Of a DNA stretch of 64,000 nt, positions 1 through 64,000 are shown in pieces. Made by a program: the position numbers and the translations under genes. The notes beneath the pieces are model-generated. The model ran no database searches. It had not been told where the DNA came from and saw only the letters and a program-made list of their open reading frames with translations. Numbering within the stretch: position 1 is the first letter of the stretch; each line of letters opens with the position of its first letter. The stretch comes from Lysobacter sp. Root76 (lineage in GTDB: Bacteria > Pseudomonadota > Gammaproteobacteria > Xanthomonadales > Xanthomonadaceae), in assembly GCF_001428685.1 (NCBI RefSeq), contig NZ_LMIK01000008.1, forward strand, positions 48,730 to 112,729, written 5' to 3'.

Positions 1-23
1 TGTCTAGGCAAGCCCTTCTCTTT

Positions 24-59
24 GGTTACTTTCTCTTGGGCTAGCAAGAGAAAGTGACC
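24..59. repeat. 15-bp inverted repeat with short loop
   Basis: GGTTACTTTCTCTTG at 24-38 is followed by its near-exact reverse complement CAAGAGAAAGTGACC at 45-59, with one mismatch (a G-T wobble pair) and a six-base loop. Transcribed, it would form a long hairpin. There is no run of T to make it a clear terminator. The element lies downstream of the minus-strand metalloprotease gene, in gene-free sequence (1-307), and may be a dispersed genomic repeat. Confidence 0.6.
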
Positions 60-122
60 CGCATGCGCAGCAGGCGGAAGCCTTTGCTTAAGAACGAAAC
101 CAGCAAAGCAGCCGGAATTCGC

Positions 123-227
123 GATCGCGGCTCACGCCGCTCCCACAGAAAGCAGAAAGCGAAGCCGATCCGAATCGAAGCCAGCGCGGCAGCCGAAGTT
201 CGCGGTCGCGGCTTACGCCGCTCCTAC
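123..227. repeat. Two REP-like palindromic repeat copies
   Basis: Two copies of the same short element lie at 123-148 and 204-227, in the same orientation. The core reads CGCGGCTYACGCCGCTCC and can fold on itself. Further copies occur at 46969-47071 and 50443-50611, so this is a dispersed repeat family of this genome. Apart from these copies and the hairpin at 24-59, I see no gene in 1-307. Confidence 0.7.
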
Positions 228-307
228 CCCGAAGCGAGCGAAAGCAAGCCCAAAGCGAAGGCGGATCAGCACCATCGCGACGGTGCGCTTCTTCGGCCCA
301 ACGCCGC

Positions 308-1237
308 CTATTTCAGCGGCGGCTGCCCCTGGCAATACTTCTGGTAGTACTGTTCCGCTTGCGGCATCAAGGACTGCAGCACCTGGATCCGGTTGGCCGG
401 ATCCGGATGCGTCGAAGCGAACTCCGGCGGACGCTGCCCGCCGCCCAACTGCTCCATGCGCTGCCACAGCGGGATCGCCTGACGCGGGTCGTAGCACGCG
501 GCCGCCGCCAGCATCAGACCGACCTGGTCGGCCTGGGTCTCGTGATTGCGCCCGTACGGCAGCACGAAGCCGTACTGCGCGCCCGCGCCGAGCGCGCCCA
601 TCACCGCCTGCTGCTGTTGCGGATCCATCCCGCCCAGCGCCACGCCCGCGGCCATCTGGCCCATCTGCACCAGCTTCTGCTGGGCCATGCGCTGCGAACC
701 GTGGCGCAGCAGCGCGTGCGCGATCTCGTGGCCCATCACCACCGCCAGCGCGCTCTCGTTCTCGGCGATCGGCAGCAGACCGGTATACACCGCCATCTTG
801 CCGCCGGGCAGGCAGAAGGCGTTGGCTTCCTGGGAATTGATGACCGCCACGTCCCACTTGAAGCCCTGGTAGTCGGTCGGCGCCTGCTGCTGATGCTGCG
901 CGGCCATATCGGCGGTGACCTGCGGCACGCGGTTGATCAGGCGCTGGGCGATTTCGCGCACCTGCAGGCTGACCTTGTCGTTGGCCGGCACCAGCGCGCC
1001 CTGCTGGCTGGCGTCGCCCAGCACCTGCTGGAAGGCCTGCGCGCCCAGCTGCACTTCCTCGTCGGCGCTGGCGCCGTAATGCGCTTTCTCGCCGGTGTAG
1101 GGATCGGTCTGGGCGCTGCCGAACCAGGACCAGGCCGCGTAGCCCGCGAACAGGATCAGGATCCACCAGCGGATGCCGCCGAAGCCGCGCCGCTGTCCGC
1201 CCTGCTGCTGCGCGTTACCGAAGGGGTCGATCCTCAT
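308..1237 (-). CDS. M48 family metallopeptidase, membrane anchored
   Basis: A 309-residue zinc metalloprotease. Residues 22-39 are hydrophobic (RWWILILFAGYAAWSWF) and probably anchor the protein in the inner membrane with the catalytic part outside. The zinc motif HEIAH is at 170-174 and the third ligand is probably Glu233 in NHETQAD, which fits the M48 pattern HExxH...ExxAD. A good ribosome site (GGAGGA, six bases before ATG) supports the start. It lies 69 bp downstream of the SUMF1-like lipoprotein gene on the same strand, so the two may be cotranscribed. Family members degrade damaged envelope proteins or process lipoproteins; its substrate cannot be told from sequence. Confidence 0.88.
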   Translation of the reverse strand: MRIDPFGNAQQQGGQRRGFGGIRWWILILFAGYAAWSWFGSAQTDPYTGEKAHYGASADEEVQLGAQAFQQVLGDASQQGALVPANDKVSLQVREIAQRLINRVPQVTADMAAQHQQQAPTDYQGFKWDVAVINSQEANAFCLPGGKMAVYTGLLPIAENESALAVVMGHEIAHALLRHGSQRMAQQKLVQMGQMAAGVALGGMDPQQQQAVMGALGAGAQYGFVLPYGRNHETQADQVGLMLAAAACYDPRQAIPLWQRMEQLGGGQRPPEFASTHPDPANRIQVLQSLMPQAEQYYQKYCQGQPPLK

Positions 1238-1306
1238 CTCAGTTCCTCCGTCCTGCCTGGTGGCGCCGCCGGTCCGGTGGTTCCCGTCCCGCTGGCGCCC
1301 ATCGTG

Positions 1307-3157
1307 TCAGATATCGCGCACCACGCGAAAGCCGATCCGCGCGCTGGTGGTGTCGGCGTCGCTGCCCTGGCGCCAGGCCGAGCGCGTCTGCGCCGGCGAA
1401 CTCGCCCAGGAGCCCCCGCGCAGCACGCGCGTGCGGCAGCCCGGATTGACCCAGGCCTCGCCGTTGCGCGGCGCGCGCCGGTAGCTGTCGTGCCAGCAGT
1501 CGCCGACCCACTCGCTGACGTTGCCGGCGACGTCGTGCAGCCCGAACGCGTTGGCGCGGTAGCGTCCCACCGGCGTCGGCCCCCAGGCGTTGTCGCCATA
1601 GCCAGCGAAGGCGTTGTTCCAGCGCCGGCCGGTCGGCGAGGCGTCCAGGGCGCCGGTCAGGTTGTCGACCCGGGTCAGCGGCGCGCCCTCGCCCCAGGGA
1701 TAGGCCTGGACGCTGCCGGCGCGCAGCATGTATTCGAACTCGGCCTCGCTCGGCAGCCGGTAATGGTGGCCGGTCTGCTTGGACAGCCAGGCCGCGTAGG
1801 CCATCGCGTCCTTGGCGCTGACGTGCACCACCGGCATATCGTCGGCGGCCGGGCGGCCGGCGTAGTCGGATTGCCAGTCGACGTTGCCGCGCCGGACCAG
1901 GTTGCCGCTGCGCTCGTCGTAGGCGGTGGAATAACCGCGCCGGCTGGCACGCGCGCGGTGCTTGGTCGCGTTCATGAAGCGGCGGAATTCGCCGACCGTG
2001 ATCTCGGTGCGCGAGACCGCCAGGCCGCGGTCGAAGCGGATGTTGCGGGTCGGCCGCTCGGCGTCGCTGGAGCCGGCCTCTTCGGCCTCGGCGCCCATCC
2101 GGAACGCGCCATGCGGGATCACCACCAGCGCCGGGCCGCGACCGCCGCTCTGCATCGCCTCGGTGAAGGTCTGGCCCGGGCGGAACAGGCCGTAATGGGT
2201 GGCCAGGTCGATGCGCTCGCGCAGTTCGACCGCCGCCGGATCGCCGGCCGGCGCGATCCGCAGCAGGTTGCCCAGCAGCTCGCGCGCCTGTTCGATACCG
2301 CGTTCGCGAGTGAGCGCGGCCAGGCCCAGGTCGCGCAGGCGGCCCACGCGCGCGGCGCGCTGGGTGGCGATGCGGCCCTGCGCGTCGGCGGCGGTGTTCA
2401 TCTTCGGCCGCACCTGCGCGGCCAGCGCCAGCCAGCGCTCGGCGCCGGCGTAGTCGTCGCGGTCGGCGGCGATCTCGGCGCGGCGGATCAGCGCGCTTTC
2501 GGCTGCGGCGATGCCCTGGCTGGCGCGTACGTCGCCGGGGCGCAGCGACAGCGCTTCGCGGAAATAGGCCAGCGCCCCGCCCTTGCCGCTTCCGTTTACG
2601 TCGCCTTCGCCGATACGGCCGGCGTTGAGTTCGCCTTCGCCCAGGCGGTTGGCTTCCTGGGCCTGATCGGCGCGATCGACGCGCTGCAGGTAGGCGTCGA
2701 CCTTCTTGTTCTCCGGCGCGACCGCGCGCGCGACCGCGGCCGCCTCGTGCGCGCCGCGCAGGCGCAAGGGGTCGTCGTCGATCTCGGACAGGGCCTGGTC
2801 GCCCTGCACGATCAGCATCGCCAGGGCGCGCTCGAACCCCGCCGCGAACCGGGCGTCGTTGGGCGCGTACTGCACCAGCGCGTAGTAGATCGGGATCGCC
2901 GAATCGGCGTCGGCGTACAGCGCGCCGGCGGCCAGCGCGGCATCGGCGCGGCTCATCAGCGCTTTGGCGTTGGCCTGACTGACCTCGACCGGCGGCGGCC
3001 GCCACGCCGGCACCGGCGACACCGCCTGGTCAGCGCTGATGGTCACGATCGGCGTGCGCCCGGCGCCCGCGCCCGGCGTGGCCGGCGCCGCCGGCTCGCG
3101 CGTACAACCCGCGAACAGCAAGACCGACGTCAAACCTGCCAATGCCAGTGCGCGCAA
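1307..3157 (-). CDS. Lipoprotein with C-terminal SUMF1/formylglycine-enzyme-like domain
   Basis: About 616 residues if translated from the TTG at 3157. This start follows a GGAGG with four bases between and gives an N-terminus MRALALAGLTSVLLFAGC, a textbook lipoprotein signal with Cys18. An upstream start at 3280 would put 41 odd Arg-rich residues before the signal. The middle (about 40-320) is Ala-rich, helical and repeat-like. From about residue 340 an FGE-sulfatase (SUMF1) fold is visible, with MGAEAEEAGSSD, YRLPSEAEFEYMLRAG, AGNVSEWVGDCWHDS and VLRGGSWASS. Such domains without the two paired catalytic cysteines of true formylglycine enzymes often act as ligand-binding or regulatory modules, so catalysis is doubtful. 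It is divergent from rnd, with about 170 bp between for promoters. Confidence 0.8.
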   Translation of the reverse strand: MRALALAGLTSVLLFAGCTREPAAPATPGAGAGRTPIVTISADQAVSPVPAWRPPPVEVSQANAKALMSRADAALAAGALYADADSAIPIYYALVQYAPNDARFAAGFERALAMLIVQGDQALSEIDDDPLRLRGAHEAAAVARAVAPENKKVDAYLQRVDRADQAQEANRLGEGELNAGRIGEGDVNGSGKGGALAYFREALSLRPGDVRASQGIAAAESALIRRAEIAADRDDYAGAERWLALAAQVRPKMNTAADAQGRIATQRAARVGRLRDLGLAALTRERGIEQARELLGNLLRIAPAGDPAAVELRERIDLATHYGLFRPGQTFTEAMQSGGRGPALVVIPHGAFRMGAEAEEAGSSDAERPTRNIRFDRGLAVSRTEITVGEFRRFMNATKHRARASRRGYSTAYDERSGNLVRRGNVDWQSDYAGRPAADDMPVVHVSAKDAMAYAAWLSKQTGHHYRLPSEAEFEYMLRAGSVQAYPWGEGAPLTRVDNLTGALDASPTGRRWNNAFAGYGDNAWGPTPVGRYRANAFGLHDVAGNVSEWVGDCWHDSYRRAPRNGEAWVNPGCRTRVLRGGSWASSPAQTRSAWRQGSDADTTSARIGFRVVRDI

Positions 3158-3329
3158 ACGTCCTCCGCAGCTTTGTCCAGCCAGCTCTATCCAGCGATTC
3201 GACCGGGCCGGGCCGGGGCCGCACCGGCCGGTGCGGGCCCGGATCGGGCGAAAGTAGGCTATTGTCGCCCGCCGCGGCAACTTCGTCGCGCCGGCGCCGC
3301 CGCACCGTCCCGCACACGTTCAGATCACC

Positions 3330-4415
3330 ATGCCCATTTGGATCTCACAGCCTGCCGCCCTGCAGGAACATTTCGCCACCCGGCCGGCCCGCATCGGCCT
3401 GGACACCGAATTCATCCGCGAGCGCACCTACTGGCCGCAGCTGGCGCTGGTGCAGATCGCAGTCGGCGACGAGATCCTGCTGGTCGATCCGCTCAAACCG
3501 GGCATGACCCAGGCGCTGGCGCCGATCCTGGCCGACACCGCGATCCTCAAGATCATGCACAGCGCCAGCGAAGACCTGGTCGCGTTCAAGCACGCCTGCC
3601 AGGTCGTGCCCAAGCCCCTGTTCGACACCCAGCTGGCCGCCGCGCTGGCCGGCATCGGCGGCGGACTGGGCTACCAGAAACTGGTCGAACAGCTCACCGG
3701 GGTGACCCTGGCCAAGGGCGAGACCCGCTCGGACTGGCTGCGCCGCCCGCTGTCGCCGGCTCAGCTGGAATACGCCGCCGACGACGTCCGCCACCTGTTC
3801 GCGATGCATGATGCGCTCGACGGCCAGCTCGGCCTGCTCGGCCGCCGCGAATGGCTGGTCGAAGACGCCCAGCGCACCATCCACAACGCCGAACACGAAG
3901 GCCTGGAGCCCTGGCCGCACCTGGGCATGCGCAGCGCCCAGTTCCTCGACCGCAACGCCCAGCGCCGCCTGCTGCGCCTGCTGCGCTGGCGCGACGCCTA
4001 CGCGCGCGACCACGACCGCCCGCGCAGCTGGATCCTGGACAACGAACTCGCGGTCGCGATCGCCCGCTCCAATCCCGCCGACCGCGACCTGCTGCAAGCG
4101 CAGCTCGACGCCCACCCGAAAGCGCCGCGCAAGCTCGGCGATGCGGTCTGGACCGCGCTGAGCACCGCACTGGCCGACGAGGACCAGGCACCCGACGCAT
4201 CGGTCGGCGAGAACCGCGACAAGCAGCGCCTGCGCAAACTGCAGGACGCGGTCGCCGCGCGCAGCGCCGAACTCGGCCTGCCCGACGGCGTGCTTGCTTC
4301 GCGCCGCTGGCTGGAAGCCCTGCTCGACCACGGCGACTGGCCCGACGCCCTGTCCGGCTGGCGCCGCACCGCGCTGGAGCCCGGCCTGACCCCGCTGCTG
4401 GCGGCCCAGGACTAG
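3330..4415 (+). CDS. rnd: Ribonuclease D
   Basis: A 361-residue 3'-5' exoribonuclease that trims tRNA 3' ends. The DEDDy exonuclease domain fills the first 200 residues: LDTEFIRERTYWPQ (Exo I, Asp and Glu), HSASEDLVAFKH (Exo II) and YAADDVRHL (Exo III with Tyr and Asp). An HRDC-like region follows (WRDAYARDHDRPRSWILDN). Length matches the family. The next feature is a tRNA gene, 39 bp downstream on the same strand. It is divergent from the SUMF1-like lipoprotein gene. Confidence 0.95.
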   Translation: MPIWISQPAALQEHFATRPARIGLDTEFIRERTYWPQLALVQIAVGDEILLVDPLKPGMTQALAPILADTAILKIMHSASEDLVAFKHACQVVPKPLFDTQLAAALAGIGGGLGYQKLVEQLTGVTLAKGETRSDWLRRPLSPAQLEYAADDVRHLFAMHDALDGQLGLLGRREWLVEDAQRTIHNAEHEGLEPWPHLGMRSAQFLDRNAQRRLLRLLRWRDAYARDHDRPRSWILDNELAVAIARSNPADRDLLQAQLDAHPKAPRKLGDAVWTALSTALADEDQAPDASVGENRDKQRLRKLQDAVAARSAELGLPDGVLASRRWLEALLDHGDWPDALSGWRRTALEPGLTPLLAAQD

Positions 4416-4454
4416 CGCACCCGCGCCCGGGCCGCTACACTTTTAACCTTACGT

Positions 4455-4530
<76 letters not shown>

Positions 4531-4544
4531 TTCGTTCCAGACGC

Positions 4545-4568
4545 AAAGCCCCGGCTCGCCGGGGCTTT
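4545..4568. terminator. Bidirectional intrinsic terminator
   Basis: AAAGCCCCGG and CCGGGGCTTT form a perfect 10-bp stem with loop CTCG. It sits between tRNA-Ala (plus) and the aminotransferase gene (minus), which converge here, and the short A/T ends at the stem base suit both directions. Confidence 0.75.
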
Positions 4569-4596
4569 CGCGTTTCTGCGATCCGCTGGGATCGGC

Positions 4597-5991
4597 TTAT
4601 CCGGCGCAATACCGGTCCGCGACGTGCAGCGCTTCGTCGATGATCGACAGCCCCTCGCGCAGTTCGTCCTCGGCGATGTTCAGCGGTGGCGCGACGTGCA
4701 GGCGGTTGCCCATCGGCAGGGGCCACAGGCCGAGGCGTTTGCATTCCTTCGCCAGCGCGGCCATCGGAGCGTTCGCCTTACCGCTGGCATTGAACGGGAC
4801 CAGGGGTTCGCGCGTGCCGCGATCGCGCACCAGTTCCAGCGCCCAGAGCATGCCCAGCCCGCGCACATCGCCCACGCACGGATGCCCTTGCCGCATCGCT
4901 CGCAATGCCGGGCCCAGCACGGTTTCGCCGAGCATGCGGGAACGTTCGATCAAGCCTTCGTCGCGGTAGATGCCGATGCACGCCACCGCCGCTGCGCAGG
5001 CGAGCGGATGGCCGGAGTAGGTCAGGCCGCCGGCATACGGGCGCTGGGTGAAACTCCCGGCGATCGCCTCGCTCATGATCACGCCGCCCAGCGGTACGTA
5101 GCCGGAATTGACGCCCTTGGCGAAGGTGATCAGGTCGGGCGCGACGTTCCAGCGATCGATCGCGAACCACTCGCCGCAACGGCCGAAGCCGACCATCACC
5201 TCGTCGGCGATCATCACGATGCCGTGCGCATCGCACAGCTCGCGCACGCCGAGCAGGTAGCCGTCGGGCGGCACCAGCACTCCGTTTCCGCCAACCACGC
5301 TTTCCAGCAGGATCGCGGCGATGCCGCGCGGGCCTTCCAGGGCGATCGTGTCGGCCAGGTGCTTGAGTGCGCGCTCGCATTCCTCGGCCTCGTCGGCCGA
5401 ATGGAAGGCCGAGCGGTATGCGTACGGGCCCCAGAAACGCACGATGCCCGGCGCGCCAGGCTCGGACGGCCAGCGGCGCGGGTCGCCGCTGGCGGCGATC
5501 GCCCCGGAGGTGGCGCCGTGATAGCTGCGGTAGGCGGTGAGCACCTTGTGCCGCCCGGTATGCAGGCGCGCCATGCGGATCGCGTTCTCCACCGCTTCGG
5601 CGCCGCCGTTGGTGAAGAACACGCGGTTGAGATCGCCAGGTGCGACTTCCGCGATCAATCGAGCCGCTTCGCTGGTCGCCGCATTCGCGTGGTAGGGCGC
5701 GATGGTGCACAGCGTCGCGGCCTGCGCCTGGATGGCGGCGATCAGCCGGGGATGCTGATGCCCCACGTTGACGTTGACCAGCTGGCTGGAAAAATCCAGA
5801 TAACGGCAGCCGCTCTCGTCCTGGAAGTGCGCGCCGGACGCGCCCGTCACGACGACCGGATCGTTCGCGCCCGCGGCCGACCACGAATGCAGCACGTGCG
5901 CGCGGTCGTCGCGCATGGCCGATGAAGACGACGGCGCTTCCTGATGCTGTGCGCTGGTCGCGCCGGCGTCGTGCACGCTTGCCTCGCGCAT
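4597..5991 (-). CDS. Class III PLP-dependent aminotransferase
   Basis: A 464-residue fold-type I aminotransferase of the ornithine/omega-amino acid group. FFTNGGAEAVENAIRMAR (125-142) binds the PLP phosphate, ADEVMVGFGR (262-271) holds the conserved Asp, and FAKGVNSGYVPLGG carries the Schiff-base Lys292. The start at 5991 is supported by AAAGGA seven to eight bases upstream. It is the third gene of a minus-strand operon, only 10 bp after the VOC gene, which itself overlaps the heme-oxygenase-like gene. The amino donor and acceptor cannot be assigned. It differs from housekeeping ArgD in its longer N-terminus and context, and I infer a role in a small accessory pathway with its neighbours. Confidence 0.88.
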   Translation of the reverse strand: MREASVHDAGATSAQHQEAPSSSSAMRDDRAHVLHSWSAAGANDPVVVTGASGAHFQDESGCRYLDFSSQLVNVNVGHQHPRLIAAIQAQAATLCTIAPYHANAATSEAARLIAEVAPGDLNRVFFTNGGAEAVENAIRMARLHTGRHKVLTAYRSYHGATSGAIAASGDPRRWPSEPGAPGIVRFWGPYAYRSAFHSADEAEECERALKHLADTIALEGPRGIAAILLESVVGGNGVLVPPDGYLLGVRELCDAHGIVMIADEVMVGFGRCGEWFAIDRWNVAPDLITFAKGVNSGYVPLGGVIMSEAIAGSFTQRPYAGGLTYSGHPLACAAAVACIGIYRDEGLIERSRMLGETVLGPALRAMRQGHPCVGDVRGLGMLWALELVRDRGTREPLVPFNASGKANAPMAALAKECKRLGLWPLPMGNRLHVAPPLNIAEDELREGLSIIDEALHVADRYCAG

Positions 5992-6001
5992 GGGGCGTCC
6001 T

Positions 6002-6421
6002 TTACGGGATGAAGGTCTGCTCGGGGTCGTCGAAGGACTTGAATTCCAGCGCGTTGCCCGATGGATCGAAGAAGAACATCGTCACGTGCTGGCCTGGCTT
6101 TCCTTTCAGGCGCAGGTGCGGTTCTTCCTCGAACTCGATGCCGGCATCGGTGAGGCGGCGGGCCAGTGTCTCCCATGCCCGACGATCCAGGTTCATGCCG
6201 AAGTGCGGAATCGGCACCGCCTCGCCGTCGAAGCGCCCGACCTGCAGCGGCTTCCCGTCCGGCGCGATATGCGCCACCAGGTGATGGCCGAAGAAATCGA
6301 AGTCCTGGTACGACACATCGCTGCGCCCTTGCGGGCAGCCGATCAGCTCGCCATAGAAATGCCGCGCTTCGTCCAGATCCCGCACCGGGAAGGCAAGATG
6401 GAACTGCGTGATCGCGCTCAT
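6002..6421 (-). CDS. VOC superfamily (glyoxalase/dioxygenase-like) protein
   Basis: 139 residues with two beta-alpha-beta-beta-beta modules typical of vicinal-oxygen-chelate enzymes. FHLAFPVRDLDEARHFYGEL is the first module, PHFGMNLDR opens the second, and FFFDPSGNALEFKSF ends it. The likely metal ligands are His8, the His of PHFGM and the Glu of ALEF. The ATG at 6421 overlaps the stop of the upstream gene in an ATGA, so translation is probably coupled. An N-terminally extended reading to 6706 would run through the coding sequence of the upstream gene and is rejected. The reaction is unknown: lyase, dioxygenase and binding roles are all possible in this superfamily. Confidence 0.85.
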   Translation of the reverse strand: MSAITQFHLAFPVRDLDEARHFYGELIGCPQGRSDVSYQDFDFFGHHLVAHIAPDGKPLQVGRFDGEAVPIPHFGMNLDRRAWETLARRLTDAGIEFEEEPHLRLKGKPGQHVTMFFFDPSGNALEFKSFDDPEQTFIP

Positions 6422-7197
6422 GAAGCCACCCTCCGCTGCGGCACGCACGCGTCGAAGATGTTCTCCCAGAACTGGTTCCAGGCAGTGATGCTGCGTTCGT
6501 AGCCTTGCGCCAGCTCGGGCAATACCGAGGAGTCTTCGCGAATGTAGGCATCGATCGCCGCACGCGTGAGCTCGCCATGGACGATGTCTTCCTCGCCGGT
6601 GTGGATGGTCCAGAACTCCCAGTCGATGCGATCGGCGTTCTCGCGCATGTACGGATGCAGGCGCAGGTGTTCGAACATCACCGAAAGGTAGGTCTGGCAC
6701 AGGCACTCGCCGCCCATGCCGCGCAGTCCCACGCCGAAGGCAGGGCCGCGCTTGCGCAACTCGTCGGTGAGGCCGCCGAGGATCGCGCGGTTCGCCGGCA
6801 GGCCGGTGTCGACCTGCTCGCGCGGCACGCCGATGCTGGCCAGGAAACGGTCGTAAATTTCAGGATGCGCACGGGCGGCGTCGCCCTCGCCCAGTTCCTC
6901 CGACAGGATCTGGCTGAGCAAGCTGCGCAGCCCGCCGAACGGCAGTTTGGCCAGCAGCAGTGCAAGATCGCTGATGTAGTCGATGGTGAAAAAGCGGTAC
7001 TGCGTGCAGAACCGCCGCAGGGCGTCGACCGGCAGGTGGGTGAGCGCTCTCATCTTCTGCTCGGCCAATGCTTCGGTCGCTTGCTTGGCCCGATCGGCGA
7101 AGGCCCAGAAAGTCTCCCGGCCCCATGTACCCGCATGCATCGCGATGCTCGGAAACGAGGGAACCGCGCGCGTATGGAAGCTATTCTCCAATGACAT
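6418..7197 (-). CDS. Heme-oxygenase-like diiron oxidase/TenA-PqqC-like protein
   Basis: About 259 residues from the ATG at 7197; ATG codons at 7275 and 7227 are alternatives and the start is not certain. The sequence is all-helical. It has acidic and His residues placed as in iron-containing heme-oxygenase-like enzymes: SEELGEGDAARAHPEIY (Glu101, His111), GGECLCQTYLSVMFEHL (Glu164) and HTGEEDIVHGE (His199, Glu203 or Asp204, His207). Members of this fold perform oxidative C-C or C-N cleavage, N-oxygenation or cofactor ring chemistry. It is the first gene of the operon with the VOC and aminotransferase genes and is divergent from the QueC-like gene. Function is inferred from fold only. Confidence 0.75.
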   Translation of the reverse strand: MSLENSFHTRAVPSFPSIAMHAGTWGRETFWAFADRAKQATEALAEQKMRALTHLPVDALRRFCTQYRFFTIDYISDLALLLAKLPFGGLRSLLSQILSEELGEGDAARAHPEIYDRFLASIGVPREQVDTGLPANRAILGGLTDELRKRGPAFGVGLRGMGGECLCQTYLSVMFEHLRLHPYMRENADRIDWEFWTIHTGEEDIVHGELTRAAIDAYIREDSSVLPELAQGYERSITAWNQFWENIFDACVPQRRVAS

Positions 7198-7494
7198 GCA
7201 CCCTGCCCGTTGAGGCGGTCGCAGCATCGCCGCGATCCGGCGTGAATGGATAGACGCTGAGTCGCGACCGAGCATACCCGTCGGAAACGATGGCCAGGTT
7301 CACGTCGCTTTGACACGCACGTCGCGATTTAACGCGATGTAAGCGAAATTCCTACATCCTGCGCACGCTTTACAACAAATGCTTCATATCGCACGTACAT
7401 CCGATCCACGAACCACAATTGCGGTTCATCTTTCGTTACACGTGACGTGCGAGCCTCGCTACTGCACCGCTATCGTGCGAGCACGCGACCCACG
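7198..7494. promoter_or_regulatory. Divergent control region with 18-bp palindrome
   Basis: This 297-bp gap separates the diiron/VOC/aminotransferase operon (minus) from the QueC-like gene (plus). It is clearly more AT-rich than its surroundings. GAACCACAATTGCGGTTC at 7410-7427 is an 18-bp palindrome centred on CAATTG, with only one base pair breaking symmetry, so it is a good candidate operator. TTGACA at 7309-7314 resembles a -35 box, but I cannot pair it with a convincing -10. No regulator gene is adjacent. Confidence 0.5.
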
Positions 7495-8325
7495 ATGACC
7501 TCTGCGCACGACATACTCACGCCTTCGCCCGTCAACCTGTTGTGGACCGGCGGCTGGGACTCGACATTCCGGCTGCTGCAGTTATTGCTGCAGCATCGCG
7601 TCGAGGTGGTGCCGTATTACCTGGAAGACCCCACGCGCGCCTCGACGCAGCGCGAAATCCAGACGGTGGAACGCATCACCGCCGCCCTGCGCGAATCGCA
7701 TCCGCACACTCGCGCCTTGCTGCAACCGCTGCGCCGATTCGCGGTGGAGGGGATTCCGGTCGATCCCGATATCGCCGCCGCATTGCGCGAGATCCGCCGT
7801 CGCAGCTACATCGGCAGCCAGTACGCATGGTTGCCCGCGTTCTGCCGGCAGCAGGCCCTGCCCGATCTGGAGCTGTGCGTGCACGTGGACGACAAGGTGC
7901 AGGCGTTGCTGCGTGGATACGCGCAGGAGTTCGCGCACCCGGCCGGCTATCGCAGCATGCGCGTGGATCGCGCCCACACGGGGTCGGCGGAACACACTTT
8001 GTTCGGTTCCTTCAGCTTTCCGTTGTTCCATATCGACAAGGTCGGCATCGACCGCGCGGCGAACGCCGCGGGCTGGGGCGAGCTGATGGAGCTGACATGG
8101 TTCTGCCACACGCCCCTGCGCGGGCGGCCGTGCGGCATCTGCCCGCCGTGCGTGTACACCATCGAGGAAGGCCTGGCGCGGCGCGTGCCGCCGTCACGAC
8201 GCGTGGTCTCGTGGTTCTACCGCCGCCTGTGGCTGCCGCTGCGCACGGCGCTGCGGCAATGGCGCGCGACCGGCCACGGCCGCGGAAACGAACGCCCGCC
8301 GGCGCCGGGCTACGGCGGGACCTGA
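7495..8325 (+). CDS. Stand-alone QueC-like PP-loop ATPase
   Basis: 276 residues from the ATG at 7495; an upstream GTG at 7447 is possible and neither start has a clear ribosome site. The N-terminus has a PP-loop, LLWTGGWDSTFRLLQ (motif at 18-23), a variant of the SGGxDS pyrophosphatase loop of QueC and asparagine-synthetase-like enzymes. The C-terminal part carries four cysteines (204, 213, 216, 219) spaced C-x8-C-x2-C-x2-C, the zinc site spacing of QueC (7-cyano-7-deazaguanine synthase). No queD, queE or folE lies nearby, so a queuosine role is unlikely. QueC relatives are known to adenylate other carboxylates or proteins. It is divergent from the diiron/VOC/aminotransferase operon, which suggests a shared pathway but does not prove it. 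Confidence 0.75.
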   Translation: MTSAHDILTPSPVNLLWTGGWDSTFRLLQLLLQHRVEVVPYYLEDPTRASTQREIQTVERITAALRESHPHTRALLQPLRRFAVEGIPVDPDIAAALREIRRRSYIGSQYAWLPAFCRQQALPDLELCVHVDDKVQALLRGYAQEFAHPAGYRSMRVDRAHTGSAEHTLFGSFSFPLFHIDKVGIDRAANAAGWGELMELTWFCHTPLRGRPCGICPPCVYTIEEGLARRVPPSRRVVSWFYRRLWLPLRTALRQWRATGHGRGNERPPAPGYGGT

Positions 8326-8686
8326 GTTCAGCCGGCCTTGCCGCGGCACCCGGCGCGACTCCCTGCAGTGTGCGATGGCCTTGGCCGTGGCGTTCACGAC
8401 GCTGGCGCAAGCAAGGCTGTTCCTGAGCCGACGAATGAGGGCCTTCAAGACCGACCCAGCGGCTGATTACCCTATTGCAGGAGGCGCCGTATTCATCAGT
8501 GCCCGGCGCGTCGGCCAAGGCATGGCTGCTCGTTTCGCTGTCACGTCCCACATGTATATGAATGGCCTGTGGAATCTCATTGAGCACAAAGCCTCTTCAG
8601 AGCAGTCACATATTGTGTGCGCATTTCGCTGCCTCACTCACCCGCCGGCCCTCGCTGCACTCCAACAACCGCAGTTTCATGAGGCT
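8326..8686. other. Non-coding stretch after the QueC-like gene
   Basis: About 360 bp with no convincing gene on either strand. Base composition falls around 8540-8640, unlike the flanking genes. Open frames here have no ribosome site and no recognisable protein. It leads directly into the broken VOC gene and is probably the remains of that gene's 5' part plus unrelated sequence. Confidence 0.5.
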
Positions 8687-8829
8687 TCTCCGGACCTGGA
8701 CGCGATTTTCGATCGCCTGCAGGCCAGCGGAGCCGAGGTCGTCCATGAGCCGACGGTGCAGCCTTACGGCGCGACTGCGCGTTCCGCGATCCCGCCGGCA
8801 ATCACGTCCGCATCGACGAAGTGTGCTGA
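8687..8829 (+). pseudogene. Frameshifted 3' remnant of a VOC/glyoxalase-family gene
   Basis: One frame reads SPDLDAIFDRLQASGAEVVH...QPYG up to 8770. Shifting by one base at 8770 continues as RDCAFRDPAGNHVRIDEVC and a stop at 8827-8829. Together these match the usual C-terminal half of a glyoxalase-like protein (AxxxRLxAxGAEVVxEPxxQPYGxRDCAFRDPxGNxVRI). The 5' half is not recognisable and the frame break is internal, so the gene is dead. It is not a copy of the intact VOC gene at 6002-6421, whose C-terminus differs. Confidence 0.7.
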
Positions 8830-8967
8830 AGCATTCGCTTTCGATGTCTCGCCAGCGGGCGGCGCTGGCCTCGCCGCCCCTGCGCCGCTACCCTGCCTCG
8901 GCCCGATCCGGCACCGCCCGGCGACGCGACCTGCCCCTCCGGCCATCGATCGCACAAGGAGATTCCC

Positions 8968-9417
8968 ATGACCGCGAAGAAGAAAGCTGCCGCAAGCCAG
9001 ACCGCATCCAAGGCTTTCTCGGCCGAAGAACGCGCCGCGATGAAAGAGCGCGCGAAAGAGCTCAAGGCCCAGGCCAATCGGGCCGAGAGCGAAAAGGACC
9101 TGATCGCCAAGATCGCCGAGATGCCGCCGGCGGACCGCGCGCTGGCCAAGAAGCTGCATGCGATCGTCACCGAGGTCGCACCCGCGCTGGTCCCCAAGAC
9201 CTGGTACGGCATGCCCGCCTACGCCAACGACGACGGCAAGATCCTGTGCTTCTTCCAGGCCGCGTCCAAGTTCAACAGCCGCTACGCGACCTTCGGTTTC
9301 AACGACGTGGCCCAGCTGGACGACGGCGCGATGTGGCCGACCGCGTTCGCGCTGCAGTCGCTGGACGCCGCCGAGGAAAAGAAGGTCCGCGCGCTGGTCA
9401 AGAAGGCGCTGGGCTGA
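8968..9417 (+). CDS. DUF1801 (YdhG-like) domain protein
   Basis: 149 residues with a Lys/Ala-rich N-terminus (about 60 residues, likely helical) and a DUF1801 domain: LVPKTWYGMPAYANDDGKIL and AASKFNSRYATFGFND. AAGGAG seven bases before the ATG supports the start. DUF1801 proteins are small beta-rich cytosolic proteins; some are called iron chaperones (frataxin-like fold), but the role is poorly established. It is followed after 110 bp by the multicopper oxidase gene on the same strand. Confidence 0.82.
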   Translation: MTAKKKAAASQTASKAFSAEERAAMKERAKELKAQANRAESEKDLIAKIAEMPPADRALAKKLHAIVTEVAPALVPKTWYGMPAYANDDGKILCFFQAASKFNSRYATFGFNDVAQLDDGAMWPTAFALQSLDAAEEKKVRALVKKALG

Positions 9418-9527
9418 GGCATGGCCAAGCCCGCGAAGCGAAGCGATAGCGCGGGCGTGTCGGCGCCCGCGCCGACCGACCGATGCGGCCTGGTCCACGT
9501 GCAGGACGCGCGCGAGAGAGAGCCTGA

Positions 9528-11183
9528 ATGACTGACACGACGCGTCGCCGCCTGTTCGTCGGACTCGCCGCCGCAGCCTCGCTGGCGGCCGCCGCGCCCT
9601 GGTTGCTCAGGCGCAAGCGCGCGCACGATCACGCCGCCGCGCCGGCGACGCCGGACTCGCATGCGGGTCCCGGGCTGCCGAACGCGCGGCCGTTCCAGGC
9701 GCCGCTGCGCCTGCCGGGCCGCGACGGCCTGTTCGCCGAAGTCGCGCTGTCGGCGCCGTTGGCGCTGAGCGCACGCGCCGCAGCTTTCCCGATCTTCGGC
9801 GGCAAGCCGACCCTGGTCTGGCACTACGCCGGCAGCGCCGACGGCCATGCCATCGCCAATCCGCTGCTCCGCGCGGCCAAGGGCGACACGGTCGAAGTCT
9901 CGCTCGACAACGCCCTGCAGGAAGACACGACTATTCACTGGCACGGCCTGAGCGTGGACGAGGCCAACGACGGCAGCGGCCTGCATCCGGTCGCTGCCGG
10001 CGGCCGGGCGCGCTACCGGTTCAGGATCGACAACCGTGCCGGGCTGTACTGGTATCACGCGCATCCGCACGAACGCACCGGCCAGCAGTTGCAGCGCGGG
10101 CTGGCGGGCCTGCTGCGGATCGAGGACCAGGAAGATCGCGCGCTCGGCGAACGCCTGGGCCTGCGCTGGGGCGAACGCGACCTGCCACTGTTCATCGCCG
10201 ACAAGCAGGTCGACGCCGACAACGGCATCGTCTATCGCCAGGGCGCGGACGACTGGATCGGCAACCGCGTCTTGGTGAACTGGACGCCCGAACCCTTCCT
10301 GGAAGTGCTGCCGGCGCTGTACCGCCTGCGCATGGTCAATGCGGCCAACGCGCGCATGCTGCGGATCGCGTTCGAGCACGAAGGCCGGACGCTGCCGTTC
10401 CAACTCATCGGCACCGACGGCGGATTGCTGGCGCAGGCCTGGACGCTGGACGATGTGTTCCTCGCGCCCGCGCAGCGCATCGACGTGCTGGTCGATTTCG
10501 GCGCCTTGCCCGCCGGCGCCCGCGTGCTGCTGCGCAGCCTGGAATACGTCGCGATGGAGAACGAGGACGAGTCCGGTGCGTTCGCGCCCGATCCGATGGG
10601 CGAGCATCCGGGCGCGGCGCCGATGGGCAATGCGCTGGACCTGATGCAGTTCTGCGTCGCCGCCTGCAGCGATACGCAACGACGCCAGGCCAAGCCAGCG
10701 CCCATCAGGGTGCCGGCAATGCTGAGCGCATTGCCGCCACCACCCGACACCAACGGCTGGCCGGTGCGGCCGATCCGCCTGCGCATGGACGACCAGGGCA
10801 CCTGGTTCATCAACGACTGGAACTACCATCAGGTCGGCCACGATCCGGTGTTCACCGTCAAGCGCGGCAGCCGCGAGGTCTGGGAAATCCGCAACAACAT
10901 GACCAGCATGCCGCACCCCATCCACGTGCACGGTTTCCAGTTCCGCGTGGTCTCGCGCAGCATCAGCCCGCCCGACGTGCGCAGCCGCAAGGTCACCAGC
11001 CAGGGCCTGGGACCGCAGGATCTGGGCCTGAGCGACACCGTCGTGGTGTGGCCGGGCGAGATCGTCCGCATCGCGATCGATTTCGCCCAGCCCTACTCCG
11101 GCATCCAGCGCTACATGCTCCATTGCCACAATCTGGAGCACGAGGACATGGGCATGATGGTCACATTCGCCGTCGACGATTGA
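9528..11183 (+). CDS. Tat-exported multicopper oxidase (CueO-like)
   Basis: A 551-residue three-domain cupredoxin oxidase. The N-terminus TRRRLFVGLAAAASLAAAAP looks like a Tat signal, so it is exported folded to the periplasm. All four copper motifs are present: HWHG (137-140), HAHPH (177-181), HPIHVHG near 465 and the C-terminal HCHNLEHEDMGM (532-543), with Cys533 and axial Met543 for the type 1 copper. It could oxidise Cu(I), other metals or phenols; no copper-resistance genes are adjacent. The FKBP lipoprotein gene follows by 55 bp and may share its transcript. Confidence 0.92.
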   Translation: MTDTTRRRLFVGLAAAASLAAAAPWLLRRKRAHDHAAAPATPDSHAGPGLPNARPFQAPLRLPGRDGLFAEVALSAPLALSARAAAFPIFGGKPTLVWHYAGSADGHAIANPLLRAAKGDTVEVSLDNALQEDTTIHWHGLSVDEANDGSGLHPVAAGGRARYRFRIDNRAGLYWYHAHPHERTGQQLQRGLAGLLRIEDQEDRALGERLGLRWGERDLPLFIADKQVDADNGIVYRQGADDWIGNRVLVNWTPEPFLEVLPALYRLRMVNAANARMLRIAFEHEGRTLPFQLIGTDGGLLAQAWTLDDVFLAPAQRIDVLVDFGALPAGARVLLRSLEYVAMENEDESGAFAPDPMGEHPGAAPMGNALDLMQFCVAACSDTQRRQAKPAPIRVPAMLSALPPPPDTNGWPVRPIRLRMDDQGTWFINDWNYHQVGHDPVFTVKRGSREVWEIRNNMTSMPHPIHVHGFQFRVVSRSISPPDVRSRKVTSQGLGPQDLGLSDTVVVWPGEIVRIAIDFAQPYSGIQRYMLHCHNLEHEDMGMMVTFAVDD

Positions 11184-11238
11184 GCTCGGCGCTGCGTCGC
11201 CTGCCCGTGGCAACTTTCACTCAGAAGAGAACGAATCC

Positions 11239-11967
11239 ATGAACCGTGTCGCACACGCCTGCCTGATCGTCCTGCTGCCGGTGGCCTTGGTCGCATGCCA
11301 GCCCAAGAGCGGGAACGAAGCCGCCTCCAGCGACGCGGCGCCCGTACGTCTGGACGACGCCCGCGCCAGAACCAGCTACATGGTCGGCCTGGATCTGGCC
11401 AAGCAGGTCGCGCCGGTCCGCGACGAAGTCGACATCGACACCGTCGTGGCCGCCCTGCGCGCCGCGCACGCTGGCAAGAAGCCGTTGCTGGACGAAAGCC
11501 AGGTCGAGCAGATCCGCAAGGACTTCGTGCGCCAGCTGCAGGACAAGCGCAAGGCCGAGCAGTCAGCACTGGCCAAGAAGAACCTGGAACGCGGCCGCGA
11601 CTTCCTGGCCGGGAACGGCGCCAAGCAAGGCATCGTCACGACCGCATCGGGCCTGCAGTACCAGGTGGTCCGCGATGCCCGCGGCGCCAAGCCGGCGGCC
11701 GACGCCACGGTGCGGGTCAACTACGTCGGCGCGGCGCTCGACGGCAAGGAGTTCGAGAACACCTATGCGATCGACCATCCGTCCGAATTTCCGCTCAACC
11801 AGGTCATGCCCGGCCTGCGCGAAGGCATGATGCTGATGCCCACCGGCAGCAAGTACCGATTCTGGATCCCGGCCGCGCAAGGTTATGGCGAGCACGGCGT
11901 ACCGGGCCAGATCGAGCCGAACGCGACCCTAGTCTTCGATGTCGAACTGCTCGAGATCGCCGGCTAG
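11239..11967 (+). CDS. FKBP-type peptidyl-prolyl isomerase lipoprotein (Mip-like)
   Basis: 242 residues. The signal MNRVAHACLIVLLPVALVAC ends with a lipobox Cys20. A helical N-terminal dimerisation-like region (about 40-130, with KKNLERGRDFLAGNG) is followed by an FKBP domain (about 145-241) with [42 protein letters not shown] and other hallmark residues, as in Mip/FkpA. It assists folding of envelope or secreted proteins. AGAAGAGAACGA lies just before the ATG. A damaged second copy of its last 63 codons lies about 800 bp downstream (12734-12925). Confidence 0.92.
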   Translation: MNRVAHACLIVLLPVALVACQPKSGNEAASSDAAPVRLDDARARTSYMVGLDLAKQVAPVRDEVDIDTVVAALRAAHAGKKPLLDESQVEQIRKDFVRQLQDKRKAEQSALAKKNLERGRDFLAGNGAKQGIVTTASGLQYQVVRDARGAKPAADATVRVNYVGAALDGKEFENTYAIDHPSEFPLNQVMPGLREGMMLMPTGSKYRFWIPAAQGYGEHGVPGQIEPNATLVFDVELLEIAG

Positions 11968-11993
11968 CCGGGAAGCAAAACACCAGGCGCTGC

Positions 11994-12269
11994 ATGATCA
12001 TGCGAGACAAGGAAGCCACCCGGGAGCTGAGAATCCCCGTTCGGTTGCTCGAAGACTTCTACGGAAAAGGGAACTTCGATGATGCCGGCGATGATATCGC
12101 GCAGCTGGCAGGGACATGTTTTGGGAAGGATCTCAACATCGAGTTCGATTTCGATGCTTCGCACTCGAATCCATGGTTCCATGACTTCGTCGTACGCATA
12201 TCCGGCATCGACCATGAACAAGCTGAGCATCTGCGTGGAATACTTGAACGCAGAGGGCTGGTCGCCTGA
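11994..12269 (+). CDS. Small hypothetical protein
   Basis: 91 residues from ATG 11994; ATG 12000 is also possible. I do not recognise a family. It is acidic and soluble, with KGNFDDAGDDIAQLAG and a patterned tail GIDHEQAEHLRGILERRG that looks helical. There is no signal or membrane segment. It starts 26 bp after the FKBP gene, has lower GC than its neighbours, and is followed by two pseudogenes, so it may belong to a decaying insertion. Small acidic proteins beside gene debris can be immunity proteins, but nothing here proves it. Confidence 0.5.
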   Translation: MIMRDKEATRELRIPVRLLEDFYGKGNFDDAGDDIAQLAGTCFGKDLNIEFDFDASHSNPWFHDFVVRISGIDHEQAEHLRGILERRGLVA

Positions 12270-12335
12270 CAGTTCATTCCAGCCGATGCCGCTATCGCGG
12301 CGCAGCTTGATTCTGGAATTGTGCGGCGATAAATC

Positions 12336-12651
12336 ATGAGCCAAGCGCATCTACACGATCTTCGCAGCCACTTGGAAAGGCGTCATTGGCGTATCGTCGA
12401 TGAATTGTCCGGCGATGACGGCAACCTATCCGCGTATGGGAAGTTTCCAGGCCAAACGGCGCCTGCAAGTTTCACTTGGATTCGATGGCACGGATCTACC
12501 CTTCGGGTTGGAGACTCTCCCGATCCAGCGCACCTACGACTGCGCAGTGCGCGAAGCGCCGGACATCAGCCTGTATTTCGCCCGCATCGGACGAACATAG
12601 GGCGAGGAGCTGGAGTCCTTTCTCGAAGGGCTAGAGGCATGGGCCAAGTGA
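12336..12651 (+). pseudogene. Broken small gene with frameshift and internal stop
   Basis: The 5' part reads MSQAHLHDLRSHLERRHW and continues to about 12420. A different frame then carries a protein-like stretch, RLQVSLGFDGTDLPFG and QRTYDCAVREAPDISLYFAR, until a TAG at 12598-12600. The same frame goes on after that stop as GEELESFLEGLEAWAK with a final TGA at 12649-12651. Amino acid composition and the continued frame beyond the stop suggest one former gene of about 105 codons with a frameshift and a nonsense mutation. The family is not recognised. Confidence 0.55.
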
Positions 12652-12733
12652 AGTTTTTGCTCCGGCCGCCGCACAGCGCTGGTGCGCAGCCCGCTGGAAC
12701 GCAGCCTTATGTCCAACGCCAGGCAGCTTCGAC

Positions 12734-12925
12734 CTTCCGTCCGAATTTCCGCTCAACCAGGTGATGCCCGGGCTGCACGAGGGCATGATGCGGATGACCA
12801 CCGGCAGCAAGTACCGGTGCAGGACCCCCGCCGCGTAAGGTTACGGCGAACTCGGCGTGCCGCGCCAGATCGAGCCGAACGCCACCCTGGTCTTCGATGT
12901 CAAACGGATCGAGATCGCAGGCCAG
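12734..12925 (+). pseudogene. Truncated duplicate of the FKBP gene 3' end
   Basis: The DNA from about 12734 closely matches 11778-11967 of the FKBP gene. It reads [24 protein letters not shown] and then, after an in-frame TAA at 12836-12838, [20 protein letters not shown]. Only the last third of the FKBP domain is present and it has an internal stop, so it cannot make an isomerase. It is either a partial tandem duplication or the remains of a second, diverged paralogue whose 5' end was replaced by foreign sequence. Confidence 0.8.
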
Positions 12926-12968
12926 CCCGCTACCCCACACCGGCGGCCGCGCCGCCACGGACCCTGCG

Positions 12969-13829
12969 ATGAGCGCGAGCCGATACGTCCTCACCCTGTC
13001 CTGCCCGGATCGCATCGGCATCGTCAGCGCGATCTCCGGCCGTCTGTTCATGCATGGCGCCAACATCATCGAGTCGCAGCAGTTCGGCGACCCGGAGACC
13101 GGCCGCTTCTTCATGCGCACGGTGTTCGACCACAGCCGCGCGATCGACGACGGCCGCCTGCAGCAGGACCTGGGCATGGTCGCCGACCATTTCGGCATGG
13201 ACTGGAAGCTGCGGGACCTGGCCGAGCGGCGCCGGGTGATGCTGTTGGTATCGCGCTTCGACCATTGCCTGAGCGACCTGCTGTATCGCTGGCGCATCGG
13301 CGAGCTGCCGATGGACATCGCCGCCGTGGTCGCCAACCATCCGCGCGAGACTTACCGCCACCTCGATCTGGACGGCTTGCCGTTCCACTACCTGCCGGTC
13401 GTGCGGGACGACAAAGCGCAGCAAGAAGCTGCACTATGGTCGTTGATCGAAAGCACAGGCACCGAGCTGGTGGTGCTGGCGCGCTACATGCAGGTGCTGT
13501 CGCCCGCGCTGGTGGCCAAGCTGGCCGGGCGCTGCATCAACATCCACCATTCCTTCCTGCCCGGCTTCAAGGGTGCGCGTCCGTACCATCAGGCGCACGC
13601 GCGCGGCGTGAAGCTGATCGGCGCCACCGCGCACTTCGTCACCGAGCATTTGGATGAAGGGCCGATCATCGAACAGGACACGCAACGGGTCAGCCACCAT
13701 CACACCCCGGCCGACCTGATCCGCATCGGCCGCGACGTCGAGCGGCGCGTGCTCGCCCAGGCGCTGCGCTACTGCCTGGACGACCGCATCCTGCTCAACG
13801 GCGACAAGACGGTGGTGTTCGCGCTCTGA
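12969..13829 (+). CDS. purU: Formyltetrahydrofolate deformylase
   Basis: 286 residues. It hydrolyses 10-formyltetrahydrofolate to formate and tetrahydrofolate, balancing one-carbon pools and feeding formate to purine synthesis. An ACT-like regulatory domain opens the protein ([18 protein letters not shown]). The catalytic formyltransferase-like domain carries [20 protein letters not shown] (Asn and His) and [13 protein letters not shown] (Asp). The ATG at 12969 gives the normal PurU N-terminus; reading further upstream would run into the FKBP remnant. A terminator-like hairpin follows at 13901-13925. Confidence 0.95.
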
Positions 13830-13900
13830 CGACGCGGCGGTCGCGGCCGCTCGATTCTTCGCGGTTGCGGCACCGGTGAGCGGCAGGCGCTGACGGAAAA

Positions 13901-13925
13901 ACCCCGGCACCGTCGGTACCGGGGT
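13901..13925. terminator. Hairpin terminator between convergent genes
   Basis: ACCCCGGCACC and GGTACCGGGGT form an 11-bp stem with one mismatch and a three-base loop. A run of A at 13897-13901 gives T's on the minus strand, and TCTTGT follows on the plus strand. It lies between purU (plus) and the TonB-dependent receptor gene (minus), so it probably serves both. Confidence 0.7.
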
Positions 13926-13986
13926 CTTGTCGATCCGCCGCGACCGGAACGGCCGCGGCGGCGACGGCAGGCCAGGCCCGCGCGAC

Positions 13987-16776
13987 TCAGAAACGCTGAC
14001 GGTACTGCAGATAGTAGAAACGCCCGGGCACGTCGTACTGCTGGTCGAACTGGTTGTACGGCGCGGTCAGGGCCAGCGGCGGCTCCTTCTCGAACACGTT
14101 GTTGGCGCCGATCGAGACGGTCGCGTTCCACGGTGTGTTGTAGCGGAACTGGATGTCGTGGTACGTGACCGCGCCCAGGTGGTTTTCGAGCGTGTCCGGG
14201 CTGGAGCAGTAGGCCTTGAACGAGGCCGGGCAGGTCTCGTCGATGCCGGACTTGTAACGCACGCCCCAGGTCGCGCCGAAATCGCCCTTGCTCCAATCCA
14301 GATACAGGTTGGACTTGATCCGCCAGTACGGGTCCTGCGGCAGGTACAGGCCCTGGCGCTGCTCGGGCTTGGAGTCCTTGGTGGTCTTGGTTTCCCAGTT
14401 GGCGGTATAGCTGGTGTCCCAGGTGATCGAGAACTTGCCGTAGTCGGTTTCCGGCAGGCGGTAGTTGACGGTGACGTCGTAGCCTTCGACCTCGTACTCG
14501 GCCAGGTTCAGCAGCGGCAGATCCATGTCGGTGATGGTGCCGGGGTTGCCCGGGTAGGCGTTGTCGCGCTTGAACAAGGCGCAGTACACGGCGCGCTCGC
14601 CGGCCGTGCCGGAGTAGCACTTGTCGAGCACGAACTGCGCGGTCGGCCGGGTGATCGCGTTCTCGATGGTGATCCGGTACCAGTCGACCGCGATGTCGAA
14701 GCCCTGCAGCCAGCTCGGGCTGTAGACGAAGCCCAGGGTCTTGCTGACCGAGGTTTCCGGCTGCAGGTCCGGGTTGGACTTGTTGGTGAACGCCTCCACC
14801 GTCTGCCGCGACGAGCCGCTGCCGGACTGGGTGTAGCCGGCGGGCACGCCGTCGGCGGTGCAGCGCGCGGCGACGGTCGGGTCGCTGCGCTTGCCCGAGT
14901 GGCTGGAGCACGGATCGGCGTAGCTGGAGAAGGTGTCGGCGTCGCCGCCATAGAGGTTGGTGATGCTGGGCGCGCGGAAGCCTTCCGACCAGTTGCCGCG
15001 GATCAGCAGGTCTTCGAACGGCTTCCAGCGGAAGCCGAACTTGCTGTTGAGCGTGTCGCCGAAGTTGCTGTAGTCCGAGTAGCGCGTGGCGATGGAGAAA
15101 TCCAGCAACTTCGCGAATGGGAGGTCGGCCAGCACGGGCACGGCGAACTCGGCGTAGAGATCGTCGAGCGAATAGCTACCCGCGGTCGGCTTGCTGCCGT
15201 TGCCGGTGCTCAGGCCGGCGGCGATGAACGCGTCCGGGTCGAACTGTCCGCTTTCGATGCGGTGCTCATAGCCCGCGGCGAAACCCAGCGGGCCGGCCGG
15301 CAGGTCGAACAGATCGCCGCTGATGTTGGCGGTATAGCTCTTGGATTCGACCTTGCGCGAGTCGTGGGCGGTGAACGAGACGTAGTCCAGCGCCTCCTTG
15401 CTGATCGAACCCAGGCCGCCCAGCGGATTGATCGGGACGCAGCCGGCGACCACCGCAGTGGGCGTGCCGCAACGGGCCACGCCGCCGCCGTCGACGAAGG
15501 ACGGGCCGTAGGCGTTGCGCAGGTTGGCCAGGTTGAACAGGCCGTAGGTGATCGTGTTCTCGTCGCTGCGGTCGTAGCGGTAGCCTACGTCCCAGTCGAA
15601 GGTACGCTCACCGAAGTTGAAATAGCCCTCCAGGCCGCCGTAGAAATGGAAGTTCTTGACGTCTTGGTTGAATGAGCGGCCGCCGGATTCCTGGAAGCGG
15701 CGACTGACGCTGATCAGGTCGCGCGCGCCCGCGGTGCCTTTGGTCGGGTTGTAGATGCTGTCTTTGCTCAGGGTCAGGCCGGTGACCGGCATGGCCGCGA
15801 GCAACTGCTCGGAGAGGCGCTGGTTGTACAGCGTCTCGACCCGGAAGGTCAGGCTGTCGGTGATGTCGAAGGTGCCCTGCGCGAACAGCGACTTGCGCTC
15901 CTGCGGGGTCAGCAGGTAGTTGTCCGGCGCAGTGTTGTAGCCGTGTACATTGGAGCTGAACGGAACGAAGCTGTTGTTGTTGCCGAGCACGTAGCGCTTG
16001 TTGTCGCGCGGATCGACGAACGAACCCGGGAAGCCGGTGTTGCTCTGCCCGCCGAAGAACGGCGGGCCGCCGGCGGAGATGTCGCGGTCGCCCGCCATCA
16101 CCTGCTCTTCCTTGACGTAGGACGCGCCGATCAGCAGCGAGGAGCGGTCGTTGCTCACGCCCAGGCTGAAGTCGTAGGCCTGGCGCATGCCGTCGCCCTG
16201 CCCGAACTGGCCGATGTAGGCGCCGGCCTCGGCACCTTCGAAATTGCGGCGGGTGATGATGTTGACCACGCCGGCGATGGCGTCGGAGCCGTAGATGGTC
16301 GAGGCTCCGTCCTTCAGCACTTCCACGCGCTCGATGATCGATGCCGGGATGGTATTGAGGTCGACCGTGCCGTCGAGCTGAGTGGTCCAGCGACGGCCGT
16401 TGACCAGGACCAGGGTGCGACCGCTACCGAGGTTGCGCAGGCTGATGCCGGCCGAGCCGTCGCCGCCGTTGTTGAAGGTGGTGTTGAGCGCGGCGCCGTT
16501 GGTGGAGATGCGCTGCAGCACGTCGGCGACCGAGGTCACGCCCTGCTTGTCGATCTCGGCGCGGGTCAGGGTGAAGATCGGCTGCGATGTCTCGATGTCG
16601 GCGCGCTTGATGCGCGAACCGGTGACCTGGATGCGGTCGATCTCGGTCGGTGCCTTGGCGTCGGCGGCGGGCTGGTCCTGCGCCTGCGCGACGGGTGCGG
16701 CGATCGCGAGCGCGATGGCGATTTCCAGCGGCAACCGCGCGCGGCGGCCTGCGGAGGTGGTGGAGTACTGCTTCAT
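13987..16776 (-). CDS. TonB-dependent outer membrane receptor
   Basis: 929 residues. A signal peptide (about 1-32, ending AAPVAQAQ) precedes IDRIQVTGSRIKRADIETSQ (47-66), the TonB-side motif typical of xanthomonad receptors. The plug domain (about 70-190) includes VLKDGASTIYGSDAIAGVVN, and a 22-strand-type beta barrel ends with aromatic RF. It imports an unknown ligand, using TonB energy, across the outer membrane. GAGGGGAC lies 8-10 bases before the ATG. It sits 69 bp downstream of an AraC-type regulator gene on the same strand, which may control it. No neighbouring enzymes reveal the substrate. Confidence 0.93.
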   Translation of the reverse strand: MKQYSTTSAGRRARLPLEIAIALAIAAPVAQAQDQPAADAKAPTEIDRIQVTGSRIKRADIETSQPIFTLTRAEIDKQGVTSVADVLQRISTNGAALNTTFNNGGDGSAGISLRNLGSGRTLVLVNGRRWTTQLDGTVDLNTIPASIIERVEVLKDGASTIYGSDAIAGVVNIITRRNFEGAEAGAYIGQFGQGDGMRQAYDFSLGVSNDRSSLLIGASYVKEEQVMAGDRDISAGGPPFFGGQSNTGFPGSFVDPRDNKRYVLGNNNSFVPFSSNVHGYNTAPDNYLLTPQERKSLFAQGTFDITDSLTFRVETLYNQRLSEQLLAAMPVTGLTLSKDSIYNPTKGTAGARDLISVSRRFQESGGRSFNQDVKNFHFYGGLEGYFNFGERTFDWDVGYRYDRSDENTITYGLFNLANLRNAYGPSFVDGGGVARCGTPTAVVAGCVPINPLGGLGSISKEALDYVSFTAHDSRKVESKSYTANISGDLFDLPAGPLGFAAGYEHRIESGQFDPDAFIAAGLSTGNGSKPTAGSYSLDDLYAEFAVPVLADLPFAKLLDFSIATRYSDYSNFGDTLNSKFGFRWKPFEDLLIRGNWSEGFRAPSITNLYGGDADTFSSYADPCSSHSGKRSDPTVAARCTADGVPAGYTQSGSGSSRQTVEAFTNKSNPDLQPETSVSKTLGFVYSPSWLQGFDIAVDWYRITIENAITRPTAQFVLDKCYSGTAGERAVYCALFKRDNAYPGNPGTITDMDLPLLNLAEYEVEGYDVTVNYRLPETDYGKFSITWDTSYTANWETKTTKDSKPEQRQGLYLPQDPYWRIKSNLYLDWSKGDFGATWGVRYKSGIDETCPASFKAYCSSPDTLENHLGAVTYHDIQFRYNTPWNATVSIGANNVFEKEPPLALTAPYNQFDQQYDVPGRFYYLQYRQRF

Positions 16777-16845
16777 CTAGCGATGTCCCCTCGTAGTGGT
16801 GGTAGCGTCCGCGCCTTGTTATCGACGCGTTAAACGCAGGCCAAA

Positions 16846-17796
16846 CTACGGCGCGGCGAGCCGCATCCGGGTGCGCAAACCGGGCGCGGGACTTGCGGAT
16901 TTCTGGCCGCTGGCTTGCAGCGCGCGGTACTCGCTGGCGGTGCAACCCATGCGCGCACGGAAGGTGCGGGCGAAGCTGCACGGCGAATCGAAGCCGCAGG
17001 CGTGGCTGACCTCGCCGATCGACAGGCGGCTTTCGCGCAGCAGTTCGCAGGCCTGCTGCACACGCTGGTTCACGCAGGCAGCCTGCACGGTGATGCCGTA
17101 GACGGCGTGGAAGGTCTTGGAGATCCACCAGGTCGAGAAGCTGGTGAGCTGGGCGAGTTCGTCCATCAGCACCACGCGGTGGGCATTGCCGCGCAGATAG
17201 AGCTTGGCGCGCTGCAGGCGACCTAGCACCTGACGCTGGCGCGCGCGCCGGCGTCCGGGGCAACGCTCCAGCAGTTCGTCGAGTTCGTGCTGGGTTTCGT
17301 GCACGTAGGCCAGCAGCATGCGGAACGCGGCCAGGCGCTGATTGGGCAGACCGCGGGCCGAGGCGGCGGTCGCACAGCCCCTCCACAGCCGCACCAGTGC
17401 GCGCCGTTGCGCGGCGTCGACGCGGCCGTCGCCGGGCATCAGGTCGATGCGGGCATGGCGCTCGATCTCGCGCATCAGCGCAGGCTTGCAGCTGAATCCG
17501 ATCATCAGTCCGCGGCGTTCGGCGTCGATGCGCGGTGCGCTGTCGCGGTCGAACGCGATCCACTGGTCGCGATTGAGCGCGAAGCGGCCTTCGCGGCTCT
17601 CGATCCGCGAGCGGCCGCGCAACTGCAGCCAGTAGGACGGCGAACTGCCGGACACACGCACGCTACCGAAGTCGCGTACCAGATAGAGCTGGAAGCCGTC
17701 GTTGGAAGGAGCGTGGTCGCTGTCGATCAGCTGCCCGCTTTCGACGCTTTCCCAACCTTCCTGGCTGCCGTAGTGGTGATAGTCGCTTTGCATCAT
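16846..17796 (-). CDS. AraC-family transcriptional regulator
   Basis: 316 residues from the ATG at 17796, which has AGGGG upstream; a longer reading to 18012 adds an Arg/Pro-rich stretch unlike protein and is not favoured. The N-terminal two-thirds is a sensor-like domain (LQLYLVRDFGSVRVSGSSPS style, RESREGRF). The C-terminal HTH pair carries VLMDELAQLTSFSTWWISKTFH and SIGEVSHACGFDSPCSFARTFRARMG, the classic AraC/XylS signature. It precedes the TonB-dependent receptor by 69 bp on the same strand, so control of receptor synthesis is likely. Confidence 0.9.
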   Translation of the reverse strand: MMQSDYHHYGSQEGWESVESGQLIDSDHAPSNDGFQLYLVRDFGSVRVSGSSPSYWLQLRGRSRIESREGRFALNRDQWIAFDRDSAPRIDAERRGLMIGFSCKPALMREIERHARIDLMPGDGRVDAAQRRALVRLWRGCATAASARGLPNQRLAAFRMLLAYVHETQHELDELLERCPGRRRARQRQVLGRLQRAKLYLRGNAHRVVLMDELAQLTSFSTWWISKTFHAVYGITVQAACVNQRVQQACELLRESRLSIGEVSHACGFDSPCSFARTFRARMGCTASEYRALQASGQKSASPAPGLRTRMRLAAP

Positions 17797-18145
17797 CGCT
17801 GCCCCTGTCGGTCCTGGCCGCGTCGGCGCGGCTTCGGGCGCAAGCCATCGCGGCGCGCGCGCCGACGGCGCGGGCGACGGTCGCCTGCGGTGGAGTGGAG
17901 GGCGATCCGGCCCGTCGTTCGTGTGCGCGTCGGCGGCGTTGCGCCTGCACCCGCGTACCGTCCTGCTGTCGTCTTGCGACGCGGTCGAGTGTTGCGATGC
18001 GCGCGCGCTCACGCTTCGAACTGATTCGAACGGTCGCGTTTGCGTTTATGTTGCGTATGGAATGCGCACACGTTTCTGCAACATCTCGAACGTAGCTCAG
18101 GCAGGATCGGCACAATGCGCGGCGCGATCCGCCGCGGTGCGGCGT
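17797..18145. promoter_or_regulatory. Upstream region of the AraC gene with inverted repeat
   Basis: A 349-bp gene-free stretch between the histidine kinase gene and the AraC gene, both on the minus strand. It contains ATGTTGC at 18048-18054 and its exact inverse GCAACAT at 18078-18084, and two TTCGAA hexamers at 18015-18020 and 18025-18030. These may be regulator sites for the AraC gene; no promoter could be fixed. Confidence 0.35.
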
Positions 18146-19978
18146 TCAGGTCGGTTTGGGCAACTCGACCCGCACCTGCAAGCCGCCCTGCACACCTGGC
18201 GCGAGCGCGATGTCGCCGCCGTGGCCACGGATCACGCTGCGCGCGATCGACAGGCCCAGGCCGGAACCGCCGGCATGACGGGCACGTGCTTCGTCCAGGC
18301 GCCGGAACGGCGCGAACGCATGCTCGTATTGCTCCGGCGCGATGCCGGGACCGGCGTCGGTCACGGTCACCCGCAAGGCCGATTCGGTTTCCTGCAGCGA
18401 CACCCGCACGCGGTCGCCGTAACGCCAGCCGTTGTCGATCAGGTTGGCGAAGGCGCGCCGCATCGCGATCGGCTGGCACGGCAGATAGGCGTGATCGGGA
18501 CCATCGTAGAGCGCGTCGCCGCCAGCGTCGGCGACGTCGTCGCAGAGGCTGATCAGCAGCGAGGCCAGATCGACGGTCTGGTGCGGCTCCAGGCTGGCGT
18601 CCTCGCCGGCGAAGGCCAGGCAGCCGGAGATCATGGTTTCCATCTGCGCGATCTCGCCCAGCAGGCGTTCGCGATGGGCGTCGTCGACGTACTCGGCGAA
18701 CAGGCGCATGCGCGTGAGCGGCGTGCGCAGGTCGTGCGAGATCGCGGCCAGCTGCTGGGTACGGTCGTCGACGAAACGCTTGAGCCGCACCTGCATCTCG
18801 TTGAACTTGTGCGCGATCGCGGCGTATTCGGGGATGGTCATGCCCTCGATCGGCGTCGGCTCGCGCTCGCGGCCCAGGCGCTCGGCGGCCTGCGACAGCT
18901 TGGTCAAGGGTTGCAGGAAGCTGCGCGCGGTCCACACCGACAGGCCGGCGACCGCGACGATCAGCAAGGCCATGCCGCTGAGCTTGAACAGATGCTGCAG
19001 CCAGCGCGGACTCGGTCGCCCGGGACTGGCCAGCAGCCAGTCGCCGTCGGGCAGCTCGATCGCGACCGACATGCGCGGCAGCGCCGCATCCGCGCGCAGT
19101 CCTTCCAGGAAGGCCGGACCGACGCCCGAGCCCAGCATCATGCCGATCCGGCCCAGCGGCGAGAGCGCCGTCCGCGCTTCGGATGGAGCACGGACCGCCA
19201 CGTCGGGCATCGGCGGGAGCCCCGCCTCGTCGTGCACCAGCATCATCTGCGGCGCGCCCTCGGGCGGCGGCGCGGCCCAGGAAGCGCTCGGCGCAGCACC
19301 TCCGGCCGGTGCCACCGCGATCGCACCCGCAGGCGGCGGTGCCGCCGCGATCAGGCCCGGCGGCAGGGCGACCGGCGGCGGCTCGGGCATGCCCGCATCG
19401 TTCGTAAAGGTCCCGGCGTTCTCCGGATCCGCCACCGGCGCCAGGCGCGCGAACCTGTCGGCCAAGGGCAACGCCGAGATCGACGACACGCCGACGAACG
19501 GCCGCGCCGCGACCGACAGGATCTCGCCGCGCGCCGCGCCCAGTCGCGGCACCACGACGGTCACCTGGCGCACGCCGCGGCCGTGCTCGTCGGGCAGGTT
19601 GTTCATCGATACCGCATAGGCGCCGCCGCTGGTGTCGGGGTTTTCGACCAGGCGCCGGCGCATGCTTTCGATCAGGCCCGACAGCGGCGGACCGTGGCGG
19701 TCGTCGCTGGGCGGCAGCAGGGCGAACTCGACCTTGCGCGCATGCGTGGCCTCTTCGGCCACGGCGGCGCGGCGCGCGCGCGGTAGGCCGGCGACCATGC
19801 TGCGCACGTCCAGGGCCTGCTGCACCAGCGATTGTTCGTCGACCAGGGTCGGCCCGGTCGAACGCAGGGCCATACCGATGGCGATATCGATCAGCAGCGT
19901 CATCGCCATGGTCGACAGCACCACGATCGCGATCCGCGGCGCCAGGCGCATCCGCGCCAGCGACAGGCGCGGCTTCAT
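18146..19978 (-). CDS. Two-component sensor histidine kinase
   Basis: 610 residues from the ATG at 19978, which overlaps the response regulator stop in an ATGA. TM1 is at about 14-37 and TM2 at about 333-350 (SGMALLIVAVAGLSVWTA). The roughly 300-residue periplasmic part contains a Pro/Ala/Gly-rich segment at 195-245, odd for a sensor domain. HAMP follows, then the H-box AAISHDLRTPLTRMRLFAEY with phospho-acceptor His415. The N-box NLIDNGWRYG and the G-boxes DAGPGI and GGSGLGLSIAR complete an EnvZ-like kinase. With its OmpR-type partner it should sense an envelope signal, which is unknown. Confidence 0.92.
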   Translation of the reverse strand: MKPRLSLARMRLAPRIAIVVLSTMAMTLLIDIAIGMALRSTGPTLVDEQSLVQQALDVRSMVAGLPRARRAAVAEEATHARKVEFALLPPSDDRHGPPLSGLIESMRRRLVENPDTSGGAYAVSMNNLPDEHGRGVRQVTVVVPRLGAARGEILSVAARPFVGVSSISALPLADRFARLAPVADPENAGTFTNDAGMPEPPPVALPPGLIAAAPPPAGAIAVAPAGGAAPSASWAAPPPEGAPQMMLVHDEAGLPPMPDVAVRAPSEARTALSPLGRIGMMLGSGVGPAFLEGLRADAALPRMSVAIELPDGDWLLASPGRPSPRWLQHLFKLSGMALLIVAVAGLSVWTARSFLQPLTKLSQAAERLGREREPTPIEGMTIPEYAAIAHKFNEMQVRLKRFVDDRTQQLAAISHDLRTPLTRMRLFAEYVDDAHRERLLGEIAQMETMISGCLAFAGEDASLEPHQTVDLASLLISLCDDVADAGGDALYDGPDHAYLPCQPIAMRRAFANLIDNGWRYGDRVRVSLQETESALRVTVTDAGPGIAPEQYEHAFAPFRRLDEARARHAGGSGLGLSIARSVIRGHGGDIALAPGVQGGLQVRVELPKPT

Positions 19979-20724
19979 CGCGGGCGCGCCTCGCCGGCGA
20001 CGCTGACGTCGGCGGCGAAGATATAGCCCTCGTTGCGCACGGTCTTGATCAGGTTCGGGCGCTGCGGACTGGCCTCGATCTTGCGCCGCAGGCGGCTGAC
20101 CTGGACGTCGATGCTGCGGTCGAACGGCGTCAGCACGCGGCCCTTGACCAGGTCGATCAGCTGATCGCGCGAGAGCACGCGCTGCGGATGCTCCAGGAAT
20201 GCCAGCAGCAGGTCGAACTCGCCGCTGGTGAGATCCGTCAGCGCGCCCTGCGGCGACACCAGGCTGCGATGGCGGGCGTTGAGCTTCCAACCCATGAACG
20301 CGTATTCGGAACCCGCGCGCGCGGTGCCGCGCCAGTCGGCGTCGGCGCGCCGCAACAGGGCGCGGATACGCGCCAGCAGTTCGCGCGGGTTGAACGGTTT
20401 GGCGATGTAGTCGTCGGCGCCCAGTTCCAGGCCGACCACGCGGTCGGTATCGCCGTTCATCGCGGTCAGCAGGATCACCGGCACCTGGCTGGTGCTGCGC
20501 AGTTTGCGGCACAGGGTGAAACCGTCGTCGCCGGGCATCATCACGTCCAGCAAGACCACGCTGACCGGCTCGGCGGCCATGCGCTGCGCCATGCCGACGC
20601 CGTCGCCGGCCTCGAGCACGCGCATGCCGTGGTCGCCCAGGAAGCGCGCCAGCATGGAACGGATGGTGTCGTCGTCGTCGACGACCAGGACGGTGGGCGC
20701 AGCGATGGCGTAGGCGGATCCCAT
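19975..20724 (-). CDS. OmpR-family response regulator
   Basis: 249 residues from the ATG at 20724 (MGSAYAIAAP); a start at 20772 would add 16 residues and overlap the putative operator. The receiver domain has VVDDDDTIR, the phospho-acceptor Asp in VVLLDVMMPGDDG, TAMNGD and ADDYIAKPFNPRELLARIR. The winged-helix DNA-binding domain has LTSGEFDLLLAFLEHPQRVL and DVQVSRLRRKIE. It is very close to OmpR in layout. It is cotranscribed and translationally coupled with the kinase. A pair of TGTAACA/TGAAACA half-sites just upstream suggests autoregulation. Confidence 0.93.
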   Translation of the reverse strand: MGSAYAIAAPTVLVVDDDDTIRSMLARFLGDHGMRVLEAGDGVGMAQRMAAEPVSVVLLDVMMPGDDGFTLCRKLRSTSQVPVILLTAMNGDTDRVVGLELGADDYIAKPFNPRELLARIRALLRRADADWRGTARAGSEYAFMGWKLNARHRSLVSPQGALTDLTSGEFDLLLAFLEHPQRVLSRDQLIDLVKGRVLTPFDRSIDVQVSRLRRKIEASPQRPNLIKTVRNEGYIFAADVSVAGEARPR

Positions 20725-20764
20725 GGGGCGCAGGTTAGCCGAAGGCGGGTGGCGGCCCATGCTC

Positions 20765-20781
20765 TGTAACACAGTGAAACA
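20765..20781. promoter_or_regulatory. Direct-repeat half-sites, possible response-regulator box
   Basis: TGTAACA at 20765-20771 and TGAAACA at 20775-20781 repeat with a 10-bp step, one helical turn, as is usual for OmpR-family regulators. The pair lies between the divergent response-regulator gene and the flavoprotein gene, 40-60 bp from each start. Binding is inferred from spacing only. Confidence 0.35.
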
Positions 20782-20831
20782 AAACGATGGATAGCCGAAA
20801 TCGGCTGGGGGCTTGCGCTGCCTAGGATTCG

Positions 20832-22166
20832 ATGGTCGCCGCCCCCACGGTCCGAATCCCGCGCATGCCTTCGACGCTGCCGTTATCCCCTGCCCTGCGA
20901 CGCGCCGCTCCGGCCGATGCCGCTATGCTCGCGTCCAGCACAGCCGCGAGGGCGGCGCCGCGCAGCGCCGGTAACGCCCGATTCCCGCTGCTGGGGCGCA
21001 AGGTCGCGATCGTCGGCGCCAGCCTCGGCGGCCTGTGCCTGGCGCGGTTGCTGCAGCGCCAGGGGGTAGAGGTCGAGATCCACGAGGCGCGCAGCGCCAG
21101 CGATCCGGCCTGGTACCGGCGCACCCTGGCGATCGACCACGAGTCCGCGATCAAGGCGCTGCGCGGCGCCGAACTGGGGCCCTTGTTCGACCGCTGCTGC
21201 GAACGCGAACGCAGCTACACCCGCCTGCTCGATGCCCAGGGCCGGCGCGAACGCGACAGCGCCCTGCCCACGCGCGCCGCTCTGCACTGGCGGATCGAGT
21301 ACGGCCTGCTGCGCGATCTGCTGCTGAACAGCCTGCTGCCCGGCAGCGTGCTCTGGGGCCGCCGCTTCACCTCGCTGACCGGCGCCCACGACGACAGCCA
21401 GCGCCTGAACTTCGCCAACGGCGCGCGCGCCAATGCCGACCTGGTGATCGGCGCGGACGGCGCCTGCTCGCTGCTGCGTCCGTACGCGACCGGCAGCGGT
21501 CTGCGCTATTCGGGCGTGACCCTGGTCGAAGCGCAACTGCCGTTGCCGGAACTGCGCGTGCCGCGGATCGCGCTGTGGCTGGACCGCGACCGCCTGGCGG
21601 TGCGCGACCCGGACGCGGCGCTGATCCTGCAGCGCAACAGCCTGCGCGGCATGGATCTGCGCGTCGCCCTGCGGGTGCCGCGCGACTGGTCGCTGCGCGC
21701 AGTGGACTGGAACGATCCGGCGCAGGCGCGCGCTCTGCTCAAGCAACAGCTCGCGCACTGGGACCCCAAATTCCTGCGCCTGATCGACGCCGCCGAACCG
21801 ACCTTCAGCGCGCGCCCGCTGCTGACCAGCGCACCCGACCGCAACTGGGCCGAGCGCGGCGCGATGACCCTGCTCGGCGCCTCGGCGAGGATGGCGCCGA
21901 CCTTGCTGCGCGACCGCAAGGCCGGCGAACTGCTCGACGCGCTGGAACTGGCGCAGGCGCTGACCGCGCCGCGTCATCGCGACTCGATCGCGGCCGCGCT
22001 CGCGCACTACGAGCGCAACCTGCTCGCGCGCGCGGTGCGCGAAGGCCGCGACGCGCAACGCGTGCTCGCCGCGCTGCTGCCGCAAGCCAGCGTGATCGGA
22101 CAGGCACGCTCGTGGCGCTCGGTCGCGCGCTCGCTGGGCGCGTTCGCCGGCCGGCTGCTGCCATGA
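20832..22166 (+). CDS. FAD-binding oxidoreductase, TetX/PHBH-like
   Basis: 444 residues if the ATG at 20832 is used; ATGs at 20865 and 20925 are possible because the first 56 residues are an unusual Ala-rich extension. The Rossmann motif KVAIVGASLGGLCLARLLQR and the DG motif LVIGADGACSLLR mark a group A flavoprotein monooxygenase. The usual GDAAHxMxP motif that contacts FAD ribose reads GASARMAPT, lacking the Asp, so activity may be altered. The stop overlaps the start of a winged-helix gene (ATGATGA), linking the pair. It is divergent from an OmpR-type regulator. Substrate unknown; drug- or metabolite-hydroxylating enzymes share this fold. Confidence 0.75.
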   Translation: MVAAPTVRIPRMPSTLPLSPALRRAAPADAAMLASSTAARAAPRSAGNARFPLLGRKVAIVGASLGGLCLARLLQRQGVEVEIHEARSASDPAWYRRTLAIDHESAIKALRGAELGPLFDRCCERERSYTRLLDAQGRRERDSALPTRAALHWRIEYGLLRDLLLNSLLPGSVLWGRRFTSLTGAHDDSQRLNFANGARANADLVIGADGACSLLRPYATGSGLRYSGVTLVEAQLPLPELRVPRIALWLDRDRLAVRDPDAALILQRNSLRGMDLRVALRVPRDWSLRAVDWNDPAQARALLKQQLAHWDPKFLRLIDAAEPTFSARPLLTSAPDRNWAERGAMTLLGASARMAPTLLRDRKAGELLDALELAQALTAPRHRDSIAAALAHYERNLLARAVREGRDAQRVLAALLPQASVIGQARSWRSVARSLGAFAGRLLP

Positions 22167-22591
22167 TGAACCTCCCCGTCACCTGGCCTGCGCACGCCCT
22201 GCCCGAGATCGGCGCGGCCTCGGGATCCGGCCGCGGCCGCAGCATCACCGCGCATGCCGCGGCCGCGACCGAACGCACCGCGGCGCTGGCCTCGGCCCTG
22301 ACCGAGGCCTTCGGCAATCCCAAGCGCGGCCAGATCCTGTTCTACGCCGCCAGCACGCCCGGGCTCAGCATCGGCGACCTGTCCAGTCTGCTCGGCTGCA
22401 GCGTGTCGCTGGCCTCGCAGTACGTCGCCCAGTTGGAGCAGCAGGGCTGGCTGGCGGTGAGCAGCGACGGCCGGCGCCGGCGCGTGCGCGTGGCCGACGA
22501 GAGCCGGCGCTCGGCGATCGAAACCCTGCGCGCGATGGCGGACGAACTCGGGCCGATGGCGCCGTTGCGGGCGGCGTCGGGCGGGCGCTGA
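22163..22591 (+). CDS. Winged-helix (ArsR/MarR-like) transcriptional regulator
   Basis: 142 residues. The core is a winged helix: EAFGNPKRGQILFYAASTPG, SIGDLSSLLGCSVSLASQYV as the HTH and QLEQQGWLAVSSDGRRRRVR as the wing. The first 40 residues are Ala-rich and non-conserved. The ATG at 22163 overlaps the stop of the TetX-like flavoprotein gene, so the two are translated together. It probably controls that operon, perhaps in response to the flavoprotein's substrate. No ligand-binding or cysteine metal motif is visible. Confidence 0.75.
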   Translation: MMNLPVTWPAHALPEIGAASGSGRGRSITAHAAAATERTAALASALTEAFGNPKRGQILFYAASTPGLSIGDLSSLLGCSVSLASQYVAQLEQQGWLAVSSDGRRRRVRVADESRRSAIETLRAMADELGPMAPLRAASGGR

Positions 22592-22962
22592 GCGTTCGGC
22601 GCGGCGCTTCGCGGCCGCAGCTATCCGCTGCTGAACTGCCGCGACGCCTTCGGCCTGCTCAATCCCGAGGTGTTCGGCCCGCTGCCGATGAACGGCTCGC
22701 AGCCGCTGATACCGCCGGCAGATCCGCCCGCCGGCATGGCGGCCGGCACCGCGCCGGCCCTGAAATCCGCGCCGCTGCCGCCCTCGCCTCGCGCCGCGCC
22801 CGCACGCGAGGCGCGCGAATCGCGCCTGCGCGCAAGCCAGCGGTTGCGCTGAACCCGCGCGCAGCCGAACCCGCCGCCTCAGCGGCCGATGCTGAACGCG
22901 CAACTTGACCTCAAGCGCCATTGAGGTCCTATCCTCCTCGCCATTCCCCCTCCGGTTCCCGC
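22592..22962. other. Gene-free gap with possible coding remnant
   Basis: 371 bp between the winged-helix gene and the ABC exporter. One plus frame without a usable start reads RSYPLLNCRDAFGLLNPEVF from about 22617 and ends at 22852 after a Pro/Ala-rich stretch; it may be the tail of a lost gene, or chance. The stretch near 22906-22962 is richer in A/T and may hold the promoter of the ABC gene. Confidence 0.3.
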
Positions 22963-24798
22963 ATGAACACCCCCTCTCCCGTGGAGACCGAGGTCGCGCC
23001 GGTGGCGCGCGCCGCCGGCTCGCGCGACGACTTCTCCGTCATCGCCGAACTGCGTCCCTACCTGCGTCCCTACCTCGGCCGCATCCTGCTCGCACTGGGC
23101 ATGGTGCTGGCCGCCAAGCTGTTGAACCTGGCCGTGCCGATGGTGCTCAAGCGCATCGTCGACGGCCTCAACGTCGCCCCCAGCCTGCTGGTGCTGCCGG
23201 TCGCGCTGCTGGTCGCCTACGGTGCCGCGCGCATCGGCACCACCCTGTTCGGCGAGCTGCGCCAGATCGTGTTCGCGCGGGTGATGGCGCGGACCTCGCG
23301 CGAGGTCACCCTGCGGGTGTTCCGGCACCTGCACGGGCTGAGCCTGAAGTTCCACCTGAGCCGCCGCACCGGCGGCGTGGCGCGCGACGTCGAGCGCGGC
23401 GGCACCGCGATCACCGACCTGCTGGACTGGACCCTGTACTCGATCGTGCCGGTGATCCTGGAAGTGACCCTGGTCACCGCGGTCCTGGTCTGGGCCTACG
23501 ACTGGCGCTTCGCCGGCATCACCCTGATCACCCTGGTCGCCTACGGCACCTGGACCTTCGCGGTCACCGAGTGGCGCACGCGCTACTACCGCGCCGCGGT
23601 CGAGGCCGACACCCGCGCCAATGAACGCGCGGTGGATTCGCTGCTCAACTACGAGACCGTCAAATACTTCAACAACGAGGCTCACGAAGCCGCGCGCTAC
23701 GACGACAACCTGCGCTCGCTGGAGAACGCGCGGGTCAAGTCGACCAAGACCCTGGCCATCCTCAACCTGGGCCAGAGCGCGATCGTCGCGGTGGGCGTGA
23801 CCGCGATGATGTGGCTGGCCGCGCGCGGCGTGGTCGCCGGCGAACTCACGGTCGGCGACCTGGTGCTGGTCAACGCCTACCTGCTGCAGCTGTCGGCGCC
23901 CCTGAACATGCTGGGCATGATGTACCGCGAGGTGAAGCAGTCGCTGACCAACATGGAGCGGCTGTTCGGCCTGCTCGACGAGCGTCACGACGTCCAGGAT
24001 GCGCCCGGCGCGGTGGCGTTGGCGCCGAGCCGGCCGCGGGTGCGATTCGAGGAGGTGCGCTTCGGCTACGACCCGCGTCGCGAAATCCTGCGCGGCATCG
24101 ATTTCGAGATCGCCTCCGGCGGAACGGTCGCGGTGGTCGGGCATTCGGGGTCCGGTAAGTCGACCCTGGCGCGGCTGCTGTACCGCTTCTACGACGTCGA
24201 CAGCGGCCGCATCACCATCGACGGCCACGACCTGCGCGAACTGACCCAGTCCTCGCTGCGCGGCGCGATCGCGATCGTGCCGCAGGACACGGTGCTGTTC
24301 AACGACACGATCTACTACAACATCCGCTACGGCCGGCCCGAAGCCGAGCGCGCGGACGTGGAAGCCGCCGCGCGCGCCGCGCACATCCACGACTTCATCG
24401 CCGCCCTGCCCGACGGCTACGACACCCCGGTCGGCGAGCGCGGCCTGAAACTGTCCGGCGGCGAGAAGCAGCGCGTGGCGATCGCGCGGGCCTTGCTGAA
24501 GAATCCGTCGATCCTGATCTTCGATGAGGCGACCTCGGCCCTGGATTCCAAGTCCGAGCGCGCGATCCAGGCCGAACTCGACCGGATCAGCGTCGGCCGC
24601 ACCACCCTGGTGATCGCGCACCGACTGTCGACGGTGATGGACGCCGATCAGATCCTGGTCATGGATGCCGGCCGCATCGTCGAGCGCGGCGAGCACGGCG
24701 AACTGCTGCGCCGCGGCGGCGTGTACGCGCAGATGTGGATGCTGCAGCAGCGCGAAGCCGAGGCCGGGCCCGAGTCCGAGCCGGTGGTCGCCGTCTAG
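22963..24798 (+). CDS. Atm1/ABCB7-type ABC exporter, fused permease-ATPase
   Basis: 611 residues from the ATG at 22963. Six membrane helices (about 45-330) precede the nucleotide-binding domain. NYETVKYFNNE in the permease part is a hallmark of the mitochondrial Atm1/ABCB7 and heavy-metal HMT1 family. The ATPase has Walker A GHSGSGKS, signature LSGGEKQRVAIARALLKNP, Walker B ILIFDEATSALD and an H-loop in VIAHRLS. Relatives export glutathione-linked compounds, including metal complexes. It ends facing the large autotransporter gene, which converges on it. Confidence 0.93.
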   Translation: MNTPSPVETEVAPVARAAGSRDDFSVIAELRPYLRPYLGRILLALGMVLAAKLLNLAVPMVLKRIVDGLNVAPSLLVLPVALLVAYGAARIGTTLFGELRQIVFARVMARTSREVTLRVFRHLHGLSLKFHLSRRTGGVARDVERGGTAITDLLDWTLYSIVPVILEVTLVTAVLVWAYDWRFAGITLITLVAYGTWTFAVTEWRTRYYRAAVEADTRANERAVDSLLNYETVKYFNNEAHEAARYDDNLRSLENARVKSTKTLAILNLGQSAIVAVGVTAMMWLAARGVVAGELTVGDLVLVNAYLLQLSAPLNMLGMMYREVKQSLTNMERLFGLLDERHDVQDAPGAVALAPSRPRVRFEEVRFGYDPRREILRGIDFEIASGGTVAVVGHSGSGKSTLARLLYRFYDVDSGRITIDGHDLRELTQSSLRGAIAIVPQDTVLFNDTIYYNIRYGRPEAERADVEAAARAAHIHDFIAALPDGYDTPVGERGLKLSGGEKQRVAIARALLKNPSILIFDEATSALDSKSERAIQAELDRISVGRTTLVIAHRLSTVMDADQILVMDAGRIVERGEHGELLRRGGVYAQMWMLQQREAEAGPESEPVVAV

Positions 24799-24822
24799 CG
24801 CGCGGCAAACCAGTACGCCATA

Positions 24823-24857
24823 AAAACCAAGGCCCGCGCGGCGCATGCCGGCGGGCC
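24823..24857 (-). terminator. Intrinsic terminator of the glycine-rich autotransporter gene
   Basis: On the minus strand GGCCCGC and its inverse (24831-24837 and 24851-24857) form a stem, extended by an inner GC-rich part, followed by TTGGTTTTTA. It lies between the convergent ABC exporter and autotransporter genes. Confidence 0.6.
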
Positions 24858-24913
24858 CGTTCGGTTCCGATCCGCCATCGGTCGGCGCCCTGCGGCGCCG
24901 GCCGTGGCCTGGC

Positions 24914-27900
24914 TCACTCGCCAGTCTTGGCGGTGGCCTGGGTTTCGTCGCTCAGGCCCGACACCGGTGCCGACATCGGCTGTGCACGCGGGTTGAACGA
25001 CAGCAGCAGGCCGAAGCTGGTGCTGGCATCCTGGCCCGAAGCGTGCTCGCGACGCAGCAGCAGCGACAGCTTCCAGCCCGCGGCGATGTCCAGGTCCACG
25101 CCGCCGCCGTACATCAGCGCGTTGTTGCCGTAGCTGCGCAGGCCGAGGGTGTAGTCGTTGGCGAGCGGCACCACCACGTAGTTCAGATCGACATCGCTGC
25201 TGTTGCTGATCGCGTCGCGGTACTCGAGCATCCAGTACGGCCGGAACACGCCGTTGGAACCCTGGACCAGATAACTGCCTTCCAGGCCCACGGCCAGGCC
25301 GTTGTTCTTCACGGTCTGCGAGCCGTAGGACAGGTCGTAGATGCCCAGGCCGAACTCGCGGTACGCATCGAGGCGGGTGCGGCTGGCATCGAAGCGGCCG
25401 TAGCTGGTCAGGGTCATGCGTTCGCTGGCGCGTTCGTAACCGACGGTCAGGGCCCCGAAGGACTGGGTGCCGTCGCGCTCCGCGGTGGCGGCCGCGGCGG
25501 CCGGATCGCTCCAGCGCTTGATGTCGAAGCCCAGGCGTCCCCAACCCAAGGTGCCGTCGACGAACAGATGCTCGCCGTGGCGCCACAGGCCGTACAGCGA
25601 CAGCGAGCGCTGGTCGGCGTCCAGGCGCGAACTCGAACGGGTCAGGTCGGTGTCGTTCCAGGCGAAGCCGCCGGCGAGACCGAACAGGAAGTTCTCGTTG
25701 ACGCGCCAATCGGCGCCGACCGTGATGCCGTCGCTGCGGAAGTTGTAGCCTTCGCTGCCGCTGCGGCCCTCGCGATCGCCGGCGGTGATGGTGCCGGCGG
25801 TCCACACGCCCCAGCCCGGCGGCAGGCGCACCGCATCGTCGGAGACGAACTGCGCGGCCGGCAGGGTCAGGCTGCTGTTGCGGCCGCCGCTCACGTTCAG
25901 GCTCAGGCCGTTGCTGGAGCGGTTGTTGCTGCCGTGGCGCAGCTGACGCAGGCGGTCGCGGATGTTGGACTGCTGCGCCAGCGCGAAGCGCACGCTGGCG
26001 TCGACCTGGGCCTGCAGCAGACCGACCACGCCCGGGTCGCGGGTCGGATCCGGGCGCGCGGTGACCGCCAGACCCGTGCTGACCGAAGCCTGCACGTAGT
26101 TCGCCGTCGCCGCCTGGGTCGCGATCAGGGTCGCGGTGCCGGGACCGACGATGGTCACCTGGCGTCCGCTCACGGTCGCCACCGCGGTGTTGCTGCTGGT
26201 GAACGTGAAAGCGCCGCTGGGGTTGCTGCTGGTCGGATTGGGCAGATCGAACGCGGGTTCGCCCACCGTCTTCACCACGTTGCCGATCCAGCTCAGGCTG
26301 GGCGTGGCCGCGCCGATCGTCACGTTCAGCGTTGCCTGCGCAGCGGTGTTGTAACTGGCGTTGCCCGCCTGGTTGGCGGTGAGCGCGCAGCTGCCCGCCG
26401 CCAGCATGGTCACCGCACTGCCGGCGACGGTGCACACCGCCGGCGAGGTGCTGGCGAACACCACTGGATTGCCCGAAGCGCCGCCGTTGGCGGACACCGA
26501 GAACGTGCCGTTCGGTGCGTACACCGGGGCGGCCGGGTTGGCGGCGAAACCGGTGATGGTCTGCGCAGCCGCGGCGATCGTCACGTTCAAGCTCACCTGC
26601 GGCGCCGCGCTGTAGTTGGCGTCGCCGGCCTGATCGGCGGTGAGCGCGCAACTGCCGCCGCTGAGCATGGTCGCGGTGTTGCCGCTGACCGAGCACACCG
26701 ACGGCGTGGTGCTGGCGAACACCACCGGGCTGGTCGAGGGACCGCCGTTGGCGGACAGCGCAAAGCTGCCGCCCGGCGCATACACCGGCGCGGCCGGATT
26801 GGCGGCGAAGCCGGTGATGACCTGGCTGGCCGTGCCGATGCCCACGTTCAACTGCGCCTGCGGTGCCGCGCTGTAGTTGGCGTCGCCGGCCTGGTCGGCG
26901 GTGAGCGCGCAACTGCCCGCGCCCTGCATCGTCACCGTGTTGCCGGCCACCGTGCATACCGCCGGCGTGGTGCTGGCGAACACCACCGGGCTGGTGGAAG
27001 GACCGGCGGTGGCCGAGACCGTGAACGTACCGCCCGGCGCGTACACCGGCGCGGCCGGATTGGCGGCGAAGTTGCTGATCGTCTGCGCTGCGGTGGAGAT
27101 GCCCACGTTCAACAGCGCCTGCGGCGCGGGGTCGTAGTTGGCGTTGCCGGCCTGGTTGGCGGTGAGCGCGCAGTTGCCCGCGCCCTGCATCGTCACCGTG
27201 CTGCCGGCCACCGTGCATACCGCCGGCGTGGTGCTGGCGAACACGACCGGATTGCCGGAGGCGCCGCCGCTGGCCGAAACCGTGAACGTGCCGCCCGGCG
27301 CATAGGTCGGCGCGGCCGGGTTGGCGACGAAGGCAGCGATCGCCTGGGCGATCCTGGCCACCGTCACGCTGTAGGCGCGGGTACCGCTGAAACCGTTGCT
27401 GGACGTGGCCTGCACCGTGAAGTTGAAGGTACCGGCCGCGGTCGGCGTGCCCGACAGCGCGCCCGCCGCGCTCAGGCTCAGGCCCGGCGGCAAGGCGCCC
27501 GCGCTCAGCGCGAAGGTGTACGGGGCGGTGCCGCCGTTGGCGCTGCTGGCGGTCAGGGTTTGCGAGTAAGCGGTGTTGTAGACCGGATTGGGCAGCGTGG
27601 TCGGCGCGATGGTCGTCGTCACCGTCACGCAGCTCAGCGCCACGTTGTTCAGGTCCGCGCCGATCGCGTTGCCGCTGTTCGGCGTGACCGAGCACAACTG
27701 CCCGGCGGGCGGCGCCAGCACGCTCACGCTCCAGTTCGCCCCGACCGGCAGACGCGTGGGAAAGACATAGCTACTGGCGGCCTGCGCCACCACGACCTGC
27801 TGACTGCTGACCGGGTTGGTCGCGTTGAGCTGCAGGGTCACTGCGCCGGTCTGGCCGCTGGCCGGGCCGCCGACCGAGAATTCCATCGGCGCGAAGCAAA

Positions 27901-28876
27901 TCAAGGCCGCGCCGTTGCCGGTCTGCACGCCGTTGTTGAAGACGACTGCGCTGAGGCCGGTGGCCGCCGAGCTGCCGCCACCGCCACCGCCGCCGCCGCC
28001 GTTCCAGTTCGTCTGACAGGTGACGGTGCCGACGCCGGCACCACCGCCGCCCGCGCCGACCGTGGCGCCGCCACCGCCGCCGCCGCCGTAGCCGGCGCCG
28101 ATGAAGGAACCGGAGAAATTGAAAGAATTGCCGCCGTTGCCGTTGGCCGCGTTGCCCGCCGTCGCCGGGTAGCCGCCGCAGCCGCCGCCGCCCGCACCGC
28201 CGGTGCCGACCGAACCGCCGCCGCCGCCGTAGGGGCCGGGACCGCCTGGCACGCTCGCGCCCGTGCCGCCGACACCGCCGCCGCCCACGCCGCCGTTACC
28301 GCCGGCGATCACGTCCGCGTTGCTCCAGCCGGCGTTGCCGCCGCCACCGCCGCCGCCGGCGACGCCGACCCGGTTGCCGATGCCGTTGCCGCCCACGCGC
28401 AGATCGGTGGCGCCGCCGCCGATGCCGTCGACGCCCTGGCCGAGACCGCCGGGATTGACCGCCTGCGAGCCCTGTCCGCCGACCCAGATCGACAGAGCCG
28501 CGCCCGGCGTGACCGCCAGGGTGCCGCGCACGCGTCCGCCCAGGCCGCCGCCGCCGCCCGGCGAATTGGGGCTGCCGCCGATGGTGCCGGCGCCGCTGCG
28601 GCCGGCGCCGCCTTGCGCGCCGCTCAGATAGACCGTCAGCGAATGCACGCCGGCCGGGACCGTGACGGTCTGCTCGCCGCCGGTGTAGCCGAACGCCGCC
28701 GGCGTCTCCCCGACCGCGCAGCTTTGCGCGTGGGCGGTACCGGTCAGCGCCAGACCCGGCAGCAAGGCCAGCAGTCCGAGCAGAACCATCGGTTTGCGCG
28801 CATCGCGCCTAACGGTATTCGCAGCCTTCCATAACGACGCACACGCGCGCGCCGCCGCATTCCCAAAGCGATTCAT
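24914..28876 (-). CDS. Large glycine-rich, Ig-repeat autotransporter
   Basis: 1320 residues. An extended signal (1-50, cleaved after GTAHA) is followed by a Gly-rich region (85-305, with long G runs). An Ig-like putative adhesin domain comes next (about 425-507, GALPPGLSLSAAGALSGTP). Then come four repeats of exactly 87 residues (510-857) plus a diverged fifth, and a C-terminal autotransporter beta barrel (about 955-1296) with alternating strands such as WGVWTAGTITAGDR. The barrel strand FGLLLSFNP is followed by about 24 extra residues, so the protein does not end in the usual aromatic residue. Each repeat holds two Cys. It is probably a surface adhesin. Confidence 0.85.
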   Translation of the reverse strand: MNRFGNAAARACASLWKAANTVRRDARKPMVLLGLLALLPGLALTGTAHAQSCAVGETPAAFGYTGGEQTVTVPAGVHSLTVYLSGAQGGAGRSGAGTIGGSPNSPGGGGGLGGRVRGTLAVTPGAALSIWVGGQGSQAVNPGGLGQGVDGIGGGATDLRVGGNGIGNRVGVAGGGGGGGNAGWSNADVIAGGNGGVGGGGVGGTGASVPGGPGPYGGGGGSVGTGGAGGGGCGGYPATAGNAANGNGGNSFNFSGSFIGAGYGGGGGGGATVGAGGGGAGVGTVTCQTNWNGGGGGGGGGSSAATGLSAVVFNNGVQTGNGAALICFAPMEFSVGGPASGQTGAVTLQLNATNPVSSQQVVVAQAASSYVFPTRLPVGANWSVSVLAPPAGQLCSVTPNSGNAIGADLNNVALSCVTVTTTIAPTTLPNPVYNTAYSQTLTASSANGGTAPYTFALSAGALPPGLSLSAAGALSGTPTAAGTFNFTVQATSSNGFSGTRAYSVTVARIAQAIAAFVANPAAPTYAPGGTFTVSASGGASGNPVVFASTTPAVCTVAGSTVTMQGAGNCALTANQAGNANYDPAPQALLNVGISTAAQTISNFAANPAAPVYAPGGTFTVSATAGPSTSPVVFASTTPAVCTVAGNTVTMQGAGSCALTADQAGDANYSAAPQAQLNVGIGTASQVITGFAANPAAPVYAPGGSFALSANGGPSTSPVVFASTTPSVCSVSGNTATMLSGGSCALTADQAGDANYSAAPQVSLNVTIAAAAQTITGFAANPAAPVYAPNGTFSVSANGGASGNPVVFASTSPAVCTVAGSAVTMLAAGSCALTANQAGNASYNTAAQATLNVTIGAATPSLSWIGNVVKTVGEPAFDLPNPTSSNPSGAFTFTSSNTAVATVSGRQVTIVGPGTATLIATQAATANYVQASVSTGLAVTARPDPTRDPGVVGLLQAQVDASVRFALAQQSNIRDRLRQLRHGSNNRSSNGLSLNVSGGRNSSLTLPAAQFVSDDAVRLPPGWGVWTAGTITAGDREGRSGSEGYNFRSDGITVGADWRVNENFLFGLAGGFAWNDTDLTRSSSRLDADQRSLSLYGLWRHGEHLFVDGTLGWGRLGFDIKRWSDPAAAAATAERDGTQSFGALTVGYERASERMTLTSYGRFDASRTRLDAYREFGLGIYDLSYGSQTVKNNGLAVGLEGSYLVQGSNGVFRPYWMLEYRDAISNSSDVDLNYVVVPLANDYTLGLRSYGNNALMYGGGVDLDIAAGWKLSLLLRREHASGQDASTSFGLLLSFNPRAQPMSAPVSGLSDETQATAKTGE
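26306..27349 (-). repeat. Four tandem 261-bp coding repeats
   Basis: The minus-strand coding sequence repeats every 261 bp (87 codons) four times, in perfect register, with most codons conserved. Common units are FAANPAAPVYAPGG, PVVFASTTPAVCTVAG and SCALTADQAGDANYSAAPQ. A fifth copy (860-940 of the protein) keeps the length but has drifted. Near-identical DNA implies recent duplication or gene conversion, and such arrays can change copy number. Confidence 0.9.
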
Positions 28877-29783
28877 GGAGCCCCCTGGTCGGATCGAGTC
28901 GATCGAGTCCGTGATGCCTTAAACGTGCTGCTCGGCACACTAAATACCGTGACAACGCGCACATTTCCCCGGCGCAAAGATTACATGGCGTCCCGCCGGG
29001 GGCAATCCCCGGGATCGGGTAGCGGCGGGGTCCGGCCGGCCCAGGTCGCGGCCCGTGAGGCCGGCGCGGCGGTGGCACGGGCCGGGGGCGCGACGGCGGG
29101 CGAGCAGGCGCCAGACCGGCTCCAACGCCGGCAAACCATCGGGGTCGGCCCGTCGCTGCGAACCGTCGCGGTGCCGCCTCCGGCATAGCGGTGGCGCCTC
29201 CACGCCCCCTCTCATGCCCCCGGCGCACGCAATCGCCCCGGCGTCGCTGTCCCCGCCCAACGGTGCTTTTGAGGTCACGAACGGCAGTCACGGCGAGCGC
29301 CGACGCGGCCGCGAAGCCGACGCTCGGGCGCTTGCCGCCGTCGGATGGCCCAGCGGCCAGCGGGGACAGGCATGGCCGGCACCGTCGCCGACTCGCAAGG
29401 CCTGGGCATCGGCCCGGGCGAGCGAGCAGCGACGCAGCCGCGACGCCGGCCTGAAGCCTCCATCATTCGAGCGAGTATCGATTCGCGTCATTCAAGCGCC
29501 GCAATCCATGTCGAAAACACGGCGTGAGCGCGGCCCAAGCGAAGGCATGCCGTCCTGCAACGCCACGCCGATCGAAGCGGTCGCTGCACAGCGGGCCAGG
29601 CGGTTCGAGGCCGATGCGAGGACTCGCAAGCGGCGGTCGCCCGCGAACCCGCATGGCGGCGTCCGCGGTGGGCCGAGTACAATCGCCGGATCGGTTCGCC
29701 GGCCTCGCCCGCCTTGCCGGCTGCTGCGGCGCGATCTGCAACGGCCGCACCCGGGCCACGCAAGCGATTGATTTTCCTAGCAT
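28877..29783. other. 907-bp gene-free region before tRNA-Arg
   Basis: No gene is supported on either strand. Open frames here are Arg/Ala/Pro-rich, lack ribosome sites and look like GC-rich noise. The first 100 bp (to about 28980) is AT-richer and should carry the promoter of the autotransporter gene; the last part would carry that of the tRNA. No repeats or insertion-sequence ends were seen. Confidence 0.5.
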
Positions 29784-29860
29784 GGCCCCGTAGCTCAGCT
29801 GGATAGAGCATCCCCCTCCTAAGGGGAAGGTCACACGTTCGAATCGTGTCGGGGTCGCCA
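29784..29860 (+). tRNA. tRNA-Arg (anticodon CCT)
   Basis: The cloverleaf is complete. The acceptor GGCCCCG pairs with CGGGGTC, the D-stem is GCTC/GAGC, the anticodon stem TCCCC/GGGGA encloses loop CTCCTAA (anticodon CCT, reading AGG), and the T-stem is ACACG/CGTGT. CCA is encoded at 29858-29860. The ALDH gene begins 81 bp downstream on the same strand. Confidence 0.95.
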
Positions 29861-29941
29861 GGCTGCACGTACATGGTCCGTACGCAATCCCGCATATCGA
29901 TGTGCGGATTTTTCTATGTTTCCGATTCTGGAGTTTTTGCG

Positions 29942-31474
29942 ATGACGCACGCTGTTCTGACCGCCCTCGGCCTGAAAGATCTCGAGTCCGGCACCTACCT
30001 CGGCCATGGCGAATGGGCCGCGACCCGCGACGCCGGCGTGCTGGAATCGATCAACCCGACCGACGGCGAAGTGCTGGCGCGGGTGCAGGCGTCCTCGCAG
30101 AGCGACTACGACACCATCGTCGAGCGCGCCCAGGCCGCATTCGCGGTGTGGCGCACCACCCCGGCTCCGCGCCGCGGCGAAGCCATCCGCCTGTGCGCCG
30201 ACGCGCTGCGCCAGCACAAGGGCGCGCTGGGTTCGCTGGTCGCGCTGGAAATGGGCAAGTCCAAGCCGGAAGGCGACGGCGAAGTGCAGGAAATGATCGA
30301 CATCGGCGACTTCGCCGTCGGTCTGTCGCGCCAGCTGTACGGCCTGACCATGCATTCCGAGCGCCCGGGCCACCGCATGTACGAGCAGTGGCATCCGCTG
30401 GGCCTGGTCGGCGTGATCTCGGCCTTCAACTTCCCGGTCGCGGTCTGGGCCTGGAATGCGTTCATCGCGGCGATCTGCGGCGACATCACGATCTGGAAGC
30501 CCTCGCCCAAGACCCCGCTGTCGGCGGTGGCATCGATGAAGATCTGCAACGAAGCGCTGCGCGCCGGCGGCTTCCCGGACATCTTCTTCCTGTTCAACGA
30601 CGCCGGCACCGAGCTGGCCTCGAACTTCGTCGACGACAAGCGCATCGGCCTGATCAGCTTCACCGGCTCGACCAAGGTCGGCCGCCACGTCGGCGAGCGC
30701 GTCGCCCGCCGCATGGGCCGTTCGCTGCTGGAACTGGGCGGCAACAACGCGATAATCGTCGACGCCGGCGCCGACCTGAAGCTGGCGATCCCGGCGATCG
30801 CGTTCGGCGCGGTCGGCACCGCCGGCCAGCGTTGCACCACCACCCGCCGCCTGTTCGTGCACGAATCCATCCACGACGACGTGCTGGCCAAGCTGGTCGC
30901 TGCGTTCAAGCAGGTGGAGAAGAAGATCGGCGACCCGACCGACCCGGCCAATCTGATGGGCCCGCTCAACAGCCGCGACGCGGTGCAGGCGTACCTGGAC
31001 GCGGTCGAGCTGGCCAAGGCCAGCGGCGGCAAGGTCGAAACCGGCGGCGCGGCGATCGAGGGCAAGGGCAACTTCGTCCTGCCGACCATCGTCACCGGCC
31101 TGAGCAACGACGCCGAGGTCGTGCAGACCGAAACCTTCGCGCCGATCCTGTACGTGATGAAATTCAAGACCCTCGATGAGGCCATCGCGCTGCAGAACGA
31201 CGTGCCGCAAGGCCTGTCCTCGTCGATCTTCACCGCCAACCTCAAGGCCGCCGAGGCCTTCCTGTCGGCCGCGGGCTCGGATTGCGGCATCGCCAACGTC
31301 AACATCGGCACCTCCGGCGCCGAGATCGGCGGCGCGTTCGGCGGCGAGAAGGAAACCGGCGGCGGTCGCGAGTCGGGTTCGGATGCGTGGCGCGCCTACA
31401 TGCGCCGCCAGACCAACACCATCAACTACTCCGACGCATTGCCGCTGGCGCAGGGCATCAAGTTCGACCTCTGA
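29942..31474 (+). CDS. ALDH7-type aldehyde dehydrogenase
   Basis: 510 residues. NAD-dependent aldehyde dehydrogenase of the antiquitin/ALDH7 group, which oxidises alpha-aminoadipic semialdehyde in lysine breakdown. [13 protein letters not shown] is the substrate tunnel start, [11 protein letters not shown] binds NAD, LELGGNN holds the catalytic Glu and [18 protein letters not shown] the nucleophile Cys. The ATG at 29942 gives the normal family length; reading to the tRNA end is excluded. A perfect hairpin 20 bp after the stop may end or attenuate the transcript. Confidence 0.92.
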
Positions 31475-31493
31475 GGTCGGTAGCGTAACGAAG

Positions 31494-31517
31494 GCGGGTC
31501 CGCCCAGGCGGACCCGC
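31494..31517. terminator. GC-rich hairpin between ALDH and phosphoesterase genes
   Basis: GCGGGTCCGCC at 31494-31504 and GGCGGACCCGC at 31507-31517 form an 11-bp perfect stem with a two-base loop. There is no T-run, so it may be a weak terminator or attenuator rather than a clear one. Confidence 0.45.
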
Positions 31518-31531
31518 TGCGGGAGCACGGC

Positions 31532-32269
31532 ATGCGCATCGCGGTCGTCTCGGACATTCACGGCAATCTCGGCGCGCTGCGCGCGGTGCTGGCCGATATC
31601 GACGCGCGCGCCTGCGATGTCACCGTCAACCTCGGCGACATCCTGTCCGGCCCGCTGCAGCCGGTGGAAACCGCCGACCTGCTGATCGGCCTGGGCCTGC
31701 CGACGATCCGCGGCAACCACGAACGCCAACTGCTGGAACCGCGCGCGGGCATGGGCGCGTCCGATGCTCACGCCCGCGACCTGCTGCGCCCGGACCAACT
31801 GGACTGGATCGCCGCGCTGCCGGCGACGCTGGCCTTGAACGATGCGGTGTATCTCTGCCACGGCAGCCCGCGCGACGATCTCGAATACTTCCTGGAACAG
31901 CTCGACGCCGGCGTGCCGCGCGCGGCCACCGCGGACGAAGCCGCGGACAAGGCCTGCGATATCCGCCACGCCGTGATCCTGTGCGGCCACACCCACATCC
32001 CGCGCGCGACCCGCCTGGACGACGGCCGGCTGCTGGTGAACCCCGGCAGCGTCGGCCTGCAGGCCTATCACTCCGAGCATCCGAGCCCGCACGACATGGA
32101 GGTCGGCGATCCTCGCGCCCGTTACGCGATCCTCGACGATGCCGGCGGGCGCTGGAGCGCCGAACTGCGCGCGGTCGGCTACGACCACGAGGCCGCCGCC
32201 GCGCTCACCCTGCGCAATGGCCGTGGCGACTGGGCCCAGGCCTTGCGCAGCGGCCGGGTCGGAACCTAG
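31532..32269 (+). CDS. Calcineurin-like metallophosphoesterase (YfcE/MJ0936-like)
   Basis: 245 residues. All metal motifs of the calcineurin-like fold are present: VVSDIHGNLGAL, VNLGDILSGP, IRGNHERQL, LCHGSPRDDLEYF and ILCGHTHIPRATRL with NPGSVG. The ribosome site GGGAG precedes the ATG. Relatives hydrolyse phosphodiesters or nucleotides; the substrate here is unknown. It follows the ALDH7 gene on the same strand and precedes pyrD by about 200 bp. Confidence 0.9.
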   Translation: MRIAVVSDIHGNLGALRAVLADIDARACDVTVNLGDILSGPLQPVETADLLIGLGLPTIRGNHERQLLEPRAGMGASDAHARDLLRPDQLDWIAALPATLALNDAVYLCHGSPRDDLEYFLEQLDAGVPRAATADEAADKACDIRHAVILCGHTHIPRATRLDDGRLLVNPGSVGLQAYHSEHPSPHDMEVGDPRARYAILDDAGGRWSAELRAVGYDHEAAAALTLRNGRGDWAQALRSGRVGT

Positions 32270-32471
32270 CGCCGGACGTCTCGCCTGGGCCGGGCGGGCC
32301 GACGCCGCCGCCCCGTCCGCCCCGGGTTTCATGGCGTTTTCACTGTACTGCGGCAGGGGCGACCCCGCCCGGGCTGGCGCTCCGGCCCTCTCGCAGCGCA
32401 TTCGCGCTCGCCTCGCGAGCGCCGCATAGGCGATAATGCTCGTTCGTTCTACAGCGGACGCCTGCGATCCC

Positions 32472-33527
32472 GTGTACAGCCTCGCCCGCCCCTTTCTCTT
32501 CGGACTGGATGCCGAACGAGCGCATGGTCTTGGCCTCACGGCGCTGGAAACGGCTTATCGCACCGGCCTCAATCCGCTGCTGGGCTCCCGGCCCAAACCG
32601 TTCCCGACCAAGGTCTTCGGCCTGACCTTCCCGAACCCGGTCGGCCTGGCCGCCGGTCTGGACAAGAACGGCGCCCACATCGACGCCCTGCTGGCGTTGG
32701 GCTTCGGTTTCGTCGAGGTCGGCACGGTCACGCCACGGCCGCAGGCCGGCAATCCCAAGCCGCGCATGTTCCGCCTGCCCGAGCACGAAGCGGTGATCAA
32801 CCGCCTGGGGTTCAACAACGAGGGCGTCGATGCCCTGGTCCGCAACGTCGAACGCGCGCACCGTCGCAACGGCCTGCTCGGGATCAACATCGGCAAGAAC
32901 AAGGACACCCCGAACGAGTCGGCCGAAGACGATTACCTGCTGTGCCTGGAACGGGTCTATCCCCTGGCCGACTACATCACGGTCAATATCTCCTCGCCCA
33001 ACACCGCCGGCCTGCGCGAGCTGCAGGAAGAACAATCCCTGCGCCGCCTGATCGGCACCCTGCGCGAGGCGCAGGAGAAGTACGGCGCGCGGCACGGCAA
33101 GCGCGTGCCGATGCTGGTCAAGATCGCGCCCGACCTGTCCGACCACGACATCGAAGCCGCGGCGCGCGTGCTCAGGGAACTGCAGGTCGACGGCGTGATC
33201 GCGACCAACACCACCATCTCGCGGATCGCCATCGAGGGCGCTGCCCACGCCGGCGAAGTGGGCGGCCTGTCCGGGCGTCCGCTGATGGGCCAGTCGACCA
33301 CGGTGCTGCGCATGCTGCGCACCCGGCTGCCCGAATCGATCCCGATGATCGGCGTCGGCGGCATCCTGTCCGGCGCCGATGCGGTCACCAAGATGGCCGC
33401 GGGCGCGGCCCTGGTGCAGTGCTACACCGGGCTGATCTATCGCGGCCCGGCGCTGGTGAACGAATGCGTGGAGGCGATGCGTCGCCGCAAGGAAGCGCCG
33501 AGCCGCGGTAACGTGCCGCCGGTATGA
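32472..33527 (+). CDS. pyrD: Dihydroorotate dehydrogenase (quinone), class 2
   Basis: 351 residues. Oxidises dihydroorotate to orotate with FMN and membrane quinone in pyrimidine synthesis. The N-terminal [20 protein letters not shown] is the class 2 membrane-docking helix. FMN and substrate contacts are in [33 protein letters not shown] (catalytic Ser) and ATNTTISR. I choose the GTG at 32472 because family members begin right at YSLxRP; a start at 32436 adds 12 residues. Its stop overlaps murB in an ATGA. Confidence 0.94.
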
Positions 33528-34570
33528 GCGACGCCGTCCGCCTCCTGCGCGAGGCTGCGTTGACCCGACGCAACACCTTCGGCGTGGCCGCGACCGCGCC
33601 CGTGCTGGCCGAAGTCGCCGACGCCGCGCGCCTGGACGAAGCCCTGCGCCTGCCCGAACTGCGCGACGGCATCGCCCTGATCCTGGGCGGCGGCAGCAAC
33701 CTGCTGTTCGCCGGCGACCCCGAGGGCGCGGTGCTGGCCCTGACCGGCGAGCGCGTACAGGTGCTGGGCGAAGCGCCCGACCGCGACGGCGCGATCCTGC
33801 GCGCCGACGCCGGCGTGCCCTGGCACGGCTTCGTCATGCGCACCCTGGAGGCCGGTTACGCCGGCCTGGAAAACCTGGCCCTGATCCCCGGCACGGTCGG
33901 CGCCGCGCCGATCCAGAACATCGGCGCCTACGGCGTGGAAGTGCGCGACTTCGTGCACGCGGTCGAAGCCTACGAGCCGGCGACCGCGACCCTGCACCGC
34001 TTCGACAGCGACGCCTGCCGCTTCGCCTACCGCGACAGCCTGTTCAAGCACGCGCCCGACCGCTACCTGGTGACCGCGGTCGAGTTCGCCCTGCCGCGCA
34101 CGCCTGCGCTGCGCCTGGATTACGCCGGCCTGGGCGAGGAACTCGCGGCGATGGGCGTGGACGCGCCGACCCCGCGCGCGGTCGCCGAGGCGGTGATCGC
34201 GATCCGCCGCCGCAAGCTGCCCGACCCCGCCGTGCTCGGCAACGCCGGCAGCTTCTTCAAGAATCCGATCGTCCCGCGCACGCAGGCCGAAGCGCTGCTG
34301 GCCGAACACCCCGCGCTGCCGGTGTTCCGCGGTGCCGACGACGACAGCCGCAAGCTCTCGGCCGGCTGGCTGATCGATGCCTGCGGCTGGAAAGGTCATC
34401 GCGACGGCGATGCCGGCGTCGCCGCCTCGCATGCGCTGGTGCTGGTCAACCACGGCCGGGCCAGCGGCGCGCAGTTGCTCGATCTGGCCCGCCGCATCGC
34501 CGATTCCGTGCACGGCCGTTTCGGCGTCGCCATCGAACCCGAGCCGCGCCTGATCGGCGCACGCTGGTGA
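33524..34570 (+). CDS. murB: UDP-N-acetylenolpyruvoylglucosamine reductase
   Basis: 348 residues. Reduces UDP-GlcNAc-enolpyruvate to UDP-MurNAc in peptidoglycan synthesis, with FAD and NADPH. Type I MurB motifs are clear: [52 protein letters not shown] (catalytic Ser) and [11 protein letters not shown] at the C-terminus. Overlaps pyrD by four bases upstream and the EamA gene by four bases downstream, so the three genes form one translationally coupled unit. Confidence 0.96.
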
Positions 34571-35478
34571 GCGCGCCGCTCTCGCAACCGATGCGCGCGG
34601 CGGCATACATGCTCGCCAGCACCTTGTGCTTCGGCTGCATGGCGATCGTGATCCGGCTCGCCTCGGCTTCGCTGCACACCTTCGAGATCGCGTTCTTCCG
34701 CAACTTCTTCGGCCTGCTCGCGGTGCTGCCGCTGCTGATCGGCGCCAACCGCGCCGCGCTGCGCACCCGGCAGCTGCCGCGCTACTTCATCCGCTGCGCG
34801 ATCGGCATCTGCTCGATGCTGGCAGGGTTCTGGGCGATCGGCCACCTGCCGCTGGCGCAGGCGATCTCGCTGTCGTACTCGACGCCCTTGTTCGTGACCA
34901 TCGCCGCGGTGATGTTCCTGGGCGAACAAGTGCGCGCGCGGCGCTGGGCCGCGGTCGCGCTGGGCTTCGTCGGCGTGCTGGTGATCGTGCGTCCGGGCTC
35001 GTCGAACTTCAGCGCCGGCACCCTGATCGCGCTGCTGGCGGCGGTGCTCAGCGGCGTGGTCGCGATCCAGATCAAGCAGCTGTCGCGGGTCGACTCGGCC
35101 AACACCATCGTGCTCTACACCTATCTGTTCTGGGTGCCGATGTCGCTGCTGCCGGCGCTGTTCGTCTGGCAATGGCCTCAGGGCATCGTCTGGGTGTGGG
35201 CGATCGCCGCCGGCATCCTCGGCACCGGCGGCCAGGTGCTGTGGACGCATGCGCTCAAGCTCGGCGAAGTCTCGGCCCTGACCCCGATCAGCTTCATGCA
35301 GCTGCCGCTGGTCGCCGTCGCCGGCTGGCTGTGGTTCGGCGAATCGATCGACCGCTGGACGGTGGCCGGCGCCGCCATCATCCTTGCTTCCAACGCCTAC
35401 ATCGCCCACCGCGAGGCGGTGCTGGTGCGACGCGCGGCCTCGAACGCGGTCAGCGAAGCGGCCGCACCGGGCGAATAA
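34567..35478 (+). CDS. DMT-superfamily (EamA) transporter
   Basis: 303 residues starting at a GTG that overlaps the murB stop. Ten hydrophobic segments form two EamA repeats. CFGCMAIVIRLASASLHTFE and FYNFFGLLAV-like stretches lie in the first, and LSGVVAIQIKQLSRVDSA in the second. The family exports metabolites, amino acids or drugs; the cargo is not evident. Tight linkage to murB and pyrD is probably transcriptional convenience. Confidence 0.88.
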   Translation: MSAPLSQPMRAAAYMLASTLCFGCMAIVIRLASASLHTFEIAFFRNFFGLLAVLPLLIGANRAALRTRQLPRYFIRCAIGICSMLAGFWAIGHLPLAQAISLSYSTPLFVTIAAVMFLGEQVRARRWAAVALGFVGVLVIVRPGSSNFSAGTLIALLAAVLSGVVAIQIKQLSRVDSANTIVLYTYLFWVPMSLLPALFVWQWPQGIVWVWAIAAGILGTGGQVLWTHALKLGEVSALTPISFMQLPLVAVAGWLWFGESIDRWTVAGAAIILASNAYIAHREAVLVRRAASNAVSEAAAPGE

Positions 35479-35760
35479 GGCCGATCCGCCGCAGCGCCAT
35501 GCTGCGGCGCACGAACCGGTGCGGCGCCAAACCCGGTTCCGTGACCGGATTCCGGGCATAAACGGACACGCAGGGCTGCGTTTGCGGCCAATCGGCGGCA
35601 TGCGCGCGATACGCGTTGACGCTGCCGCGCCGGCGGCGATATCCAGACGCAGCAGTATGGACAGGGGGCTGCCGCGGCTGCGCCGGACCGAGGGGACCGG
35701 AATCGTGCCGCGTTGCGCGGGCATCGCCCGCACTCATCGCATGCAAAGGAGAGCAAGGCC
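35479..35760. other. Intergenic region with hairpin
   Basis: 282 bp between the EamA gene and the secreted hydrolase. CGCCGCAGC and its inverse at 35487-35509 form a nine-bp stem just after the EamA stop, a candidate terminator without a T-run. GAACCGG (35513-35519) and CCGGTTC (35534-35540) form a second inverted repeat. The promoter of the hydrolase gene should lie near 35580-35740; AAGGAG at 35747 is its ribosome site. Confidence 0.4.
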
Positions 35761-37164
35761 ATGGCCTACACCCGATACGCCGCCGTCGTTCTGCTGGGAG
35801 GCGCGTTCGCGCTGGCCAGCCCGCCGCTGTTGGCCGAGGAAGGCGACTACGGTTTCTTCCAGACCCTGCGCAACCTGGTCTCGCCGCCGCGCGCCAACAA
35901 CCCGGTGCAGCCGGCGCAGCGCCAGGGCCAGTACCCGCTGCTGAGCCGCGATGCGGCCAAGGCCGACGGCTTCAGCCCGGGCGCCTACTACCAGTGGCAG
36001 ACCGTGCAACTGCCGGCCGAAACCGGCGCGGTCTGCGGCGACGGCTCGCCGTACAAGATCTTCGTCAATCGCGTGCCCGACACCACCAACACCATCATCT
36101 ACATGGAAGGCGGCGGCGCCTGTTGGGACTACGCCAGTTGCTCGGGCCAGAGCGGCATCCGCGGCGCGCGCAATCCGCACGGCATTCCCGACGACTACAT
36201 GCGCCTGCTCAATCCCGGCGCCAGCCTGGTGAGCCCGTTCGTGACCCGGGTCAGCCCGTTCGACGGGGTCAAGACCCAGAACTGGAACATGGTCTACGTG
36301 CCCTACTGCACCGGCGACATCTACGGCGGCGACAAGGTCGCGGTCTACGCCGATCCCGGCAACCAGGCCCCGCCCTTGGTCTGGCACCACAACGGTCTGC
36401 GCAATTCGCGCGCGGTGGTGGCCTGGCTCAAGGACAACCTGCCGCGGCCCGGGCAGATGCTCAGCACCGGTTGCAGCGCCGGCGGCGCCGGCAGCCTGAT
36501 CAACTACGATCCGCTGCGCCGCGATCTCGCGCCCACCCGCAGCTTCCTGATCGACGATTCCGGCCCGATCTTCCCGACCCCGCGCAACGGCGATCCGTCG
36601 CAGTACCCGTCGCAACCGCTGATGGCGCACATTCGCGGCGCCTGGGGCCTGGACGCGCCGAACGGCCCGCTCGCGTATCTGGCCAGCGGCCTGCCGCAGC
36701 TGGATCTCGACGAACTGGGTTCGCTGTATCCGGCGCTCGCCAACAAGCACGTCGGCGACCGGCTCGGCGCCACCCATTTCTGGCAGGACCTCAATTACTC
36801 CTCGTACTCCTACGAGCGCTTCCACCCCGATATCCAGGCGGCGCCGACCCAGGCCGCGAAGGAAGCGCTGATCCACGCCAAGTGGGGCGCCGATACCCAG
36901 CGCCTGTCCGCGCGCCTGAACACCCTGGACAACTTCGGCGGCTACTTCCCGCAGTACCGCGCGCTCAACGAAAGCCACTGCACCACCATCGTCGACTTCA
37001 AGAACGGCGACGTGCAGGCGCAGAACCTGCAGCTCAAGCAGTTCATCGACAGCGTGATGGACGGCAACGGCAAGGTGCTGGACGCGTCGGAGGCCAACGA
37101 TCAGGCCGACCGCGCCAAGCCGTTCAACCTGTTGTACTGGCTGGTCGACCAGCTGCTGGGCTGA
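35761..37164 (+). CDS. Secreted pectinacetylesterase-family hydrolase
   Basis: 467 residues from the ATG at 35761, preceded by AAGGAG. The signal peptide is about 1-21 (VVLLGGAFALASPPLLAEE). The fold is that of the plant pectinacetylesterase/Notum family: IIYMEGGGACWDYASC (oxyanion region), NMVYVPYCTGDIYGGD and MLSTGCSAGGAGSLINYD with the nucleophile Ser. The triad Asp and His should lie in LIDDSGPIF and NESHCTTI. It probably removes acyl groups from an extracellular polymer. The next gene starts 12 bp downstream. Confidence 0.87.
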   Translation: MAYTRYAAVVLLGGAFALASPPLLAEEGDYGFFQTLRNLVSPPRANNPVQPAQRQGQYPLLSRDAAKADGFSPGAYYQWQTVQLPAETGAVCGDGSPYKIFVNRVPDTTNTIIYMEGGGACWDYASCSGQSGIRGARNPHGIPDDYMRLLNPGASLVSPFVTRVSPFDGVKTQNWNMVYVPYCTGDIYGGDKVAVYADPGNQAPPLVWHHNGLRNSRAVVAWLKDNLPRPGQMLSTGCSAGGAGSLINYDPLRRDLAPTRSFLIDDSGPIFPTPRNGDPSQYPSQPLMAHIRGAWGLDAPNGPLAYLASGLPQLDLDELGSLYPALANKHVGDRLGATHFWQDLNYSSYSYERFHPDIQAAPTQAAKEALIHAKWGADTQRLSARLNTLDNFGGYFPQYRALNESHCTTIVDFKNGDVQAQNLQLKQFIDSVMDGNGKVLDASEANDQADRAKPFNLLYWLVDQLLG

Positions 37165-37176
37165 GGTACGCGCTCC

Positions 37177-37782
37177 GTGACGCGCACCAAGCTGTTGCTG
37201 GTCGCTTTGGCCATCGTGGCCCTGGCCGCGGCGGCGCTGGTCGGACGCTCGCGCGAATCGCGCGCGAGCGTTCCGGCCGGCGGCGCGCAAGCCAGCGCGG
37301 CGGAGGCGACCCAGGCCGCGCTGATCCGCACCCCGCAGGCGCGCGCCTATCGCGACCGGCAAGGGTTCCGGGACGATGCCAAACGCTTCTTCCGCGACGC
37401 CGCGGCGCTGAGCGCGGCCGAACGAACGCGCCAGGCGCAAAGGGTCGAACGCGGCATCGACGGTTACGAGCGCGCCGGCGAACTGTCGGCGGGCGAAACC
37501 ATGCTGCTGCGCGTGGCCCTGATCCAGGCCACCGTGCCGGACCAGGCCGAACAAATGCGTCAGGTCGAGGCGCTGGCCACGCAGTACCGCGAACTGGCCG
37601 AGCGCCGCAACGCGCAGTATCTGGCGCAGCAACGCAACGATCCACGCTTCCAGTCTTACAAGCAGCGCGAGGCCGCGGTGGTGGCCGAAGTGATGGCGCT
37701 GCGACAGATTCCCGGCGGGCTCACCCGCGACGAGTACCTGCGCCAGCGCCTGCAGGCCGAGCGCGAACGCGCGTACCGCTGA
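37177..37782 (+). CDS. Membrane-anchored helical protein of unknown function
   Basis: 201 residues from a GTG 12 bp after the pectinacetylesterase-family gene, so they are almost certainly cotranscribed. An N-terminal hydrophobic segment (5-22, LLLVALAIVALAAAALVG) anchors or exports it, and the rest is charged and helical with no Cys. Phrases like FRDDAKRFFRDAAALSAAER and GYERAGELSAGETMLLRVALIQ recall the extended helical scaffolds of lipase-specific chaperones. This is a resemblance in style only. A chaperone or partner for the upstream hydrolase is a reasonable guess. Confidence 0.7.
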   Translation: MTRTKLLLVALAIVALAAAALVGRSRESRASVPAGGAQASAAEATQAALIRTPQARAYRDRQGFRDDAKRFFRDAAALSAAERTRQAQRVERGIDGYERAGELSAGETMLLRVALIQATVPDQAEQMRQVEALATQYRELAERRNAQYLAQQRNDPRFQSYKQREAAVVAEVMALRQIPGGLTRDEYLRQRLQAERERAYR

Positions 37783-37811
37783 CTCGCAGCATCTTCAACA
37801 CGCTTCAACGT

Positions 37812-37978
37812 CCGTAGGATGCGGTAAGCCGAAGGCGCACCGCATCGCCCGACGCAACTAACCGAAGGCGGCGACTCGGCGCGCGCCCTTCAAAGAGAGG
37901 GGTGCAGCACGTCGGTTATCGAGACCGCAACTCGAAACCGCGACTACACGACGATGCGGTTATCACCGCATCCTACGG
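37812..37978. repeat. Distant 14-bp inverted repeat pair
   Basis: CCGTAGGATGCGGT at 37812-37825 and its exact inverse ACCGCATCCTACGG at 37965-37978 flank a 139-bp gene-free segment. The motif plus the neighbouring GCGGTAAGCCGAAGGCGCACCG pattern looks like a dispersed repeat rather than a regulatory site. Confidence 0.5.
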
Positions 37979-38012
37979 CGGGGTTCCGCTACGGAAGCCG
38001 CACGACCGTCGC

Positions 38013-38040
38013 AAAAAAAACGGCGCCCGAAGGCGCCGTT
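38013..38040 (-). terminator. Intrinsic terminator of the trimeric adhesin gene
   Basis: AACGGCGCC (38019-38027) and GGCGCCGTT (38032-38040) make a perfect nine-bp stem with loop CGAA, followed on the minus strand by eight T's (38013-38020). It lies 28 bp after the stop of the YadA-type adhesin gene. Confidence 0.9.
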
Positions 38041-38067
38041 CACGTACCGCAGTTTCCCAGGGAAGTC

Positions 38068-39666
38068 TTACCAACCGAAACCCAGGCCGACGCCCGCCGA
38101 GCTTTCCGAACTGCTGAACGCTCCGCCAAAGGTCACCGTGGCGCGATCGCTGATCGCGCGCTGATAACCGACCGACAGCGCCTGCTCGCCGTTCTGGAAA
38201 CCCGCGCCGACCGCGACCCGGTTCTTGGTATGGATGCCGGCGGCCGAGGTCGCCATCTGCACCATCGCCGCGGTCATCGCGCCGGCGCGATCGATGCGGC
38301 GGTCGGTGCGGTCGAAGCCCCACTCCATGTCCGAACGCAGATCGTCGATGGCCGCGATCGGCGCGGCGATCGCCTGGGCGAAGCGGGTGTCGGTGTAGGT
38401 GTTGGCGGTGCGCAGGGTGGCCGCATCGCCGGCGTCGGCATGGGTGTTGGCGGCGTTGAGCGTGGCCGCGTCGCCGGCGTCGGCGTGCGCATTGGCCTGG
38501 TTCAGCACCACCGCGTTGTTGCTGGTCACGCGCGAGTCGGTGTAGCTGTTGGCGCTGGACAGGGTGTTCGCGGCAACGGTGTCGGTGTAATTGTTGGCGC
38601 TGGCCAGGGTGGCGGCGGCGGTGGACTGCAACTGCCCCAGGTTGACCGCGTCGGTGGTCTGGGTGCCGGCTGCGACGTTGGTGATCTGGCGCTCGTTGCC
38701 GCCGCTGCCCACCGAGACGGTGTTGCCGCGGTCGGCGACCGAACCCGAACCCAGCGCGACGCTGTTGGCGCCGCTGGCGCTGCTGCCCTGACCGATCGCG
38801 GTCGCGTTCTGCGCCGTGGCCTGGGCACCGTGACCGAACGCGGTGCTGCCGATGCCGCTGGCGAGGCTGCGGCCGCCGAAGGCGCTGGACTGATCGGCCG
38901 TGGCCTGGGCGCCGCCGCCGTAGGCGCTGGACTCCAGGCCGCTGGCGGTCGTCACTTCGTCCGGATCGACCACGCCGTCGCCGTCCTTGTCGACCCAGCC
39001 GCCGTTGGCGGTGGCGCCGTCGGCGCTGGCGACGCTGTGCGCGCCGCTGGCGGTGCTGCCCTTGCCGCTGGCCGTGGCGCCCGCACCGTTGGCGGTGCTG
39101 GCGTCGCCCGAGGCCAGCGAACCGCTGCCGCTGGCGCTGCTCAGCTCGCCGCTGGCGATGGCGTTGTAGCCATGCGCGGTGCTGCCCAGGCCGCTGGCTT
39201 CGCTGAAGCTGCCGCTGGCGGTGGCGCTGTCGGCGGTGGCGCGCGCGCCGGCGCCGCTGGCGCTGCTGAACTGGCCGCTGGCTTCGCTGGCGGTGCCGGT
39301 AGCGGTGCTGAATTCGCCGCTGGCGTTGCTGCCGCTGCCGGTGGCGGTGGCGCCGAACCCACCGGCCTGGGCGCCCTGCCCGACCGCGGTGCTCTGATCG
39401 CCGCCGGCGATGCTGTCGGCGCCGAGCGCGGTGCTGCCGGTACCGCTAGCGGTGCTGGCCGAGCCGACCGCGGTGCTGCCGTCGCCGCTGGCGGTGGCGC
39501 CGCTGCCGCAAGCGGTGGCGCCGCCGCCGGCCGCGGTGGCGCCGCCGGTGGTGCTGCCGCCGATGCCGTCGTCGAGCAGGCAGGGCTCGCCGGCCAGCGC
39601 GGAAACAGGCGCGGCCAGGGCCAGCAGCAATGCGGTCGCCAGGAGCGTGTGGTGCGTGTGCTTCAT
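38068..39666 (-). CDS. YadA-like trimeric autotransporter adhesin
   Basis: 532 residues from the ATG at 39666, preceded by GGGGGA. The signal peptide ends near residue 26 (VSALAG). The head (about 45-325) is made of many short Ala/Gly/Ser repeats of the type GSGSTAxGxxA, the left-handed beta-roll of YadA/Hia heads. Inside it, DKDGDGVVDPDE (226-237) fits an EF-hand loop. The neck VNLGQLQ (326-ish) is followed by a coiled-coil stalk (ASANNYTDT repeats) and the YadA membrane anchor ending in AGVGLGFGW. Expected role: adhesion or biofilm as a homotrimer. Confidence 0.93.
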   Translation of the reverse strand: MKHTHHTLLATALLLALAAPVSALAGEPCLLDDGIGGSTTGGATAAGGGATACGSGATASGDGSTAVGSASTASGTGSTALGADSIAGGDQSTAVGQGAQAGGFGATATGSGSNASGEFSTATGTASEASGQFSSASGAGARATADSATASGSFSEASGLGSTAHGYNAIASGELSSASGSGSLASGDASTANGAGATASGKGSTASGAHSVASADGATANGGWVDKDGDGVVDPDEVTTASGLESSAYGGGAQATADQSSAFGGRSLASGIGSTAFGHGAQATAQNATAIGQGSSASGANSVALGSGSVADRGNTVSVGSGGNERQITNVAAGTQTTDAVNLGQLQSTAAATLASANNYTDTVAANTLSSANSYTDSRVTSNNAVVLNQANAHADAGDAATLNAANTHADAGDAATLRTANTYTDTRFAQAIAAPIAAIDDLRSDMEWGFDRTDRRIDRAGAMTAAMVQMATSAAGIHTKNRVAVGAGFQNGEQALSVGYQRAISDRATVTFGGAFSSSESSAGVGLGFGW

Positions 39667-39726
39667 TGCGTTCCCCCTTAGGAATCGTTTGGATGAGCCG
39701 TGCAACGCGGCCCGTGCCGGTATCTG

Positions 39727-39758
39727 AAAAAGCCGCCGGGCCCATTGCGGGCCCGGCG
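39727..39758 (-). terminator. Intrinsic terminator of the S8 protease gene
   Basis: CGCCGGGCCC (39734-39743) and GGGCCCGGCG (39749-39758) form a perfect 10-bp stem with loop of five. On the minus strand it is followed by GCTTTTT, 18 bp after the protease stop codon. Confidence 0.85.
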
Positions 39759-39775
39759 AAACTAGCGTTCGAACG

Positions 39776-42700
39776 TTACGGCGTGACGGTCAGCACCACG
39801 CGCGCGGCGACCTTGGGCTTGACCGGGTCGTTGCTGGCCACGCAGATGTAGCCCACGTGCGTACCGGCGCTCAGGCCGGCCGCGTTGAGCTGCACCTGGG
39901 CGTTGATGCCGACCGCGCCCGGGTTCACGCGCCCCATCGCGCTCACCGGTGCGCCGATCCACGGCGCGCCGCAGGCATTGGACGCGCCCACGTTCCAGGC
40001 CAGGCCCGCGAAGCCGCTGCCCGCGGTCCAGGCGCCGGCGCCGGCGGTGGTGACCGTGATGGTGCGGAACACGTTGTCGCCGCTGTTGGAGCCGAACCAG
40101 ACCCAACGGTTGGCGAAGCTCGAACGCGCGTTCACCACCAGCCAGTAACGGCCCGGCAGCAGATCGACGTTCTGGCCGGCGGCGGTCAGGTTGAGGCCGA
40201 TATTGGCGCCGGTGATGGCGACGCCGGCGGCGGTCGGCGCGGAGGTGTAGCTCCACACCGCCACTCCCGGCGAGGCCTGCGGATTGCCTTCCGGGTTGTT
40301 GCCGCTGTCGCGGAACAGGGTCCAGGTCAGGCTGGTAGCGGTGGTCGCCAGCGGCTGATTGCTGGAAACGAAGCCCTCGGTGTACAGGGAGACGATGCGC
40401 GTGGCCTCGGTCACGGTGAAATCGTCGGCGCTGAACTGCGCCGCCGAACCGGCGGTCGCCGGATCCGTGTACGAGGTGGAGCGGAAGCCGCTGCTGACCG
40501 CGCCGCGCGGCGCATCCAGCAAGGTGCGCGTGCCCTGTCCGGTGTTGTCGATCGTGTAATCCAGACGCGAACCGCCGAGGTTGTCGATACGGAAGTTGGC
40601 GAAACCGCTGCCGCCCACGGGCAGGGTCGCCGCGATCTGCAGCGGATTGAGCGCGATCACCGGCGGCGGCACCGACACCGCCACGGGCAGGCGCAGGGTC
40701 GGCTGGTCGAGCGTGCCGATCGAGGTCGGGGTCAGGGTCAGGGTGCCGAAGTTCCAGGAACCGTCGGCCGGCAGCTGGTAGCTGTTGACCGTGACCTTGA
40801 CCGCCTTGCTCTCGCCGGGATTGAGCGTGAACAGCGCCGGCGTGATCGTGCCGCTGAGGCCGGTCAGCTTCACCGTCCAACCCTGGCGCACCGCCAGCGT
40901 GTTGCGGAAGGTACGCGTGAACACGCAGCGCTCCACGCAGCGCGCCTTGGCCAGGCTGGGCTGGTTGAGATTGGCCACATCGCCGCCGGTAGCCGGATCG
41001 GCGGCCAGGTAGTTGCCGCGAGTCTCGTTGAGCACCAGGCCGGCGCGCATGGCGAGATCGACGCGAAGACGGCCGCCGCCGCGGTCGAACGGCGTCGCCG
41101 GGGTGATCGAATCTTCCTTGAACACCTGCTGTTCGGCGGTCATCACCAGCGCCGACTTCACTTCCGGCACGGTCCAGGTCGGGCGCGCCTGGCGCAGCAG
41201 ACCGGCCGCGCCAGCATGGTGCGGCGAGGCCATCGAGGTACCGCTCATCAGGCCGACCGCGTTTTCCGAACCGCTGATCGCGGTGCCGGAGACCACCGCC
41301 AGGATGTTGACGCCCGGCGCGGTGACGTCGGGCTTGAGCAGATCGAAGGTTCCGGCCGGGCCGCGCGAGCTGAAATCGGCGAGCACGTCGGGCGTGTTCG
41401 GGATCGCCAGCACGCTGATGCCGGCGGTGCCGGGATTGCCGGCCAGGAAATCGCGCACCGCGTTGGCGTCGGTCTGCAGCATCGCGAAGCCGGGGATGGT
41501 GGCGCCGGTCATGGTCGGGATCAGGCCGCCGGCCGCGTTGTTGGCGATGACCACGGCGATCGCACCGGCCGCTGCGGCATTACCGGACTTGATGGTGAAC
41601 GAACAGGTGCCGCGACGGATCACCGCGATCGCACCGGTGAAGGTGCCGGCCGGATACGCCGCGCAGCCGTCGTCGACGCCGTCGATAGCGGGACTGACGC
41701 GCAGCGTGGTGTTCGGCGCGATCGGCGCGGTGAGCGCGACGCCGCCGGTGCCTTCGTTGAGCACGATCGCGCTCAGTGCGGCGGGCACGGCGCCCGGGCC
41801 GGTGACCTGCAGGACCGGATTGAAGTCCTGGCGGCCGTGCTGGGCGGCCGCGGTGGAACCGGTCCACGGCTCGAGGTGGCCCATGGTGTTCGGACCCGGG
41901 CCGCTGTTGCCGGCCGAGGTCGCGACGTAGATGCCGGCATTGACCGCATTGAGGAACGCCAGCGAGACCGCGTCGCTCCACGGGTTTTCGCCGCCGCCGA
42001 CCGAGAAGTTCAGCACGTCGACGATGCCGTCGGCGACCGCCTGGTCGACCGCGGCGGCAGACGAGGTGTTCGGGCACAGGCCGCGACCGGTCGCCGTGTT
42101 CGTGTAGCACACGTCGTAGGCGATGATGTTGGCGTGCGGCGCGACGCCCGAGATCAGGCTGTTGCGGCCCTTGAACGCGACGGTGCGGAAGTTGCCCGCG
42201 GTGGTCGCGGCGGTATGGCTGCCGTGGCTGTTGGTATCGCCGAAGCCCGGCTCTTCGCGGATGTTGGCCTGGCCGCAGGTATTGCCCGGGGCGGCGCAGA
42301 CGAAGTCGTAGCCGCCGATCAGCTTGTCGTTGCAACGCCCGGCGTCGACGCCGCCGGCGGCGCAGGTGCCCAGGTAGGTGCCGGCGCCGAGCGGATTGAC
42401 GTGGGTGTAGCCCTGCTCATCGGTGGCCGCGAACGAGGGGCTGCCGAAATTGATGCCCGAATCGATGATGCCGACCACCACGCCCTCGCCCTTGACCGGA
42501 CTGGTCGGCGAGTTCCACAGCGCGGGCGCGCCGATCAAGGTCGGGCCGACGTCGGTGTCCTGCTCGTACTCGCGGTACTCCTCGACGAACTGCACCTCGG
42601 ACAGACGCTGCACCTGCTGTGCCTCGCCCTCGCTCATGTCGGCGACCACGGCGTTGAGCGCGTGGCGCATGCGCCGTTCGACGCGCAGCGGGCGTCCGAT

Positions 42701-43105
42701 CGCGGCGGCGATGCCGGCCTCGTGCTGGCGCTGCGCGCCCTCGAGGTGGCGCACATAGGCTTGCGCACGCGAGCTGCGCACGTCGACGCGGCCTTCGCCG
42801 GCCGCGGTCGCGGCGGCACGCGCCATCTGCGGCACCCCGGCCTCGCCGGGCATGCGCTCCGGCGCCGGCAGACCCTGGACCTCGCCGCGGTAGGTCGCCA
42901 GCGGCGCCTCGCGGTAGACCACGATGTACTTGCGCAGTTGCTGTTCCGGCTCACCGTTGTTGCCACCGGCGGTGGCCGGCGGCGCGCCGCCGATCGGGCC
43001 GCTGCCGGTGCCGGATACGCCGCCGAGCATGACGGTGGCGCCGGCGATCGCCGCCAGCGCACCCAGCGCCAGCCCGATCGTCCATCGGTTGATTCTTATC
43101 GACAT
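39776..43105 (-). CDS. Secreted subtilisin-like (S8) protease with PA insert
   Basis: 1109 residues from the ATG at 43105, with AAGGGA eight bases upstream; the TTG at 43111 is less likely. The signal/anchor is 9-30. An I9 propeptide (about 58-180, KYIVVYREAPLATYRG) precedes the catalytic domain with GIIDSGINFGSPSF (Asp215), SHGSHTAATTAGN (His294) and GLMSGTSMASPHHAGAAG (Ser). A PA domain interrupts it (about 430-560). The C-terminal 450 residues are beta-rich Ig/fibronectin-like domains and end VLTVTP. The layout matches extracellular proteases of lytic Xanthomonadaceae. Confidence 0.93.
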   Translation of the reverse strand: MSIRINRWTIGLALGALAAIAGATVMLGGVSGTGSGPIGGAPPATAGGNNGEPEQQLRKYIVVYREAPLATYRGEVQGLPAPERMPGEAGVPQMARAAATAAGEGRVDVRSSRAQAYVRHLEGAQRQHEAGIAAAIGRPLRVERRMRHALNAVVADMSEGEAQQVQRLSEVQFVEEYREYEQDTDVGPTLIGAPALWNSPTSPVKGEGVVVGIIDSGINFGSPSFAATDEQGYTHVNPLGAGTYLGTCAAGGVDAGRCNDKLIGGYDFVCAAPGNTCGQANIREEPGFGDTNSHGSHTAATTAGNFRTVAFKGRNSLISGVAPHANIIAYDVCYTNTATGRGLCPNTSSAAAVDQAVADGIVDVLNFSVGGGENPWSDAVSLAFLNAVNAGIYVATSAGNSGPGPNTMGHLEPWTGSTAAAQHGRQDFNPVLQVTGPGAVPAALSAIVLNEGTGGVALTAPIAPNTTLRVSPAIDGVDDGCAAYPAGTFTGAIAVIRRGTCSFTIKSGNAAAAGAIAVVIANNAAGGLIPTMTGATIPGFAMLQTDANAVRDFLAGNPGTAGISVLAIPNTPDVLADFSSRGPAGTFDLLKPDVTAPGVNILAVVSGTAISGSENAVGLMSGTSMASPHHAGAAGLLRQARPTWTVPEVKSALVMTAEQQVFKEDSITPATPFDRGGGRLRVDLAMRAGLVLNETRGNYLAADPATGGDVANLNQPSLAKARCVERCVFTRTFRNTLAVRQGWTVKLTGLSGTITPALFTLNPGESKAVKVTVNSYQLPADGSWNFGTLTLTPTSIGTLDQPTLRLPVAVSVPPPVIALNPLQIAATLPVGGSGFANFRIDNLGGSRLDYTIDNTGQGTRTLLDAPRGAVSSGFRSTSYTDPATAGSAAQFSADDFTVTEATRIVSLYTEGFVSSNQPLATTATSLTWTLFRDSGNNPEGNPQASPGVAVWSYTSAPTAAGVAITGANIGLNLTAAGQNVDLLPGRYWLVVNARSSFANRWVWFGSNSGDNVFRTITVTTAGAGAWTAGSGFAGLAWNVGASNACGAPWIGAPVSAMGRVNPGAVGINAQVQLNAAGLSAGTHVGYICVASNDPVKPKVAARVVLTVTP

Positions 43106-43433
43106 GTGCAACGTCCCTTAATGCGAATTCCGCAATGCATACGCCCACCGACGACAAGCGCCGAACCGATGGCCCAGATGGGAGAGTGGTACTGAGCGAG
43201 GCCCGACCGGCCGCAAGCCGCAAGAGACATCGGCCGGCGCCTCCCCAGACGCCGACCTCATCGATAACGGGCGCAGATGCGGATCGCCCTACCTCGCCGA
43301 GCGCATGCTAAGCACAGAATTGGCGAGACGGCATGTGCCGCGATGCAAGAATCGGCCAGCCTTACGGTGTCCGCTGGTGCTGGCTGACCCGGCCGACGCC
43401 CGGGAATGCCCGCAACAACGGGGCTGGTTTTGG
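43106..43433. other. 328-bp intergenic region upstream of the protease
   Basis: No gene found. It separates the PAP2 gene from the S8 protease on the minus strand and should hold the protease promoter, but no clear -35/-10 pair was found. The first 30 bp holds the ribosome site. Confidence 0.4.
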
Positions 43434-44166
43434 CTAGTCGTGAATAGCGTCGCGACTAGGGCGCCGACCTACTTCCAGCCACGGCCCCACTCCGCCGCGG
43501 AACGCGATCAGATACACCGCCACCGCCCAGGCCGTGGCCACGGACCAGCCGGCCAGGATGTCGGAGGGGTAATGCACGCCCAGGTAGACCCGGGACAGGC
43601 CGACCAGGGTCACGAACGCGGCCATCGCCACCGCCACCGGCCAGCGCCAGCGGGTGCGCCAGGCCAGCAGGGTCAGCACGCAGGCCAGGGTCGCCGAGCC
43701 CATCGCATGGCCGCTGGGGAAGCTGTAGTTGTGCTCGGGCGCGATCGATTCCCAAAGCGAGGGCCGGTCGCGCGCGAAGCCCTGCTTGGCGGCGAGGTTG
43801 AGCAGCGCCGAGCCGCCCAGCGCGACCGCGGCGTAGGTCGCTTCGCGGAAACGGCGCAGATAGACCAGCACCAGAGTGAAGCCGATATCGAACGGGACCA
43901 CGCCGTAGAGATAGCCGAGCTGGCTGATCGGCACGAAAAAACTGTCGAAGCCCTCGCGCGCCAGCGAATGGGCGAACTGCAGGATCGGCACGTCGAACGG
44001 GATCGCTTCCTGTTCGTGGATTTCGTCGGCGAGTTCGGCGAAGGCCCATAGCGGCAGCAGCAGGCCGACGAACACCAGCAGCAGGCGCAGGCCGTAACGG
44101 CGCAGGAATGCCGCGCCGAAGCGCGCTTCGAGCTTCAGCGCCTGCGCGCCGTCGCCGTGCTGGGAT

Positions 44167-44192
<26 letters not shown>
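43434..44192 (-). CDS. PAP2-family membrane phosphatase
   Basis: 252 residues with five to six membrane segments. The three PAP2 signature motifs are [26 protein letters not shown] and [16 protein letters not shown], with catalytic Arg, His and His. It dephosphorylates lipid phosphates such as undecaprenyl pyrophosphate or phosphatidic acid in the periplasmic leaflet. Its start at 44192 overlaps the end of ispG by 26 bp; a shorter start is possible but no better codon is clear. Coupling with an isoprenoid gene fits a role in polyprenyl phosphate recycling. Confidence 0.9.
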
Positions 44193-45438
<1,246 letters not shown>

Positions 45439-45498
45439 GCCGATATTGTAAGGCCGCGCGGGCGGATCCGCCCGCGCGACGCGTATTCCCGCTTTAAC

Positions 45499-45527
45499 GA
45501 ATCCCAAATCCCGAATCCCCAATCCCG
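45499..45527. repeat. AATCCC-type short tandem repeat
   Basis: The hexamer-like units AATCCCA, AATCCCG, AATCCCC and AATCCCG repeat in tandem between the divergent ispG and xseA starts. It reads GGGATT repeats on the other strand and is G-rich enough for unusual structures. Its position in a divergent promoter region suggests a dispersed repeat of the genome or a regulatory role. Confidence 0.5.
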
Positions 45528-45571
45528 GCCCCAAACGCAGTACGGTATCCGGCCGTAATCCCTGCCCGAAC

Positions 45572-46930
45572 ATGAACGCCCCCGCGCCCGACCACGTCCT
45601 CACGCCCAGCCAGCTCAATGCCCTGGCGCGCAACCTGCTCGAGGACACGTTCCCGCTGATCTGGGTCGAGGGCGAGCTGGGCAATCTCTCGCGCCCGTCG
45701 TCCGGGCACCTGTACATGACGCTCAAGGACCCGCGTGCGCAGGTGCGCTGCGCGATGTTCAAGCCCAAGAGCAGCTGGCTGAAGTTCGTCCCGCGCGAGG
45801 GCCAGCGCGTGCTCGCGCGCGGCCGCCTGACCCTGTACGAAGCGCGCGGCGATTACCAGCTGGTGCTGGACCACATGGAAGAGGCCGGCGAAGGCGCGCT
45901 GCGGCGCGCGTTCGAGGAACTCAAGGCGCGGCTGCAGGCCGAGGGCCTGTTCGACGCCGAGCGCAAGCGCCCGCTGCCGCGACTCCCGGCGCGCGTGGGC
46001 GTGATCACCTCGCCCAGCGGCGCGGCGGTGCGCGACGTGCTCAGCGTGCTCGCGCGGCGCTTCCCGCTGATCCAGGCCGAGGTGCTGCCGGTGCCGGTGC
46101 AGGGCGAAGGCGCGGCGGCCCAGATCACCGCCATGCTGCAGCGCGCCGCCGCCTCGGACCGCTACGACGTGCTGGTGCTGGCGCGCGGAGGTGGCTCGCT
46201 GGAGGACCTGTGGGCCTTCAACGACGAACGCCTGGCGCGCGCGATCGCGGCCTGCGAAGTGCCGGTGGTGTCGGCGATCGGCCACGAGACCGACTTCAGC
46301 CTCGCCGATTTCGCCGCCGACGTGCGCGCACCGACGCCGTCGGTCGCGGCCGAACTGATCGTTCCGGACCGCGAAGAACTGCTGCGCCGACTGCGCCAGC
46401 TCGACGCGCGCCTGCGCAGCCAGCAACTGCAACGCCTGCGCCAGGCCATGCAGCGCGCCGACCGCGCCGCGCTGCGGCTCAACGCACTGCGCCCGCAGGC
46501 GCGCCTGGACGCACTGCGCCGACGCCAGGCCGAGGCCCTGCGTCGGCTCAATGCGGCCTGGCAGCGCCGGCTGGAACGCGAACGCGCGCGCCTGCGCCAC
46601 GCCGACGCGGTGCTGCGCGCGACCCATCCGCAACGCCGGCTCGCCGCCCTGCGCGAACGCCTGGCGGTGCTCGCGCCGCGTCCGCGCGCGGCGGTCGTGC
46701 GCCAACTCGCCCATCAGGCGCTGCGCCTGCGCGGCCTGGCGCGTTCGCTGGAAGCGGTCAGCCCGCTGGCCACCGTCGCTCGCGGCTACGCGATCCTGCA
46801 ACGCGAGGACGGGCACGTGGTGCGCAGCGTGCTCGATGCCGCGCCGGGCGATCGCCTGAGCGCGCGGGTCCAGGACGGACGCCTGCGCCTGAGGGTGGAG
46901 GGCGGGGAACCTGGCGACGGAGCCGCCTGA
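45572..46930 (+). CDS. xseA: Exodeoxyribonuclease VII large subunit
   Basis: 452 residues. Degrades single-stranded DNA in both directions in repair, with XseB. The N-terminal OB fold contains [41 protein letters not shown] and [10 protein letters not shown]. The catalytic part has [36 protein letters not shown] and [25 protein letters not shown] long Arg/Ala-rich coiled coil follows, then the conserved [10 protein letters not shown]. Length is typical. The small subunit gene is not in the window. Confidence 0.96.
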
Positions 46931-46968
46931 GGCCGGGCGCGGTTCGGGCGGCGTTGCGGGTGGGTTTC

Positions 46969-47071
46969 ATCGCGGCTTACGCCGCTCCCACAGTAAGAGC
47001 GCTCTGACCGACCAGCGTCGCGGGCGCCACAAGCGCGACTGCTGCCCTGTGGGAGCGGCGTAAGCCGCGAT
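46969..47071. repeat. Perfect 25-bp REP inverted pair
   Basis: The 25-bp element at 46969-46993 and its exact inverse at 47047-47071 face each other across 53 bp, in a 294-bp gap between xseA and the acetolactate synthase gene. The shared core is CGGCTTACGCCGCTCCC. It matches the copies at 123-227 and 50443-50611. A transcript could fold into a long hairpin, as in BIME-like REP pairs. Confidence 0.8.
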
Positions 47072-47224
47072 AGCGCCACCACGAACACCGCCGCAGCCGC
47101 GCCTGCCGCCGCCCTCCCCCGACGCGACGCAGCGTTCCGCCACGGGCGCCCCGCCATCGCCCACCGCTAACACGATCTGGGCGAGGATCGCAGGACTCGG
47201 GCGCAGCCCTACACGGAGTCCCGC

Positions 47225-48871
<1,647 letters not shown>

Positions 48872-48914
48872 GTCCCTACCCCTTCGATCATCCCGTTCGC
48901 AATCGGAATCCGTC

Positions 48915-50420
48915 ATGGCCAAGTCCTCATCGAAGTCCGCGTCCAAGCCGCAATCCAGGTCGCAATCCAAACCAGCCTCTTCCGGACTCAAGAGCAGCTA
49001 CCCCTACTACCTCGCCAATCGTCCGGTCGCGGCCAATACCGACCTGGAGGTACTGGACAAATACAGCGGCAAGGTCGCGACCCGGGTCGCCTTCGCCGAC
49101 GCCGCCGTGGTGCGCAAGGCGATCGTGGCCGCGCACAAGGCGCGCGAAGCCATGGCCGCGTTTCCTCCGGACGCGCGCCGCGACGTACTCGAACACTGCG
49201 TCAAACGCTTCAGCGAACGCCACGAGGAACTGTCGCTGGCGCTGTGCATCGAGGCCGGCAAGCCGATCAGGGACGCACGCGGCGAAGTCACCCGCCTGAT
49301 CGACACCTTCCGCATCGCCGCCGGCGAAGCCACGCGCATGGACGGCGAGATCATCGAGCTGCAGATCTCGCCGCGCACGCGCGGCTACCGCGGCATGGTC
49401 AAGCGCGTGCCGGTGGGCGCGTGCAGCTTCATCACCCCGTTCAACTTTCCGCTCAACCTGGTCGCGCACAAGGTCGCCCCGGCGATCGCGGCCGGCTGCC
49501 CGTTCGTGCTCAAGCCGGCGGTGAAGACGCCGGTCGGCGCGTTGATCATCGGCGAGGTCCTGGCCGAGACCGACCTGCCCAAGGGCGCGTTCTCGGTGAT
49601 CTGCTGCTCCAACGAGGACGCCGCGGCGCTGACCGAGGACGAGCGCATCGCCCTGCTGAGCTTCACCGGCGGCCTGATCGGCTGGGAGCTCAAGGCGCGC
49701 GCGGGCCGCAAGAAGGTGACCCTGGAACTGGGCGGCAACGCCGCCTGCATCGTCGACGAGGACCCGGGCGTACCGCTGGACCACCTGGTCGAGCGCCTGG
49801 TGTTCGGCGCCTACTACCAGAGCGGCCAGAGCTGCATCAGCGTGCAGCGCATCTACGCGCACGCGGCGATCTACGACAAGCTGCGCAAGAAGCTCAAGGA
49901 CGCGGTGTCCAAGCTGCGCATGGGCGACCCGCGCGACGAACGCACCTTCATTGGTCCGGTGATCGACGAGGCCGCGGCCAAGCGCATCGAGTCCTGGGTC
50001 GCGGCCGCGCGCAAGGGCGGCGCCAAGCTCATTGCCGGCGGCGAACGCCGCGGCAACATGCTGCCGGCGACGCTGCTGGAGAAGGTGCCGCGCGACAGCG
50101 ATCTGTACCGCCAGGAGGTGTTCGGCCCGGTCGCGTTCATGGCCCCGTTCGACGATTTCGACCAGGCCCTGGCCCAGGTCAACGACAGCGACTTCGGTCT
50201 GCAGGCCGGCGTGTTCACCGGCCGCCTGGATCACGCGATGCGCGCCTGGGACCGGCTCGAAGTCGGCGGCGTGATCGTCGGCGACGTGCCCAGCTTCCGC
50301 GTCGACAACATGCCCTACGGCGGCGTGAAGCACTCCGGCCTCGGCCGCGAGGGCGTGCGCTATGCGATCGAGGACATGACCGAGCAGCGCCTGCTGGTGA
50401 TCCGCGACCCGGTGGCGTGA
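48915..50420 (+). CDS. Aldehyde dehydrogenase family protein
   Basis: 501 residues. The first 25 residues are Lys/Ser-rich and non-conserved. The dehydrogenase has ITPFNFPLNLVAHKVAPAIA, LLSFTGGLIGWELKARAG (NAD region), LELGGNAACIVDED (Glu) and YYQSGQSCISVQRIY with the nucleophile Cys. It resembles bacterial acyl/lactaldehyde-type ALDHs. Position 43 bp after the acetolactate synthase suggests one operon. Substrate not known; FTGGL replaces the more usual FTGS NAD motif. Confidence 0.9.
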   Translation: MAKSSSKSASKPQSRSQSKPASSGLKSSYPYYLANRPVAANTDLEVLDKYSGKVATRVAFADAAVVRKAIVAAHKAREAMAAFPPDARRDVLEHCVKRFSERHEELSLALCIEAGKPIRDARGEVTRLIDTFRIAAGEATRMDGEIIELQISPRTRGYRGMVKRVPVGACSFITPFNFPLNLVAHKVAPAIAAGCPFVLKPAVKTPVGALIIGEVLAETDLPKGAFSVICCSNEDAAALTEDERIALLSFTGGLIGWELKARAGRKKVTLELGGNAACIVDEDPGVPLDHLVERLVFGAYYQSGQSCISVQRIYAHAAIYDKLRKKLKDAVSKLRMGDPRDERTFIGPVIDEAAAKRIESWVAAARKGGAKLIAGGERRGNMLPATLLEKVPRDSDLYRQEVFGPVAFMAPFDDFDQALAQVNDSDFGLQAGVFTGRLDHAMRAWDRLEVGGVIVGDVPSFRVDNMPYGGVKHSGLGREGVRYAIEDMTEQRLLVIRDPVA

Positions 50421-50442
50421 GCCGCCCGTTCTCGCCTTCCGC

Positions 50443-50611
50443 GGGAGCGGCGTAGGCCGCGATCGGCTGCCCGCCCAAGCGGGAGGCTACCCCTTAAACG
50501 CCCGTTCCTACTTTCTGTGGGAGCGGCGTGAGCCGCGATCGAAACTCCAAGCCGCTGCGCGGTCTCGAGCCCGGGTGGGCGGCCGATCGCGGCTCGTGCC
50601 GCTCCCACGGA
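50443..50611. repeat. Three REP-like repeat copies
   Basis: Copies at 50443-50465, 50515-50541 and 50585-50611 belong to the same family as those at 123-227 and 46969-47071. The first two have the same orientation and the third is inverted, so the last two can pair as a hairpin. They fill most of the 266-bp gap between the aldehyde dehydrogenase and the VWA lipoprotein gene. Confidence 0.75.
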
Positions 50612-50686
50612 AAGCCGGCACGACGGCCTAACCCCACTCGCGCGGGCCATGCGTTTGCACCCAGGACCTCCCTGGGAACCGCCCGC

Positions 50687-52603
50687 ATGAACGCCAAGCC
50701 GCTGCCCTACCCCAGCTCCCTCCTGTTCGTCGCCGTCCTGAGCGCGCTCGCGCTCAGCGCCTGCCACTCCAGCACCCGCGACGACGCGCCCAGCGCGGCC
50801 GAGACCGACCAGCGCGTCGATCGCTACGCGGTCCAGAACACGCCTTCGGCGGCCGAGCTGGCCGCGGCGCGTGGCGCGGTCTCCGCCGCCGATTCGGCGC
50901 AAGCCGCCGCCGACAAGAACGCGACCCGCAGCGTCGAGCTTCCCGCTGCGAACCTGGTCGTCGCCCCGGCTGCGCCGCCCGCGCCGCCGTCCGAACCGCG
51001 CCACGCCGAATACGCTCTGCAACTCGCCCCGCCGCTGCCCGAGCGCGTCGATGTCGCCGGCAGCCGCATGAAGCGCGTGCAGATGGAAACCGCGTCGCCG
51101 GCGATGGCACCGCAAGCCGTGGCCGGCATGGGCGTGCTGCAGCCCCAGCAGCAAGCCAGCAACACCGAGAAATACGCCGCGCACGAAGACAACCCGGTCC
51201 GCCGCACCGCCGACGAGCCGCTGTCCACGTTCTCGATCGACGTCGACACCGGCAGTTACGCCAACGTGCGCCGCATGCTCAACCAAGGCGTGCGCCCGCC
51301 GGCCGATGCGGTCCGCGCCGAGGAATTCATCAACTACTTCGACTACGGCCACCCCGCCCCGACTTCGCGCGAAACGCCGTTCCGGGTCACCACCGAACTG
51401 GCGCCGGCGCCGTGGAACTCGCAACGCCAGCTGCTGATGATCGGCATCAAGGGCTACGACGTGCCCAAGGCGACGCTGCCGCCGGCCAACCTGGTATTCC
51501 TGATCGACACCTCCGGATCGATGGACCAGCCCGACAAGCTGCCGCTGCTGAAAAGCGCGTTCTCCCTGCTGGCCAAACAGCTGCGGCCGCAGGACCGCAT
51601 CTCGATCGTGGTCTATGCCGGTTCCGCCGGCCTGGTGCTGCCGCCCACGCCGGGCGACCGCCAGAGCGAGATCCTCGACGCGCTGGACCGCCTGCAGGCC
51701 GGCGGCAGCACCAACGGCGGCGACGGCATCCGCTTGGCCTACGCGATGGCCAAGCAGGCCTACGTCAAAGGCGGCGTGAACCGGGTGATCCTGGCCACCG
51801 ACGGCGATTTCAACGTCGGCACCGTCAGCCAGAACGCCCTGGAAACCCTGGTCGCCGACCAGCGCAGGAGCGGCATCGCCCTGACCACGCTGGGCTTCGG
51901 CCAGGGCAACTACAACGACGCGCTGTCGGAGAAGCTGGCCGACGTCGGCGACGGCAACCACGCCTACATCGATACCATCCAGGAAGCGCGCAAGGTGCTC
52001 GTCGAGGAGATGGGCTCGACCATGCTGACCATCGCCCGCGATGTGAAGATCCAGATCGAGTTCAATCCGGCCCTGGTTTCGGAATATCGCCTGATCGGCT
52101 ACGAGAACCGCGTGCTCCGGCACGAGGACTTCGACAACGACAAGGTCGACGCCGGCGACATCGGCGCCGGTCACGAGGTCACCGCGCTCTACGAACTCAC
52201 CCCGGTCGGCTCCACCGCCGCGCGCCTGCCGGCGCTGCGCTACCGCAACACGGCGACCGCGCAGGCCGGCGACGGCGGCGAGATCGCCAACCTCAAGCTG
52301 CGCTACAAGCGTCCGGGCCAGGACGACAGCCGCCTGATCCAGACCCCGATCCTGCGTTCGCAGCTGCGCTCGCAGCCTGGCGAATCGATGCGCTTCGCCG
52401 CGACCGTGGCCGCGTTCGCCGACGCCCTGCGCGGCGGCACCCGTTACGACGGTTGGGGCTGGGCGCGGATCGAGGCGAGCGCGCGCGCCAGCAAGCTCGA
52501 CGACCGCTGGGGCCAGCGCCGCGAATTCGTGGAGCTGATCGAACGCGCGCGCCGTCAGATCGGCGGCGAAACCCCGGCCAGCGCGGTCAGCGTCAGCGAC
52601 TGA
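50687..52603 (+). CDS. VWA-domain lipoprotein, YfbK-like
   Basis: 638 residues from the ATG at 50687; further upstream in-frame codons pass through REP sequence. The lipobox LSAC is at 23-26. The N-terminal linker (30-165) is Ala/Pro-rich and contains VDVAGSRMKRVQMETASP (121-138), strikingly like the TonB-receptor VTGSRIKR region. Then comes the YfbK N domain and a von Willebrand A domain with the MIDAS DTSGS (274-278) and VILATDGDFNVGT. The C-terminal domain is DUF3520-like. It probably assembles protein complexes at the envelope. A GGDEF-EAL gene converges on its 3' end, overlapping by about 11 bp. Confidence 0.88.
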   Translation: MNAKPLPYPSSLLFVAVLSALALSACHSSTRDDAPSAAETDQRVDRYAVQNTPSAAELAAARGAVSAADSAQAAADKNATRSVELPAANLVVAPAAPPAPPSEPRHAEYALQLAPPLPERVDVAGSRMKRVQMETASPAMAPQAVAGMGVLQPQQQASNTEKYAAHEDNPVRRTADEPLSTFSIDVDTGSYANVRRMLNQGVRPPADAVRAEEFINYFDYGHPAPTSRETPFRVTTELAPAPWNSQRQLLMIGIKGYDVPKATLPPANLVFLIDTSGSMDQPDKLPLLKSAFSLLAKQLRPQDRISIVVYAGSAGLVLPPTPGDRQSEILDALDRLQAGGSTNGGDGIRLAYAMAKQAYVKGGVNRVILATDGDFNVGTVSQNALETLVADQRRSGIALTTLGFGQGNYNDALSEKLADVGDGNHAYIDTIQEARKVLVEEMGSTMLTIARDVKIQIEFNPALVSEYRLIGYENRVLRHEDFDNDKVDAGDIGAGHEVTALYELTPVGSTAARLPALRYRNTATAQAGDGGEIANLKLRYKRPGQDDSRLIQTPILRSQLRSQPGESMRFAATVAAFADALRGGTRYDGWGWARIEASARASKLDDRWGQRREFVELIERARRQIGGETPASAVSVSD

Positions 52604-55499
52604 GCGCGCGCAGCACGGGCGCTTGCGCGTGCTCGGCCGGGTGTCCGAACAGGTAACCCTGGCCGTAGGCGCAGCCCAGTTCGCGCAAAGCCGCGAGCTG
52701 GGCTTCGTTTTCCACGCCTTCGCCGATGGTGTGGATGCCCAGGGTGCCGGCCAGGGCCTGGATCGCGCGCACCACCGCCACGCTCTCCGGCCGCGTCTCG
52801 CCGACCAGGCCGGCCACGAAGCTCTGGTCGATCTTCAGACATTCGATCGGGAACCGGTGCAGATAGGACAGCGCCGAGAAGCCGGTACCGAAGTCGTCCA
52901 GTTGCGCCAGCACGCCGTGACCGCGCAGGGTGCGCAGCATGCGCAGGGCGCGCGGCACGTCGTCGAGCAGCGCGCCCTCGGTGATCTCGATCCGCAACCG
53001 ATGCGGGTCGGCGCCGGCCTCGTCGATCATGCGCAGCAGGCGGTCGGCGAAATCCGCGGCGCGGAAATGCCGCGGCGAGACGTTGACCGACACATAGCCT
53101 TCGCCGCCCTGGGCCAGTTGTTTCATTACCTGGGCGTAGAGCAGCCAGTCGACCTCCTCGATCAGGCCGCTGTCCTCGCCCAGGCCGATGAAGTCGTGCG
53201 GCAGGAGCAGGCCGCGACGCTCGTGACGCCAACGCAGCAAGGCCTCGTGGCCGATGATGCTGTGATCGCTCAGGCGCACGATGGGCTGGTAGTAGGCGAT
53301 GAAGCCGTCGCCGTTGATGGCCCGGCGCAAATCGGCTTCCAGATCGAGGATGCGCACCGCCTGCTCGCGCATGGCCTCGTCGAACACCGCACAACGGTCG
53401 CGGCCGGCCGACTTGGCCCGGTACATGGCGGCGTCGGCATCGCGCAGCAGCTCGGCGCCGGTGCGGTAGCGCGAGTGCCACATCGCGATGCCCAGGCTGG
53501 CCGAGGGGAACACCTCGCGCCCGGCGATCCAGCAGGGTTCGCCCAGCGCGCGCAGGATGCGGTGCGAGAGCTCCTCGGCCACGCGCAGGCCGTCGATATT
53601 GTCGACCAGGATCGCGAACTCGTCGCCGCCCAGGCGCGCCACGGTGTCGTCGGCGCGCACCGCCGCGACGATGCGGCGCCCGGCTTCGATCAGCAGCTCG
53701 TCGCCGGCGGAATGGCCGACGCTGTCGTTGACCAGCTTGAAACGGTCCAGGTCCAGGAACAGCACCGCGAAGTGACGCTGTGGGTCGTGCTGGGCGCGTG
53801 CGATGGCGGTCTCCAGCCGTTCCAGCAGTTGGCCGCGATTGGGCAGCCCGGTCAGGGTGTCGTGCAAGGCCTGGTGGGTCAGCTGCTGCTCGGCGCGCAG
53901 GCGTTCGCCGATCTGCGACAGCAGCTCGGAGTTGGCCTGGGCCAGCTCGCGGGTGCGCGAGGCCACGCGCTGCTCGAGTTCGGAATGCGCGGCGACCAGG
54001 CGGTCCTGGGTCTGCTTGCGCGCCAAACCGTTGCTGATGTGGTGGGCGACGAAGGTCAGCAGCTCCTGGTCGCGCACGGTGAAAGCGATCGCCGGCGAGT
54101 AGCTCTGCACCGCGATCACGCCGACCACGTGGTCATCGCGGAACAGCGGCACGCCCAGCCAGCAATGCGCCTGCGAGCCCAGGCTGCGCACCAGGCCGGC
54201 CGCTTCCAGACTGGCGATGCGGTTGCGGTCGGCGAGCAGGGCCTGACCGCGCTTGATCACGTATTCGGTCAGGCCCGCGGACAGCCGCCGGCCTTCGCGG
54301 GTCGGATCGCGTTCGTCGATCGAGTACGGGAACCCCAGGTGTTCGCCGTCGTCGGTGATCAGGGCGATGTAGAAGTTGCGCGCATACAGCAGTTCGCTGA
54401 CCACGTCGTGGACCTGGGCGTAGAAGCGCTCCAGGGTCTCGGAGGTGATCGACAGTTCGGCGATCCGGAACAAGGCGCGCTGCAGGCGTTCGGCGCGCTG
54501 GCGCTCGATGATCTCGGCCTGCAGATCGCGGTTGCTCAGCTGCAGGGCCTGGGTGCGTTCGGCGACCCGGCGTTCGAGCTCCTCGCGGGCGCGGAAGCGG
54601 TCGAGCGCGGTCAGGATGTGCTGGGCGACGAACGCCAGCAAGGCGCGCTCCTCGTCGCCGTACAGGTTGGGGCGGTCGTAGCTTTGCACCACGATCGCGC
54701 CGCAGACGCGGTCGTCGCGGCGCATCGGCACGCCCAGCCAGTCCTCGCTGTCGGGGCCGTGGGTCAGGTCCTGGCGCACGTCCAGCTGTTCGCGGATCGA
54801 GGCCGAGGAGCCCAGCAGCGGCTCGCCATGGCGCAGCAACGCCAGGGTCAGGCTGTTGGGCATCTCGGCGGCGCGGATCTCGCGCTCGGGCTCGGCGATG
54901 TAGGTGTCGATGCGGTCGGCGAAGTACAGAAAGCGCAGGCTGTCGCGGACGTCGTCGTAAAGCACGATGTAGAAATTCTCGGCGTACATCAGGCCGCCGA
55001 CCACGCCGTGGATGCGGCGCAGCATGTCGATCATCTCCAGATCCGAACCGGCCAGATCGGCGATCTCGTACAGCGCCTGCTGCAGGCGTTCGGATTTCTC
55101 CAGGGATTCGGCCCGCGCCTGCGCGCGCGCGGCCAGCAGTTGCGCGCAGACCAGACGCTGGGCCAGCGCCAGCCAGGGCGCGCGCGCGGCGTCGGCCAGC
55201 GGCGCGCCGAGCCGCGCGCACAGCGCAGCGCGGGTGCCGTCGTCCAGGGTCCAGGCGGCTTCGAGGCGGTCGTTCAGGCCGGGGGCAGGTGCATCGCCGT
55301 TCAGCAGGCGCTCGGCGGCGGCGGCCAGCTCGGCCGCCCCGGCGGCGACCGATGCGCCGGCGATGCCGCGCGCGTCCAGCCAGCGCACAGCCACCTGCGA
55401 GCCCGCGGGGAGGCTCTCGCACAGCGCGTCCGCGAGCGCGTCGCCCGGTCCAGGTATGTCCGCGCTCGCGCCCGCTGCTGGCCTTCCGGTTGTCTGCAC
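52593..55499 (-). CDS. GAF-GAF-GGDEF-EAL cyclic di-GMP enzyme
   Basis: 968 residues from a GTG at 55499, which has GGAG just upstream; the longer reading to 55910 runs into the sigma factor gene and is Arg-rich noise. Two GAF domains (about 155-300 and 350-490) look like tandem duplicates, each with YAxNFYIxLxxDD and CWLGVPLFRDDHV-like strands. GGDEF is intact (GGDEF at 624-628), as is EAL (EALLR at 752-756, DDFGTGFS, EGVENEAQL), so both cyclase and phosphodiesterase activity are possible. No membrane segment, so cytosolic sensing is expected. Confidence 0.9.
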   Translation of the reverse strand: MQTTGRPAAGASADIPGPGDALADALCESLPAGSQVAVRWLDARGIAGASVAAGAAELAAAAERLLNGDAPAPGLNDRLEAAWTLDDGTRAALCARLGAPLADAARAPWLALAQRLVCAQLLAARAQARAESLEKSERLQQALYEIADLAGSDLEMIDMLRRIHGVVGGLMYAENFYIVLYDDVRDSLRFLYFADRIDTYIAEPEREIRAAEMPNSLTLALLRHGEPLLGSSASIREQLDVRQDLTHGPDSEDWLGVPMRRDDRVCGAIVVQSYDRPNLYGDEERALLAFVAQHILTALDRFRAREELERRVAERTQALQLSNRDLQAEIIERQRAERLQRALFRIAELSITSETLERFYAQVHDVVSELLYARNFYIALITDDGEHLGFPYSIDERDPTREGRRLSAGLTEYVIKRGQALLADRNRIASLEAAGLVRSLGSQAHCWLGVPLFRDDHVVGVIAVQSYSPAIAFTVRDQELLTFVAHHISNGLARKQTQDRLVAAHSELEQRVASRTRELAQANSELLSQIGERLRAEQQLTHQALHDTLTGLPNRGQLLERLETAIARAQHDPQRHFAVLFLDLDRFKLVNDSVGHSAGDELLIEAGRRIVAAVRADDTVARLGGDEFAILVDNIDGLRVAEELSHRILRALGEPCWIAGREVFPSASLGIAMWHSRYRTGAELLRDADAAMYRAKSAGRDRCAVFDEAMREQAVRILDLEADLRRAINGDGFIAYYQPIVRLSDHSIIGHEALLRWRHERRGLLLPHDFIGLGEDSGLIEEVDWLLYAQVMKQLAQGGEGYVSVNVSPRHFRAADFADRLLRMIDEAGADPHRLRIEITEGALLDDVPRALRMLRTLRGHGVLAQLDDFGTGFSALSYLHRFPIECLKIDQSFVAGLVGETRPESVAVVRAIQALAGTLGIHTIGEGVENEAQLAALRELGCAYGQGYLFGHPAEHAQAPVLRALSR

Positions 55500-55693
55500 C
55501 GCTCCAGGCCCCTTGCCTTGCGTCCTTCGACGCTGAGCGCAGGATAGCCTGTCCGCCGCGCCCGATCCGCCAACCCCGTCGCGGCCCTCCGGCCGTTCGT
55601 CCGGATATGCAACTGGCGACCGCCCCCACTTGGGCCGCCCGATCGGAGCGCCAGCGCTTCCCGTTCGCGGCGCCAACCCGTACCCTGCCGCGG

Positions 55694-56248
55694 ATGAATT
55701 CGGCTGCGGACGCGAGCGACGACGTATTGATGCTGGCCTGGACGGGCGGCGATACGGCGGCGTTCGAGACCCTGTATGCGCGCCACCGCGGCCCGCTGTA
55801 CCGCTTCCTGCTGCGCCAGGTCCGCGATTCGGCGCTGGCCGACGAATTCTTCCAGGACGTCTGGCAGCGCGTGATCGCCGCGCGCCACGGCTGGAAACCC
55901 GACGCCGCATTCAGCACCTGGCTGTTCCGGATCGCCCACAATCGCCTCAACGACTATTGGCGCGGCCTCAAACACCGCCCCGCCACGCCCGAGGACGGCG
56001 ACGAACGCGCCGCGCGCGTGCCCGATCCGACCACGCCCGAGCGCGAACTGTCCGAATTCGAACAGCGCCGCCGCTTGCAGCGCGCGATCGAAGAACTGCC
56101 CGAGGAGCAACGCGAGGTCGTGCTGCTGAGGCTGGAGCAGGAGCTGAGCCTGGAGGAAATCGGCGACATCACCGGCGCCGGACGAGAAACCGTGAAATCG
56201 CGGCTGCGCTATGCGATGGACAAGCTGCGATCGAGGCTGAACGAATGA
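55694..56248 (+). CDS. ECF-type RNA polymerase sigma factor
   Basis: 184 residues. Sigma region 2 shows ETLYARHRGPLYRFLLRQV, DEFFQDVWQRVIAARHG and FSTWLFRIAHNRLNDYWR. Region 4 shows LPEEQREVVLLRLEQELS and EIGDITGAGRETVKSRLRYA. The stop overlaps the next gene start by four bases, an arrangement usual for a sigma/anti-sigma pair. It is divergent from the GGDEF-EAL gene, from which it is separated by less than 200 bp. Confidence 0.95.
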   Translation: MNSAADASDDVLMLAWTGGDTAAFETLYARHRGPLYRFLLRQVRDSALADEFFQDVWQRVIAARHGWKPDAAFSTWLFRIAHNRLNDYWRGLKHRPATPEDGDERAARVPDPTTPERELSEFEQRRRLQRAIEELPEEQREVVLLRLEQELSLEEIGDITGAGRETVKSRLRYAMDKLRSRLNE

Positions 56249-57357
56249 AGCGCCAGACCCCCGATCCGTTGACGACCGAAGAACGCGCCCTGGCCGACCG
56301 CCTGGCGCGGCTGGGGCCGCACGACGGTCCTTCGCCCGCGCTCGACGCGAAGATCCTGGCCGCCGCGCATGCCGCGGCCGCGGGCTCGCGCCCGCAGCAG
56401 CGGTCGCGGCGACGCTGGAGCCTGAGCGCGATCCCCGGCGGCCTGATCACCGGCGTCGGCGTGGCCGCGACCATGGCCCTGGCGGTGGGCGTGGTCTGGC
56501 AGCTGCGGCCGATGGAACCCTCGGTGCAGGCGCCCAGCCACGAAGCCGCGGACTCGGCCTACACCAGCGCCGAGATGATCGAGCGGCCGCGCCAGACCAT
56601 CGCGCCGCCGCCTCCTCCGCCGCCGGCGCTGCCTCAAGCCCGCATGAACAAGCGCGAGCTGAGCCTACGGGATGCGGCGCCGGCGCCCGCTGCGCCGCCA
56701 CCGCCGCCCGCTGCCTCCGCTTCCGCTTCCGCCGCCAAAATTGCCGAAGAACCGGCGCAAGCCGACGCCTACGGTTACCTGGAGAGCGACGCGCCCTCGC
56801 CGGCCGCGCCCGGCGTGCGTCGCCAGCGCACCGACAAGAACGCAGCCGCCGCTGCGGCGTCCGCGCCGGCCGATGCCGCAGCCAGCATGGCCGGCATCGC
56901 CGACACCTCGCGCGCCGCGCCGAGGTATGCGCCGCCGATGCCCGCCGCAGCTCCGCCGGCTCCGGCTCCCGCTGCGGGCGCCGACTCCGACGATTTCAGC
57001 CTCGCCAGCTCCAAGGCCCGACGCGCGGCCGAGGCGGCCGAGGATCGGCGCGAAGCCGAAGCCAAGCAGTCCACGACCCTGGACCGCATCGAAGTCACCG
57101 GCTCACGCGTCAAGCGCACCGATGTCGAATCCGCGCAACCGGTAGCGACGCAGTCGATAGTGACCATGCAGCGCAACGCGATCGCGCTGCCGCCGGTGGC
57201 CGAGGACACGCGCCTGGACCGCGCCGACTGGCTGCAGCGGATCCGCGCCCGCCGCGACGCCGGCCGCCTGGACGAGGCCCGCGCCAGTCTGGTCCTGTTC
57301 CGCAAATCGCATCCGCGCGTGCGCATCCCCGACGATCTGCGCGCGCTGCAACGATGA
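56245..57357 (+). CDS. Probable membrane anti-sigma factor with Pro-rich linker
   Basis: 370 residues. The N-terminus is short and charged (1-56), a single transmembrane segment lies at about 63-86 (IPGGLITGVGVAATMALAVGV), and a long Ala/Pro-rich extracytoplasmic part follows (90-275). Then DRIEVTGSRVKRTDVESAQP (280-299) resembles the start of TonB-receptor plugs. The end is helical (WLQRIRARRDAGRLDEARAS). Four-base overlap with the sigma gene indicates that it holds that sigma factor. No zinc-binding anti-sigma HxxxCxxC motif is visible, so this is an inference from context and topology. Confidence 0.72.
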   Translation: MKRQTPDPLTTEERALADRLARLGPHDGPSPALDAKILAAAHAAAAGSRPQQRSRRRWSLSAIPGGLITGVGVAATMALAVGVVWQLRPMEPSVQAPSHEAADSAYTSAEMIERPRQTIAPPPPPPPALPQARMNKRELSLRDAAPAPAAPPPPPAASASASAAKIAEEPAQADAYGYLESDAPSPAAPGVRRQRTDKNAAAAAASAPADAAASMAGIADTSRAAPRYAPPMPAAAPPAPAPAAGADSDDFSLASSKARRAAEAAEDRREAEAKQSTTLDRIEVTGSRVKRTDVESAQPVATQSIVTMQRNAIALPPVAEDTRLDRADWLQRIRARRDAGRLDEARASLVLFRKSHPRVRIPDDLRALQR

Positions 57358-57367
57358 GCCCGGCGCC

Positions 57368-57970
57368 TTGAGCGCGGCCACGCTCGCCGCCGAGGCCTCG
57401 TACGAGATCGAGGTCAAGCACAGCCGCTTCCTGGCCCTGGCCGCGCCGGTGGACACGCCCGAGGCCGCGCTGGCCTTCCTGGCCCGTGTCGCCGACCCGG
57501 CCGCGACCCACAACTGCTGGGCCTACCGGATCGGCGCCCAGTACCGTTTCAACGACGACGGCGAACCGGCCGGCACCGCCGGCCGGCCGATCCTGGCCGC
57601 GATCGAAGGCCAGGGCTACGACCGGGTCGTGGCCGTGGTGGTGCGCTGGTACGGCGGGATCAAGCTCGGCGCCGGCGGCCTGGTGCGCGCCTACGGCGGC
57701 TGCGCGGCCGAATGCCTGCGCCGCGCCGAACGCCGCGAGCTGATCGTGTTGCGCGGCGCGCGCCTGGACTACCCTTTCGAGGACACCGGCGCCGTGCATG
57801 CGGCCCTGGCGGCCCACGGCGCCGAGAAGCTGGACGAGGATTTCGCCGCCGAAGGTGTGCGAATGCGCATCCGTTTGCCGGAAAACCGCCTCGACGCCTT
57901 GAAAGCGCAGCTGCGCGACGCCACCCGTGATCGTGTACGCCTGCGCGCCGAAGACGCCGATACTCCATGA
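57368..57970 (+). CDS. YigZ/IMPACT family protein
   Basis: 200 residues, from a TTG at 57368 (11 bp after the previous stop); no ATG gives a normal N-terminus. It has the UPF0029 signature: VEIEVKHSRFLALAAPV-like start, ATHNCWAYRIG, FNDDGEPAGTAGRPIL and VVVRWYGGIKLGAGGLVRAYG. The family has an EF-G-like second domain and binds nucleic acid or ribosome-related partners; role uncertain. Overlaps the next gene by four bases. Confidence 0.92.
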   Translation: MSAATLAAEASYEIEVKHSRFLALAAPVDTPEAALAFLARVADPAATHNCWAYRIGAQYRFNDDGEPAGTAGRPILAAIEGQGYDRVVAVVVRWYGGIKLGAGGLVRAYGGCAAECLRRAERRELIVLRGARLDYPFEDTGAVHAALAAHGAEKLDEDFAAEGVRMRIRLPENRLDALKAQLRDATRDRVRLRAEDADTP

Positions 57971-59763
57971 CCGCTACTGTCGAGAACGACACCGCCGACA
58001 CCCCGCCGGCCAAGATCGCCGCTGCCAAGGCGCCCATCGGCAGCCTGCGCACCCTGTGGCCGTTCGTGCGCAAGCACCTGGGGCTGTTCGTCGCCTGGCT
58101 GATCGCCCTGGCCGCGTCCAGCGCCGCCACCTTGAGCCTGCCGCCGGCGTTCAAGACCATGATCGACCAGGCCTTCAGCCAGGGCGGCGGCGCGATCGAC
58201 CAGGCCTTCATCCTGCTGTTCGGGGTCGCCGTGGCGCTGGCGCTGGCGACCGCAGCGCGCTTCTTCTTCGTCTCGCTGCTGGGCGAACGCGTGGTTGCCG
58301 ACCTGCGCCAGCAGCTGTACACCCACCTGATCGGCCTGGACGCCGGCTTCCACGACCGCAGCCGCAGCGGCGAACTGGTCTCGCGCCTGACCGCCGACGC
58401 GGAACTGCTGCGCAGCGTGGTCGGCTCCAGCATGTCGGTCGCGCTGCGCAGCTCGATCACCGTGATCGGCAGCATCTCCATGCTGTTCATCACCGAGCCG
58501 CGACTGGCCGCCTACGCGATGCTGGGCATTCCGCTGGCCGTGCTGCCCATCGTGATCGGCAGCCGCCGGCTGCAGAAGATCTCGCGCGCCAGCCAGGACC
58601 GCGTCGCCGACGCCAACACCCTGGCCAGCGAAACCCTGGGCGCGGTGCGCACGGTGCAGGCGCACGCACGCGAGCCCTACGAACGCGGCCGCTTCGACGC
58701 CGCGCTCAAGGTCGCAGTGGCGACCGCGCGCAAGCGCATCGGCATCCAGTCCCTGGTCACCGCGGTCGCGATCACCCTGATCTTCGGCGCCATCACCCTG
58801 GTGCTGTGGTCGGGCGCGCACGAAGTCGCGCGCGGCCACATGACCGCCGGCACCCTGGGCCAGTTCATCCTCTACGCCCTGATCGCCGGCGGCTCGGTCG
58901 GCGCCCTGGCCGAAGTCTGGAACGACCTGCAGCGCGCGGCCGGCGGCATGGGCCGGATCAGCGAACTGCTCAACGAGGAAAGCGCGATCGAGGCGCCGGC
59001 GCATCCGGACGCGCTGCCGCAGCCGGTGCGCGGCGAACTCGCCTTCGACGACGTCACGTTCCACTACCCGATGCGCCCGGACCTGCCGGCGCTGGACAAC
59101 TTCAGCCTGCGCGTGCGTCCCGGCGAGACCGTGGCCCTGGTCGGCCCCTCGGGCGCCGGCAAGAGCACCGTGTTCTCGCTGCTGCTGCGCTTCCACGATC
59201 CGCAGTCCGGCGCGATCCGGGTCGACGGCATCGACGCGCGCCGGCTCGACCCGGCCGCATTGCGCGAAACCATCGCCCTGGTGCCGCAGCAGCCGACCAT
59301 TTTCGCCGCCAGCGCGCGCGACAATATCCGCTACGGTCGCCTCGAAGCCGACGACGCCGCGGTCGAAGCGGCGGTGCGCGCCGCCCATGCCGCCGATTTC
59401 ATCGACGCCCTGCCGCAACGCCTCGACACCGAACTGGGCGAGCGCGGCGCGCGCTTGTCCGGCGGCCAGCAGCAACGCATCGCGATCGCCCGCGCCCTGC
59501 TCAAGGACGCGCCGATCCTGCTGCTGGACGAAGCCACCAGCGCGCTCGACGCGCAGAGCGAACGCGCCGTGCAGCAAGCGCTGGAAACCCTGATGGAAGG
59601 CCGCAGCACCCTGGTGATCGCGCACCGTCTGGCGACCGTGCTCAAGGCCGACCGCATCGTGGTGATGGACCGCGGGCGCATCGTCGCCGAAGGCAGCCAC
59701 GAGCAGTTGCTGGCTCAGGACGGCCTGTACGCGGAACTGGCCAAGCTGCAGTTCCTGGACTGA
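57967..59763 (+). CDS. MsbA-like ABC exporter (permease-ATPase)
   Basis: 598 residues, with six membrane helices (about 35-320) and an ATPase domain. Walker A GPSGAGKST, signature LSGGQQQRIAIARALLKDA, Walker B ILLLDEATSALD and IAHRLATV are intact, so it is a full half-transporter. It belongs to the lipid/multidrug exporter group, distinct from the Atm1-like gene at 22963. It starts inside the YigZ stop (ATGA) and is followed after 19 bp by a YjbR gene. Cargo unknown. Confidence 0.92.
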   Translation: MTATVENDTADTPPAKIAAAKAPIGSLRTLWPFVRKHLGLFVAWLIALAASSAATLSLPPAFKTMIDQAFSQGGGAIDQAFILLFGVAVALALATAARFFFVSLLGERVVADLRQQLYTHLIGLDAGFHDRSRSGELVSRLTADAELLRSVVGSSMSVALRSSITVIGSISMLFITEPRLAAYAMLGIPLAVLPIVIGSRRLQKISRASQDRVADANTLASETLGAVRTVQAHAREPYERGRFDAALKVAVATARKRIGIQSLVTAVAITLIFGAITLVLWSGAHEVARGHMTAGTLGQFILYALIAGGSVGALAEVWNDLQRAAGGMGRISELLNEESAIEAPAHPDALPQPVRGELAFDDVTFHYPMRPDLPALDNFSLRVRPGETVALVGPSGAGKSTVFSLLLRFHDPQSGAIRVDGIDARRLDPAALRETIALVPQQPTIFAASARDNIRYGRLEADDAAVEAAVRAAHAADFIDALPQRLDTELGERGARLSGGQQQRIAIARALLKDAPILLLDEATSALDAQSERAVQQALETLMEGRSTLVIAHRLATVLKADRIVVMDRGRIVAEGSHEQLLAQDGLYAELAKLQFLD

Positions 59764-59782
59764 CGGCGAGGACCGCGCCGGC

Positions 59783-60142
59783 ATGGACACGACCCAGTTG
59801 AAGAAATTCTGCGCGAAGTTCCCCGGCGCCGTGTCCACCCTGCACGGCCACCCGTCCAACATCCTCACCTACGCGGTCGGCGACAAGACCTACGCCTACT
59901 TCAAGACCAGCGAACCGGAACGCTGGCGCTTCAGCATCAAGGCCAGTCCGGAGCGCTTCCTGGAGCTGACCGGCGTGCCCGGAATCAAGCCAGCGCGCTG
60001 GATGGGCCGCTTCCGCTGGGTCACCATCGTCGACGTGCGCAGCGTGCCGGCCGACTACCTGCGCGAGCTGGTCGAGTGGTCGTACCAGGAAGCGCTGTCC
60101 AAGCTCAGCCGCAAGCGCCGCGCAGAAATCCTGGGCGCCTGA
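59783..60142 (+). CDS. MmcQ/YjbR family DNA-binding-like protein
   Basis: 119 residues. The YjbR fold (double-wing, CyaY-like) is marked by FCAKFPGAVSTLHGHPSNIL, KTYAYFKTSEPERWRFSIKA and RWMGRFRWVTIVD. The usual role is not established. It lies 19 bp after the ABC exporter and may share its transcript. Confidence 0.85.
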   Translation: MDTTQLKKFCAKFPGAVSTLHGHPSNILTYAVGDKTYAYFKTSEPERWRFSIKASPERFLELTGVPGIKPARWMGRFRWVTIVDVRSVPADYLRELVEWSYQEALSKLSRKRRAEILGA

Positions 60143-60188
60143 ATCGCGGCGACGCGAACGCGTCGGCGTCGCGCAGCTCCTTAGGCGT

Positions 60189-61826
60189 TCACTCCGGCAG
60201 CGCCCGCTGCAGGATCGCCGCGAAACCGATGTCGTTGGGCAAGGTGCCGAACGCGAGCCCATGCGCGCCGCCCAGGCGACTGCGGCAGAAGGCTTCGGCG
60301 CAAGGGCTGCCCGCTTTCAGCAGCACGGCGGCCTGCAACGCCAGGGCCAGGCGTTCGACCCAGTGCCGCGCCTGGCCTTCCTCGATGCGCTGGCCGCCGT
60401 CCAGCACGGGTTCGAGTTCGGCGATGCGGGCATCCAGCGCGGCATCGGCGCCGCGGCTGCGGCGCAGCTCGTCCAATACCGCACGTCCGGCTTCGGGTTC
60501 GCGCGCCAGGGCGCGCAGCACGTCCAGGCATTGGATATTGCCGCTGCCTTCCCAGATCGAGTTCAACGGCGCTTGCCGGTACAGGCGCGGCAACAGAGAT
60601 TCCTCGACGTAGCCGGCGCCGCCCAGGCATTCCTGGGCCTCGTTGACGAAGGCCGGCGCGCGTTTGCAGACCCAGTACTTGCCTACCGCGGTGGCGATGC
60701 GCGCGAACGCGGCCTGCCGCGGGTCCAACGGCGCTGCATCGACCGCGCGCGCGAGCCGCAGCGAGAACTGCAACGCCGCTTCGGATTCGATCGCCAGGTC
60801 GGCGAGCACGTTGCGCATCAGCGCGTGCTCGGCCAGCGCTTTGCCGAAAGCGTGTCGATGGCGGGTGTGATGCAGCGCCTGGGCCAGGGCCATGCGCATT
60901 TCCGCGGCCGAGCCCAGCATGCAATCCAGGCGGGTCAGCATCACCATCTCGATGATGGTCGCCACGCCGCGGCCTTCCTCGCCGATGCGCTGCGCCCAGG
61001 CGCCTTCGAACTCGACCTCGGACGAAGCGTTGGACCAATCGCCGAGCTTGTCCTTGAGCCGTATCAGCCGCAGCGCGTTGCGGCTGCCGTCGCCGCGCCA
61101 GCGCGGCAGCAGGAAGCAACTCAAGCCGCCGGGCGCCTGCGCCAGGACCAGGAACGCGTCCGACATCGGCGCGGAGAAGAACCATTTGTGCCCGACCAGG
61201 CGGTATTCGTCGCCGGACAGCGGCGTGGCGACGGTCTGGTTCGCGCGCACGTCCGAGCCGCCCTGCTTCTCGGTCATGCCCATGCCCAGGGTCACGCCGG
61301 CCTTGTCGCGCATCGGCCGGTCGCGGCCGTCGTAATGCGGCGCGGCCGCCTTGGCCGCCCACTCCGCCAGCGCCGGCGCATGCCGCAGCACCGGCACGGC
61401 GGCGTGGGTCATGGTCAGCGGGCAACTGGTGCCGGGTTCGACCTGATGGTGCAGATAGCTGAGCGCGGCGCGCGCGACATGCGCGCCGGCGCCGCCGTGA
61501 TGCCAGGAATAGCCAGCGACGCCATGCTCGATCGCCGCCTGCATCAGCGCGTGGTAGTTGGGATGGAACTCGACCAGATCGATGCGCTGGCCGGTGCGAT
61601 CGTGGCTGCGCAGGCGCGGCCGGTCGCGATGGGCGTCGAAGCTGAGCGCATACAGCGCGTCGCCCGCCAGCTCGCCATAGGCCGCGAGCCGCTGCGCATG
61701 CTCGCCGCCGCCCTCGCGCGTCACCGCTTCGCGCAGCGCGTGGTCGTCGCGCCACAGATCGCGCGGGGCGAACGACGGCGGCTGGTTCTCGACGCGATGG
61801 GTGGCGAACGGCGGCAGGTCGGACAT
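60189..61826 (-). CDS. aidB: AidB-like acyl-CoA dehydrogenase (alkylation response)
   Basis: 545 residues, the normal AidB length. Conserved AidB segments are FAPRDLWRDDHALREAVTRE, TMTHAAVPVLRHAP, GMGMTEKQGGSDVRANQT, VGHKWFFSAPMSDAF, RLKDKLGDWSNASSEVEFEG and NSIWEGSGNIQCLDVLRAL. AidB binds FAD and DNA and protects from alkylation damage in E. coli, with weak isovaleryl-CoA dehydrogenase activity. The FAD monooxygenase gene lies 56 bp upstream on the same strand. Confidence 0.93.
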   Translation of the reverse strand: MSDLPPFATHRVENQPPSFAPRDLWRDDHALREAVTREGGGEHAQRLAAYGELAGDALYALSFDAHRDRPRLRSHDRTGQRIDLVEFHPNYHALMQAAIEHGVAGYSWHHGGAGAHVARAALSYLHHQVEPGTSCPLTMTHAAVPVLRHAPALAEWAAKAAAPHYDGRDRPMRDKAGVTLGMGMTEKQGGSDVRANQTVATPLSGDEYRLVGHKWFFSAPMSDAFLVLAQAPGGLSCFLLPRWRGDGSRNALRLIRLKDKLGDWSNASSEVEFEGAWAQRIGEEGRGVATIIEMVMLTRLDCMLGSAAEMRMALAQALHHTRHRHAFGKALAEHALMRNVLADLAIESEAALQFSLRLARAVDAAPLDPRQAAFARIATAVGKYWVCKRAPAFVNEAQECLGGAGYVEESLLPRLYRQAPLNSIWEGSGNIQCLDVLRALAREPEAGRAVLDELRRSRGADAALDARIAELEPVLDGGQRIEEGQARHWVERLALALQAAVLLKAGSPCAEAFCRSRLGGAHGLAFGTLPNDIGFAAILQRALPE

Positions 61827-61882
61827 CGGCGGATCCGGTCGGACGATGATCCGATTCTAGACCGCAGCGAGCCGGGCCGCGC

Positions 61883-63118
61883 TCAGGCCTCGGCGCGCCG
61901 CTCCAGGGCCTCGAGGAACTCCGGCGCCTGCCTGATGCTGCCGAACCAGCCGCGACGCAGGCCGGTCAGGACCTGCAGCGTCTGCCCGCGCCCGCCGGGC
62001 ACGCGCGACAGCGGATGGAATATGCGGTCGCGCAGCGCCGCGACGCGGTCGTACTCGGACTGGAACAAGGGCGTGAGCCAACGGCTCCACAAATGATAGA
62101 TGCCGACATGCGCGCGACGTGTGCGCTGGTAGCCCGCCAGCGCATCGCCCAAGCTCGGCGCGCTGCGCAAGCTGTCGCGCAGGACCAGCGCATCCAGCAG
62201 CGCCATATTCACGCCCTGCCCCAGCTGCGGGCTCATCGCGTGCGCGGCATCGCCCAGCAACACCGCGCGGCCGCGATGCCAGCGCCGGGCCACGGTGTCG
62301 CGGTAGCGCGCCTGCGCCAGGCCTTCCGGCACCGCGGTATCGCGCAGGCGTTCGGCCGCTTGCGGCCACACCGCCGCGACGGCGCTGCGCCAGGCGCCCT
62401 CGTCCTGGTTCGCGGCGCTGTCCAAAGCCGCCACCGGCAGGCTCCAGAAAAAACTCAGGCGCGGCGTGGCGTCGCCCGGGCGCGTCCCGACCGGCAGCAT
62501 GCCGACCATGCGGCGCGTGCCGACGTAGCGCTGACGCAATTCATCCTGCCAGGCCCAATCGCCGCGCTCGACCAGGCACCACTGCGCGCCCCAGGGATAG
62601 GGGCGGTCCAGCGCCGGCGGCGCGACGCTGCCGCGCAACAGCGAGGCCGCACCGTTGGCGACGATCACCAGGTCGTAGGGGCCGTGCTCGTCGCCATCGG
62701 CGTCGCGCAGCAGGCCGTGCTCGTGATCGACCGCGACGATGCTGCGGCCGCAATGCACGCGCCGGCCTTCCTGCCAGGCCTCGTCGAGCAGCGCGAACAG
62801 GGCGCCGCGTTGCAGGCCCAGCCCGAAATAGCGCCGGTGCAGTTCGCGGTAGCGCATGTCCATGACCGCGCGACCGGCCACGGTCTCGCCGTGCAGTCGC
62901 CGCACCCGAGCGCCGTGCGCGAGCGCCGCGTCGAGCAGGCCCAGCTCCCAAAGCACGCTCAGGCCGGTGGGCTGGAGCAGGAAGCCCGCGCCGACCGGAC
63001 CGAGCACCGGCGCGCGCTCGAACACTTCGACCTGGTGGCCGTCGCGACTGAGCAGCAGCGCGGCCGCCTGGCCGCCGCTGCCGTAGCCGACGATGCCGAT
63101 GCGCAATGCGGCGCTCAT
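61883..63118 (-). CDS. FAD-dependent monooxygenase (PHBH family)
   Basis: 411 residues. All group A monooxygenase motifs are intact: IGIVGYGSGGQAAALLLSRD (FAD), DLVIVANGAASLLR (DG-like) and AVLLGDAAHAMSPQLGQGVN (GD). It hydroxylates an aromatic or similar compound with NAD(P)H and oxygen. Compared with the TetX-like protein at 20832, it keeps the GDAAH motif. It precedes aidB on the same strand; the two may be cotranscribed. Substrate unknown. Confidence 0.9.
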   Translation of the reverse strand: MSAALRIGIVGYGSGGQAAALLLSRDGHQVEVFERAPVLGPVGAGFLLQPTGLSVLWELGLLDAALAHGARVRRLHGETVAGRAVMDMRYRELHRRYFGLGLQRGALFALLDEAWQEGRRVHCGRSIVAVDHEHGLLRDADGDEHGPYDLVIVANGAASLLRGSVAPPALDRPYPWGAQWCLVERGDWAWQDELRQRYVGTRRMVGMLPVGTRPGDATPRLSFFWSLPVAALDSAANQDEGAWRSAVAAVWPQAAERLRDTAVPEGLAQARYRDTVARRWHRGRAVLLGDAAHAMSPQLGQGVNMALLDALVLRDSLRSAPSLGDALAGYQRTRRAHVGIYHLWSRWLTPLFQSEYDRVAALRDRIFHPLSRVPGGRGQTLQVLTGLRRGWFGSIRQAPEFLEALERRAEA

Positions 63119-63173
63119 GCGCCGTTCCAGAATTCGTGGCTCTTGACATCGCGACGCTCAAAAACGCGATACC

Positions 63174-63203
63174 AAGAAAAAGGCCCCGCCTGAGCGGGGC
63201 CTT
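63174..63203 (-). terminator. Intrinsic terminator of the cold-shock gene
   Basis: GGCCCCGC and GCGGGGCC form an eight-bp stem (extended by AA/TT) with loop CTGA or its complement at 63180-63203. On the minus strand a run of T's follows (63174-63181). It lies 66 bp after the stop of the cold-shock gene. Confidence 0.8.
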
Positions 63204-63269
63204 GGAAACAGTCCGAGTCGGATCGCGTCAGCGAGTGTCGAGTCTGCGAGGACCGGGCTAGCAAGTCGA

Positions 63270-63476
63270 TCACGCTGCAGGAGTCACTTCGGACGCTTGC
63301 GCACCCTTCGGACCCTGGGTCAGTTGATAACTGACGCGCTGGCCTTCCTGCAGGCTGCGAAATCCCTTCGCAGCAATAGCGGAGAAGTGGACGAATACAT
63401 CAGCGGTGCCATCTTCGGGCGAGATGAAGCCGAAGCCCTTGGCGTCGTTGAACCATTTCACGGTGCCGTACTGCAT
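63270..63476 (-). CDS. Cold-shock domain protein (CspA family)
   Basis: 68 residues from the ATG at 63476 ([20 protein letters not shown]). Upstream in-frame residues are not Csp-like. RNP1 KGFGFI and RNP2 VFVHF are intact, so it binds single-stranded RNA and DNA and melts RNA structure. The ATG is preceded by AAGGAT; GAGG lies 11 bases before it. The 5' leader is about 60-70 nt if the promoter at 63547-63577 is used, a length compatible with cold-shock control. A strong terminator follows. Confidence 0.93.
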
Positions 63477-63546
63477 ATCCTTATTGACCTCATGCTGGAT
63501 GCGTTTGTCGTGCGCCATCGCGTCGGGGCGACCGAGACGCATCGCG

Positions 63547-63577
63547 AGTATATGCAAACTGAACAGGAGGATGACAA
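63547..63577 (-). promoter_or_regulatory. Candidate promoter of the cold-shock gene
   Basis: On the minus strand TTGTCA (63577-63572) and TATACT (63552-63547) resemble -35 and -10 boxes, 19 bp apart, two more than ideal. The -10 stands about 71 bp upstream of the csp ATG. Confidence 0.4.
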
Positions 63578-63668
63578 GCGTCTGACCGATGATCGGCGAC
63601 GAGGCAAGCAACATTCGGCTGTCGCACCGGCGGACTGACGCAGAGCGTCAGAAAATTTGCGATGCCGA

Positions 63669-64000
63669 TCACTTTGCCAGCAGCGTGGCCAGCAGCTTGG
63701 GCAATTCGCCGGTGGCCGCGGCGACGTGATCGAGCACGTCCTGCAGCGTGATCACCTCGTCCGGATCCGGCCCTGCGCCGGCCGCCCAGTTGGCGACGAT
63801 CGCCAGGCAGGCGTAGTCCAGACCGAGCTCGCGCGCGAGCCCCGCTTCGGGCATGCCGGTCATGCCGACCAGGTCGCAGCCGTCGCGGCGCATGCGCGCG
63901 ATCTCGGCGCGCGTTTCCAGCCGCGGGCCCTGGGTCGCGCCGTAGCAACCGCTGTCGACCATCGCCACGCCGGCCTCGCGCGCGGCCTCGATCACCGCCT
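63669..64000 (-). CDS. Methylthio-nucleoside phosphorylase (MTAP/MTIP family), 3' part
   Basis: Only the C-terminal 110 codons are in the window; the 5' end lies beyond 64000. It matches the purine nucleoside phosphorylase family 2: CYGATQGPRLETRAEIARMR, DLVGMTGMPEAGLARELGLD and ACLAIVANWAAG. These enzymes phosphorolyse S-methyl-5'-thioadenosine or thioinosine in sulfur salvage. The two cannot be told apart from this fragment. Confidence 0.85.
   Translation of the reverse strand, partial: AVIEAAREAGVAMVDSGCYGATQGPRLETRAEIARMRRDGCDLVGMTGMPEAGLARELGLDYACLAIVANWAAGAGPDPDEVITLQDVLDHVAAATGELPKLLATLLAK

What the first reader, a model, noticed from the sequence alone, without database searches (positions are those of the whole stretch)
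4597..8325. Four-gene divergent locus: diiron protein, VOC protein, aminotransferase and lone QueC-like enzyme
Three minus-strand genes are tightly coupled (ATGA overlap, then a 10-bp gap) and face a QueC-like PP-loop gene across a 297-bp, AT-richer region with a palindrome. QueC-like protein keeps the PP-loop and C-x8-C-x2-C-x2-C zinc site but has no queuosine genes beside it. Heme-oxygenase-like diiron proteins, VOC proteins and class III aminotransferases are recurrent tailoring enzymes. The combination suggests a small biosynthetic pathway, possibly making an amino-acid or peptide-derived compound, or a QueC-driven protein modification. I do not know this set as a described system.
Basis: partly seen in the sequence, partly recalled or inferred. 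Interest (0 to 1): 0.72.

Follow-up and report, generated by a model that had tools for sequence, protein, structure and literature searches.

The report
Conserved oxidative enzyme cluster in Lysobacter
Four neighbouring bacterial genes form a genuine inherited unit, probably a small uncharacterised metabolic pathway that uses iron and oxygen to remodel an amino-acid-like compound.

Summary
In detail: an aminotransferase (AT), a VOC protein and a haem-oxygenase-like diiron protein (HDO) are tightly coupled on the minus strand, divergent from a QueC-like PP-loop gene (QueCL). The set is not accidental. In 149 Lysobacteraceae genomes, close HDO, VOC and QueCL matches occur in the same 17 genomes, and AT in 13 of those. 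In 11 of 20 genomes of the window's own genus, HDO and VOC are fused into one protein with AT beside it and no QueCL detected. So the core is HDO+VOC+AT, and QueCL is an optional partner. HDO keeps a 3-His/3-carboxylate set and folds like CADD, BesC and SznF. VOC keeps a His/His/Glu triad. AT is closest to taurine:2-oxoglutarate aminotransferase. QueCL has the PP-loop and zinc cysteines but lacks canonical QueC substrate motifs, and the genome has its own queC. Best reading: an undescribed O2-dependent pathway on a beta/omega-amino-acid-like compound, with QueCL activating a carboxylate. Substrate and product are unknown.

The parts
4597..5991 (-). class III (PLP) omega-aminotransferase, PRK06062 / taurine:2-oxoglutarate aminotransferase-like
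   Evidence: NCBIfam NF004718 718 bits over cut-off 472; nearest solved structure 6jix 4e-109, next 2.8e-72; FAKGVN lysine in the alignment to 6jix
6002..6421 (-). single-domain VOC metalloenzyme
   Evidence: Pfam Glyoxalase 5.7e-8; H8, H73, E126 invariant in 25 aligned rows including a fused copy
6418..7197 (-). [quoted passage not shown]
   Evidence: Pfam Haem_oxygenas_2; invariant E101, H111, E164, H199, D204, H207 (Met1 numbering) in 22 of 22; AF2 mean pLDDT 86.9; Foldseek CADD, BesC, SznF, HrmI, UndA, FlcD
7198..7494 (.). 297-bp divergent intergenic region
   Evidence: sequence
7271..7314 (-). candidate control element for the HDO-VOC-AT genes: GTCAA-N6-GTGAA (7299-7314) followed by TATGCT (7271-7276)
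   Evidence: strict direct-repeat pattern in 10 of 24 upstream regions, mean 0.03 in 300 shuffles; relatedness not controlled
7495..8325 (+). QueC-like PP-loop ATPase with zinc-type cysteines (QueCL)
   Evidence: PHROG 1550 8e-12; alignment A2; AF2 mean pLDDT 90.0; weak Foldseek matches to PP-loop enzymes

Best explanation
The locus encodes a small oxidative metabolic pathway. The diiron HDO activates O2 on an amino-acid-like or carboxylate substrate. The VOC metalloenzyme acts on the same substrate or on the immediate product; a fused HDO-VOC protein in relatives makes a joint step likely. The omega-aminotransferase interconverts an omega- or beta-amino group (taurine/beta-alanine type) and an aldehyde with 2-oxoglutarate, before or after that step. 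QueCL, a PP-loop enzyme recruited in one lineage, uses ATP to activate a carboxylate or amide of the product (amidation, nitrile formation or ligation). Shown: genes, domains, conserved ligand-type residues, co-inheritance, fusion. Inferred: order of steps, substrate class, QueCL chemistry.
For: The same 17 of 149 family genomes hold close HDO, VOC and QueCL matches; AT (E<=1e-120) is in 13 of the 17, plus the two fused-type genomes G272 and G320. Of 23 Lysobacteraceae contigs found by HDO, VOC is adjacent in 23, QueCL in 21, AT in 17, with differing flanks. Fused HDO-VOC in 11 of 20 genus members, with AT convergent beside it in 11 of 11; these are the only two gene clusters shared by all 11 in stretches of 15-20 kb. 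Conserved HDO ligand set and fold. AT kinship to taurine AT; 3 of the 4 plasmid relatives I opened (of 43 records) sit beside CoA-acylating methylmalonate-semialdehyde dehydrogenase. QueCL operon-type copies fall in one clade, support 100/99. A phage-contig QueCL relative shares a protein with a weak RimK-like ATP-grasp region, below cut-off.
Against: No metabolite, expression or enzyme data. The conserved unit has no transporter, regulator or assembly-line gene. AT was not found in the fetched stretch of 6 of 23 loci, nor at E<=1e-120 in 4 of the 17 genomes. QueCL was not found in 2 of 23 loci or in any of the 11 fused-type genomes. QueCL paralogues stand alone in many places, so its link to the others may be regulatory or incidental. 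The fourth AT relative opened, the closest at 61%, has no dehydrogenase neighbour. HDO metal distances were not measured.
Confidence: 0.55

Rival explanations
1. HDO-VOC-AT is the pathway and QueCL is an independent divergent neighbour that shares only the promoter region.
For: The fused form lacks a QueCL match in 11 of 11 genomes; two Luteimonas loci lack it in the fetched stretch; one lone QueCL (L024, G257) falls inside the operon clade, and that genome has no HDO match; other QueCL genes stand alone.
Against: Close QueCL and HDO matches occur in exactly the same 17 of 149 genomes, and adjacency is kept in 21 of 23 loci over differing flanks.
Confidence: 0.3
2. The set degrades or detoxifies an amine or omega-amino acid (taurine, beta-alanine or similar) rather than making a product.
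For: AT belongs with omega-aminotransferases; 3 of 4 plasmid relatives opened sit with a semialdehyde dehydrogenase and transporters, and the nearest solved relative is a taurine aminotransferase.
Against: No dehydrogenase or uptake system in the conserved unit; characterised HDOs mostly serve natural-product biosynthesis (PMC13108848, abstract in a listing and passages); an ATP-consuming QueCL is unusual for catabolism (inference).
Confidence: 0.2
3. QueCL modifies a protein, like Cap9 or QatC in phage defence, and the neighbours supply its small-molecule donor.
For: QueC-family enzymes conjugate deazaguanine to protein N termini (PMC13279940, abstract; PMC13329287, section 4); Cap9 appears among weak fold matches.
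Against: No defence partner among the seven genes scanned with Pfam; of the four locus proteins only QueCL has a PADLOC match, E 0.025; canonical deazaguanine-contact motifs not kept.
Confidence: 0.07

Closest known systems
Haem-oxygenase-like dimetal oxidases/oxygenases (BesC, CADD/pABA synthase, SznF, HrmI, UndA, FlcD)
   Same: fold, 3-His/3-carboxylate pattern, profile match to BesC 7e-6 and CADD about 1e-4
   Different: at most 20% identity in the 50 Foldseek rows shown; partners are a VOC protein (fused in relatives) and a class III aminotransferase; one extra residue between the first and second ligand positions of the last helix (alignment)
Mangotoxin cluster (MboA HDO)
   Same: HDO in a compact amino-acid-related cluster (PMC13185094, first of six parts)
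   Different: mbo has ATP-grasp ligases, a redox partner and an arginine deiminase; none is in this four-gene unit
Taurine:2-oxoglutarate aminotransferase (6jix) / PRK06062
   Same: 369 bits along 429 residues, clearly the best solved match; passes the PRK06062 cut-off
   Different: clustered with HDO and VOC rather than with dehydrogenases or transporters
QueC, QatC, Cap9 (PF06508) and ATP-dependent nitrile synthetases (PMC13060819, passages)
   Same: PP-loop and C-x8-C-x2-C-x2-C cysteines of QueC
   Different: no VPxRN or YPDC and only a counterpart of the final Glu of YxQxHxxE; below the Pfam cut-off; no clear fold match

Membership tests
HDO superfamily | haem-oxygenase-like helical fold | tested here: met
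   AF2 mean pLDDT 86.9; Foldseek top hits include CADD, BesC, SznF
HDO superfamily | three His and three carboxylate metal ligands | tested here: met
   E101, H111, E164, H199, D204, H207 invariant in 22 of 22, lying opposite His and acidic residues of BesC/CADD; geometry not measured; ligand numbers of known HDOs recalled
HDO superfamily | binds a dimetal site and activates O2 | not testable with these tools
   needs protein
Canonical QueC | PP-loop SGGxDS and C-x8-C-x2-C-x2-C | tested here: met
   TGGWDS variant and C204/C213/C216/C219
Canonical QueC | YxQxHxxE, VPxRN and YPDC motifs (defined in PMC13329287) | tested here: not met
   absent from the alignment of 20; only the last Glu has a counterpart, E54, in a low-probability alignment
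Canonical QueC | score over the PF06508 cut-off | tested here: not met
   19.8 against 22 bits; the genome's true queC scores 257.9. Phage relatives L118 and L120 do pass
QatC/Cap9 defence QueC | defence partners in the operon | tested here: not met
   neighbours are AT, VOC, HDO; one PADLOC match, E 0.025
Class III aminotransferase, PRK06062 | model score over cut-off and PLP lysine | tested here: met
   718 over 472 bits; FAKGVN aligned to FAKGVT of 6jix
VOC metalloenzyme | fold family and 2-His/1-Glu type metal residues | tested here: met
   Pfam and H8/H73/E126 invariant in 25 rows; role as ligands inferred

The most novel reading that the evidence does not exclude
HDO and VOC form a two-metal-centre oxygenase (a single bifunctional protein in many Lysobacter) that opens an undescribed pathway from a taurine/beta-alanine-like amino acid. 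QueCL represents an unrecognised PP-loop/zinc family, also present in phage contigs and an apparent polysaccharide locus, that amidates, nitrilates or ligates carboxylates with no 7-deazaguanine involved.
Probability: 0.3. Interest if true: 0.75.

Novelty: new variant of a known kind. Interest (0 to 1): 0.56.

Why it matters
Only about a dozen HDOs out of more than 10,000 have a validated function (PMC13108848, passages). A Rosetta-stone HDO-VOC fusion with a dedicated omega-aminotransferase narrows the chemistry and gives a compact, testable pathway in soil bacteria. The QueC-like family would widen what this scaffold is known to do.

Tried and rejected
Queuosine or deazaguanine-pathway role for QueCL: rejected, since substrate motifs are missing and the genome has its own queC. 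Phage defence: only a weak QueC model match. The palindrome at 7410-7427 as a conserved operator or terminator: not shared by relatives; a different direct-repeat element is. Sigma-70 scan of the gap: none found.

HDO in IMG/VR: 39 stretches matched a pattern, none encoded a relative. QueCL on plasmids at E<=1e-5: none. The wider HDO clade's frequent cysE neighbour (6 of the 10 distant HDO loci at 39-44% identity, three of them close Moorena relatives and one with cysE split in two pieces about 7 kb away) hinted at a serine/cysteine-derived substrate. The same search found no cysE near the still more distant HDO loci (24-30%, five places), the Lysobacteraceae loci fetched by then (the window itself was not in that database) or the two fused loci held then, so I kept it as a lead only. 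VOC-only loci (12 examined) showed no neighbour shared by more than two loci.

Literature: nine searches of the held open-access library; three returned no paper, the others listings of which I opened parts of five papers (PMC13329287, PMC13279940, PMC13185094, PMC13108848, PMC13060819). None of what I saw describes this set. Subscription papers are mostly missing from the library, so absence from print is not shown.

In the tree my label filter failed for one row: L041_392m, labelled operon-type, is the second, lone copy of that genome. Counted correctly, 24 operon rows fall in one 25-row clade together with one lone copy (L024).

Left out of alignments: L049 from A2 (stop codon in the range given); of the 23 Lysobacteraceae HDO loci 13 were put in A1.

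Full report
What is there. On the minus strand lie a class III aminotransferase (AT, 4597-5991), a VOC protein (6002-6421) and a haem-oxygenase-like protein (HDO, 6418-7197). HDO and VOC overlap by ATGA, and VOC and AT are 10 bp apart. A QueC-like PP-loop gene (QueCL, 7495-8325) is divergent across 297 bp. Pfam and NCBIfam confirm the classes; QueCL falls just under the PF06508 cut-off. A tRNA-Ala lies at 4455-4530, beside the AT end, and GC content is lower over VOC, HDO and the gap than in most of the flanks.

Is it more than chance? The HDO scan of genome contigs gave 30 loci, 23 of them Lysobacteraceae. Because HDO was the bait, HDO presence is by construction. Among these 23, tblastn finds VOC adjacent in 23, QueCL in 21 (not L053, L056) and AT in 17 (not L041, L048, L049, L051, L052, L054). 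The flanking genes fall into several different neighbourhoods, though two recur: an M13-peptidase-like gene in 5 loci and an indolepyruvate-oxidoreductase-like gene in 8 (names read by eye). A draw of 149 family genomes gives close matches (HDO at least 65% identity, VOC at least 82%, QueCL at least 60%; thresholds set after seeing the lists, where a clear break follows) in the same 17 genomes for each of the three genes, spread over 8 genera. AT at E<=1e-120 is in 15 genomes: 13 of those 17, plus G272 and G320. VOC relatives at 34-54% occur without close HDO in further genomes. Related genomes are not independent, so I give no p-value.

The fusion. In G272 and G320 a single 439-aa protein carries HDO then VOC, with AT (69-70%) convergent next door. 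Over the 20 genomes of the genus, 11 have the fused protein, 2 (the window's genome and G244) have the split form with QueCL, and 7 have neither; QueCL matches occur only in the two split-form genomes. In the 11 fused loci, the fusion and the AT are the only two gene clusters common to all. This points to HDO+VOC+AT as the functional core and QueCL as a partner in one lineage.

HDO. Six ligand-type residues are invariant in 22 of 22 sequences reaching down to 39% identity. The AF2 model (mean pLDDT 86.9) matches CADD, BesC, SznF, HrmI, UndA and FlcD in Foldseek, along with non-diiron relatives of the fold such as TenA and PqqC, and a profile search finds BesC at 7e-6. The 3-His/3-carboxylate pattern follows the HDO review PMC13108848 (passages only). 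The close family is rare: 2 of 398 Pseudomonadota genomes at E<=1e-25, both in this bacterial family. Of the distant copies (39-44%), 8 loci were tested with tblastn (L003 from unnamed G159, six cyanobacterial contigs, one gammaproteobacterial MAG) and have no VOC, AT or QueCL in the fetched stretch; the annotated plasmid loci from Rhizobium rhizogenes and Nostoc list none either (that annotation is incomplete). Six of these 10 distant loci carry cysE, and some have an L-lactate-permease-family or other transporter.

AT. The best solved relative is taurine:2-oxoglutarate aminotransferase 6jix (4e-109; next 2.8e-72). Of 43 plasmid records with strong relatives I opened four. Three (Moraxella, Deinococcus, Thermus; about 50% identity) lie beside a CoA-acylating methylmalonate-semialdehyde dehydrogenase; the fourth and closest (Paenarthrobacter, 61%) does not. 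That suggests a beta- or omega-amino acid substrate; it is an inference.

VOC. H8, H73 and E126 are invariant in 25 aligned rows, including a fused copy. The nearest solved chain (3rri, 1.6e-17) carries only a family name.

QueCL. PP-loop and zinc-type cysteines are conserved in 20 sequences, and the model is confident. Fold matches are weak, to PP-loop enzymes including TrmU, NcsA, Cap9 and ArtA. The canonical QueC signature, as defined in PMC13329287 (section 4 read in full), is not kept. In the tree, 24 operon copies and one lone copy form one clade with 100/99 support (one row was mislabelled, see Tried and rejected). More distant paralogues stand alone, up to five matches per genome. At E<=1e-15 the family is in 4 of 398 Pseudomonadota genomes, two of them outside Lysobacteraceae. 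Relatives also occur in five phage contigs and beside what look like polysaccharide genes (by eye). One phage-contig copy is in a protein with a RimK-like ATP-grasp region that scores below Pfam's cut-off.

Regulation. A GTnAA-N6-GTGAA element upstream of HDO is in 10 of 24 upstream regions, mean 0.03 in shuffles. Several of these genomes are close relatives, so part of this is shared ancestry.

Reading. A real, apparently undescribed O2-dependent small-molecule pathway is the best account. The two main doubts are whether QueCL acts in the same pathway and whether the pathway builds or breaks its compound. Prior description was looked for in the searches listed under Tried and rejected and not found.

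Noticed in passing
L067-L086 (unnamed Lysobacteraceae genomes, e.g. G257, G284, G309, G328): Multiple lone QueC-like paralogues (up to five matches per genome) scattered among unrelated genes; no partner shared across the set was seen.
   Followed up: partly
L118:8004-8723 and L119:7992-8732: QueC-like genes in phage contigs, among what look like tail/lysis-module genes (gene roles read by eye).
   Followed up: partly
L120:6864-8669: Phage-contig protein with a QueC-like C terminus and a weak RimK-like ATP-grasp region (below Pfam cut-off).
   Followed up: partly
L094:7938-11499: Rhizobium rhizogenes plasmid: HDO relative with methyltransferase, DMT transporter and cysE, near YcaO/TfuA genes.
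   Followed up: partly
L060:8962-14442: Nostoc HDO relative beside genes that look like phycobilin reductases and phycoerythrin subunits (by eye, no search).
   Followed up: no
window 4455-4530: tRNA-Ala next to the AT end of the locus, with a local GC dip over VOC-HDO; possible insertion site.
   Followed up: no
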